A stretch of DNA of 64,000 nucleotides from Bolinopsis microptera (taxonomy: Eukaryota > Ctenophora > Tentaculata > Lobata > Bolinopsidae). The notes below the pieces were generated by a model. That model made no database searches and was not told the origin of the DNA. It was given only the letters and a program-made list of their open reading frames with translations. The position numbers and the translations under genes are program-made. Position 1 is the first letter of the stretch; each line of letters begins with the position of its first letter. Of the stretch, positions 1-64,000 are shown one piece after another. The stretch covers positions 7,543,726 through 7,607,725 of the forward strand of contig NC_087074.1 of NCBI RefSeq assembly GCF_026151205.1, read 5' to 3'.

Positions 1-135
1 GGATGAAGTAGAAATGTAGTCGAACTTCGCCAATACACGTGCGTGACTTTGCCAGCCGCGCGCGAATTTCGCGCCAAACTTCGCCAAACAAATGGATCAG
101 AAGATCAGGGTAATTTCGCCACACACAAATTTGAA

Positions 136-190
136 AACTTTATAGTATCAGTTGTGTGCATCTGATGCACACAACTGATATTATAAAGTT
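136..190. repeat. 55-bp near-perfect palindrome
   Basis: Two 27-bp arms, beginning AACTTTATAGTATCAGTTGT, pair with one mismatch around a single central T. It abuts a second palindrome at 189-241. Such one-base-spacer palindromes typically come from template switching or fold-back synthesis rather than from a normal transposon. Confidence 0.9.
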
Positions 191-241
191 GAGAATTTAG
201 TTAGCCATGATGCACTGCATCATGGCTAACTAAATTCTCAA
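189..241. repeat. 53-bp perfect palindrome
   Basis: Two 26-bp arms, starting TTGAGAATTTAGTTAGCC, are exact reverse complements separated by one C. It overlaps the end of the previous palindrome by two bases. It lies immediately before the open frame that continues into the Myb-like protein, and a stop codon at 231-233 falls inside it. Confidence 0.95.
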
Positions 242-713
242 GTATGAGTTTGACTCTGACTCCACCCTTGGGAGTCTAAAAGATACTGACCCCTCACCAG
301 ATGTAGAGGTAATAAACCTGGGCGAAGAGGAGCAAGAGTGCCCCAGCACTCCAGCAACAAGTTCGAGCATCGGTATCCCAGCAAGCTCAAAGAGGAAACC
401 CTCGTTGGAGGTAAAGAACGAGAGGCAGAGAAATTCTCCTACCTCATCATTTCAACCCAAGGCAACACATAGGGAAGAACTGTTGCAGGATCGGGCAGAA
501 GAGCTTCATCAAGCAAGAATGGGGATTCTGGCAATTCAGCAAATTGAGATGCAGCAAATGCAAATGCAGCAGGCTGAAAGGCACGAACTTTGGTTGGAGA
601 TTCTAAGGGTCCACAGGGACAACCTGGTACCAACGGCCACCTCTACCGATCTGCCTTTCTCGGCTGGCCTTCTCGCGGAGCTTGAGAATGGAGACATAAC
701 GGATTTATCGTAA
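234..713 (+). CDS. C-terminal part of a Myb/SANT-like Harbinger accessory protein
   Basis: The frame is open from 234 to the stop TAA at 714-716, giving about 160 residues with no convincing start codon, so it is probably a last exon or a truncated piece. The N-terminal half is acidic and Ser/Pro-rich (DSDST, GEEEQE). The C-terminal half is a charged, Gln-rich amphipathic helix (EELLQDRAEELHQARMG, then repeated QQ-M-Q). This tail is typical of the Myb/SANT-like DNA-binding partner proteins encoded beside Harbinger transposases. The Myb domain itself would lie upstream and is not seen. Its position inside a Harbinger-ended element supports the call. The palindrome just upstream may have disrupted the gene. 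The role is inferred from family resemblance only. Confidence 0.5.
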   Translation: MLKYEFDSDSTLGSLKDTDPSPDVEVINLGEEEQECPSTPATSSSIGIPASSKRKPSLEVKNERQRNSPTSSFQPKATHREELLQDRAEELHQARMGILAIQQIEMQQMQMQQAERHELWLEILRVHRDNLVPTATSTDLPFSAGLLAELENGDITDLS

Positions 714-1243
714 TTTTTATTATTTTTATTAAGATTGTTTTTAAACGCTACTACTACTTTTACTCTTGAAACACTATGGTTTTTCTTTGTTCCACACGGC
801 ACTAGTATATAATAAATAATAAACTTCAGATTTTAACGATTACATTTACTCATCAAACTATTTTAATTTTTGTGAGGGTCAAAAGTATCAAAACTCGTGT
901 CGGAAATATCAAACACATGATGTATATGTGTGACTGCTACGTATGTAAACTGTGAAAGTAATATTTTAAGTAGGAGGTCTGTAGTTTAAGGTTGATATAG
1001 GTGTACCTTAAAAATATCCGTTTTAAGTGTGAGTTTAAGTACCAACTTAAGCGTGAGTTGATTTGGTGAATACCAAATTTAAGGGATTTTAAGTGTCACC
1101 CTTAAAAATTAAGGGTGACACTTAATCGGGAATTTGGTGAATACCATTTTAATAAAGTTGCCACTTAAACTCCTTTTTAAGTCCGACCTCATACTTAAAA
1201 CGCTGTTTAAGTATGACCTAAAGGTTGGTGAATACGGGCCTAA

Positions 1244-2750
1244 GACTATAAATATCTAAAAAGTCAGTTTCACGAACTGAAGTATTATTTTTATTAGTAA
1301 TCATCTCTGGAGGATATATTTCACTTAAAACTCGTTCTAATAGACCAAAATCATATATAAGACCATGAAGATTATACTTTTCCGAGCCACCGTTGAGCCT
1401 GTATTGTTCTATGGCTGAGACCCATTGGATATCAGTTAGTTGCTGTCTGATAACTATAAGCGTATCAATGGCTGTTACAGTAGGCCCTCAACAGTTGAAT
1501 ACCATCCCCAATCCAACAGTGATGATTAGTCGAAGCATAATGAAACTAACCAAGTATTTAGCAAGACACAATGATGAACTGGCCGATCAAGCACTTTTTG
1601 GGATTCCCAGCATGAAATAACAGCACCTGTTTCAAAACAGTTAAAGTTAAAGATTAAACTTACCGTTGCCTAATTCTGAGAACATGGAACGCACACGTGC
1701 AAATATGATTTTACGCGCGAATTACCCAGAAACTGAAACTTAATGCTGAAAGAGAATCTAGATTGCGTCGCGCGGGGAATAATTTTGGTCACGTACATCA
1801 TTTTGTGTTCCCTTTTAAATACAATTACCAGTGCAGAGAGTGGTTTCAGAAACGCAAATTCAACTTGCAAAGATGAATTTACCTGGGAACGGTACCTCGC
1901 TCAGGCTTTTGTATTTATTAAGTTAAACACATTGATTTAACATTGAACATATTATGGCGATTAAAAATATGCCTATAGCAGATAGGGCGGAATGACAGGT
2001 TCAGCAACGCCCAGGAATTACAAGCAGCAAATTCTGCTACTGCTAGTGCAATCAAGGAGAATCAAAGCAAATATTATAGTGGTACCGTATGGCATGTCCA
2101 TTCTGGGTCAGCGTTGTATAGGTTGCATGGATAAGTCCCTGCTTGCTGTTGGCGTTGATGCGGTGATGCTAGCTGGAACAATTGTCGGAGAACTCTTTGG
2201 CTTCGTACTCTCTTCACTTCTTTCTCCGCACAAAACTGTTTAATCCGTGGGAGGCCCTGTTATTCAAATAAAGTTCTGAACCGTCAATCAAGCGTTTAGT
2301 TCTAAAACTGGTTATGGAAATTGTAGTTTTGTAGCTTTTCTCATAACTATCGTCCTATCGAACTGATGATCAATAAACATCACGCGGTTTGCTACAATTA
2401 AGTTGATATAAGGGGTCGTTTACATATCAGCAGAGGGGTCTTCCAAATTGCAAATGATTACGATTGACCATATGATATTGTAATTTTGGCACAATAGCAC
2501 AATACTAATAGCGATACCCGGATTTAACATTTAAACAATTTGTAATCGTATTGCCATGCAGTGTTTGTGTAACTCAAGTTAGTAATCGCTTTTCTTGTCA
2601 AAAAGTTAATATTTATTTCCTTCGATGGTAAATTATTTTGTCCTAAATTCATTTATTTTCTAATAATATAAAATTGGTTTAAGACCAATACAATGTCAAT
2701 AAGTCATGTGGCATGTAAGGCGCCAAAGACAAATTGCTAAAAGGCGCGGC
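1244..2750. other. Unassigned stretch, no supported gene
   Basis: Short open frames at 1393-1620, 1743-1940 and 1992-2243 resemble no family I recognise. They lack consistent splice structure, although the last is moderately hydrophobic. The rest is AT-rich and featureless. Confidence 0.5.
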
Positions 2751-3010
2751 GCAACTGCTGAAAACTGCTACAAACTGCCACTAACTGCCACTAACTGCTA
2801 CAAACTGCCACTAACTGCTACAAACTGCCACTAACTGCTGCAAACGGCGCGCGCAGTGCGTGGGCGCGATTGTAGCAGTTAGTGGCAGTTAGTGGCAGTT
2901 AGTGGCAGTTTGTAGCAGTTAGTGGCAGTTAGTAGCAGTTAGTGGCAGTTTGTGGCAGTTAGTGGCAGTTAGTAGCAGTTAGTGGCAGTTTCTTTGCACT
3001 TAGCTCCTCC
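2751..3010. mobile_element. Foldback element made of decamer repeats (copy 1)
   Basis: Nine decamers of consensus AACTGCYRCW run left to right from 2751. They are followed by a CG-rich centre (GGCGCGCGCAGTGCGTGGGCGCG) and about 13 decamers in the opposite orientation. The right end reads TTTGCACTTAGCTCCTCC and matches the terminus of the second copy at 4313-4476. The left terminus is eroded. There is no coding capacity. The structure matches foldback (FB-type) elements, whose inverted arms are themselves tandem repeats; which transposase moved it is unknown. Confidence 0.7.
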
Positions 3011-3026
3011 TGTGCTGTGACGTACC

Positions 3027-3342
3027 CTTGTAGCGCGATGCAATACTGGGTCGCGCGCGCATCAAATAATGATTCTCGCACACTCAATAAGGCTTCTCAC
3101 AGCTAGATCGGCGAAATGCACCACTGTGCCTCACCGAGCTGCGAATGATTGACATCGTGAATCAAAACGTACGCGCGCAACCAATTACAAGGCCAGAATT
3201 TGATCACGCTCAAAGTGAGCGTTAATTGACGATGTCAATTCATGGCAGCTCAGCGCGGCTCAGTAGCGCATTTCGCCGATCTAGCTGTGAGAAGCCTTAT
3301 TGAGTGCGCGGCGCGGCACAGTAACGCATCGCGCTACAAAGT
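3027..3342. mobile_element. Inverted-repeat (MITE-like) element, about 315 bp
   Basis: The outer arm TTGTAGCGCGATGCAATACTG near 3028 is inverted at about 3320-3342 with few mismatches. A longer inner arm (3077-3160), containing CTCAATAAGGCTTCTCACAG, is inverted at 3228-3310 at roughly 85 percent identity by eye. No open frame and no clear target duplication are visible. It is a non-autonomous inverted-repeat element of unknown family, directly next to the decamer foldback element. Confidence 0.6.
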
Positions 3343-3462
3343 GAGCGCTGTACTCTAAAACACGCGTTTACGATTGGCCAAAACTGCGCCACGTGATATA
3401 TTTTTAGCCAATTAGGACGTCAGAATTGCATCATCTGAGATGACACACATATCATATTATTT

Positions 3463-3825
3463 CGAGAAGAAAGCGGCGCGCGCTACTTCGAAGAAATTTA
3501 GACGAGTAACATCCGCGTCAAATGAAAAAAGCGCCACAAACAGGGAGTGGCGCGTTAAATAAATTAAAATTGTTCGCTTTTTTGTTGTAGCTAGATGAAC
3601 TAGACGATCAACCGCGCGCATCAAATATTACTGGGCGGCGCTCAGCCTGTAATTTCGTTGCAGCTTTATTTAGCAGCTTTATGTTTATAAAATTATAGCC
3701 TGGGATGTACTATACAGAAAAATCAAATAATGTTTTTTTGTGCAATCGTATAGTTGACGGATATTACTTTCGCTCTTCTAAATTTCTTCAAAGTTGAAAG
3801 AAGCGCGCGCTGCTTTCTTTTCGAA
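3463..3825. repeat. Diverged inverted repeat with CGCG-rich arms
   Basis: GAGAAGAAAGCGGCGCGCGC at 3463 and following is inverted as GCGCGCGCTGCTTTCTTTTC near 3805. Both are flanked by forms of the sequence AAATTTCTTC. The arms are GC-rich in an otherwise AT-rich context. A further diverged direct repeat of about 45 bp (3867-3912 and 4107-4151, around ATCACCCGTTAACG / ATCACCTGTTAAAT) follows. This looks like an old, nested repeat cluster. Confidence 0.45.
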
Positions 3826-4312
3826 GTATTTGTAGGTTTATGTTCTACCAGGGCGCGCGCCGAGTTGGAACAAATATTCTACAAGTATCACCCGTTAACG
3901 AAATATTAGCTCGATGGCCTGAGCTCTGCAAGTGCTACGAAGCTGCGCGCAGCTGATTAGTTAGACTTTATTTGAAGTACATCGTAGGTTCATAACGCGT
4001 ATCAAGACGTGCGCTGGAACAGACTTGTCGACGGTCTTGGAATATAATATTTGGTCAAATATATATAATATTAGGAACAAATATAATATATTCACTATTT
4101 TAAACAAATATTTTACGAGTACAGTATCACCTGTTAAATTTTATTTAGCTTCCTCATTTACAATTTATTGCTCACTTCCAGCTTCTTAAATGTTAAAGCT
4201 TGAAATTAGCACGCGCACAAATTTTTTTTGTTTAACTGAGAAATAAAACATATAATAATTTTTGATTTTCTGAGCGTACTGAAGATGAAAACTATACTTA
4301 ATGCACATAACA

Positions 4313-4476
4313 GGGAGATTAAAGTGCAAAGAAACTGCTGCTAACTGCTGCTGCTAACTGCTGCTGACTGCTGCTAACTGCTGCTATCGCGCGCGCGCGC
4401 GCCATTTGCAGCAGTTAGCAGCAGTTACTAGCAGTTAGCAGCAGTCAGCAGCAGTTTATTTGCACTTTAGTCTCCC
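4313..4476. mobile_element. Foldback element made of decamer repeats (copy 2)
   Basis: The termini are GGGAGATTAAAGTGCAAAG on the left and its near-exact inverse ending CTTTAGTCTCCC on the right. Inside, AACTGCTGCT decamers face each other across an alternating CG core (ATCGCGCGCGCGCGCGCCAT). The terminus and the decamer match copy 1 at 2751-3010, so these form a family. The whole element is only about 164 bp and has no gene. I see no clear target duplication. Confidence 0.75.
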
Positions 4477-6170
4477 TATGAATGATGTTTTTATTGATCG
4501 TGAAACTTATGATAATTTTATTATTTACTGACTATTTACCAGTGTTGTGTGAAGCATGTAGGGCTAGTAATGTAATGCATCAGTGGTATATAGTAAGTGA
4601 GGGATTATATATATATATATAAATAATTCTATGTTCACCATTCATGTTAGGAAAAAAAATTTTTTGTATCATGTATTGCTTAAGATCACAGTATAAATGT
4701 AGATGTATGTAGCTCTGCTGTCTGCACTGCCTTTGCATGCAGCGCCTGTCAGGTATATAATCAAGAAAACAACAAACTTTCAAGATTGAAAAAATTGATG
4801 TTTGTCAGTTTGTGGATAACCTGCGACATTGTTCCTAGGGATTCACTTAAGTACTACATTTATTGTGATTCCTTTCTGTCTTCCATCCATGTCACTCATT
4901 TTAGAAATAGCAGATTACATATTTTGCTTATTTGTTGCACTTTTAATTAGTATTTAAAGCAAGTGAATCATGTTGCATGTGCCTAATAAGTGATACTGTT
5001 GTTACTTTTGACTATGATAAATGTCATGAAATTACAATTTTTGATTGATGTATTAGTTACATGGAGGTTACTATACACCACATTAAGCTTTACAGCTCTA
5101 ATCATCTAACTTTGCTGCTTAACTCGTCAGTAGCAGAAAATCAGTACAGACGCACCCAGCTTCGTCCTTTTGAGGAGGTAGAAAGTTTTAAAATAAATGA
5201 CACATTCCAGAGTAAAATCATGGGACACCCATCATTTGGCTATGATTAAGATGCACATCTTTATAGTACAATACGTGTACAATGTTACTGATCCAAATTA
5301 CTATTCCTCATCCCCTGATTGTTACACCACTGCCTCATGTTTGGTCATTTCACCACCTTGCACAGATCTTATTGCTGTGAGGTGTATTGGAAAAAATATG
5401 CTAGAGAGCTGTTTCAGCTTACTTTTGTTTATTCTGATTGCATCATGGGAAGCCAAAAGTAGCTAAACACCATGGATGATGCTACAGAGTTACAGGCACA
5501 AGATTGTAACCTTTTCCAATCTGTTACTCAATGGTATAACTTTTAATAGATATAATCAGGTTTTTATGACTTTTGATTGTTGTTCATATTTTTCTGATGA
5601 TTTGGATTGCAATACATGTCACTTGTCGAACAAATTTTAATAATAGTTTATCTATTCAACAAACTTTTAACAGTCAGTTTGATTTTTTAACGAAGTTTGT
5701 AATTATTTGGTTTTATTGCAGGCATTTTTTGTAAATCTGCAATAAATTCAATCTATCTCCGTTCTTGATTTGCTCAGAACCTGTATAATCTCTATCAGGG
5801 GTTACAGAGGTTCCAGAACTCTTACACCCACTGCAACAAATGATTTGGACCTCAACCTAATCAACACTCCTAGTACTTCTTAAAAGGTCAGGGAGTGCTT
5901 GTTGGGTGAGGATCTGAATTGCTTGTTGTAGTGATGTCAGTTTGTAAATATGGTGAACTCTATTTTTAATTTACCAATTCGTAAATTGTTAAGGTTTTTT
6001 TTCTACCCTGGTTTTTAAAACTTTCTACCGTTTTATTGCATTTATTGTATTAGTTTTTATTTTTCAAAGGTGTCCAAACTTATAGCAGGACATTTTTTGA
6101 AAACATTTTTCTTTTATATAACTTTTTAATCTATCTCTGTGTTACTTACTGATAAGATTTTCCATTCAGC
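4477..6170. other. Upstream region of TENT5
   Basis: Short open frames at 5061-5249 and 5197-5466 resemble nothing I recognise. The stretch ends in a splice-acceptor-like run, TTTTCCATTCAG, at 6158-6169, one base before the TENT5 start codon. A 5' untranslated exon could therefore lie here, or the site may receive a spliced leader. I see no clear TATA box and cannot place the promoter. Confidence 0.45.
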
Positions 6171-9100
6171 ATGTCATTTTCGTTAAAAGCATTAGAATAT
6201 GAGCAAGTCGAGAGATTAGTAGGACTCCTGAACAAACAGCTCCCTCTACATGGATGTGGAAACTTCCCCACCCTGGAGGTATGTTTACTTTTAACAGTTA
6301 ATTGTAATTGAGCTACCAAATGTGGCCTTAGTTGCAGAATGTTTAACAGTTTGCAGTTTATTATATGCAGCCACAGCCTACAATCTGAAATAGAACATAT
6401 TACTTGCAGGTATAGTAGTAGACGATAGGTTAGTTATTAAGATATAATGTAGTCAAGTGTAAAGGCTTCTGTTGCTTTCGTAAAGACCACCTTTAATGGT
6501 TCATAACTATTAAGAATTTATTCAATTTTACGATTATTTGCTTAGGTATGGGATTTGTAAGAGCTGCAGATTAAAGCTCCAGTCCTTTTTTTTTTGTACA
6601 ACATTATATAACCACTAACCAGAGCATGACATCATTTTAAATATGGTAGTTCAACAGTTTAGTCCATCTAAACTTAATAGTATTACTTCACTTTGCCGGC
6701 AGCTTTAGTTTCTTGAAGCAATGTAATGATTAGATCCATTATTAAAACAATTTAAAATACTCGCTTCTTAATGGGATTCAGAGAGTTCAGGAGCGGAAGC
6801 TTTTGTGCCAAGCTTTTGTATAAATGCAGGTACATGCAATTTTACCCCTCTAAAATCAATGACGTCAAATACTGGTTTATTCAAAGACCTAAGTGGTCGA
6901 GTCTAACATTAAGTCACGTTTGACAGGGTATTTTTCGTTTCCAGACAATCTCAGATTAGAGGAACCTGTAGCTCTGTCTTGACATCCCTGATTTTCAGGT
7001 TACCCTGGAAGCAATGGTAAGAGCTGTCAAGTCCTCCCTACAAGAACAAGGTGTAGAATTAAGAGATGTCAGGTTAAACGGATCCGCAGCAAGCTACGTG
7101 GTGGCAGACTCAAACATTGACACTTACAACGATGTGGATCTTATTTTCGGAGTCAATTTGGATGAAGCAGATAGTTTCAAGCGTGTTAAGGAGGCTGTTG
7201 GAGAGAGTCTATTGAAACTTCTTCCTGAGCAGGTAACTCTCATAACACCCATCTTGTAACACCCGCTACAATCTGTCAGGAAGATCGCGTCATGATTGCT
7301 AAGTCCATCTAAACATTATCTTGACAGTTCAATCTTTTTACTAGCACGTAATCCTTGTAGGTGTCCAAAATGCGACTGAGATCCAAGATGATGGTTGACG
7401 CGTATGTGAACAAAATGGTAAAGGTGGCCCAAGGGAACGACTGTTGGTCTCTCATGTCTCTACATAACGAGGGGGGCTGCAATGTTGAACTCAAGTGAGA
7501 TTTTTAAAGTTTACTAACGTTTTCACTTTTTATCCGTGCTCTTAGGTTTTAACCGAAATTAATCGGCCCTTGTACTGCTAACACTTAAAAGATTGTCTGA
7601 TTTATGATTTTCCACAAGAACAATGTTTTCCTAAAAGAACAATGTTGTGACTTTGCCATTTCCCTGCACACAGGACTTACTGTCTTACTCTCAAAATCAT
7701 TGTATGTGATACGATAATTGACTAATGACTATTCTACCATTGTTCTGAGAATTAAATTCGAAAATAACCAGTGTGACGCGAAAATATATTGTGTTTTGTA
7801 CAGTAACCCGTCGCTGTAATTTAATAATTCATATCATTGTAGCTACTGTTCATTCCACGTGATGTATTTATATTATAAGAAACCGTAAATAATGGTTACA
7901 ATATGATAAAGTTGGGGAAAATGACGGGTAAAATGACGAGTAAAATGACGGGTATCACTATGACCAGTATGACTGATAGTATAAATCCTCTGCCTAGTGT
8001 ACAAATGAGTTGCGAGCTCGTTCTCAATAGGGTTATTAGTTGTAATTAGTTGTAATTAGCGCTAACACGGGCAAACATGTCAACTCAGCATGTAAACAAG
8101 CAATCTCTCCACGCTCATAAGTATTATAGATATACTAGGTTAAGATACTGAAAGTAAAAAACTACCTACTCTCATAGTACTCTCTAAGCTTTATTTAACA
8201 TGACCAGCGTCAGTACTCAGTACCCAATGGAATGTCTTCTTCTCTCAACCAATAGGAACAGTAGTTGGCAGAGTGCCAAGTGATTAGCACAACAGTTATT
8301 TGTAAATTGGTGTTTATGAAGGGCTTCTGAACTACTTGTCGAGTAACCCTGCAAATTACCTGTGTAGTAACCTAACAAATAACCCCAGGTTTGTAGATAA
8401 GATGAGGAGACAGTTTGAGTTCTCCGTGGACAGTTTCCAGATTTACCTGGACCCCCTCCTCTACTACCAGACCCACTCTACCGTGGACATGTCCAAAACT
8501 TTCTACCCCACAGTGTACGGAGTCAGCTTGTATGGAGATTTCGAGGAAGCGGTGTGTAACTTTACTTAATACATTGGACAGTCTGTTTACTGCGTGCGAA
8601 TAGAGGCATAAATATTAAATATATGGTGTGAAGTATTATAATATTATACGCATATTATTTGGCGAGAATTAATAAAGTTTCCTTAAACCTTACTTCCTGT
8701 GTAATGTGTAAGTCTAATGTACAATGTTTTACAGGCAGGGCACTTGAAGGAGCACTGGATAGACACGATCCAACCAGAGGAGATCCGAGGAGGAGGACTC
8801 CTCAAGTACGCCAGGCTCCTTGCTTCAGGGTACAAACCTCTCTACCCTGCCAAACTGGCCAGGATGGAACGGTACATGTGCAGCCGGTTCTTCATTGACT
8901 TCCCTGACATCGACAAACAAGGTTTGTTACTCGACAAATATGTGAACTTTTAAAGAGCTGTTTACTGCGCTGCACTTATGTGCAAACTGGGAAATTCTTA
9001 GGCAACAATTCGGCTCCTTTTTTGTTCAATAGCAGCGAATATTCGGCAAAATTGAGTTTAACTTTTCAAGCCCCTGTTGTTAGCTTAACTTGCCCCCTCT

Positions 9101-10866
9101 CAGGTGAAGTGATAGAGAAGTACCTGGTGGGGCACTGCAGTGCGAGTCGTGGCACAGTGGAGTGTGCACGTGCACGCTACACATACCTCATGGTGCTACA
9201 CCGCGTCATCGAGCAAAGCACCGTGAGTTACGCTTATTACGAGTTATACTTATGTTTTACGTGTTACACTTATGTTTTACGTGTTACACTTATGTTTTAC
9301 CTCTCTTTTATGTAATGTCGACAACAAATCTAGGCGACTTGTAGATTAGTGTGCTGCCAAAACTACAATAGCTAATCTGTGGGTAATAAGAATCCAGTAG
9401 AGCAGTAGAACAGTGATAGTGTACTTTAATTGTGTACTCTTCTTTACAGACCATGTTCTATACAATGCTGCTGTACACGTGTTGCAGTGCAATAAGGCTA
9501 TACACTGCCTCCCCACGCTTCTCTCATTGTGAAACCTAATGTGTAGGCTCATTTCTCTGGGCATCGATGGAGAATCTTCTCGGAAATATTATCTAAGTTC
9601 AAACACAAGGATTTATTATTTGTGTTAAGGCAGCAAGCTGGTATGGTTGAACGAGCTTCCCTCTTTCCCTGTTCTAATAATAAAATAATCAGTTATCAAT
9701 AAACAGGCTCCACCAGTACAGCAGTAAGGCTCGATAATGCTGTCAATTAGATTAGCATGTCAAGACAGCACGCAGCCACGGTATTACCATACTTGGGCAT
9801 ATTGTAGCCGTATTTAGGCTGCATCCCACTTATTGTATTAGGTGCGCGTACTTACCAACTGTCACTATACCTTTAACTAATCTTTACACTGGTAATAATG
9901 GTTATAGCAGCAAATACACAGCATGTGTATTTGCTGGTTACTCTGACTTTTTTTGGATAATTTTCACATGTTAAGATCTTATATTGGGACGTGAAATTCA
10001 ACACCTTGTGAGATAACCTAAGATTCCGGATTCGCTTCACCAGTAAACTGCAGTAATAATGCGGGTAATTATTGAAAATTTGCAGGTTTTTGTCAAATAA
10101 TTAATTAACCTGGTCCTGATAAGCGAGGCAAAGTAATTTAATTCGTAAAAAATAATCGCCTTGAAGGAGAAGTTTCTAATAAGATTAAGGGTCCCGGACT
10201 TTCAACCATATTTAGACATTACAGTGAGCATATTTGGGCATGAAATTAGGAGCAGTGCAGTGGCACACGACAGCCTGCGAACTGAAATCTGCACTGCAAT
10301 TCTGCAACTTAAGACCTAAGATAATAATATTATGCATCTAGACGCAAGTGCTGGGAAGTGCTGTGCAGTTGTCCGCTTATCAACAGGAGAACTAAGGACA
10401 CAATTAAAAAGTAGCACTGATAAACAAACTCCTTCCCGGATATTATTTGGTACTAATCCGGGGCAGGAACCTTGTCTGGGTTTTTATTGTTTTAATCAGT
10501 TGGTTTAAATAATCTAAGTAACCCTGACTCTGCCTGGTTTATTTAACCTAAATAACCCTGCCTCAGGTGTGTCTGATGAGCCACGAGCGACGACAGACCC
10601 TGCGGTTCATCACTCAGGCCGCGTGTGCATGTCTGAAGCAAGCGAACGCCAACTCCACCAGCCCCTCCAGCATGAGCAGCTCCTCCTCCTCCTCTGCATG
10701 CAGTTCTCCCGTCAAGAACCTTAACTTCAGGTCCAGGCGGCACTACAACAGCAACAACAGGGACTATAAGACGTGTTACCAAGGTAACAAAGACTATAAG
10801 AGTCGCATATCACCCACGGCCCTCCCCTTCATCCCCGGCCAGCTCCTGTACAGATGTCAGAGTTAG
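6171..10866 (+). CDS. TENT5: Terminal nucleotidyltransferase 5 (FAM46 family), complete, seven exons
   Basis: Coding exons are 6171-6278, 6999-7232, 7361-7494, 8389-8551, 8735-8921, 9104-9222 and 10567-10866. All are bounded by GT-AG, keep frame throughout, and give 414 residues. TENT5 proteins are non-canonical cytoplasmic poly(A) polymerases that lengthen mRNA tails. The nucleotidyltransferase signature is intact: NGSAAS (about 63-68) and DVDLIF with the paired aspartates D81 and D83. E157 in NVELK is the likely third carboxylate. Further family blocks are [43 protein letters not shown] and [12 protein letters not shown]. The C-terminal tail is Ser- and Asn-rich and variable, as in the family. 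The start was chosen because the next family block (FPTLE) follows at residues 32-36. An AG one base before the ATG suggests a spliced 5' end. I cannot tell which vertebrate paralogue (A-D) it corresponds to; a pre-duplication single gene is likely. Confidence 0.93.
9241..9300 (+). repeat. 20-bp tandem repeat, three copies
   Basis: ACTTATGTTTTACGTGTTAC is repeated about three times in the sixth intron of TENT5, just after the donor site at 9223. Confidence 0.85.
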
Positions 10867-12694
10867 CTGACATGTCATAATATAGACTTTCAGACAAATT
10901 GGGGCGGGCCACGCCGTCTTCTAGCGCAGGGTCTGGGTCACACCGCCCACGTGTCATACAGCCGGGGTCGCGCCCACGTGCGGTACAGCGCAGCACATCT
11001 AGCGTTCAGGGTTGCCAGCAAATAAACCTTTAAAGAACAGCATCTTACAAGGTTTCCTTTCAAGTGGTTTAAGAATGTTGGTTTAAAAAGGCTCCTATAA
11101 AGAGGACTTTAAAAACCTTAAATTTTATTTTTGACGACCCTCAAAAAACAGACGGCCCTAAACAGCCTTTATACCCTGAAAATTGCTGGTGACCCCAGTT
11201 CCCGCGTAGCTGTGTGGCACGTCATGTGACCGAATCGGGAAACTGTGCTAGAAAACGGCTCAAAAGGCACTGGTCTGCCGATAAAAGAACTTGAATTTAA
11301 CATAATGGAGTTTTTAAATCATTTTAAAATGTGGTGAAAGCTTCTTTGTTACATGTGATTTAAATTTTAATTTGCGGACAGAAAATGTATATAATATAAA
11401 AACAAAAAATGCTAAAAACTGTTTTAAATGTCTTTTGAAATAAAATCTTGATTGATACGGAGTAATGGTGCAATTAGGTACTAATTGATTAGTAATTAAT
11501 TACTAACGTGGTTCCAAATTTTCATTTGTACTGATCATCGTACACGGCTAGGCGTATTTAATAATACTAAAATAGAACTTTCAGCCATAACTATTTGGAA
11601 ACAAATATTTGGTAACAAATATTTCCATATTTGGGCATGGTTGTAACCATATTTGGACACATGAAAGTGTTGAAGGTTGAACTGGACAGTGTTTTTGTCA
11701 CATATAACTATTCTGATGGAAATGTACGAGAATACACTTGCCAGGAGTATACATGCATTCTTTATCACATGGAGTAGAGTGAGACCTTTACAAGAAGGAC
11801 TCGAAACTTTATAAATAATACGAGGACCTGAAACCTTACATTATACACTGTGCGTCAGTACAATGAGAAAATATCATGAGATATAGTCAATAATATAGCA
11901 ACTCACACATACCATGTATTAGTACATTTTTCAGAAAATCATTTAAAGCACCTTGGAGTGAAAATTTGATGTGTTTAAGCTTTCAAAACTTTTTGTACGA
12001 CTTTTGTAATTGTTCTTTAGTTTTTAAAATGTGAAAAGTAGATTGTAATCTTAATTATTGTAAGATCAGCGGAAAACTTGAAAAACATTAAAAAATGGAT
12101 AATCGAAGAAATTAAGCAGAAAGTTAATGATTTTTCAGGATATTGGTTTCGTTCGATGATTTAAATTTGCTTGATTTGAAAATTGTAAATTGTGTAAAAA
12201 GTTTATACTGATAAGATATGAATAAAGTGATAAGGTTATATGTGCATTGTGCATTGTGCATTGTGCGTGTCATCTAACTGAAGGGGTTTAAATTTTAGAT
12301 TTCCAACCCTCACCAGTCACCACACTTATATTGCTCAGGAGTGTGGTTTCTAAAGATCTTTTAATTAGATATTACACCGAGACGCACGTGATACCTAAAT
12401 AAGGAAATAAGCACAAGGATCTACTAACACTATTATGATATATTCTATATCTTATACTTCGTGTAATGAACGGTTTATCAGTAATCAAGTTATAAAAATG
12501 GATAATAAATGTAGCAAAGTTATAGTAAATTTGGAAGATTTATGCGATAAAGATAAAGATTGTTGATACATGATTTATAATAAGTTACTAATTAATTAGT
12601 AATTGGCTGTGTAGTCTCAAACGATGATTGGAGATGTTTTAGTTTCTGTAATAAATAAAGAGGATGATACGTTATAATATTATATGATATAAAT
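10867..12694. other. TENT5 3' untranslated region and downstream AT-rich sequence
   Basis: No supported gene. It holds the candidate poly(A) signals of TENT5 and a short run of GTGCATT units near 12241. Otherwise it is AT-rich and featureless. Confidence 0.5.
11439..11444 (+). promoter_or_regulatory. Candidate poly(A) signal of TENT5
   Basis: AATAAA lies 570 bases after the TENT5 stop codon. An earlier AATAAA near 11021 and a later one near 12222 are alternatives, so the true 3' end is not fixed by sequence alone. Confidence 0.35.
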
Positions 12695-13145
12695 ACACTA
12701 GAATCCCTTTTTATCAGCTTTTAGAGTAGGGAGAGAGAAAGTCGAGATTTGGTCCTCCTGTCACTTTTCAAACCAATGAATTATAATACTATAATACCTC
12801 CGCCACTGAGTGCTGCGCGCTATAATTCCCGACAGCTTGCTGGAGGGAATTTGCGGGCACGAAGTTGCGGAGGTATTATATTTTATAATACGTTCCGGTT
12901 CCGATTGCAGAAGGGGTGTAATCCGATACGTGCGCATCATACAATATAGTGTCTAATATATAGAACGCCAGTGTTATTTGTTTTGAAACTTGCCGCCAGC
13001 CAGTCTGAGTCTGGGCTGATAATACCCTCGCTTCTCTTGCGGGAAAAATGAGCAAATTATCAGCCCTCGGTGTCCCCGAGTTTTAGTGGATATAATTCCC
13101 GGAAGGTATTATAAGTTTTAACAGCCTTGAAAGGGGTTCTAGTGT
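12695..13145. mobile_element. Probable Tc1/mariner-type MITE
   Basis: The termini CACTAGAATCCCTTT at 12695 and AAAGGGGTTCTAGTG ending at 13145 are inverted with one mismatch, and both are flanked by TA, the mariner target dinucleotide. Subterminal copies of TATAATTCCC and TATAATACC(T)TCCG occur inside both ends. There is no transposase frame. The element is about 451 bp and non-autonomous. The TA duplication alone is weak evidence because the flanks are AT-rich. Confidence 0.6.
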
Positions 13146-16100
13146 ATGCTTTCTATGTATTTACTATTTTGGGTTTTCTGGGCTTCAACGAGGGTGTAAC
13201 GGCACGTTACAATATAATATGAAGATAATATGAAGATAATATAAAGATAATATTATTCCCTTATATGGTTCGCTGTATTTCTGGTTACTGTCCGCTGTTT
13301 AACAAAGATAATAGTAACTTGGTTTTAGGGCTCATGTTTACTATGATCTTGTTGCTTTATTGGTACTGTGTTATGAAATGTAGCGTGGAATTAAGGCTAG
13401 ATAATTAAGGTACAGCGTGGAATTAAGGCTCACTACACTGCAGTTAACACTATAGCACCAAATTCTCACCATTCACACTGTAACACCCACCCTGGAGAGC
13501 ATTTGTCACGCTTCAAACACCGTACTGCAACACTCCAAATACCGGCACCAAATACCGGCACCAAATACCTGGCAAATACCTGGCTAACCAGCGAGCAATT
13601 TCATCTGACAACACTCTGACAACACTCTGACAACACTCTGACAACACTCTGACAAGAGAGTGCAGAAATGTAAACTCCATCTGCAGGAACTCTGCTCTAC
13701 TGTCTGTCAATGCTCGCTGTTTTTAGAACTCAGCCGTTAAAAAACTAAAAAAGAATACAAAAACACTCCGGCCAGTCCTTTTACCAAGAATAAAATAAAG
13801 ATATTCACCATTGCGTAAATGAGACTCGGGCAGGCTCAATCATGTCCACTGTCCAGGCTAGGCTAAGATTTGTCCCTCCCTCCCAAGACCCAGGTACCTG
13901 GTACGTGTCCCCTCTTATATGATTGTCTCCTCATTATTTGATTATATAATGAGGTGATTGTAGTGTAGGAGGTGTGTGGCATTGCTTCTTCATAGGAGGT
14001 GTGTGGTATTGGCCATTGCTTCTCTTCTCTTAACAGTAATTAATACTAGCTTCATCGTAAATTGTGGAAACTAGATAAACTTTATGTAAAATAAGCAGCA
14101 TCCAATGGAGTGCCAGGTAAAACCTGAGCATCCGATTGAGTTACAGTTCTAAATGTTTTAAAACTCTGGTAGGTATCTTAGATGCATTCCAATTTCCAGG
14201 CTATCTAATAATCTAACACCCAATCTCACGTACTCACCCAAATTCCAGGCTATCTAGCACCAAATTTCACGTACTCACCGAAATTCCAGGCTGTTAGTCC
14301 ACGCTTTCTAAAAATTCCACGCTACTTTCGTTACTAAATGTACTCTTTAATAGGTTAAGATAATATAATGTAGATTTACTTGTTTTGACATGATAAGACG
14401 AGGTTGTTTACTGAGATGTTAAATGTTAAGCTGTGGAAACGTCATGTCTGTGACGTCATGCCCTGGTAACTGTGACATGGGAGCTGTATATTCTTTATTT
14501 GGTTTTTAACTGAAACATATATAAAAGTGTGTTGCCATGGTAGCACATTATAAACTGTGAACATTGTTATTGTTGTTATTTATTTTCACCACACTTTAAA
14601 CAAATTGTTTTTATTTAAGGTTCCAATATCAGCCACAGAGTCTACCCTGGTATTTTCTGCAACATAATGCAAGAATTGAATGGGTCTGGGATAATAAGGT
14701 GCAAAGTTGCAAATCGCACCAGAGTATGTCCAGATTATAATAAACCGGATACCGGGACGGATTTCCTGTCGGTTCCCTGTGTTGGACGGGCTTTCCAAAG
14801 TTCGACAGGATAATATTAGGGTAATATCTCACTGAAATTGTGGGAATCCTAAATAAATTGATGATATCTAGGATTACAATAATTAGTGAAGTTACACCGC
14901 TCACTGGATTAAATATAGCTCCTTTATCCCTGACTACTTTAACACTCTACTGTCTCCGGTAAGTGAAGCAGTTTTATCAGATTTATCAACTGATTATTAC
15001 GGGGGCTTGGGGAATATGGGAATTGGTTTTTATGATACTTTCAACAGAGCAGAGGGAAATCAAAACTATTTACCTAGGCACATACCACTTACCAGTAACT
15101 ATTCGGGGGGTTTAGTATCAGAATAGTTAAGTAGATTTTGTACTTTAGGACAGGCCAAGGAGTCAGGTTTACAATCAATAATTACTTTCCAGCCAGGAAT
15201 TAACATTGGTAACTCTTATAACTTTATAAGCACCCTCAATAGAATGTGACCTACAGTCTATAGTCATGCTAGAAAGTGCAGCTCAATGTTAATATCATCG
15301 AGAGAAGCCCCACGGTACGTGGAGCCGCTTCTGTCCAAAAGTTCAGCTACCCCTTGCACACTGCACACAATACAGCCTGCAGGCGTCTTGAAGTAGTTTA
15401 CCAAGTGTGAGAAATTATGTTTAAAGTACAGTGACTGGAACTGTAATCGCTACAACTTACTCGTATCCTCACTCACACGTGCACAATTGTTACAACTTAC
15501 TCACACGTGTCGCTAATACCTACAATATGGACTGATAAGTATTGTAGGTATTAGCTATATTATCTGGAGGGTGTTCTGGAAACAAATTGTAAGTGGTACG
15601 AAAGGGTACGAAAGACTTATGGTTATGAAGGCTGGCAGGCATTATGTGCATAATAACATATCATTATGTGGAGCCATGTTGGGAGTTAACAATTGGTCTG
15701 TTAATAAGTTTATTAATGAGTTATGTTCATAATAACTTTATAATAATAAGTTATGTTTATATAATACGTTGTGTTTATATAGTAAGTTATGGTACTCTTT
15801 TAAATGGGATGTTAGTCGCCTTGATGACCGAAACACCTCTTCAATTTATTCAGTTTGTACAGGGAGATGTATAAAGTAATGTTAATATGAACTATAATAA
15901 TACTTTAAATATAATAGTACCTGCCTGCTAATATTATATTATATACTATATTTTGGACTGTAGTTACTCCTTCGTAAATATAATAGTTACCAGTGACCCA
16001 GCTGAGATGTGGGACCAAGTGTTTTAGAAAGCATTATTCCACAGTAATTATATAACCATTATATTATGTAACGATTGATAAGGACCCAGGATCCCACCAC

Positions 16101-17410
16101 ACCTGGTTAATAGTATCACGTGTGACCAATAGCTAGCAGGTACAGGTACAACGCTATACCAGTAGCTAGGTAGCTCTTTGGGCTGCCTTTTGTGGGTTAC
16201 TCCTTCATAAAGTGCACCCGTATCACAGCTGAACAGGTTTTAGGTACGTAGGTTAATTTCTACGAAATATAGGTATGTTTCTCTAAATCAAGGTGAATTT
16301 ATCTCAGGATTATAATACTAGTGCAGTTGTTACTAGTGACTCAGCTAGTGCAGATGTTCGTGACAGCTTTGTTAAATAAATCAATACAACACGGACTGAT
16401 ATAACAGCAGTTTTCTCGTCACAAGTTACAATAGATCTGGATACTAACTGGAAGCTGGTCGGTTAAATAACGTGTCCAGAAAGAGACGACCCACTAATTT
16501 GTAAACCGCACGTGCTACTGCGCGCACTAGCATAACATAGTGGCTAGTTAAGTATAATATCGGTCATGCTTCTGACACAGCATCTCGTCTGAATATTGCT
16601 ACTTTTCTTGGGAAAACTAAAACTTATGTAAGGTTAGTAAATTCTGGCCTAGGATTAAGGATTGGCTTACGATTGCTGAGCTTACTGCTGGAATTTATTG
16701 GTTGAAACCATGTTTAAACTGGTGTTGTGTTGCAACATTTAATTACTTTATGTAAAATAAATATGTTATACAGCAGATCTGTCAAGACTCCAGTAAAGCA
16801 GTAACCAAATCAAAATACTTTGTTATAGTTTTTAAATATTATAAATATTATGACCATTATATTTTATAATATGACATAAAAATGTATATTTAAATGTTAC
16901 TATATGCACATTGCACATAACAATGGTTTGTAATATTACTAACAATTCCATGCGTATGTAGAATGACATTAACTTGATTTTATAAATTAAATATAAGCTT
17001 TCTGACCGCAAGACATTGACTATACGATAAAATTAGACGCTATCATCTGTTGTTTTTACGGCATTAAATTAAAACGTTATATAAATGTAAGTAAGATTTC
17101 CCCAGATAGAGGAATTAAATTACTGAATGTTGTCTCTAAAACGTCAGGATATTGTAACGCTGTCTCTAAGAATATCTCTAAGCTCATACAAGTCCATTAT
17201 ACAGGTATCTAATTCTGACTTAACACGTGTCTCACGGTCCACAGCCAGCTATACAATGCGCTCGGGATCAAATACTTCAAATCCGGTGCTTTGATTGGTT
17301 ATTTTAGATCCATTACGATTTGTTCAGAATTCCAATGATCTACCGGTTTCAGCAAAAAAAGATTTCGCAGCCAGTATCTTGCATAACTCAGCCGGTATCT
17401 TGCATAATAC
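13146..17410. other. Intergenic AT-rich stretch
   Basis: I find no gene here. It contains a small 11-bp tandem array (CTCTGACAACA, about five copies, 13606-13655). A diverged element beginning TATCTGGAGGG near 15560 resembles sequences near 23255 and 25718. Numerous short AT-rich palindromes are also present. Open frames at 14586-14904 and 15644-15874 show no family features. Confidence 0.5.
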
Positions 17411-17942
17411 AGCCGGCTCTCTCTCAGCCACTAGCCGGATCTCTCTCAGCCACTAGCCGGCTCTCTCTCTCAGCCACTAGCCGGATCTCTCTCAGCCACT
17501 AGCCGGCTCTCTCTCAGCCACTAGCCGGCTCTCTCTCTCAGCCACTAGCCGGCTCTCTCTCAGCCACTAGCCGGCTCTCTCTCAGCCACTAGCCGGCTCT
17601 CTCTCAGCCACTAGCCGGCTCTCTCAGCCACTAGCCACTCTCTCCCAGCCACTAGCCGGCTCTCTCTCAGCCACTAGCCGGCTCTCTCTCAGCCACTAGC
17701 CGGCTCTCTCTCAGCCACTAGCCTGCTCTCTCTCAGCCACTAGCCGGCTCTCTCTCTCTCAGCCACTAGCCGGCTCTCTCTCAGCCACTAGCCGGCTCTC
17801 TCTCAGCCACTAGCCGGCTCTCTCTCAGCCACTAGCCGGCGCTTTCTCTCAGCTACTAGCCGGCTCTCTCTCAGCCACTAGCCGGCTCTCTCTCAGCCAC
17901 TAGCCGGCTCTCTCTCAGCCACTAGCCTGCTCTCTCTCAGCC
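17411..17942. repeat. 22-bp minisatellite, about 24 copies
   Basis: The unit CAGCCACTAGCCGGCTCTCT repeats with small length changes caused by extra CT dinucleotides. A few units carry CCTG or CGAT variants. The array lies between genes and is locally far more GC-rich than its surroundings. Confidence 0.95.
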
Positions 17943-19970
17943 CTACATGACATATTTTATCCTCCTGTAAGGTGTGAGGTCTCCCTAACACTACCCCTAC
18001 AAGGTGTGACTAGTCAAGCTGTTCTATCCTCTCCCACTGCAGCTGCAGAGCAAGCCTGCTGGGTCCGGGATTGGGAATACTGTGCTCTCGTTGGTTGACG
18101 CAGTGGGAATACCGTGTTTTGATTGGCTGAGGTGGGTCAAGTGGTTCAAATAGTCGAGTGTGGCCATGAGAGAGTAGGCCTGGTGTGTGTGTGTGTACTG
18201 TCACTGGGTGGAGTTGGTGGTTTATAGCCCTGAATATCACACATTCGTTTTATTTTAAGTTAATCCTGGTTGTGATATCATGTTTTATTTGTACAAACTG
18301 ATTCTTTAAAGTGTGATCTCAGAGGCAGTTGACATCTTGGCAACAACCGTACACAACCTTACAACACTCCACCAGGCCTCCAAAGTGTGAAAAAATTGTA
18401 TTTCGGAGTCTGGCATAGGAATGCTTGCGGAGTGTAGGAATGTTTGCACATTTTAACACGTGGTTTGCTGTCACGTGGCTTGACTCGGTCTCCAAGTACA
18501 CACAAATATTATACACATACAGTTCCCACCGTAGTCAATAATAACAGCAATCCTCAGGAAATGGAGCTATTATCTGTCATAGTTTTGTGAAAAAGTAGAC
18601 ATCAGTTTAATCCTAAATTCTAAATCAACCAAGCAGAGCTTAGTGTACCTGTCTCAGAGTAATAATAGACTTATGATCCGGTCATCAAGGCGCAGACACA
18701 AAACTTTCTATTTACTTTATGTTTTACTGAAAGTTTTAAACATAATATTGTTAGATTATAATCATATTTTATTATATAAATACGGCTCTATCATCCTGCA
18801 TTAGTTATTAGCTAGACTTGGCAGTCGGCACGTATAAATCTACGATACAGTACTATAATTTTGCAGCTTTGCAGTTAAATTTTGCAACTTAACACCTATT
18901 TATCCGGTATCCCTCTAGTTTCAACGGTTAAATTCGATTCCTGCATCTGTAAGATCTCCGAATTCTACAATTCTGTTTAACGGAATCTACAAAAATTATC
19001 GGCTACAGTAGTGGATAACAATATAAATTTAGCAGAATGTTTCAAGAACCCCCCTCCAGAATGTTTCAAGAACCCCCCTCCAGGTTTAACAAAATCATCT
19101 GTGCACCTTGCAGGATTAGTTGATTGCCCTTAGGGACTCTTCACATATTTCGAATATTTTGTGAACAACACTCTCGCTAGAGTTTAGACTCCCCTGTGTG
19201 TTTACTGTTTACACACTTCTCTATTCTGTGTACAAATTAAATTAGCGGAAACATTTCCGCCAATTCCGAGACCCCTCATCCTACTGACGTAGTGTATGTG
19301 AACAATCCTACACGTCATTCCAGGACAAACCCAGCTTGATCTACCATTATAGCTTTATACTTAATATAGGATGCACTCTTTCTGAAGTTAGATATTCTCC
19401 TGTTCCAGTGTAGTAGCCTAAAGTTAAATATTCTCCTGATATTGTCCTGTTCTAGGTGTTGAAGTAAGCTGGATGTTCCCCTGAACCCACTGTTTACTAA
19501 TAACCAGGTAGGTTTAACCCAATACCACTGTAGTGCAGTAACATTGACGCCTCCCCACCCCAGTACGCAGGTGTAGGTGCCTAGTACACAGTGTAGTGTA
19601 AGCTAGTTCTAACTCACTATGTACATGATGTGTGGTATTTGTAGAGTCACTGTCGCCACGTTCAATGTTATAATATCAACTTCCAGCCCAGTTCCCCGGT
19701 TACTTCCCCGGCAGTGACAATTGGATATTGCTCTGTAGTCTTAATATCAATAAGCTCTGTATAGCCTATAATACAATGAGATGCGAGCGATTTATTATTG
19801 GCAAGGTCTAGTGGCTTTATTGTAAGACCTATGCCACAAAGATAAATACACGGAATCATCAGAAATTTTCACCAGAAACTATCACAAAGCTCAGAAAATT
19901 CATCATATAACTATTCAGAATTATGTGGCATTATTATACATAATGATAATATCTTTGTGTCCGTACTGTT
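17943..19970. other. Intergenic stretch, no supported gene
   Basis: It contains a GT run near 18183 and a 23-bp duplication, TTTCAAGAACCCCCCTCCAG, at 19038-19083. The same sequence reappears inverted near 23255 as a dispersed repeat. Open frames at 18010-18240 and 18319-18516 show no recognisable features. Confidence 0.5.
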
Positions 19971-20039
19971 ATTATGAGTATTATGAGTTTAGATTGAAAT
20001 TGGCTAATCTCCTCTGAATTGAATACAAATAACACACGT

Positions 20040-20085
20040 TATTGCCGACGTTTCGCCCCCATGGCTTCTTCAAGGCGGAACAAAA
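20040..20085 (-). ncRNA. Degenerate hammerhead-ribozyme-like motif
   Basis: Read on the minus strand the motif is TTGAAGA, then a short GCC...GGC stem with an AUGGG-type loop, then GAAACGTC. This follows the hammerhead core layout (CUGANGA, stem II, GAA, ACGU, cleavage after C). Penelope-like elements are known to carry minimal hammerheads whose third helix is the self-complementary ACGU. The first core base is U instead of C, so cleavage is probably weak or lost. Confidence 0.55.
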
Positions 20086-20339
20086 ACTTTGTTACATAGT
20101 GACCTGGTAAATATCCAAATTAATACATAAAACTCTGAGAAACATTAAAAATAAATGGGAAGATTCTAAGCGGTAGAAAATTTTAAAGCAAAAGATAGAT
20201 GTTAGGCCAAAGAATCTAGAACTGTCCAATATTTGAGAGCTAGACCAACGTACACAGAACAGCAACGAAAATAGCTTCCTACTCCCTAACATTTTCGGGG
20301 AAACTGAAAGGGTGCCACGTACATATATTTTGATGACAT

Positions 20340-21851
20340 TTACATAATAGCCCATGTGGTCTTTTGCCACGAGTCTGCTTCAGGTGAGAGCTGAGTGTTT
20401 ATTTTAGGAAGTAACTGCTTGATATACAGTGATTGCCAGATCATTCGGTCTGCATAATCCTTACATACTTTGAGGACTTCAAATTTAAATGGTTCGATAG
20501 GAATTTCTTTTATTTCAGGGTGTGACATGAGATAATGTTTCCCCATGGCTGTCTTGTTATTTTTATTCCTTACAGATTTTAGGTGTTCCCAGCATCTGTT
20601 GCGTTTGAACCTGCCTGTTTCACCACAGTACTTTGCATTGCAGATATTGCATGTCAGTTTGTACGCTATGTTCTTCTGCATACATAGATCATCACAATCA
20701 TAGCACTTTGAAGCACTCTGTTTGTTGCATGGTGTAGGGTGTAGTGCTGATCTAGTGAGTATTTCTCCCAGTTTCTTGTCCGGATAAAATGATACTTTGG
20801 TTTTGTCCAATAGATCATTTTGACGTAGAATCTGATATACTTTCCGTTTGTGGTATTCATTAACATATGGGAGGCTTAGGTACTGTGTGATTCTCAGTCG
20901 TGTCTGGTTAGGTGGTTTATCTTTGTTTATTTCCCTCGTCAAACTCTCTATAACACTGGGTGTAAAATCGTTGGAGAGTAACATGTCTTTGATTTTATTT
21001 ACACCACGTTGTTTGAATTCGTCTGTAGATCCATTTCTCACTGCTCTTAACAACTCGTTCCTAGCACTATTCATAATAGTACTTCTCGGATGTCCAGAGT
21101 TGTAGTTGAGGAATATGCCCAAACTTGTCGGTTTTATGAAGAGTTCGAATTGTGGTTTATCTGAGTTCTCTTGCAAGTGGATAGTGAGATCTAAGAAGTC
21201 TATTTGTTTAGGGTTAGCTTCATATGTGAACTGAATTTTCGGGTTAAGCGTGTTAACATACTTAAAGAGTTGACTGACGTCATTTTCTGTTCCTTCCCCT
21301 ATAGTGATACAGTCATCAACATACCTGTTCCAGCAATACACAGGCATGAGATTTGATGGTCTATCTCCTGGTTCAGCTTCACTGTATGTGAAATCTTGTT
21401 CCAGTAATGGTTTCTCTACTGTCAAGTATACGTATATGATGGCAAATGGTGGGGCTGGTTTTACTCCCATCCCTAGTCCTTCCGTTTGTCTATAGTATTG
21501 TTCATCAAATCTAAAATATGCAGACTGAGTCACGGTTTTCAGCATAGTGACAAAGTCAAGGTGTTCTATCCCAAGCATATCGATTTTATCCCTGTGATGT
21601 TTGATAAAGTCTGAGACCACTTTGACTCCATGTTCCAGTGGGATGTTGGTGTATAGGCTCTTCACATCGGCTGTTATGAGCATGTGATTGGAGTTTATTG
21701 AGCATTGTTGCAGTCGCTGTCGGGCCTCAGTGGAGTCTTTGAGGTGAACAGGTACATACTGAAGGGCTTGTTTCAAGATGTGGTTGGTAGCATGTCCAAG
21801 TCTCTCTCCTGGTGAGTCAACTTGTGATGTTACTGGTCGTAGTGGGGGTGT
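20340..21851 (-). CDS. Penelope-like reverse transcriptase / GIY-YIG endonuclease, N-terminally truncated
   Basis: The frame is open from the element boundary at 21851 to the stop at 20340, giving 503 residues with no internal stop. Reverse transcriptase blocks appear in order: PPLRPVTS at the start, TADVKSLYTNIP (about 60-71), GLGMGVKPAPPFA (about 126-137) and the catalytic RYVDD (about 176-180). After a linker comes a Cys cluster (KCYDCDDLC) and a GIY-YIG-like domain opening AYKLTCNICNAKYCGETGR (about 396-414). The motif that normally carries the catalytic glutamate (R-x-x-x-E-A-L-Y-I in relatives) reads RMIWQSLYIK, with Gln in place of Glu, so the nuclease may be inactive. The N-terminal part of the polyprotein is missing, so this copy is not autonomous. 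The long intact frame suggests a fairly recent insertion. Confidence 0.9.
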   Translation of the reverse strand, partial: TPPLRPVTSQVDSPGERLGHATNHILKQALQYVPVHLKDSTEARQRLQQCSINSNHMLITADVKSLYTNIPLEHGVKVVSDFIKHHRDKIDMLGIEHLDFVTMLKTVTQSAYFRFDEQYYRQTEGLGMGVKPAPPFAIIYVYLTVEKPLLEQDFTYSEAEPGDRPSNLMPVYCWNRYVDDCITIGEGTENDVSQLFKYVNTLNPKIQFTYEANPKQIDFLDLTIHLQENSDKPQFELFIKPTSLGIFLNYNSGHPRSTIMNSARNELLRAVRNGSTDEFKQRGVNKIKDMLLSNDFTPSVIESLTREINKDKPPNQTRLRITQYLSLPYVNEYHKRKVYQILRQNDLLDKTKVSFYPDKKLGEILTRSALHPTPCNKQSASKCYDCDDLCMQKNIAYKLTCNICNAKYCGETGRFKRNRCWEHLKSVRNKNNKTAMGKHYLMSHPEIKEIPIEPFKFEVLKVCKDYADRMIWQSLYIKQLLPKINTQLSPEADSWQKTTWAIM

Positions 21852-21880
21852 ATTATGAGTATTGCTGAAAGCACAGTGTA

Positions 21881-22748
21881 CCTTAGTGCAAGAAATATAG
21901 GCGGCAAGAAATTAAGGCGATTCTGACAAAATCGCCTTAATTTCTTGCCGCCTTAATATCTGACCACCGTAATTTCTAACCGCCTTAATTTTTTTTCTTG
22001 CGATTTTTTCATAAGAAATTTTCGTGTGATTTTATTATTTTAAATTTACATGTCGATTTCGTTATTTGCTAGAATTCAATGAAATACATATTTAAAATAA
22101 ATTAACTTGAGTCTAAATACATTAATATATCAATTAATATTCTCGTCTTCTCCTTCTTCATCAGAGTCATATATCTCCAGCAGCTGCAATCCATAACCAA
22201 GATAGTCGTCGTCATCTTGCTCCGTCGTGTCTGGAAATAGCTTCTTGATAATATCAGCTGATTCATCCTCCAAACGTTTGTCGAAGCTGTACTTTTCGTC
22301 GACTAACTTCTTGAGGAGCGTTATTCCCTTCTCATTGGTCCATGAAGCAGTTACAGATACATAAAAATTCCTTGCCGCGTACAGAATGTGCACTATCATT
22401 TTGTCAAATGCAATGAATATACCAATTGACTTGCAGTTTGCTGATGTAGTGGATGTCTACCTAATTTAAAATTATAAACTTAGACGACAGAACAGCAATC
22501 ACTATAAATATAATGTGCATGCACCATTTAGTTTTTATGTGACCAATGTCCAATATATCGTATTTTTAAACAGATTTCTATGCTTTATAGACTGATAAAA
22601 GAATAAAATTGACACTATTTCGACCAAAACTATAACCAAATTTGCGATCAAAAATCGTATTTTTTCCGAAAAAAATATCGCCTTAATTTCTTGCCGCCTT
22701 AATTTCTAGCGCCTTATATTCTTGCCGCCTATATTTCTTGCACTAAGG
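21881..22748. mobile_element. 868-bp foldback DNA transposon inserted without target duplication
   Basis: Perfect 30-bp terminal inverted repeats start CCTTAGTGCAAGAAATATAG. Inside each end, copies of TTAAGGCGGCAAGAAA recur, and the left end folds into a 21-bp-stem hairpin (21900-21953). The same host sequence occurs uninterrupted at 22999-23108. Removing exactly 868 bases restores the two 110-bp copies to equal length, so nothing was duplicated at the target (GTGTA / AGGCC). One 89-codon frame lies inside. The superfamily is not identifiable; insertion without duplication is unusual for an inverted-repeat transposon. Confidence 0.85.
22130..22399 (-). CDS. Small acidic protein inside the foldback transposon, function unknown
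   Basis: An 89-residue frame with a predicted helical, mixed-charge N-terminal half and a very acidic tail (EQDDDDYLGYG, DSDEEGEDEN). It starts with ATG and is the only sizeable frame in the element. I recognise no domain. It could be the remnant of a transposon protein, the end of a captured host gene or a chance frame. Its base composition is more balanced than the surrounding AT-rich transposon sequence, which favours a coding past. Confidence 0.35.
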   Translation of the reverse strand: MIVHILYAARNFYVSVTASWTNEKGITLLKKLVDEKYSFDKRLEDESADIIKKLFPDTTEQDDDDYLGYGLQLLEIYDSDEEGEDENIN

Positions 22749-22998
22749 AGGCCTACACGGACCGCCTCTAACTAGTCAATCCCTGTTTACATGCCGTGTA
22801 GCAGGGGACTAGAAAGAGCTAAACTAGTAAGCGGGGCATAGCCAATACACTAAACTTCCATCATTGAGTATATTACCAACCAGAAGGAAAATTTCCTTGT
22901 GTTTGGAATCTACCAAGACGAAAGTTGTACAATCCAGCGAAATTCCGAAGAATCATTCCAGTAGACTAGGCGCATTGCAACCACAGCCACGAAAATAC

Positions 22999-23108
22999 TT
23001 ATGAGTATTGCTGAAAGCACAGTGTAAGGCCTACACGGACCGCCTCTAACTAGTCAATCCCTGTTTACATGCCGTGTAGCAGGGGACTAGAAAGAGCTAA
23101 ACTAGTAA
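22999..23108. repeat. 110-bp direct repeat, empty copy of the transposon target
   Basis: This stretch repeats 21853-21880 joined to 22749-22830, with near-perfect identity. Copy A carries the foldback element and abuts the Penelope insertion; copy B is uninterrupted. The homology starts at TTATGAGTATT, the same bases that form the Penelope target duplication. Neither copy appears coding. Confidence 0.9.
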
Positions 23109-23486
23109 TTTCTTTGTTTCTAATAGAGACACTAGTTGTAGTATAGACAGGTGTAGATCTATAGAGATAAGATGGACGCGGTCTGTGAGAATTATTAACC
23201 GGTCAAGCTTTAATATCAGCTACAATAATGGTGATATTATGTTCTATAACTGGAGGGGGTTCTTGAAACATTTATTATGTTCTATAGAAACATATAATTA
23301 TATGTTCTGAGGAATATTTTACCAGCGTTAAACGCATTATATAATGACTGCTCAATGTCAAAGGAAGTTGCAGGGCATGCACTATCCCCAATGAAAATTC
23401 CTGTAGCTCTAGCTTTCTACAGAATTTTCAACAGTATAATTTGCATAAAATGTGAACGTAATGAGAGCTGCCATCTGTCCGATCCG

Positions 23487-23578
23487 AAGGGTGTCTCCAG
23501 GAGTGTCTCCAGAAGGGTGTCTTCAGGAGGGTCTCCAGGAGGGTCTCCAGGAGGGTCTCCAGAGGGGTGTCTCCAGGA
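23487..23578. repeat. Short minisatellite of GGGTCTCCAGGA-type units
   Basis: About six imperfect 14-16-bp units. It produces accidental Ser/Gly-rich open frames in two registers. Confidence 0.8.
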
Positions 23579-25380
23579 ACTGTCACAACACTAGTTATCT
23601 AGTTAGTAGATACTTAGTATTAGTAAGTACTTTGTATTTCTCTAAGTTATTATATCAGCCTGGAATAACACAGGTAGTTTGGGCCGTCAGTTTGGGAATT
23701 CAGTCATTTGAAACTATTTGTTGGATAGGAGCGTTGAAAGTAGTAATAGTTGACAGTTCTAATACTTTCAACACTACTATTTGCCTAATAATACACCCGG
23801 TGAAATGCCTTTGCAGGCCTAGCATTAACAGTGACAAATTATTTTCTTCGGCAAAAGCCGACATAGTCACGAAAGCCCACCAAGCCTTGAGAAACATTTA
23901 GAGAAAAATAGGATCCATATCAGTTTGTTTACTGTAAATGTGGATGTGCAGCTATAATTACTCTAGTACAGGCAACAAGGTTACTATAATTATATACCAA
24001 TCTATATATCCCTATATATATAATAATATTATATAATATACCAGATTTTCTCTACACATGAAGCCCACAGAGAACTATAAGAGGAGAGAGAACCTTAACC
24101 TGCTTAAGTTTAAAGTTCACCTGGTATGTATTACGAAACTGTCCGTACCACTCCAGCTCTCTCCCTGTTAACAACATTAACACGGCTCACTAAGATACTA
24201 GCCCGTGTTTTACCCGTATAGAATCTAGTGATGAAACATCTCTCATATCACTACCACTCTCCATCCAATTTCATTAAAATAACCGACGCTGCTTTTTCTG
24301 GCACTTTTCCAACAAGGCCAGGGATCGCACGTCACGTGACACAAACTGACTAATCACAGAGCTGTATTCTGGTCACGTGACTTCGAGATAAAACGTGTAG
24401 CTTGTTACTGGTCCCAGGTTCACTTGTTCAGACGCACATTTCTTATCTTTCATGATCCGTTTAATGCTATTTATGCGCATGTCGTGAAAATGTTTGGATA
24501 TTACATTCATTACATACCACGTGGTACACGGTATGTCAAGTATAGCACGTGTCACGTGATCAAGTATAATATGTGTGATGTGTCACGTGATGTGTGACTT
24601 ATGAAAGTGGCAGGGGGTTTGATTAGATTTACAGGGGCACATGGTTGCGAGGGGCGGATCCCATTTTAGTAACTATTTCGGGAGAGCCCAGGGGACTGCA
24701 CTGAAAAAGTACTAGATTAGATTGAAAATTGTAATATTATCACGTGACAATGCTACTCGTCACGTGATGCTTATCTTGATCTGTCCTGGTTTGATTTAGT
24801 GTCAGGACAGTAGACCTTGACGTAAAATAAACTGCTGGACTGCTCAGATTTAACAGGACATTATGAAAGTTGAGTCAAGAAGCGTCGCGAAAGGTGGCTT
24901 CTACGGTTAAATTTTGTTTTATTTTGTTATATTTTGTTATATTTTGTTAACTAATGGACCATTTAGCCTGTTCATCAGTTTATATCTAGACGTACTAAAC
25001 AATTTAGTACCCAAGAATTTTACAAACTGACTGCAAGTAAACAAAATGAGACAATTTGTTCACAGAATTGGAATAAATTCATTGAAATAATTACATTGAA
25101 AAACTGTAAAAACTGTATAAAGATCAAACATCCTTTTAACCGTTAAGGATCTATCTGTTTGAAAGATATTGAACAAAAATTGCCTTGCTTCCACCAACAA
25201 AAACGTTGATACCAAATTTAAAAACAGAATCGTAATATAACATAAAACAACTACTTGCAATAACATAAGAATAAAATCCCCCATTTTAAACTTCCCTTTC
25301 AATTATCTTGTACACTTAAGAACAGACACCAAAAACAAACTCAGATTCAAAACTCAACACTTTCCTCCAAAATACCAACA
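23579..25380. other. Region 3' of SNM1A, no supported gene
   Basis: It is AT-rich apart from the CACGTG cluster listed separately. A TTTATT at 24918-24923, which is AATAAA on the minus strand, is a possible poly(A) signal for SNM1A about 510 bases past its stop. Open frames at 23452-23901 and 25060-25302 show no family features. Confidence 0.45.
24333..24766. promoter_or_regulatory. Cluster of eight CACGTG palindromes
   Basis: CACGTG occurs at 24333, 24374, 24518, 24546, 24553, 24584, 24741 and 24761, five times within the longer palindrome TCACGTGA. This density is far above chance in AT-rich DNA. CACGTG is the E-box bound by basic helix-loop-helix factors such as MYC, USF and MITF/TFE. The cluster may be an enhancer, a CpG-retaining regulatory island or a decayed repeat; no adjacent promoter is obvious. 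Confidence 0.45.
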
Positions 25381-25445
25381 CCTAGTGTAAAGTCCTAGTG
25401 TAAAGTCCTAGTGTAAAGTCCTAGTGTAAAGTCCTAGTGTAAAGT
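25381..25445. repeat. 13-bp tandem repeat covering the SNM1A stop codon
   Basis: Five exact copies of CCTAGTGTAAAGT. On the minus strand the first unit encodes the last codons of SNM1A (Thr-Leu-His-stop), so the array starts in coding sequence and continues as 3' untranslated region. Confidence 0.95.
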
Positions 25446-28400
25446 CCACAGTTTTAGTTTCTCAAACATGAAGGTCCTCTTAGCGTCCTCCCGGGGAAAC
25501 ACAGTAGCAATTACCTTGGTAACAGAGAGTGAGGTTACAAACTCTTCCAGCTCTGAGAAGCTGCTGTGTTCACTGTACGGTACTGGGTAGATTCGTACTT
25601 TACCACTCCCACTAGGCCGGATATCTGAGGGAATAGGCACGTGTTAGCACGTGTTAGCACGTGTTTAAGCATATATATATAGATTATAGTGCTGTATAAA
25701 ATGTAATATATCTAAAATATCTGGAGGGGGATTTGTTTAAAACATATTATATAAGTGATACGAAAAGTTTGTTTTAGCAAAATATGGTAATATATTTAAA
25801 ATGTAATAAAATATAATAAAGTATTTAATATTATTATATAACTTTATTCAAATCAAAAATAGAACATAAATGAACATCTTAAAGATCTGATAAGTAGCCA
25901 GAAAAAAAAGAAAAACTGATACACAAGCTATAACAACTTCTTCCATCCCGCTCTATCAGAGGCTAAAAGTCTTAAATTGTACAAATCGTCTGTATTTACA
26001 AATGGAATGTTCCTGCTACCTAAATCAAATTTAATAGTCTTAAGCATATATTTACGAAGTCTGTCCCTCCTCCAGCTCCCGTCCCTCACGCAAAATTACT
26101 GACGAGACTAATAACATGCTACTTTCAATTTCACAAATATTTTATTTTTTCATATTTTGTAGTTTAAGGTTGCCTTTTAAGTGTGGAATAACGCGCATGA
26201 TTCGTTGAATCAAAAGTTCAGTTTCAGTTTCGGTATAAAAATATACAGTTGTTAGTTAATCCACAATTATTTCTCAATCTCAGTTCAACTGTGGGCCTAA
26301 ATTAATAATATTATAGCACATAATCACTATTATATAGTTAAAAACTTGGATCACACACACGCTATGATGATCACATCCAGTTCATATTTCCAAATTGTTT
26401 GTTTTGTTTTGAAACCCCACGGTGGAGGCTGGCGTGTGCCGCAATTTATTAATCAATGGTAATTACATGATAAATGAAATTATAGAAGTCACACTAAAAT
26501 ATAATAATGTAAAATAATATATATTAAAATAAATGCCCTAAATATTCATACAAAGTACACTTTTGCAAACAGGCGTGGTTTTAACGCCCATGATAACTGT
26601 GTGAACATTGTACCTGACCTACATTGAGCAGACAAACTCTGTTGATAATAGAGTGCAGGTGTACTCAATAGTCGTTTTCCGAGAAATATTCATGGGCCAT
26701 GAATATTTCTCGGAAAACGACTATTGAGTACACCTGCACTCTATTATCAACAGAGTTTGTCTGCTCAATGTAGGTCAGGTACAATGTTCACACAATTATA
26801 ATTGTTATTAACAATTACTGTTATAATGGACTCTCTGGCATTTCATGGATAGATAGGATAAATGTGGCGAAAAAAAATTGAGAAATAAGTTTTTGACCCT
26901 GCTAACCTGCTAAATCAGTGTTCTGATTGTGAGTCCACCCGGTTGGTTTGACGCCCACTACTGAGGAAAAGGTTGTTCTTGCCAGTAGCTTTGAGAGGCT
27001 TCCAGGGTTTATTTCCTTCATAGGCACTGAGAAATTAACAGTAAAAATAATGGTGGTAGTACAGAATTATTAACATAAGCAAATCCAAACATGCAAATTC
27101 ATAAACAAGGTACCAGTAATGTTATTGTACAGTGCGGTAACTGAGTATCAATAATGATTAATGAAGCGTATTATCTGAGTAGTGTAATCCTCGTGTAAAA
27201 TCTGGTCAAGTTTTGTAGTAACTGTTATTTTATATCCTTCTTTCAGTTACGTCAGAAGGACTGCTCCTTATTCCTGAGAAGCTCAATTCATGATAACGTG
27301 AGAGAAATATTGCTTTTGGTAGCTAAAGAGCCATTCAAATGTTGCTTGGTGTGACCAGGGGATCATTCTCAGGAGCTGAGAATTGGGAAATTTAATTAAT
27401 TCTCATGAGGTGGAGCTACTCAGCAAAAAAGTTAGAATATTTTTGAAGATTTTCTGATCAAAAATTTAGGAAACCTATATCAAATATCCATGAAATTGCA
27501 TTATATATATATACTAGTGTAACCCGGCCTACGGCCGGGATTTCACTGCCGCAGTTAAAAAGGGTAGGAGTAATTACCCGCAGAGTCAAAACCCGCATTA
27601 GGTGACCCAATAGTTTCTTAAACAATAATCTCATAATCAGTTATTTCTTGTGGATAATTAAGTCATTATTAGCCATGAGGCACCACACTCCATGATCATA
27701 AGGTCTGAACACCGATTATTACACCTCATCACTCCCGTCTTGAACCGCTTTCTATTTTTATTTAAATCGTTATAGAAATTAACCCTTGTTAACTCCGCAC
27801 CACACCCGCATATTATATTTGAAAACACGCATAACATTGTCGTATGAACTCTCTCTCTCTCTCTCTCTCTCTGCAGTCCAAACAGACCCCAAACACTAAC
27901 AGTCCCCCCTCCCCTAATAAGCTTAAGGTATAACATTACAGCAAATCTTCCAGGCTAATCCAATTATGACGCTACTTAAATGCAGCTATAACATATTACA
28001 CAGTAATGAGAGAGAGAGAGCAAGTCCCGTAACTCTTGCCGTTCTGCTCACGCAATTTTATGTAACATTTGTGGTACAAAACCATCAATTAAACCACTTA
28101 CCATCGGCCGATTTTAAAAAAAATTTCCTATGGGCTTCATCAGAGTTTTGTCGACACTATACCGAAAAAATCAGTCCCGTAACTCTTACCGTTTTTTTTG
28201 TATAACCGACCGGAAATTACACACGGACAGACAGACAGACAGACACACACACACACACACACACATTCTGGTGTTATTATATATATATCTATTTTTTTAA
28301 TAGAGTGAATAGCCTATAATTATTATGAGCCACCTAGTCGACCCATAATTCAGCACATTTCCGGCCACCCGTTCGATTTGGCACAATATAAAATTATATG

Positions 28401-31400
28401 TTCCTTACCGATATAATATCACGTACCACTCCTCTACAAACATGATAATATAGTCAGTTACAAATGGAAAGATCGAACTTGAAGTATTTTTGCACAGTTC
28501 TGAGATAATCGAATGGAATACAACTTTCTAGTTCTTCTTCTGTCTAGTGTCTGTCTCTTTTCGACTTATATCATATAATAGGAGTTCGAGCAGTTTAAAA
28601 TCACAAAATTGTTAGTTATAACCTTTTCAATAAGCACGATCATTCTGAGCCATGTGTCCACCGATACTTAGCCGATCTTAATGTTTCAATGATCATTTTA
28701 AGTACAGTTTTAAGTCGTATGTCAAAAATAGATTTAAGTGACTTTAAGATCATCCGTACTTAGTTTTCTGAGCACGGAACTTTATTTGGTCGAAAAGATA
28801 TAATACGACTTTTTGATTGAGAAAAAATTGACCCCAAATTTTGTACCCTGAATGATCATCATGAAAAGGTCATGCGTACACTTACGACGTTTCTAGCGGA
28901 AACTGACGATATATTAAAATATTGATAAAGGAGCTATATTATTATAACGCACATTGTTATTTCCCTTACTTATACTTCATTACTGACGTGCAGCGTTTAT
29001 GCCATGTAAGGCTCATAGTTATAATAAAGCAGAGGATGAGGAGGAGGAGGAGGAGGCAATTACTACACAATATACCTCACAATCGGCACTGTCTTGTCTT
29101 CACTTCATGAAATAAGCTCATGTTACACCAAATAATAGAGGTTTTTGTATCTATGGAGACGGACTCACTCTGAGGTTTTCAAGGTAATGTTCATAAGGGC
29201 AGAATGCGGGTAGTATGCGGAAATAAGTAGATTTATATTTCTGTTTTCTATAGGCGGTTCTTAACCGGTTCTTAACCGGTTCTTAACCGGTTAAGAGCCG
29301 GTTCTTATCCGGATCTAAATTTATTAGTAGATTTATAAATCTGTTTTCTATAGGCGGTTCTTAACCGGCTCTTAACCGGTTCTTAGCCGGTTCTTAACCG
29401 GCTCTAAGTTGGTTCTTAGGTTGTTTAAATGCAGTTTTAGAGGCGGTTCTTCAACGGTTCTTAAGCGGTTCTTAAGCGGTCCTTAGACGGTTCTTAAGCG
29501 GCCGCTCACCGGCTCTTGACTGGCTCTAAACCGGCTCTTAACCGGTTCTTAACCGGTTCTTAAGCGGTTCTTAGCCGGTTCTTAAACGGTTCTTAAGCGG
29601 CTCTTAAGCGGTTCTTAAAAGGCTCTTAAACGGCTCTTAACCGGCTCTTAAGCGGTGGTCGGTCTTTGACCTAATTCCCAAATATAGTTCAAGTTCTGAT
29701 ATGGGCGGGATTTGGTCTGTGGATATCCACTTTGTGGTGCAATCTGTAGAGTTAAATAAATGGAAGGGAGGTAACCTATGTCTATAATTTAACAAGCTAT
29801 TTAAGTCTGAGTAAATCTGGCAGTCTTCACCGCATTGTTTATTTATTATAGGGCTGTAATTGTAGAGAGAGAGGGTGGAGTTTAATAACCGTGCCTCTCT
29901 GTACCATGTTTAATATCTGGAAATAATCCTCCAGAACCGCTGTTAGCGAAGACCAGACGCAGCAACAACCCCTGGTGACCAAGCAACTGCGTAGTCAATG
30001 TGACATAGCACGCAGTAGAGGGGTTGTTCAGGGTGGGGGAGGATCTTGGTTAATAGGCTCTTCTGAGGCTCTTACAGTTTACGGAGCCTAAATAACCTAG
30101 GACAATCTGCGTGTGACGACGGCAAGATATTAGGGTATTACAGGGTTGGGTTATAACTTATAATATTTGGGGATTATCTAAAAAGAATATTAGGCCGGAA
30201 TTAGAGTCTCCAGGACCGGGTTATATGCCCCCCCCCCCCCCCCCCCCCCGTTATATTGAGAAAGATGATATTATCCACTTGATATATTATGTGGAGATAA
30301 ATTGTTACATTGGGAGGTTGACACGATGTCAACATTGGGTTATTTATTGGCGTCAAGATGTGTGGTGGTTGAGTTTCTTACCTATGTGGAGTCTGGAGTT
30401 TATGTTTTTGGAGAGTCTGGAGGTGAGTTCCTTGTTTTCCTGCATCTTAATCAGGTTCATCTTAGTCTGGTTAACACATATCTTACAGTCCAGAACTTTA
30501 GCAATACCTTCAACTATTCTCTCTTTGCCTGGAGGAAACTGTGGTTATAAGCTATGAAATAGAATTCCGTTATCTATTAAGCGAACAATTTATTAATCAA
30601 GTATTAAAATCTCACTTAGGAGAAGGTGATGTCTATTTATAGATATTGATTGAAATGTTCAATAGTCAATAAAGTCCATCTCCCCACAAATATCTATTTT
30701 ACGTGTGAAATTCTCTCCTTAATGACCCCCCTCTTACTTAAATTACATTGATTGGGTGCTCAGTCACGTTCCTTAATTCTTAAATTTACCCAAAATAGTG
30801 CGTCTGGATTTCTGCCAAGATCTCAACCGTTGCTCCTGATCGAGAGATTCAATGAAAGGTTTGCGGAGATTCTGAGAATATTGAGATTTCGTACGTGCCA
30901 AGGGCGGTCACCAGGATAAGCTGTTATCTAGTTTAATTTAATTTTCCGCTCTACTGGCTACTGCATTTAGGGGAAAAAAATCATGCGGAAACTGAAATAT
31001 CAAAAGATGGGATCATATTCTTTGACTTATAAGTTTGAGGTTAAATTACTAATTATCACAAATTATTAGGATACAGGCCTGCAAGGAAGGGGTTACTGAG
31101 GGTTTCATTTACCATACGACCAAAATGTTGGTTCTCTCGAGTTCCAGACTTTCAGCTGTATTCGTTCTGTAACAATTCTGCAAACACCGCCAAACATTTC
31201 GTGGGAGAAAACGTCACATTCCCTTCAAGTCCAGAATTCACTATGAATTATGATCTAAAATACCACGATTCTCACTCAAACCCCACCTCCAAATAGCAGT
31301 TGACTAACGAAAGCCGTAACCAAACTGAATTCAGTACCTACAGATATCTTGTTCGAGAGATGTGTGCTTGACCCAAAATTATTTTACAGACTTCAGTTTG

Positions 31401-34400
31401 ATTTAATATTATTAGTATTATCTAATTCCTCCATTCACCCCAGAATTTATCACTCTATTGCATTTAAAGTGAAAGTTCAAAACCCAAAATAGCACAAGAT
31501 GGGTCGGTATTCTCAGAGTATTGTTATAATCTAATTCCTTAGCTACTCCAGCAAATTCCAAGGATGAATAGTATTTCACTTTTGTTAAGAAGTAAGAACA
31601 GACAGGATGCCCTCCGAACACGAAAACCTCAAAAGGCGAAGACATTCTTAGACTCTATAATTTGATTTGTAAGACTTTATAATTTGATTTGTTAATGCTT
31701 TATATTGGAAATATTTCCAAGCTTCAATCACTACTCCTTAGTTATATCAAATTACAAGGCTTTTTGTCTGGTGATAAAGTCATTTATCATCTAGTTTTAA
31801 AGACTTCATTGCTTTTTAATTAAATTTGTAACGAAAACTGTATAGTAACCGAACTTTTGAAGGGAAACACTAATCTCGAGCTATTTTGAATATTATTGGG
31901 ATTATTATGAGAATATCCAAGAATAATATGTTGGAACAGCATTGCACTTTTGTGAAGAAAACTCCGATTGGATTTAAGGGCGGGCGTTTTATAGCCTATA
32001 CGAGATGAGGCCGATCACAACTTTATTCCTGCTCATAACTCTTTAATTTCAGCATAAAATGATGACTTGGGTTTCGCTAAGAAGCTGCTTCTCTCTGGTT
32101 CGGAGTTTAACGGAAGTTTTGTTCTGATCCCCGAGGAAAATTCACAAATTTTGAGAGCACTGGGTCCCGTTCAATTCTATCTAAATATAATATTATATCC
32201 TGTTCGAGAATTGCGTGACTCGAAATGTTATCAAATTAGTCTCTTATTCTACAGACTTCATTATCTTATCAAATTAATAAATTAGTCGTACAAACTTCAG
32301 AGCACTTTCTGATTAAATAACCTCCAGCCCCTTCCCAGTACGAATAAATCCTTAGATTCAGGAATAAGGGAGAAGTAGTGCAGTGCAAGTGGTTCCCAAA
32401 AATAACCTGGGAGAAGTAGTGGTTCCCAAAATAAGGGAGAAGTAGTGGTTCCCAGAAATAAGGGAGAAGTAGTGGTTCCCAAAAATAAGGGAGAAGTAGT
32501 GGTTCCCAAAATAATGGAGAAGTAGTGGTTCCCAAAAATAAGGGGGAAGTAGTGGTTCCCAAAAATAAGGGATAAGCAGTGGTTCCCAAAATAATGGAGA
32601 AGTAGTGGTTCCCAAAAATAAGGGAGAAGTAGTGGTTCCCAAAAATAAGGGATAAGTAGTGGTTCCCCAAAATAAGGGAGAAGTAGTGGTTCCCAAAAAT
32701 AAGGGATAAGTGGTGGTTCCCCAAAATAAGGGAGAAGTAGTGGTTCCCAAAAATAAGGGAGAAGTAGTGGTTCCCAAAAATAGCGTTCAAGTCCAGTTTC
32801 CAGACAGTGTGGGACAAAAAGCGGTAAGTTTAATATTTAGAGATGGTTAATTACTTTCTAGTTTAACTTTAAAGTCCACTTTAATGTTTTGTAAAATAAT
32901 ATATTAGTTAGTTAGTTGGCAAGCTTTCCTGGTGAAACGTTTGATTCAATAATATTATTATCTATTCCTTCAGTGAGTAGAGCAGACAGGTACGGCGAGA
33001 GAGGTGCCTGTAATTTTACGTATCTCCGAATATTGTAATATTAAATGCCACATAGCCACGCATTGATCGTGAATTGTTTGATATTTAGACTTTATAATTT
33101 AGTTAGTTAATGAAAATAATATGTAAGAACAAGTATGTATGATAAGTTGGAACAACAAAATTGCAGTTTTGCAAAGCGTTAAGCGTACTGATAAGATGTT
33201 AAAAGCACGCGCCTCTGAATATAATAAATTCGGAGAAATATTCGGAGTAAATTTGCACCCTGCAAATCCCTGCAAATTCACGATATAGTGTCTACCCTAC
33301 AGAGTACAGACTATAGCCTGGTTTATGTAATACTGTATGTCTAATATTTGTGCAGTGGGCTGATATCGAAAAAAACAATAATTTAGAATTTTGGAAGTTT
33401 ATACTTCAATTTTATTTTCCACAAAAAAAGGCCAATAGGCAATAGTTATAAGTTATCAATGGAATTTTGCTAGCTTTCAGAAGAATAACCAATGGTATTA
33501 TTCGTTGGAAAAGTCACCTTTCTAAAGAATAATATCATTGCTTATTTTAGTGTTATGAACGTGTTATAATCACGTTATTAGTAGTTTTGGCCTCTGAGGA
33601 ATGATACGCTGTCACTGTAAGTGTTTCGTGCCAAGACCGAATCTTACTCACAACTATTTCTTTAGACTCTGATAATTGGTAATACAACCATTGCGTTTTT
33701 GAACTTTCCTCTCAGCAGTGTCACTCTCCTACCTGGCCGCACAAAAGCAACAGGTTTAATCTTGTGTTTAGAGACAGTAAACGGGTAAATACCCTGGCAC
33801 GGAAAAGTGGGCAAATAAGTCAACAATCCTGGCAGTTAGACAACATAATACTGGGACATTTACAATTTACACCTGCCATACCAAACTATTACCTTATATG
33901 GACATCACGTGTTACCAGGAATCAAAACTCTTTTTATATTATGCATCGATTATCCTCGGCTCGCAACACGTTCTACAAGAATAGACAAATCGGTAGACAA
34001 TGCTAACTTACCCGGGCCTATTGTGTAGGGTATACACGCTCGTGAACTGTATAGTATTGGGAAATTTGAACAAAAACGAGACATGAGGACATGTTCATGA
34101 GCATACCCCTACACATATGGAATGAAATGAGGTAATGTGCTTGTATATTATATATATGCTATAATTAGACATTTTAGCTTATTCCTCCCCCTCAAACGAA
34201 TATTTTCATTCGAATATCTCCCCTTATTTACTATCTGATCGTATTCTAACCTATAGTGTAAGATCCGCACACTATCAGAGTATCCCTGGTGAACTGTAGA
34301 ACCTCCCCCGCCATGTACTGAATAACGTCCTCTTGAGGCGGGAACTTGTAGAGTGGGTCGCAGTAGGTGGTGTCCAGGTAGAGTACTGAGAGGGACTTGT

Positions 34401-35933
34401 TGAGGAGCAGGGGGTGGGACAACATTGTAGCGTTATACCTGGCGGTTATTATAGTCAGGTGTATAGTTAACGTGTAATTCATTTTTATTCCAAACCAAAA
34501 TCTTCAACGTTGTATTACGTTATGTTGTATTTTAAGTTCAGCCAATGAGTTAATCAGAGAGTAGAATTATTATAATATAACCACATTGGCACGTTATCAC
34601 ATTTGCACGTGATCACATCACATTTGCACGTGACCACATACCTGAAGTCCCCAGTGTGTAGAATAGACCCAATACTGGGAGACTCGAACAGGAACATAGC
34701 AGAGCCCGGACAGTGGTTAGCTGTTATGAGACTCACTTCCACCCCCTCTACCACTTCTATCTGATCAAACTCCAGGCTCCTCACTCTGTCAGGACTGACT
34801 TTAAGGTTGTTGATAACGTAGTTGGAGGTGACTTTACTGCAGTAGACTATACCAGTGAAGTGCTTGTTGAGACCCATATAGTGGTCTGAGTGGAAGTGGG
34901 ACAGGAAGTAGGCGGTGCATTTGGGGATCTCCCCGAAGTTGAAGGCGTCCACAGTAAAGGTCGTCCCTCTGACCCACTTGTAGAAGGGCACTACACGTTT
35001 TGTAGGTTTCTCTGGTTTAGGTTCAACCTTAGGGTGCTTGGCTTTGAGGCCAAACATTGCACCTAGATCTAGTTGGGATGTACCCTCCTGTTTTACTAAT
35101 TTCTTGTCGTGATGCTTTGGTGCTAGGCCGAACATTGAGCCCAAGTCTAGTTGAGAAGTACCCGCCTGCTTGATTAGTTTCTTTGGTTGAAGGGGTGTTT
35201 TTGGAACTGAAGAGGCTGGATGTGGTTCTTTGTCTGGACTCACGAATTCCTTTTTGCCCTGACCTGATATTACCTGAGATTTATTTTTCTCATTCTGATT
35301 CTTAGCTGACTGATTTTTAGTATTTTCTGAATCCTTCTTGCTGGGAGAAGTGGTATTATCCCCCAACTCACTAGACGTCCCTCCCCTGACCTTGCTAAAC
35401 AAGGAGCTCTGTCTCAGTCTCCTCCCGTTAACCCTGCTACAGAGAGACTTGGTCGCTATCTTAATGTTCGCTATCTGCTCCTTCACAGCTACTTTCTCTT
35501 CACTCAGTCTCTGCTCCTTCACGGTAGGAGTGATAATGTTTCTCTCATTCTCGTTCTCATCGTTAGGAACAGTTTCTACCTCCAGGTCTCGTAAACAGGT
35601 GACCTCCAACACTGATCTACCTAACACACTGCTATTACTACTCAGAAACGCGTCCAACTCTGATACTTTACTGTCATGTTTTACAGCTTCATCTGCTGCA
35701 TTTAACCGCTTATCACAAAGTACTGCAGAGACTTCACTTGCTGGCTTGCTGCAGTTGTTGTGTGAAACTGGAGGTATTTTTCCAGGGGACCACTCTTTGG
35801 AGCTCAGAAACTCATTTTCAACAAGTTTTTGAGGGGATACTGGAGGTTGGACCGGTGCCAGGGGCGCTGTGCGCCGTCTTCTTTTGTAGGTTCTGAGAGC
35901 CGGCTTTGTAACGAAATCATCATCATCGCTCAT
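25434..35933 (-). CDS. DCLRE1A: SNM1A / DCLRE1A DNA crosslink-repair 5' exonuclease, five exons
   Basis: Exons on the minus strand are 35933-34642, 34438-34251, 30528-30382, 27026-26907 and 25624-25434. All junctions are GT-AG and in frame, giving 645 residues. SNM1A is a nuclear 5'-3' exonuclease that digests past interstrand crosslinks. The metallo-beta-lactamase motif HFHSDH (346-351), TANHCPGSA, and HTGDFR (D429) are present. The beta-CASP residues are in YLDTTYCDP, LHIVPM (H541) and PYSEHSS (H602), with KPTGWTH between. HFHSDHYMGL points to SNM1A rather than SNM1B or SNM1C. The N-terminal 320 residues are disordered and basic/acidic; I see no UBZ zinc finger. They contain two tandem copies of a TSQLDLG(S/A)MFGL unit that resembles a PCNA-binding box. 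The ATG at 35933 was chosen over an upstream in-frame ATG at 35957 because an acceptor-like ATTACAG lies between them. Introns are long and full of repeats. Confidence 0.93.
26593..26799. repeat. 207-bp near-perfect palindrome in an SNM1A intron
   Basis: The two 103-bp arms differ at one position and are separated by a single G at 26696 (TTCATGG-G-CCATGAA). There is no target duplication and no open frame. Near identity of the arms means it is recent or maintained by conversion. It lies in the last intron, between the KPTGWTH exon and the terminal exon. Confidence 0.95.
27500..28288. repeat. Probable interspersed repeat bounded by AT microsatellites
   Basis: It begins at a TATATATA run followed by CTAGTGTAACCCGGCCTACG, and ends with (ACAG)n, (AC)n and another TATATATA run at 28276. 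Inside, AGTCCCGTAACTCTTGCCGTT recurs about 150 bases apart (28022, 28171). CT and GA runs are also present. AACCCGGC...GCCGGG starts and CAGACAGACAGA tails are features I associate with repetitive elements in several invertebrate genomes. The class is uncertain. It lies in the third intron of SNM1A. Confidence 0.5.
29253..29656. repeat. Degenerate decamer array (GGTTCTTAAC type)
   Basis: About 35 ten-base units of GGTTCTTAAC and variants (CGGCTCTTAA, CGGTTCTTAG). The opening segment ATCTGTTTTCTATAGGCGGT is duplicated at about 29238 and 29338, so a larger block of about 100 bases was also copied. It lies in the third intron of SNM1A. Confidence 0.9.
30228..30249. repeat. 22-base poly-C run
   Basis: Uninterrupted C22, in the SNM1A intron just after exon 3 on the minus strand (where it reads as poly-G). 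Runs of almost equal length occur at 38628-38648 and 49478-49499. Confidence 0.9.
32368..32780. repeat. 27-bp minisatellite, about 15 copies
   Basis: The unit GTGGTTCCCAAAAATAAGGG plus GAGAAGTA varies by one base in the A run. Because 27 or 26 bases keep or shift frame, it creates long accidental minus-strand frames. It lies in the second intron of SNM1A. Confidence 0.95.
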
Positions 35934-36514
35934 TTTACTTCTGTAATATGAGAGCAATTACAATCCTACAATTCCATAATTTGAGAGCAATTAAGTTTGA
36001 GCTGATCTTATTCTAGCTGAGTATTTGTTATGCTATCTGAGTCACAGTTAAATATGGAGGCAGGCATACTAATTTTAAGAGGTTTCATGCACATTGGACT
36101 GTATTAATAATCCCTGAACGGCATGGTTTAGTTGGGTAGTAATTGTTCATTTATGTTTATTGCATAATTAACTGGGAAGGATCTGAAGTAAACTCAAGCG
36201 AGCCAATAGAACAGTATAAGAAGGTAGTACGTGCCCGGAGTAAAATAAAATAAAAGATATATTCATACTTTGTTTATTGAGTTATAAGTTACAAAATAGA
36301 CTATAAAGAATTTATGCAATAAAATAGCCTAAAATAAGACTCAAATGTTAAAAAAACCGGTCTGCTCTCAGAGTTAATAATTAAGTTCGATGTCGGGATA
36401 ACCTTCTAAATGCCTTACAAAACAGTTAAATATTTGAGAGAAACCCTGTATGTAGTGAACGGTAGTGAAGCAGATAATCAACACAGATTCTCCGGCTCCA
36501 CGTACTAACTGCTA
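35934..36514 (-). other. Short spacer between NUDCD1 and SNM1A
   Basis: The two genes run in the same direction with only 581 bases between the NUDCD1 stop and the SNM1A start. TTTATT near 36273 is a minus-strand AATAAA, a likely NUDCD1 poly(A) signal. The minus-strand sequence CATATTACAG ends seven bases before the SNM1A ATG and looks like a 3' splice site. Confidence 0.5.
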
Positions 36515-39500
36515 TCAAAGTGAAAACTTCACAGTTATAAGATGCTTTTCAGTCAATAAAACGATCGAATCTTCTCGAGGATAAACGCCCAAAACTTCCG
36601 AATCATCCGAATTGTCCAGTGTCATAACAAGAAGTTTACCATAGGAACTATCTCTAGTACAGTTGTAAATGTAAACATGTCTGGAGATGTCAACTATAGC
36701 TGCGTACTTCTTACTGTCCGTTACAATAAACTTCTTCTGAGTCTTGGTGGCCTGGACCATGTTGAAGGCGTGGAAAGTGTCCGTGTGGAGCCAGGGAGAG
36801 GTTACAGTGCCTTGGTGACCAGGAGTGTTCAGGTTGCTAGGGTTACCAGGGGTGTTCAGGTTGCCATGGTTACAGGCCGAGTTGTCAGGGTCGCCCGACT
36901 TGTAATAACAGGCATCAACACTGTGGCTCACAACGAATCCCCGGTCTGAATCAGAGAAGAGGAGGGTGCCTGGAGACAGCTCCACTAAGTACTCTTGTTG
37001 GAGCTCCTGAGGGCCAAGAGTGAAGCCGGACAGGAGGACCTGGAATAATTAATAAGTTTATAATTATTATAGTTATTACTAGTTTATAATTATTTAAGTA
37101 ATAATCTTATAATTTGGAACGATATATAACGGGGTTTATGACAAATGAAATACAGGGAAAGTTAGAATTTGAAAACGGTTCAGCTGACCATCAGCACCAA
37201 GCTAAGTAATTTGTCAGATTGTCTCACTTCGCTCGCAGAAACAACGCGTTATGCAAACTGCATAATGAAGTTTTAATAATTCATAATATGCGCATAAAAA
37301 TAAACCACGTTCTCTTCTATACCTGTTGTCCGTCCATCTCATCGCACTCCTCAAACTCCTTGTCAGGAGTGTAAAGAGGAGACTTATCTATCGTATCAGA
37401 GGTGTACTCGTTGAGTGACTCCATCCTCCGCATAACGTTCCTCAGCTCCTCCTCACTGAGGTCCGAGATCTGGGAGAGCAGGTTTCCTGAGGGGTCGTAG
37501 TGGGGCGTGTCCAGCAGATGCGCCCAGTTGTGGGCCTCTTGGTACTTTGTCAGCATCACTTCTACTTTCTTGTTATCTGAGGACATGTTCCAGGTTGACT
37601 CCTTCGGTTCTACTTTGCTGAATAGCTTGGATTTGAATAGCTCCTGACCGCCTTTGGTGCGGACCTGAGAGGTATAGAGTGTTACAGTTTGTTACAGTGT
37701 GTTACATTTCAGATGGAGCGTTATTATACTGTACATTTTCATGGTCTGACTAAGTGATGGTGCTAGATGATAAAGTGACTTCTTCGCGTGTGTTATGTGT
37801 ATGTCACATTACGGTATGTGTTTAGTTTATCAGCAGAGTACACGATTACTACGTGTCAAGAAAGCTATGACATAACACACTCATAATGTACCTCGAGCGA
37901 GTCTAGTCCTATGTCCACCATCAAGTCCGTCTTCAATATCCCACTGGGCAGCTGTATACTGATCTCCACATCTTCGAGAGACTGGGTCCACGTGTAGTTC
38001 TTATCTTCCTCCTCCTTCTTCAGTACAGTCTCCTCCTCCGTGCTCTTAACAGACTCCTCTATTATTGTAGCACGTGGCTGTGGCTCTGGTACTATCAGTT
38101 TACCCTCACTCACTAAAGTTAACAGATCACCCTTCACTGCAGCGAATCTGGCAATACCCGACTGTTTAATCCTTGCTATCACTTCAAACACCCCCTCCTC
38201 CTCGTCATCCTGCCTCAGAATCTGATGTATAAACAGGTTATCTGACTTATAACACGTGACTAGGTGAACCGCTCCGACTCGCTGAAATGAACTGAGAAGA
38301 AGGCACTGATGAGGTAATGTTAGTGTAGTTCTCTGCTTAACAGAGATGCTTGCGGAGGAGATGCCTGCGGAGGTGGTGGGGGTAACCGGGGTAACAGTCA
38401 TGACATAGAGATTAGATCCAATACAGATGATAAGAGTCTCACTGTCTCCCCACACTGCTGACACATTAAAGAGAAGAGTCTCGGTGTTAGTGAACTCTAC
38501 CAGTTCAGTATCTGTTAGAGCGTCTATTAGTACGTATCTGTTTGCTGCTGGTTTGTGGTGGATAAAGTAGAACTCTTTACCTGGAGGGGGGTTGTTGTAA
38601 TTAGTGTTGTTAGGGGGAGTAAGTGATGGGGGGGGGGGGGGGGGGGGGAGCTATTTTAATTTTAGATGACCTGAAATTATGCCAAATATTATTGAAACTT
38701 TTGAAAATATCTGGTATATTTGCCGAGTGCTGGTAAACCATCAGTGTTTTCTATAGAAAGTAATTGGTTCAGTCCATGAAGAGACGATATATCTACAACA
38801 GTGCGTTATCATCACAATACAGCACTATGATGACCTGCTATATTATTACTAACCTGTAGGACTGGCTATGAGATGGTTGAAGAGACAGGAGGCTCTAGTC
38901 ATCTGGTAGGAGTAGTCAGAGTCGGGTAACCTGGTCCGGTGGGGCGGAGTCCGGAGGGATCTGTACGTTATCTCGTGCTCTCTACCTGGCAGTTAGAAAT
39001 ATATTGTCAATTCATTAAATTCCTGTCTGCCACCACTTTAAGCTACCTTCTATTCATTGTGAAAATATGTGTTACAGCGCTCCCGAGTTGGTGTACACAA
39101 ACTTCTCAACTTCTGTCCAATTATAATTTATATTCGGAACTTATGTGTCCGTGGCCGTGATCTCTTCCTGAATCTTGGGGGGCAATTTATTGAATTACCG
39201 TCCGCCACCTAGCCTACGAAGAAATAATGCTGATGTCCCCTTTTTAGTTTGCTTCAGACAGAGATCACCAAATCACGTACTAATTAATGTTGCTGAAGAG
39301 TACCTGAACTAGTCTGTACTTTAGGCACCTAAAGAAGTCTGTACGGGGCCTGAACTAGTCTGTACGGGGCCTGAACTAGTCTGTACGGGGCCTGAACTAG
39401 TCTGTACGGGGCTTCTCGAAGTTTTTTTCTGCAGAACATACCCCCGTAATTTGCTGATTATTTGAGACTTTCTGCATAATTTGCAGATATAATTCAACTT

Positions 39501-40350
39501 ACTTATCATTGGTAATTCGTAAAGTTGTTCGTCACGCTGGATTGATATGTTTGTGGTGATAAGGGGCTAGAGTATTTAAGCAGTGTATTTTATAGATTAA
39601 AAAGAATTCAGATAAGTAGAACGGTATGATAAGGATGTATAACTTCTTTTTGTAATTTGCAATTTGTTATTGTTATAATGACATTAATGCGTATTATGAA
39701 AAAGTTTATCCTTCTATTTTTTTAAATGATAGATAATTTTTTATATAAGATACATAATATCCTTACAATAAAATATAAAATATATAATATTAATAATAAC
39801 GGAGACAATTTCAATTGTTTCAATTGTTATTACTTTATTAAAACGCACCTGCAAGTCAGGAAACTGAAACAACTCCTTAGTTATAATATCAAGATTATGT
39901 TACCAATTCCTATTATTATATTATGTTTTTACAATAAATTATTAAAAAATATGCTTAATTAAGTTAGTAGGCCTTAGATAAATCTAAAAATATATTCTAA
40001 TAATATATTCTAATAATATACTTTTAACTAAGTTAATGTTTTATAATAAATCTAAAACTATGGTCTACTGCGACGCCTCTTTGACCTAATGTAAAAAGTC
40101 ATATTAACACCTTACTTAAACATAAGATTTATTATACACTTAACTAACTTAATATAAAACACAATATATTTCCTTGTCAAAACATAATAATATATCCATA
40201 AAAAGCGCTCAGCCTGTCAAACCTACCTGAAGTGTATTTGTATTGCTCGAACTTGGAATTTAACAAGCTCTTATCAGGCTTCAGACTGGTGTTTGCTCTA
40301 CCCAGCGCTCTCACGAACTCCTCCTCCTTCTCCTTCTCCACTGCTGACAT
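36515..40350 (-). CDS. NUDCD1: NUDCD1 (NudC-domain-containing protein 1), complete, five exons
   Basis: Exons on the minus strand are 40350-40227, 38985-38854, 38580-37892, 37664-37323 and 37039-36515. All introns are GT-AG and in frame, for 603 residues, close to the roughly 580 of vertebrate NUDCD1. The protein opens with a conserved NSKFEQYKYTSG block (about 31-42). Beta-propeller-like repeats follow. The CS (p23/NudC) domain starts at NYTWTQSLEDVEISIQLP (about 280-297) and continues over the exon 3/4 junction to residues near 370. The C-terminal part (FEECDEMDG, VVSHSVDACYYKSG, FHAFNMVQATKTQKKFIV, LLTEKHLITVKF) matches the family tail. NUDCD1 is known as a co-chaperone-like partner of HSP90 and of DEAH helicase DHX15 in other animals. 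The last exon contains a duplicated NLNTPG segment, a small tandem expansion. A CCCTTCTAG acceptor-like site ends four bases before the ATG. Confidence 0.92.
38628..38648. repeat. 21-base poly-G run beside a NUDCD1 splice acceptor
   Basis: On the transcribed strand this is poly-C lying about 48 bases upstream of the acceptor at 38581-38582, so it may serve as part of the pyrimidine tract of intron 2. Confidence 0.85.
39336..39413. repeat. 21-bp tandem repeat, about four copies
   Basis: CTGAACTAGTCTGTACGGGG plus C repeats in the first intron of NUDCD1. Its length is a multiple of three, which explains the accidental PVQTSSG frame. Confidence 0.92.
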
Positions 40351-42881
40351 GGTGCTAGAAGGGAGGGAGTGTGGTTAGTTGGGAGGTGTTAATAGTGTGT
40401 TTACTGGAACATAAAGGGTTTAGAATGTGGAGTGGGGGTGGGTTCTGGTTTTACAAACTCAGAGGGGGTGTCAGCTGGTATAAAGCTCAAAATAGCACAG
40501 AATACTGCTGTTACTACCCAGGTGATGCAACGACAGGGGTTCTCGCAGGTTCTACATGATATGTGATGATACTTATATATAAGTTATAATAATAACAAAT
40601 AAACAACTTGCTGGTAACACATCGCATACCAGTAAGGAACGTGGAAACTTTTCATTCTGTAGAATAAATTTTTTTTTCGTTCTGAGGAAATTGTGTGCTG
40701 TGGAATGTTTGATTCTGGGCTGATGGAATAGGAGTCTCTGGCCTTATAAAGCCATAAAAAATGTTTATAGTTTATCAGGAAAGTCTATAAATTCTATCAT
40801 AACCATAGGAACCACCAATGTAACCACCATAGGGACCACTTTGATATCATATTATTTATTCCAACTCATTCTGAGTGTGTTCAACTCCTATTTATTCTAC
40901 TAATTCTACTATTGCTATTATAACACAGAGTGTAGAACATCAGGTGTACCTGGATGACACACTATTGCAGTATGATGATCGTACCACATAGGACTTAAAG
41001 GACGCTAATAATTATGTAGATTGTAGACACGCCCTCTGATGTACTCAGCAGAAGATTGAACACGTAATAGAAGCCAACACTTAGGATCCTATAACTTCCA
41101 GAGTAGGATGTACTCAGTGGGTATAGGTTCATGAGGGGCGTGTAAAGGTGATTGTTATTACTCATCACAGCGTTACAGACTGCAGTGAGCAAGTTAGCTA
41201 GGACTTAGGATCTAGCAGGAGGAGTGTAACAGAAAGTGAGGGCCATGTTACAAAGTGTATTTGTAAACCTCATGTGACACGGCGTGTGACACATAGTGTA
41301 CAGTATTCATAGACTGTGAGTATAGAGCAGTACTTGACACGGAACAGATTACTTCTGATCTAGAGGGAGTAAAGAGAACCAGAGGTTAAAAACAAGAGGA
41401 ATAACCTGCACCAAGCAACATTGTGCCCGAAGCACTGGGACAGACCGGAGTAGAGTGAACTAAAGTGTATTTCTTTCTGCGTTGGTTCTTTTACTATTGT
41501 GTGTGGACAATGGACTGTGAAGGAATCTTTAAAGAATATAATTAGTAGATAAGTTGTAGAGGGAATATAGCAGATCATATTTAGAGGATAATAATAATAA
41601 TAGAGGGAAGTTGATGAGAGTTATAGGAACACACATCAGAGGAGGATGGTAATGTGAACGTTAGTGTGTGAGTTTTAGCACCTCAGTGCGATGTTGTAGA
41701 AATATAAGACACAGCAAATATAAGACACAGGTAGTGTAGACCGTAGGTTCTGGAGCGTGGGTTAAGAAGCGTCATTTCAACTTAAGGGGTTCACATATTA
41801 CGTAATCAGCCGAGAGGAGGGGGGGGAGGTTTCTAAATGATAACGCTAGTGTAATTTTGTCACAATAGCTTAAAAATGGTCCAAAAAATGATTACGTAAT
41901 ATTATGTGAACGGTCCTTAATTAGAGTCATAAGACTCTGCATAAGACTCTGCAACTATAAGACTCTGTAATATTAACTAATAATGTAATTTCAGGACGGC
42001 TGTCAGCCAACTGGCACATGAACATGCTCATAATAAATTAGACTCATTAGTCAGAGGCAGAACTATATTATCATATTTTAGCACTGTATATAATGTGCTG
42101 TACGGGGCCCCTGTTGGCCATGAGGAGTTGTTCCACTAACAGAAGCAGAACTACAGCACTGTATATATATTGTGCTGTATATGGGGGCCCTACAGCTACT
42201 GTTATACTGACATTACATTCAGTGTGGCCAAGGACTGTTACTTAATTAGTACGTGTTTTTCCGTTAATCCCAGAAATTAGTCCTCAGATTCATTGCAAGT
42301 TGGTGGCTCATACAATTGAGCTGGACTTTCCGTTCAAATTATTCCGCGAAATGATATTTGAAGAAAGTCGATTATCTCAAGATAAAAACACACACGTACC
42401 AGTACCAGCTGTTATACCCGGTAGAATTTAATTAAATTAAATTTGTGTCCTGTGTTAGTGGTATAATTCACACTACTATGAAAGCCCAACAATTAGGTGG
42501 TTCACTGTTCACCACTTAAGTGGTTCTCTGTATGACCATGAAGAAGAGACTCAGAGATTGTCTCGCAATTTCCAGGGCAGTGCTATAGCATATTTTCTCC
42601 AGGCTTCTACGGACACACTTTTAAAAATAAGCATTTTAAGGTATATTATGATATATTATATATTTATATTGCTTCATATGTTGTTGTATCTAAATATGGT
42701 CATTACGAACATTTTGCACCTATTCGGAAGTCTCTGTGACTTTCCTAGGCCAATTTACAACTCACCTATCTCTAAATTTCGAGTTTTTTTTTTCGAGCGA
42801 AACCAAAAATGAGTTTTTCGCTAATAATTCGAAAAGTAAGGGTTTTAGGTCGTATTATGTTGTTTCATAAGTTGTCTATAA
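40351..42881. other. Region upstream of NUDCD1, no supported gene
   Basis: No frame here shows family features. It contains a repeat copy at about 41404-41500, a G-rich patch near 41815, and two similar tracts around GTGCTGTA...GGGCCC at about 42091 and 42171. A promoter for NUDCD1 must lie in this area if the gene has an untranslated first exon, but I cannot place it. Confidence 0.45.
41404..41500. repeat. Dispersed repeat, copy 1 (CGAAGCACTGGG family)
   Basis: The stretch ACCTGCACCAAG...GAAGCACTGGGACAGACCGG...GTGTATTTCTTTCTGCGTTGG has a relative at 46245-46350. The conserved centre is GAAGCACTGGGWCRGACCGG. It may be a SINE fragment; no tRNA boxes are convincing. Confidence 0.5.
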
Positions 42882-43709
42882 GGACACGTTCATTGAAGTT
42901 TGAGGATATTGGTAAATATTAGTGACCCTACTAAATGGCACGATGATGTAAAATGTGTCACACCATAAAACTATATAAACCCTGAATGGTTAGGATAATC
43001 GTTTCATCCTCTAGATAAACTTTGTCGCATAACGATATCTTTATCAGACGATAAGATATCGCTTAAATGCGGCCGGCAGTGAGTTGTAAACTTTGTCACA
43101 CTATAAAAACGTGACAGAGTTTATATGGACCCCTTGTTGCCGTGTTTGACCAAATTTTCGAATTTAAAATTTATAGGATAGTTGCATATGACCATTATCT
43201 ACATATTTAGCGACTTTTTTCGTTAAATGGTAGCACCATGTAAACTCCGTCACACATTTAAGTTTTTTATATGAGGGATGTTTATGACATCCTGACAAGA
43301 AATGCCGAATAGTCTACATTATTTTGTGAACTGAATGTGTTTGGAATTGTTCACATATTTCATTGTTATAGGCAAATACAAATACAGAAGGCAGAAATAG
43401 GTAAATTTAGTCACATAAATTTGTATGATATCTCAACATGTGTGAAATTGAGTAAATATTAGTATACCAACTTAAACACCCTATATTACGTACTATGGAT
43501 CAATTAACAATATTTCAACCATACGCCGGTCATATAAATTATTATATGGCAGTGATATGTTAACATTGGCAAAATTCCAACACCTGAACAGGGTAAAAAT
43601 TTGTAAATTTCGTCACAAAAAAAATATTATAACTTTATTTGCTCCGTGTTGGCAAAATAACTAATTTATCGACATAGTGATGGTGATAAAGTAACATTAT
43701 ATACTAATT

Positions 43710-44480
43710 GAGGTATGATTCTTCAAAATAGGGGCAAGAAATGTAAATTTCGTCACATCAGCCATAGCATTAGTTAGATAGATTTTCTTTCATATCAACT
43801 GCCCTTATTATAGCTAGAATGGATTTATACAGGAAATATAGAAACCCATGCCCATTTTTCATCACATTGAAATTATACTGTTGGGGCAGGAAAAGTAAAT
43901 TTCGTCACATTTCGGTAAATTAGTGATATCAAACTCAGCATTGTTAAACTTGGGTTCTGATTTGCTGAAAAATAACCAACCAATAATTCCTGGAAGAAAA
44001 TTGAATTTTAACGGAGGTATGGTTCTTTAAAATAGGGGCAAGAAATGTAAATTTCGTCACATACGTAATTTTAAAATTTAGATAGATTTTATTTCCTACC
44101 AATAGTCCTTATTATAGTCGGAATGGATTTATACAGGAAATATAGAAACCCATGCCAATTTTTCATCACATTGAAATTATACTGTTGGGGCAGGAAAAGT
44201 AAATTTCGTCACATTTCAGTAACTTAGTAAAATTAAACTCAGCATTGTTAAACTTGAGCTCTATTTTGCTAAACAATAACCAACCAATAATTCCTGGAAG
44301 AACATTGAATTCTAACCGAGGTATGGTTCTTCAAAATAGGGTCAAGAAATGTAAATTTCGTCACATACGAGTACGTCATTGTAAAATTTAGATACAATTT
44401 CTTTCACGTGAACAGTCCTAATTACAGTCCGAAACGATTAATACAGAGATACAGGAAATATAAAAACCCCTGCCATTTTA
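43710..44480. repeat. 304-bp tandem repeat, about 2.5 copies
   Basis: GAGGTATGRTTCTTCAAAAT starts at 43710, 44014 and 44318, exactly 304 bases apart. Each unit holds two copies of the 16-bp motif, about 152 bases apart, followed by CACAT. It makes up the left half of the 42.9-45.6 kb element. Confidence 0.92.
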
Positions 44481-44566
44481 TAATGTATGTAATATGTTAA
44501 TCACAGACTATTTCATTCTATAATCATTGTTTCCAAATTTAACCTATTTATGATGTCTTATCATTT

Positions 44567-44990
44567 TGTGACGATGTTTACATCAACTGCCCTATACTTG
44601 AATCAACTGTATCCGTGTATCATCCTTATATAGAGTTTTCCCGCAAAATTTAACTTATTTACGATGTCGTATCATTTTGTGACGATGTTTACATCAACTG
44701 CCCTATACTTGAATCAACTGTATCCGTGTATCGTCCTTATATAGAGTTTTCCCGCAAAATGTAACCTATTTACGATGTCGTTTCATTTTGTGACGATGTT
44801 TACAACAACTGCCCTATACTTGAATAAACTGTATCCGTGTATCGTCCTTATATAGATTTTCCCCGCAAAATGTAACCTATTTAGTATTTACGATGTCGTA
44901 TCATTTTGTGACGATGTTTACATCAACTGCCCTATACTTGAATCAACTGTATCCGTGTATCGTCCTTATATAGAGTTTTCCCGCCTTCCA
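44567..44990. repeat. 111-bp tandem repeat, four copies
   Basis: TGTGACGATGTTTACA starts at 44567, 44678, 44789 and 44907 (spacing 111, 111, 118, the last with a 7-base insertion TAGTATT). Units share CTATACTTGAATCAACTG and TTATATAGAGTTTTCCCGC. The motif is reversed relative to the 304-bp array. Confidence 0.93.
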
Positions 44991-45558
44991 AAGCAAAATC
45001 AGATATAAATGATTTCGGAAATTCACCCAGAATTTCAAATTCCATATAATGTGACAGAATTTACATCATTTCCCAATAACCAAGTGCATGTATTAGCTAA
45101 CTTTTCAAAACAACATATTTTAGGGCTATGATTGGCAGAAGAACCATCAAATAATGAGTTGAAAGGGTTTTGAGGACACCTCACAGTAGAAAAGAGGTCT
45201 CGTATTTTGAGTGTGACAAAGTTTACGAAATATTGCCTTAAAGCCGTTCGATCACTGCCCTTTAACCAATGTTGTATCATAATTGTTAGATTGACCTAAT
45301 CTACTATATTTCAGTCCAAGGAATAATAATTGGGCAGCTATGGTAAACAATGTCACAAAAATGTGACATTTTTTACATTATAGTGCCTAAAAGCAATACA
45401 TTTTATTTCTGAGCAGTGCATATGGGAGTATGGGTCACGTGGCTAATGTTCAGAACTTATGAACACGCTAGATTAATAGATGCTAAAATTAAGCCACTAT
45501 CGTCGAAAACGCTATTTTAGAAATTTACCAATATCCTCAAACTTCAATGAACGTGTCC

Positions 45559-47310
45559 ATAAATATGTCTGTATAACTATAAATATACTAGTTCTGTTTT
45601 GCACTTCTCCAGAAGTCTGTAATACCTTCCAAACGAAAAACTAGTAATATATTGACAAAAAACAACAATTTTCAATTTTTCCAATATAGATCTCGATTCG
45701 CGATTGTCTTCAAACCATCATTTGCCTTAGTTCAGTAACATGACCATTGCAGTCATTTTACACCCCCAATTGAGCTCCTGAGTGCCTTGCTAATGGCAAA
45801 CACAAATTTTAAAAGTTTGTTTAAACAAATTTTAAAAGTTTGTTTCTATGCACCTAGAGAAAATATGCTCTAGCTAGTTGTGCCCATCAGATCTACCTTT
45901 ACACCTCTTTGGGTGGTTCCTGGGACTATGGAAAACACATTCCCGCACAAAAATGTTAGTGGCAAATTATTCAGAAAATATTCATAATGCCATAACTATA
46001 ATTGGTCCTAACACACCACCCCTGAGCATTTCCTGCATAATCTCCTAGGATAACGTAACATGTTAAAAGAAGAGAGATCTATTACACAACGTCCCTATTC
46101 CCTAATAGCCGATAAAACACATACAAACAGGTCACAGGACACGTGCCAGTATTAACTATCTGTAAACCACACATCTCACAACATCTCACCACTATAACCA
46201 CTTAATACCACTATTACCACTTAATACCACTATTGTTAACTTTGCTACCTGCACTAAGTCTCTTATTCCGCCTGAAGCACTGGGTCGGACCGGAGTGACT
46301 TAAAGCCTATTTTACTCTGATTTTGCCTTTTTTCTATTGGTCTTAATATCTCGGCTTCCGGGCTTGTTATAATTCCTCCTCATTTGTCATCAGTGCTCCA
46401 CCCACCTTAGTTTTTACAGGATTTACGCGTTTATTATTCTAATATAGTATAGGATAATATGATTTAAATAATAGATTCATTTTTATAAAATTTGTGATCA
46501 AGTTAGTGCAAAACTCTCAATTGATCTCATGCTGATATATCGCCAAAGTTTCTGTGACAACCCCCATCTACTAATCTAGTTATAGTAAAATAATTAATTT
46601 TTTTTAATACCTACTAAACCGGAGTTTACCACGCTGTTCTAATCACAGTTAGTTAGGTGCCGTAATCCGTTGCAAATATAAAAAATAATTATATGTAGCC
46701 CCGGAAATCAGAATGTTGCAACAGAGCCAGAGTTTTTAAAACACCAGCTGAAAGATAAAGCTGATCATTAGTCATTATATTATATACAGCTGCTGCTGAG
46801 CTGCTCCAATTGTGTAACAGCACACAATGAGTTTTGCAATAGTTGTACACAGCACCCTGTAAAAGTCACGTTGGTAATTAGAACTAGTAAAATGATGGGA
46901 GGACTCAGGGGGGGGGGGGGGGCTCAGTTATACAGTTAGATTAGATGCAACTGAGGCCCCTCCCCCTAAAATGCACTTAAACCACCCTCGCCTTCCCAAA
47001 ACTTTTAGCTGAGCCCCAACCCCTCCCCCCTCATCCCAAAAGTAGCTGAGCCCCCACTTTAAAGTTGGTGTAGTAGTGTGAGTGTAACAGAGGTGGGGCG
47101 TTGTAACTCTCACAGCTTTATCTTAGTAATATAACGGTTATTGTTACCAGAATTAGTCTTGTTTAGGAGATGTTAATTTAACAAGTTTTATGTTACACGA
47201 TAGACTTACAATATAGTTATATATACGATGTTATCAAGTACAGTGTAGTAGTGGTCTCAGTATGACAGTAGAAAGTAGGCAGCCCCACAGTTGATTAAGT
47301 TCTCGGATTC
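45559..47310. other. Intergenic stretch
   Basis: No supported gene. It includes a 23-bp duplication (CAAATTTTAAAAGTTTGTTT, 45802-45847), the second copy of the dispersed repeat at about 46245-46350, and a 15-base G run at 46908-46922. Confidence 0.5.
46245..46350. repeat. Dispersed repeat, copy 2 (CGAAGCACTGGG family)
   Basis: It matches 41404-41500 in the same orientation over about 100 bases (ACCTGCACTAAG, TGAAGCACTGGGTCGGACCG), at roughly three quarters identity by eye. Confidence 0.5.
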
Positions 47311-47550
47311 ACTGAGGGGGACGTGAACAGTCTGAGGGGGACGTGAAAAGTCTGAGGGGGACGTGAACAGTCTGAGGGGGACGTGAACAGTCTGAGGGGG
47401 ACGTGGACAGTCTGAGGGGGACGTGAACAGTCTGAGGGGGACGTGAACAGTCTGAGGGGGAAGTGAACAGTCTGAGGGGGACGTGAACAGTCTGAGGGGG
47501 ACGTGAACAGTCTGAGGGGGAAGTGAACAGTCTGAGGGGGACGTGAACAG
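47311..47550. repeat. 20-bp minisatellite, twelve copies
   Basis: The unit TCTGAGGGGGACGTGAACAG fits exactly twelve times in 240 bases. A few units have AAG for ACG or GGAC for GAAC. Confidence 0.97.
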
Positions 47551-48505
47551 TGCAAACCAGCTTTACACTTACAGTGTATTTAACAGTGCATTATTAACAG
47601 TGCATTGTTCTATACCTCATTAGAGTGACCGTAGTGGTGCATTATCCGTGAATTGCGAAACTATTTGACCATATTCTGCAGGTTTGCACATGTTGACATT
47701 GTGACCAGATCACCCCCTCCCTCTATGTCCATCCCTCTATTTTTAGATTTACGATTACAGTACCTTTATCACCATCTTGGGGACCATTAGAAAACAGGCA
47801 GGGTTATGTAACAATCGATATAAAAATGATTTGCTGCTTTTTTGTAAAAGTGAGTGCTTAGTCAGGTGGATGGTGGTAAAGAAGACCTTGTCACGACGTG
47901 GTAAAGTAGATCTTGCCACGAGTTCGAGGGAAGGGCCAAGGAGAGCTGCTTGAAGGAAGGGCGTGATATCAAGGGTGCAACAGCTATTATTCTACCAATA
48001 TAATCTATGAATATTTCCATTCTTTACAATTTAAGTGCTCGTTACGCTCTTACCTCTCCGGCCCCAACTATTAAAATGTTGAGAAATTGTAGAACCATGC
48101 AGCTTGTACCAGGTGTAAATATTGCAGAAATGCAGGGATTGCAACACACACACACACCTGCCCTGGACACTTCACTAACATTATCCTGCCAACTTGAGTA
48201 CTACATCACTGATCACTCAGTGTTGCAACTATCTCACCCGTCCACGTGCACACCCGCCCACGTGCACACCTACCCTTTGCAACACTTCAACAGCAGTACC
48301 ACTCAGTATCGGTATCTCTCCTCTATATATTATGATGTGTAATGTCATTTGTCAAATTAGTAGGTGACGTCACATTACGTCACAGTGTTGAAATATAGGT
48401 AATCTGTCACAATAAGCTGTGTCGAAATAGCAATTCAATACTCCTGTGCAGGTACAGCCGTGTGCACCGGAACTGAAGACCCAGGAATACGCTTGTGTAA
48501 TGTGT

Positions 48506-48791
48506 ACAGGAGAAGGAGGAAGAGGGGAGGAGGAGGAAGAGTGGAGGAGGAGGAAGAGGGGAGGATGAGGAAGAGTGGAGGGGGAGGAAGAGGGGAGGAG
48601 GAGGAAGAGGGGAGGAGGAGGAAGAGGGGAGGAGGAGGTAGAGGGGATGAGGAAGAGGGGAGGATGAGGAAGAGGGGAGGATGAGGAAGAGTGGAGGAGG
48701 AGGAAGAGGGGAGGAGGAGGAAGAGTGGAGGAGGAGGAAGAGGGGAGGAGGAGGAAGAGGGGAGGAGGAGGAGGAGGAAGAGGGGAGGGGG
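48506..48791. repeat. Polypurine minisatellite (GGAGGAGGAAGAG type)
   Basis: Almost 285 bases of purine on the plus strand in 14-15-bp units, interrupted by rare T. Long mirror-like polypurine tracts can form triplex (H-DNA) structures and block polymerases. Accidental Ser/Pro/Leu-rich frames arise on the minus strand. Confidence 0.95.
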
Positions 48792-49477
48792 CTATCTACC
48801 TGCACAGCCAATTAATTGAGCAGGAGGAGCAGAGTCATATACCACCCACTCTGCACAGCAGCTACTTTTGCAAGCCACTCTAAGATGATGCAGGAGGGAG
48901 TTGGTAAATATATAATATCATGATCAACTGATTGGGAAGGGAGGGGCCTGGGTGCGTTACCAACTAATTGTATAGGCGAGGATAGCTATCTAAACTACCG
49001 AAAATATTCGCCCCCACTCTTTCTAGAGCATCTAGCAGCATATTCTCCAGATTGTGTAACTCCTCCACTGCTCGTGCAGGGAGGAGTTGCCGCCGGTAAA
49101 TGGCCTGCTCTGATCCTGCCATTATAATAGTCCATTATACCCTTCACTTGGCAGAGATTGCAAAACAATGGTTACGTCACAGCTGTATTAGCGAGCACGT
49201 GCAGCTACCAAGTCTACCTAATAACAGGGTGGGGCCGGGGGAGTGGTTGCTAAGCGGTGGTTGCTAGGGTGTGGTTAATAACGTGACCAATCAATTTAGG
49301 AGTAGAAGGTATGGTAGTGGTGAGGCTGGCCGCCGAACATGGTCATTATCAACTAATCGAGAGGGTGGATACTGGATATATCCGCTCTCCTCTCTCTGTG
49401 TGGCAATTAGTTGAATTTAGATGGCAAAAAGAATTACCCAATAACTTCTCCTCCTGAGTAGACCCACTTGTGCAATA

Positions 49478-49499
49478 CCCCCCCCCCCCCCCCCCCCCC
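49478..49499. repeat. 22-base poly-C run
   Basis: Uninterrupted C22 amid a loose repeat of CTTGTGCAATAC units (49430-49625) spaced about 40-60 bases apart. Confidence 0.9.
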
Positions 49500-50263
49500 T
49501 TTTTCTCCTCCTAAGTGTACTCGCTTGTGCAATACTGTCACCCCCCTCTCTTCTACTCCGTAGACTAAATTGTGCAATACCCCCCTCTCTTTTCCTCATC
49601 AGTAGACTTGCTTGTGCAATGCTGTCTCTTCCCACGACCAAGATGTCTCAAGTTTTATATCCTTTCACAATCTATTGTATCTGTCAGAGCTATGTTCAAT
49701 AACATCGACTGAACCGAGGATGGGAAATGGTTCTAAGCAGTAAGTAATAGTGATCTTAAAATTAAGGGAGGTAATAAACCCTTTATTTCTAGTTTTTTAC
49801 CTCAATTCCATACCTAAACCTGAAATAAGAATCTTAAATCGCCCTTAGTCTATAGTTATACATTGTATTGTCATTATCAGAAATGACGAAAACATATGGC
49901 ACCCCACTGTACATGCTGCAGTATAGTATTTGTTACTGACATTAGCACACGACGTCATGGGGGACTAACACATGGCCTGGGATAACAGACCCTTCTTGGT
50001 TTATAATTAATTGTTCAGTAAAATACTTTGTTAAGTTGATCAACCAAGAGCACAAAGTTCTCCTTAATCTCTATACTTCAACACTTATAAATTCCAACAG
50101 GTCGCAAAAAGGGAAAAAATGATCTTTAAAATAATTGTATGATCATTCCAATAAGCCCGGGTCCAGCTGAAACCTAAATAGCTAAATGCATGGTAGCTGC
50201 ATAAACCTGCACTGCAAGTAACTTGTTAGCTTGTAGTCCTGACACTGGGTAATCACTTCCTCA

Positions 50264-50656
50264 GACGCGCTGCAACCAGCGCTGTAACGAGGGTAACCAG
50301 ACGTTCTGTGACCAGGGTGACCAGACGCGCTGTAACCAGACGGGCTGCAACCAGGGTAAACAGACGCGCTGTAACGAGGGTAACCAGACGCTCTGTGACC
50401 AGGGTAACCAGACGCGCTGTAACCAGGGTAACCAGACGCTCTGTGACCAGGGTAACCAGACGCGCTGTAACCAGGGTAACCAGACGCTCTGTGACCAGGG
50501 TAACCAGACGCGCTGTAAGTTGTAACCAGGGTAACCAGACGCTCTGTGACCAGGGTAACCAGACGCTCTGTAACCAGGGTAACCAGACGCTCTGTGACCA
50601 GAGTTACCAGACGCGCTGTAACCAGGGTAACCAGACGCTCTGTAACCAGGGTAACC
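50264..50656. repeat. 24-25-bp minisatellite, about 16 copies
   Basis: The unit GGGTAACCAGACGCTCTGTG plus ACCA alternates between CTCTGTGACC and CGCTGTAACC versions, giving a higher-order dimer of about 48 bases in the middle of the array. Accidental frames read through it on both strands. Confidence 0.95.
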
Positions 50657-53535
50657 GTATCTAAGTGAAAAGACACGCTTATATCAGGTCTCAGGACAGT
50701 AAGGTTGCATGTTTGCTGGGTTAAAGTTGGGTTGCAGTTGTAGAAGGAGGATGACAAACCCGATTTGCTATTTAGCAGCGATCATCGGATATAATCATCA
50801 GATATTATCCGCATATTACGATATAATCCACATGAATCATGTCCAAACTTGTCTAATTCTGCTACTTGTGCAGACTTGTGCATATTTTCGGAGCTTTGCA
50901 GAGATACAAAAGCAGCTTTGATCCTACCGCAAAGTCCGTTTTACGTGTCTTTTTGTTTGTTTGTCCGTCCGTCTCTGTAATTCTCCGTGACATGTTCAAC
51001 TATGGTTCGGTTTGGTGATGGACCGAATATACCCAATTAGATGTGATCAAATGTAGACAATGTGGAGAATACTTGGGATGTTTCCAGGAATATTTATTAT
51101 TTATAGACGTGACCCCGGTGATCTTACAGTTGGATCCGACTTAGTGCGGCTTCTGCTAGTGAGTTGTGAGAGTTTCCATATTTACCAATATTTAGATCAT
51201 ACTTGAATTTCAGGGCCGCTTTAACCCGTGAGGGGCAGAAACGTCATATTCAGATAAAGATCATCCAGAGGTTCAGTAGTGACAGTTTCTTTGTGCTAAG
51301 TAAAACAGTCTTCAAGTCCAGCGAAAGGTACATGACACTATAGTAGGTACTGTGGTAGGTACCGCAGAAACATTATAATCATATCATTACTCTATTATGC
51401 ATGATATTTCGGAATGTCTAACATGATCCCTCATACAAAATACAAAAGCCCAGTAGCTATAGTCTCCGAATAAACGACTCCGATAGACTGAGACATTTAT
51501 TGACTAATCATGATGACGCTATTATTTTGCGTTTATTCTGCATTAAGATTAAATTATATCAGTTAAATTACATCAGTTAAATTATATCAGAGGTGTTTTT
51601 GCTACTATACTTAGAATATGATGCAGGAGGAGTGCAAAGATAGCTTTGGAAGGATAACATCATGAGGGGGCGGGGCGGGTAGAGACTGGACACCTAACAT
51701 GGGTTCTATCCTAACTATACAAACAATAATATATAACAATAGTGGTGACCTGACTGTTAACTTGATAAGGAGGTAGTCAACTTAATAGTGGACTCACTAG
51801 CGTAACTTACTGCAGTAATTACAGTTCTAATTTTATGCAGTGATCGTTTCGCCCCGAGTACGAAATATAGGTGGTCTGTACTGCACTTGCCATGCTGGGG
51901 TTACTAATGATAGTCAAATGAGCAATAGCTTAAAACATTTAAAACTTTAGTTACGATGAAAATAAACATCACCACCGTGTTCACTGTCCTCCAAATAGTA
52001 AGTACCGTATATATATATATATATAATAGTATATTTCATCTCAATAGAGGGCAGTACTGGTGTTAGAAATATTTGTTTTTCGATTTTGACCAAATAATTA
52101 TGAAAATGATACCCATTTTCCCCCTTCATCCCTCAACGTTTGGCCAAATGGGGTTGCGCCCCCCCCCCCTCCTCCAGCAATAATTGCCCTGCAAATTTTA
52201 ATCCACTAATTTCCAGTATCCACGTGAACACAATAGTAGTAATACACCGGAAGAAGCACATGACAATACTGTCAATCTAGGCGAAAAGACTGAAATAATA
52301 ATATCCTGGCTGGGTGCCAAGTTTAACATTGTGTTTGTGTGAATTATGGTGTGAGCTAGGGTTAGACATATTCCATAATGAACCCATTTGTTGGCTACCG
52401 TATTGTTATTGTTAGCTTAACAGTGTTAAAATAAAGTGTTATTCTGCTGCCCTAATATTCCCCGCGCTAATTGAGTACTGATTAGTCCCTGTGTTATTAC
52501 TACTGGTTTGGTCACTGGTTTCTGGCTTCCACCCCACGTAAAACGGCGACTCATTTTCAATTAACGTCACAACAGTTTTAAAATTATTAATTACAGTTTT
52601 TAAATTATTAATTACCTTCTCTCTGATCCAGTCCTGAAGTTCTAATTAAAAGGCATTTATACACGTGGAAGGAAGCCAGCAAAGACAGTATAATATCCCA
52701 AATATTACAGGAATAAACACGATATATTCCTGGATTAGTTAATAAACAATTAGTGAGTCTAGTAGTTCAGAATTACCACGTGACATGTAGACACGTGGGC
52801 GCAGTGGAAGCCATTAACCCAGAATCTGAGAATAGCTGTAAATTTGTGGTGGATTGTTGATTGTTCCGCTAAGTAAAATGCAAGGTTGAATAGTTCATAA
52901 TTAAGTCTTTAAATCTAGAATAAATATTTTACTGCATACAAAAAACATCAAAAGGGGAAACCGAAAGCACACTACTAATATAGATAATACATTATTAATT
53001 ATATAAACTAAAAATTTCCAAATAAATTAAGCTAAGACTTTAAAAATAGCTATTGCAAAAACCATTATCAAAAAGTTGATCTCTATCAGTCTATCACGCT
53101 GCTGACAAAATATGGGATATAGTCATAATAATTTATATTTTATTTCTCAAAACTTGATATAATTTGCAATTCGCTGCACTTTAAGAGTCAACCAGGTGGG
53201 CGACTTATAGCAAATTAGATGTAACCGCTTGTTAGTAACTTTGCACAGACCGGTGTTATCAGCAATATCACATAATCAAATCAGAATACAAGACAATTCT
53301 ATTATAACAGTGTGACCTATTTAAGTCATATCTAGGCCATATCTTGTCCTAATATAAATACTTTCACAAAATTAACTAAAAAATATCAAATATCTAGTTG
53401 AAATCTGACCTGGGTAGTTCACTCTAAAAGTCCTCAACAGTACCTAACATTTCTTCCAGGGTGATCACAGAATCTGCAGTTCTGGTGATCACGTGACAGA
53501 GACCACGTGGTCACGTGACTGAGATGATAAAGTGA
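50657..53535. other. Region 3' of BCKDHB, no supported gene
   Basis: AT-rich with an AT microsatellite at about 52007-52024. TTTATT at 53139-53144 is a minus-strand AATAAA about 395 bases past the BCKDHB stop and a likely poly(A) signal. GATCACGTGACAGAGACCACGTGGTCACGTGAC near 53488-53519 packs three CACGTG palindromes close to the gene end. Confidence 0.5.
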
Positions 53536-61484
<7,949 letters not shown>

Positions 61485-61504
61485 CTGGAATATAACAATG
61501 TTAC

Positions 61505-61595
61505 TGATCTAGTTTGAACTGATCTAGTTTAAACTGATCTAGTTTGAACTGATCTAGTTTGATCTGGTCTAGTTTGATCGTGTCTAGTTTGAATC
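61505..61595. repeat. 14-bp tandem repeat, about seven copies
   Basis: TGATCTAGTTTGAAC units start about 20 bases upstream of the first visible BCKDHB exon, on the intron side of its acceptor. The pyrimidine tract of that acceptor is short (ATATTCCAG). Confidence 0.9.
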
Positions 61596-62054
61596 TAGTA
61601 ATACGATCCAAAAGAGTTTGCCTGATGTTTCAGCAGAGAGTACGTGATTTTGAATGATGTAAAATTGGAGTCCCACAAGATCTTGACACACCAACTTGTC
61701 AATCACACCGTACATTACTAACACTACTTTCACACTGGATTAATGATGTAACCCCACTTGTAGCAGTGCTAGAGCTGCGTGCTTCTATCACTACAAACCA
61801 CTATCACATAATGACCGGTTAGCTGTTCACATAGACTACTTCCATCTAGTAAAGATCTAGATCTTCTGCTAATGGGATCTTCTAGATGATTCCAGCATCT
61901 TGTACCTGATCTCAAGTTAAGGGACCCTTAGAAGATGTGGTCATGTTCGTGATAATGTGTATTGTCATGATCTTGTTATCTTAATACAGGTGGTGGATTA
62001 TAAGTTAAGATATGTCCCCTGTCCCTCCCTCAGATTATTAACAGGTACACACTG

Positions 62055-62489
62055 TTCACTGGTGCTTTCACCAATACCTTCACTGGTGCTTCCACCAATA
62101 CCTTAACTGGTGCTTCCACCAATACCTTCACTGGTGCCTTCACCAATACCTTCACTGGTGCCTTCACCAATACCTTCACTGGTGCTTCCACCAATACCTT
62201 CACTGGTGCCTTCACCAATACCTTCACTGGTGCCTTCACCAATACCTTCACTGGTGCCTTCACCAATACCTTCACTGGTGCTTCCACCAATACCTTCACT
62301 GGTGCCTTCACCAATACCTTCACTGGTGCCTTCACCAATACCTTCACTGGTGCCTTCACCAATACCTTCACTGGTGCTTCCACCAATACCTTCACTGGTG
62401 CCTTCACCAATACCTTCACTGGTGCCTTCACCAATACCTTCACTGGTGCTTCCACCAATACCTTCACTGGTGCTTCCACCAATACCTTC
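62055..62489. repeat. 24-bp minisatellite, about 18 copies
   Basis: TTCACTGGTGCYTYCACCAA plus TACC repeats. Two versions (CTTCCACC and CCTTCACC) alternate in a pattern of roughly one to two or three. The 24-bp unit keeps all frames open, so both strands show long spurious frames. Confidence 0.97.
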
Positions 62490-63793
62490 AGTATATTAAT
62501 ATGAGAATATGAGGAGTAAAAATAAGAGAATTATTTCGTTTTAGTTGGATCTTTAAATTCGGGAAATAATTCTGCTGTGTGGTAATTCAATTGTAGAGTG
62601 ACGCTTTTGCTAAATTAAAATTATCCCATAATAACTATTATTAAACCGGATATAACACGAAACTAATAATGGGGTATTGTTTTCATAAAAACGGATTGAG
62701 AGTGGTAATCCTGCTTACCACCAATCTTTACTGCAAGAATATTAATAATAATAATGAGGCCAAAATCCAAAGGTATGAATTCTAATTTTAATACAATACA
62801 GTGTTTATTAATATATTATTATAGCAATTGTATGTCTGAGATTAACATCTTTCTACGGTCCTTGCTCCTTATGCAATAAAAAAATATCATATTCTGATGT
62901 ATTATTCGCCCTGTTTTATCAATATCATTATTAAAGTCACTGAGACCCGATTCAGGAACAATTCAATGCAGTATCTACTGCATAAAATAACCAAATTTAT
63001 GGTTATTACAAACCAAATGGATGGACTAAAACCAAATGGGCTAAGACATGTGAACGCCAGGTGACACCTGAATGTGACACCAAAGGACATGTGACGTCAC
63101 AGGACATTATATTTATAAAATAATTCTTTACAGGAATCAAGGAGTTTACATCAGTACAAGCCACTCGGAGCCGTCCCTTTAGCTATATATCATGATTAAT
63201 TTATGTTATAATATTGAATTATATACAGAGAGCTCTAATGACTTTTAACTAGTGGATTTTAGAGCCAATAGGGCTCAAACTGGAGGTAGTACACAATGCT
63301 ACCTTTAAAACAAAGCAGCTGGGGACTGGGGAGCCAATCGACAAAATCAGGGCTGATTATGTTTATTATGTTTATTGCGAGCATTTAATACGTAAATTAG
63401 TGTCTCTATGTATGTGTCTCTGTCATAGGATGTAATGCAAGGTGACACTAGTACGTGTCTAAAATAGAAATATTCGTTAGATTACCTACTTATATTAGTA
63501 GTATTATATTAGTAATATTACAAGGTAGCATCAAATTTCTAATTCCTGACAAGAAATCCCACTCTTATTTTCTTCTCAAAAATCTCTCATACCACATTAT
63601 GTATTATCGCTAAGTTATTAGTTGAACTAATACGTCATAATATATTACTAATATATAACTGTCTTAATATTAGCGTCAGTTCCACCGATTATAATTAAGC
63701 CCCTTCTTTTTGTTCTTTTTAGTCTAGAAGATCAGTGAGATACGACAGTGTAATTAACAGCGCACTAATCGGGGCGACCAGCTTGGATCTGGC

Positions 63794-63984
63794 TGGAGGG
63801 GGGGGGGGGGGTTGTAGTCCCCTGGTAAGCTAGTATAACACACCTGGGGGGGGGTGTAGTCCCCTGGTAAGCTAGTATAACACACCTGGGGGGGGGGGGT
63901 TTGTAGTCCCCTAGTTAGCTAGTATAACACACCTGGGGGGGGGGGGGGGTTTATAGTCCCCTAGTAAGCTAGTATAACACACCT
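63794..63984. repeat. About 50-bp minisatellite with poly-G, four copies
   Basis: Each unit is a G run of 9-14 bases followed by TTGTAGTCCCCTGGTAAGCT and AGTATAACACACCTG. The G run length varies between units, which suggests slippage. Confidence 0.95.
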
Positions 63985-64000
63985 GTGTTTCATTTGTTAA

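Follow-up and report, generated by a model that had tools for sequence, protein, structure and literature searches.

Window positions 42882-45558 hold a complete 2,677-bp element, the window being the whole 64-kb stretch of Bolinopsis microptera DNA that was analysed, and this element is probably a young, non-autonomous cut-and-paste DNA transposon with bipartite sites that serve a protein of an autonomous relative, either its transposase or one accessory to it. Between its family (A) and a sister family (B) in the same genome, one half of the bipartite motif is switched at every site that can be aligned while the other half is fixed. This coordinated half-site switch points, on sequence evidence, to a protein with a specificity that changed along with the elements, most likely a transposase or an accessory protein acting in trans. 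The switch between sister families is what is new here; subterminal binding arrays themselves were already known.

The element is bounded, as an earlier note on this DNA had claimed, by perfect 36-bp terminal inverted repeats at 42882-42917 (plus strand; GGACACG...GGTAAAT) and 45523-45558 (minus strand), which reach 39 nt at 97% if extended. It lies between two copies of a 4-bp target-site duplication, ATAA, at 42878-42881 and 45559-45562. It is also gene-free, with no recognisable coding: all open frames, taken from stop to stop, are of 86 codons or fewer, the four longest have no Pfam match, and an Rfam search of 42000-46500 gave no match. The G+C content is 0.33, compared to 0.39 for the whole window.

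Taking TGTAAA-N4-GTCACA as the pattern with at most two mismatches, 19 motif sites are found in the element, named here by their position counted from its start (el66 begins at window position 42947). The left half has 11, ten of them forward: el66 (42947-42962), el204 (43085-43100), el358 (43239-43254), el519 (43400-43415), el721 (43602-43617, the exact 16-mer), el861 (43742-43757), el1013 (43894-43909), el1165 (44046-44061), el1317 (44198-44213) and el1469 (44350-44365), the sole reverse-facing site being el229 (43110-43125). The right half has eight, of which seven are reverse, namely el1686 (44567-44582), el1797 (44678-44693), el1908 (44789-44804), el2026 (44907-44922), el2169 (45050-45065), el2331 (45212-45227) and el2481 (45362-45377), and one, el2461 (45342-45357), is forward. 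The opposite-facing arrays of about ten and about eight sites described in the earlier note are therefore present as ten forward and seven reverse sites, with one contrary site in each half, and 17 of the 19 point inwards from their own element end. Each exception pairs inversely with a neighbour (el204/el229 and el2461/el2481), and both inverted pairs lie ~200 bp from the respective end. When the exact 16-mer is used as query, again with up to two mismatches, 14 sites are found in the element, none in each of 300 dinucleotide shuffles and none in the other 61 kb of the window, so that the motif count does stand above that of shuffled sequence.

Two tandem arrays, both located with Tandem Repeats Finder and both on the plus strand, contribute to this number: a 304-bp repeat of 2.2 copies with two motif sites per unit (43710-44369) and a 111-bp repeat of 4.0 copies with one site per unit (44535-44984). 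The two halves had been thought to be built of these different repeats; both repeats exist, but they fill only part of each half, and while nine of the 19 sites lie inside the arrays, the other ten are outside at irregular spacing.

In the Bolinopsis microptera assembly (264,652,675 bases in 232 contigs), where the window occupies G000:C3:7543726-7607725, a genome search for the ends and the motif, as proposed earlier, was productive for both. A 29-nt piece of the end with up to three mismatches gives 507 + 515 = 1,022 matches, which possibly represent families A and B together (the B end differs at two of the 29 positions), against 0 + 0 for a reversed control, and the motif with at most one mismatch gives 536 + 471 matches against 5 + 11 for its control. 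Exact ends are present on every one of contigs 1-13, and the left 741 bp have 97-99% identity to the window copy in the best 39 of 1,193 candidates. Among the loci read, 20 copies retain both ends at five or fewer mismatches. Nineteen of them, counting the window copy, belong to family A and one, L064, to family B; in 20 of 20 the 4-bp flanks are identical. Together with the roughly one thousand genome matches of the end, these flanks strongly support the mobile inverted-repeat element with target duplications that had been suspected. As L047 and L048 have common flanks they are counted as one insertion, which leaves 19 independent insertions. The flank consensus is ATAT (per position, A in 16, T in 18, A in 19 and T in 16 of the 20), and TTAA occurs in none of the 20. 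A further copy, L065, has a degraded left end (7 mismatches) and flanks that do not match, and stands outside the 20.

The near-perfect conservation of the terminal repeat partly reflects how the copies were chosen, as they were found through it. In a sample of 101 exact ends following TTAT (60) or ATAA (41), 66 pair into 33 elements and 35 are left single; since the pairing demanded complementary flanks, it is no independent test of the target-site duplication. Twenty-nine of the 33 paired elements measure 2,178-3,262 bp and the rest 627, 6,688, 10,333 and 17,066 bp, the last probably not being one element, as another end lies within. The 627-bp pair (G000:C5:18443002-18443628) is a miniature form bounded by exact end cores, its ATAA/TTAT flanks being complementary; it may have arisen by internal deletion, and would then reveal the minimal mobile unit. 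The number of motif sites per copy ranges from 13 to 24, with a median of 18 (19 family A copies). The earlier note had named copies sharing the tandem units without the 36-bp ends as evidence against its reading, and this check did not refute it: copies with both ends carry the arrays. One-ended, truncated copies exist too.

Within family A the motif is not singled out. Stronger conservation of its 11-base core than of its surroundings was expected and was not found in 18 copies: changes affect 18 of 990 core cells in the left part and 28 of 792 in the right part, and 163 of 8,638 and 344 of 8,216 cells outside the core, respectively. This is as expected if copies decay neutrally after insertion, and evidence for function must consequently come from the history of the families and not from the copies. 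The earlier observation of a motif preserved amid diverging sequence thus holds when the sites of the element are compared with one another and, in the GTCAC half alone, when family A is compared with family B, but not among family A copies.

Family B was found through ends with a different inner neighbour (13 sites), which led to L064 and L067. The order of parts in L064 is that of the window element, running from the end through dispersed sites, a ~304-bp array and a 111-bp-like region to the right end, and parts of it match many genome places at 86-92% among the matches listed. The B-type motif has 706 + 615 matches genome-wide, against 18 + 32 for its control. The parts of the window element that can be aligned to L064 are el1-1040 and el2109-2677, in which 211 of 847 left-hand and 59 of 469 right-hand columns outside the motif differ (13-25%). 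Twelve of the 19 family A sites fall within these parts, the other seven being array sites, and el66 was excluded as it is deleted in L064, leaving 11 sites for comparison.

At all 11 of these sites motif position 4 is A in family A and T in family B, changing the half-site from GTAAA to GTTWA or similar, whereas at positions 11-15 (GTCAC) none of 55 bases is changed. Elsewhere in the motif, position 16 is changed at 1 of 11 sites and positions 1, 5 and 10 at 6 of 11 each (55%), the next-highest change after position 4. In a profile of offsets from -45 to +60, the positions outside the motif are changed by a mean of 21% and a maximum of 50% (90 offsets with at least eight sites), and GTCAC is the only five-column run without change. 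The compared sites were chosen by their fit to the A consensus in A, a choice which alone cannot make position 4 the only one to change; as el861 and el1013 sit in the array, the independent switched sites number nine to eleven.

Other copies bear out the two states. In family A, 158 of 162 cells have A at position 4 (nine sites in 18 copies, with the duplicate L048 omitted), and the second B copy, L067, has T at the four right-hand sites. In the first 100 of 336 genome matches to one right-hand site, copies with B flanks have T in 67 of 67 and those with A flanks have A in 31 of 33 and C in two, so that the state follows the family-specific flanks in 98 of the 100 listed, one flank per group being off the usual form. 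A site on the left has 265 matches, of which 100 were listed, and the 43 that have letters divide into 18 of 18 GTAAA with A flanks and 25 of 25 GTTTA with B flanks. The proposal that a sequence-specific DNA-binding protein recognises the motif, made earlier from the repeats of the window element, gains its support from this A-to-T switch at 11 of 11 sites, which suggests such a protein by comparison of sequences.

Two observations touch on the direction and course of the switch. The site at 43558-43573 (plus strand) is degenerate and broken in family A, reading TGTTAACATTGGCAAA, but intact and of B type in family B, reading TGTTAACAGTGTCACA; as a guess, the broken site may be the relic of a B-type site in A, and the B-type may be the older state. 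In L063 a related element carries a mixture of half-sites, position 4 being A in some and T or C in others, indicating that the switch is not all-or-none in every lineage, and this element may be an intermediate or a decayed copy.

It is unlikely, though the best-surviving of the alternatives, that the element is a transposon whose motif array is bound by a host factor, such as an architectural protein, a transcription factor or a silencing protein, and not by the transposition machinery. A host factor would likewise give clustered sites, and there is a ctenophore precedent in Mnemiopsis leidyi, for which the account of chromatin looping describes ctenophore-specific zinc-finger proteins bound at loop anchors and DNA-transposon insertions at >90% of looping promoters (PMC12221973). 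The loop motif, compared here by its description in that account, is GC-rich with two CpGs (PMC12221973), whereas the present motif is A+T-rich with at most one. The arrangement of the sites, facing inwards with mirrored inverted pairs, also argues against a host factor, as does the half-site state tracking the transposon family, and escape from a repressor should lose sites and not rewrite them to one new consensus.

It is very improbable that the stretch is a satellite seed, with repeats made by tandem duplication alone and a motif preserved only by the recent origin of the duplicates. Two true tandem arrays are present and the number of sites varies among elements, as this would have it, but ten of the 19 sites are dispersed beyond the arrays, the arrays sit within defined transposon ends, and dispersed sites with flanks that were not homogenised could not have undergone a parallel A-to-T change through duplication. 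Least credible of all are a viral or plasmid replication origin or iteron region and a rolling-circle (Helitron/Helentron) element. Short direct repeats in arrays do resemble iterons, and a paper on the Helentron DINE-1 (PMC4067079) is reportedly linked with subterminal and tandem repeats, but terminal inverted repeats with identical 4-bp flanks, as in 20 of 20 copies, are not expected of rolling-circle insertion. Helitrons and Helentrons are not known to make a duplication, and the duplications here refute Helitrons; the lack of recognisable coding and the exact ends on all of contigs 1-13 also speak against this reading.

The preferred reading, a non-autonomous cut-and-paste transposon, agrees with the general form of terminal-inverted-repeat DNA transposons, inverted repeats being found at both ends of complete copies and a duplication of constant length, 4 bp, in 20 of 20. 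The P superfamily and hAT elements make 8-bp duplications, while those of Sola, which has a DDD transposase, and of Chapaev, Academ and Ginger are of 4 bp; Chapaev ends in CAC and Ginger in TG. The duplication length here is that of Sola, Chapaev, Academ, Ginger and Kolobok, a resemblance that for Sola, as length alone, does not establish membership, and the GGACACG ends are unlike those of Chapaev and Ginger. With its ATAT-like 4-bp duplication and GGACACG ends, the element is not CACTA, hAT, P/Galileo, Kolobok or piggyBac: the 8 bp of hAT, the 7-8 bp of the P superfamily and Galileo and the TTAA of Kolobok and piggyBac were not found, nor were CACTA ends with the 2-3 bp duplication of EnSpm. 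The duplication of Kolobok is a 4-bp TTAA (PMC9587614), in contrast to the ATAT-like one here.

In organisation the element is nonetheless close to several of these systems. Spm/En-type CACTA elements of maize and soybean (Tgm/Tgmt) are likewise represented by non-autonomous copies with subterminal repeats of a short motif; defective Spm/En-type copies are described as keeping their cis-acting ends with these repeats, which TNPA recognises, and the account of the soybean Tgm/Tgmt subfamilies holds that their motifs have diverged and that the binding proteins are thought to have diverged in parallel (PMC2613891). As CACTA elements are characterised in the relevant section of a second source, their ends are CACTA, not GGACACG, and their duplication 3 bp, not 4 bp (PMC8978399). 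In addition, and unlike Spm/En, the sites here reach ~1.4 kb inwards on the left and 1 kb on the right, and a tnpA/tnpD-like gene was not found in the loci read. Galileo of Drosophila, a member of the P superfamily, also includes non-autonomous copies, and tandem repeats have lengthened their ends. These repeats were proposed to hold secondary transposase sites, and multiple sites to be favoured for attracting more protein; as presented in the part of the paper dealing with these repeats, the secondary-site proposal concerned one subfamily and drew on the authors' then unpublished evidence (PMC3573991). The differences are a 7-bp duplication and inverted repeats averaging 668 bp in that description, against 4 bp and 36 bp here (PMC3573991), and the different arrays in the two halves of the window element. 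Hermes, a hAT element, is similar in the arrangement of its sites: the sections describing its ends report numerous subterminal repeats, with runs of several in a single orientation close to either end and with quasi-palindromic pairs, and propose that the BED domain of the transposase binds them (PMC10368747). As a difference, the paper argues that additional transposases bound deeper within the ends are probably not required (PMC10368747). The Hermes motif, by the same description, is of about four bases, unlike the bipartite motif here.

A mechanism can be proposed along these lines. A protein supplied from outside the element, in all likelihood by an autonomous relative as its transposase or an accessory protein, would bind the TGTAAA and TGTGAC half-sites through two recognition surfaces, load the subterminal DNA and help to bring the element ends together for a transposase encoded elsewhere, upon which the element would be excised and reinserted at A+T-rich sites. 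Tandem duplication of the 304-bp and 111-bp blocks would have multiplied the binding sites, and the added sites would attract more protein to the element. If the protein of the autonomous lineage then changed, only elements with sites changed alongside would have kept moving; the change of one half-site at every alignable site in family B, with the other fixed, would fit such a co-change of protein and sites. More tentatively, and with some doubt on our part, A and B could be orthogonal transposition systems that split in one genome, with two diverged proteins and nine to eleven or more sites rewritten in parallel around a fixed other half, in what is possibly an undescribed superfamily.

How a many-site element follows a changed binding specificity is puzzling, since this requires a joint change of all its sites. 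The two families would provide a base-by-base record of a change in specificity, in a genome where each state exists in many copies alongside a candidate intermediate. This makes it directly testable whether a DNA-binding protein and its selfish targets have co-evolved; A and B could also supply non-interfering transposon systems from an early-branching animal. Among the open-licence papers searched, none was found on non-autonomous terminal-inverted-repeat elements of ctenophores, and none on the coevolution of subterminal sites.

The autonomous partner was sought in 19 long, divergent or one-ended loci (L039-L045, L059-L067 and L072-L074), the elements read being a few tens of perhaps 500. 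These loci contain 231 stop-to-stop frames of at least 70 aa after a simple-sequence filter, and 82 of the 231 were run against Pfam, giving RVT_1 in ten, zf-RVT in four and host-type domains in single frames. The sole transposase match was a DDE_1 fragment of 85 aa in L043, among other nested repeats, and a transposase gene assignable to the element's family was not found in these frames. The further suggestion of the earlier note, that the binding protein may be a transposase, may well be right, although no transposase gene of this family was found in the copies read. Two frames in L060 (1746-2057 and 2195-2494) are hAT-like by eye and have no Pfam match.

Several loci were set aside as candidates for the partner. 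Reverse transcriptase frames are present in L039, L040, L044, L045 and L073, while L042 carries two unassigned inserts, one end of L043 and of L045 is not recognisable, L059, L060 and L072 are truncated, and L061-L063 and L065-L067 are rearranged or partial relatives. The 10.3-kb paired element has a reverse transcriptase insertion inside, and the 17-kb pair was rejected on account of the end inside it. L041 was likewise rejected, as it holds a nested ~3.8-kb element (772-4607) with inverted repeats of ~640 bp at 94% identity; the split coding region of this nested element has no Pfam assignment and a cysteine-rich stretch at its end. A different nested DNA transposon probably lies at L043:2227-6257, where other inverted repeats (CGGACCTTATTTGGACGGACATTAAATG) accompany the DDE_1 fragment.

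A 292-aa frame in L064, with relatives in L061 and L074, was also rejected as a gene of the element, as its 1.14-kb unit occurs elsewhere without transposon flanks: at least eight other genome copies have no adjoining flanks, and six of these have both ends at matching positions to within a few bases. In L064 the unit terminates in (TTTCA)n-like repeats, and it is taken for a nested LINE-ORF1-type retroposon. It lies at L064:4018-5162 (G000:C9, ~637.7-638.8 kb), with relatives at L061:5205-6098 and L074:1-610. Its one frame of ~292 aa resembles LINE ORF1 by eye and has no Pfam match above the cut-off, the unit is without reverse transcriptase, and many of the listed genome matches to the protein have open frames; the repeat is perhaps an ORF1-only, HAL1-like retroposon family.

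Three further observations were made at other places. A 736-aa frame at L066:2808-5015, near two tandem copies of a related end, combines a nuclease-related NERD domain with a part resembling a P-loop ATPase, and is probably a host gene. In the window itself minisatellites are abundant, with 101 Tandem Repeats Finder rows in the 64 kb, overlapping rows included. On the minus strand at window 20340-21911, a 523-aa frame has a weak RVT_1 match (E 0.0009, below the cut-off) and a C-terminal part that is GIY-YIG nuclease-like by eye, and it is perhaps a Penelope-like element.
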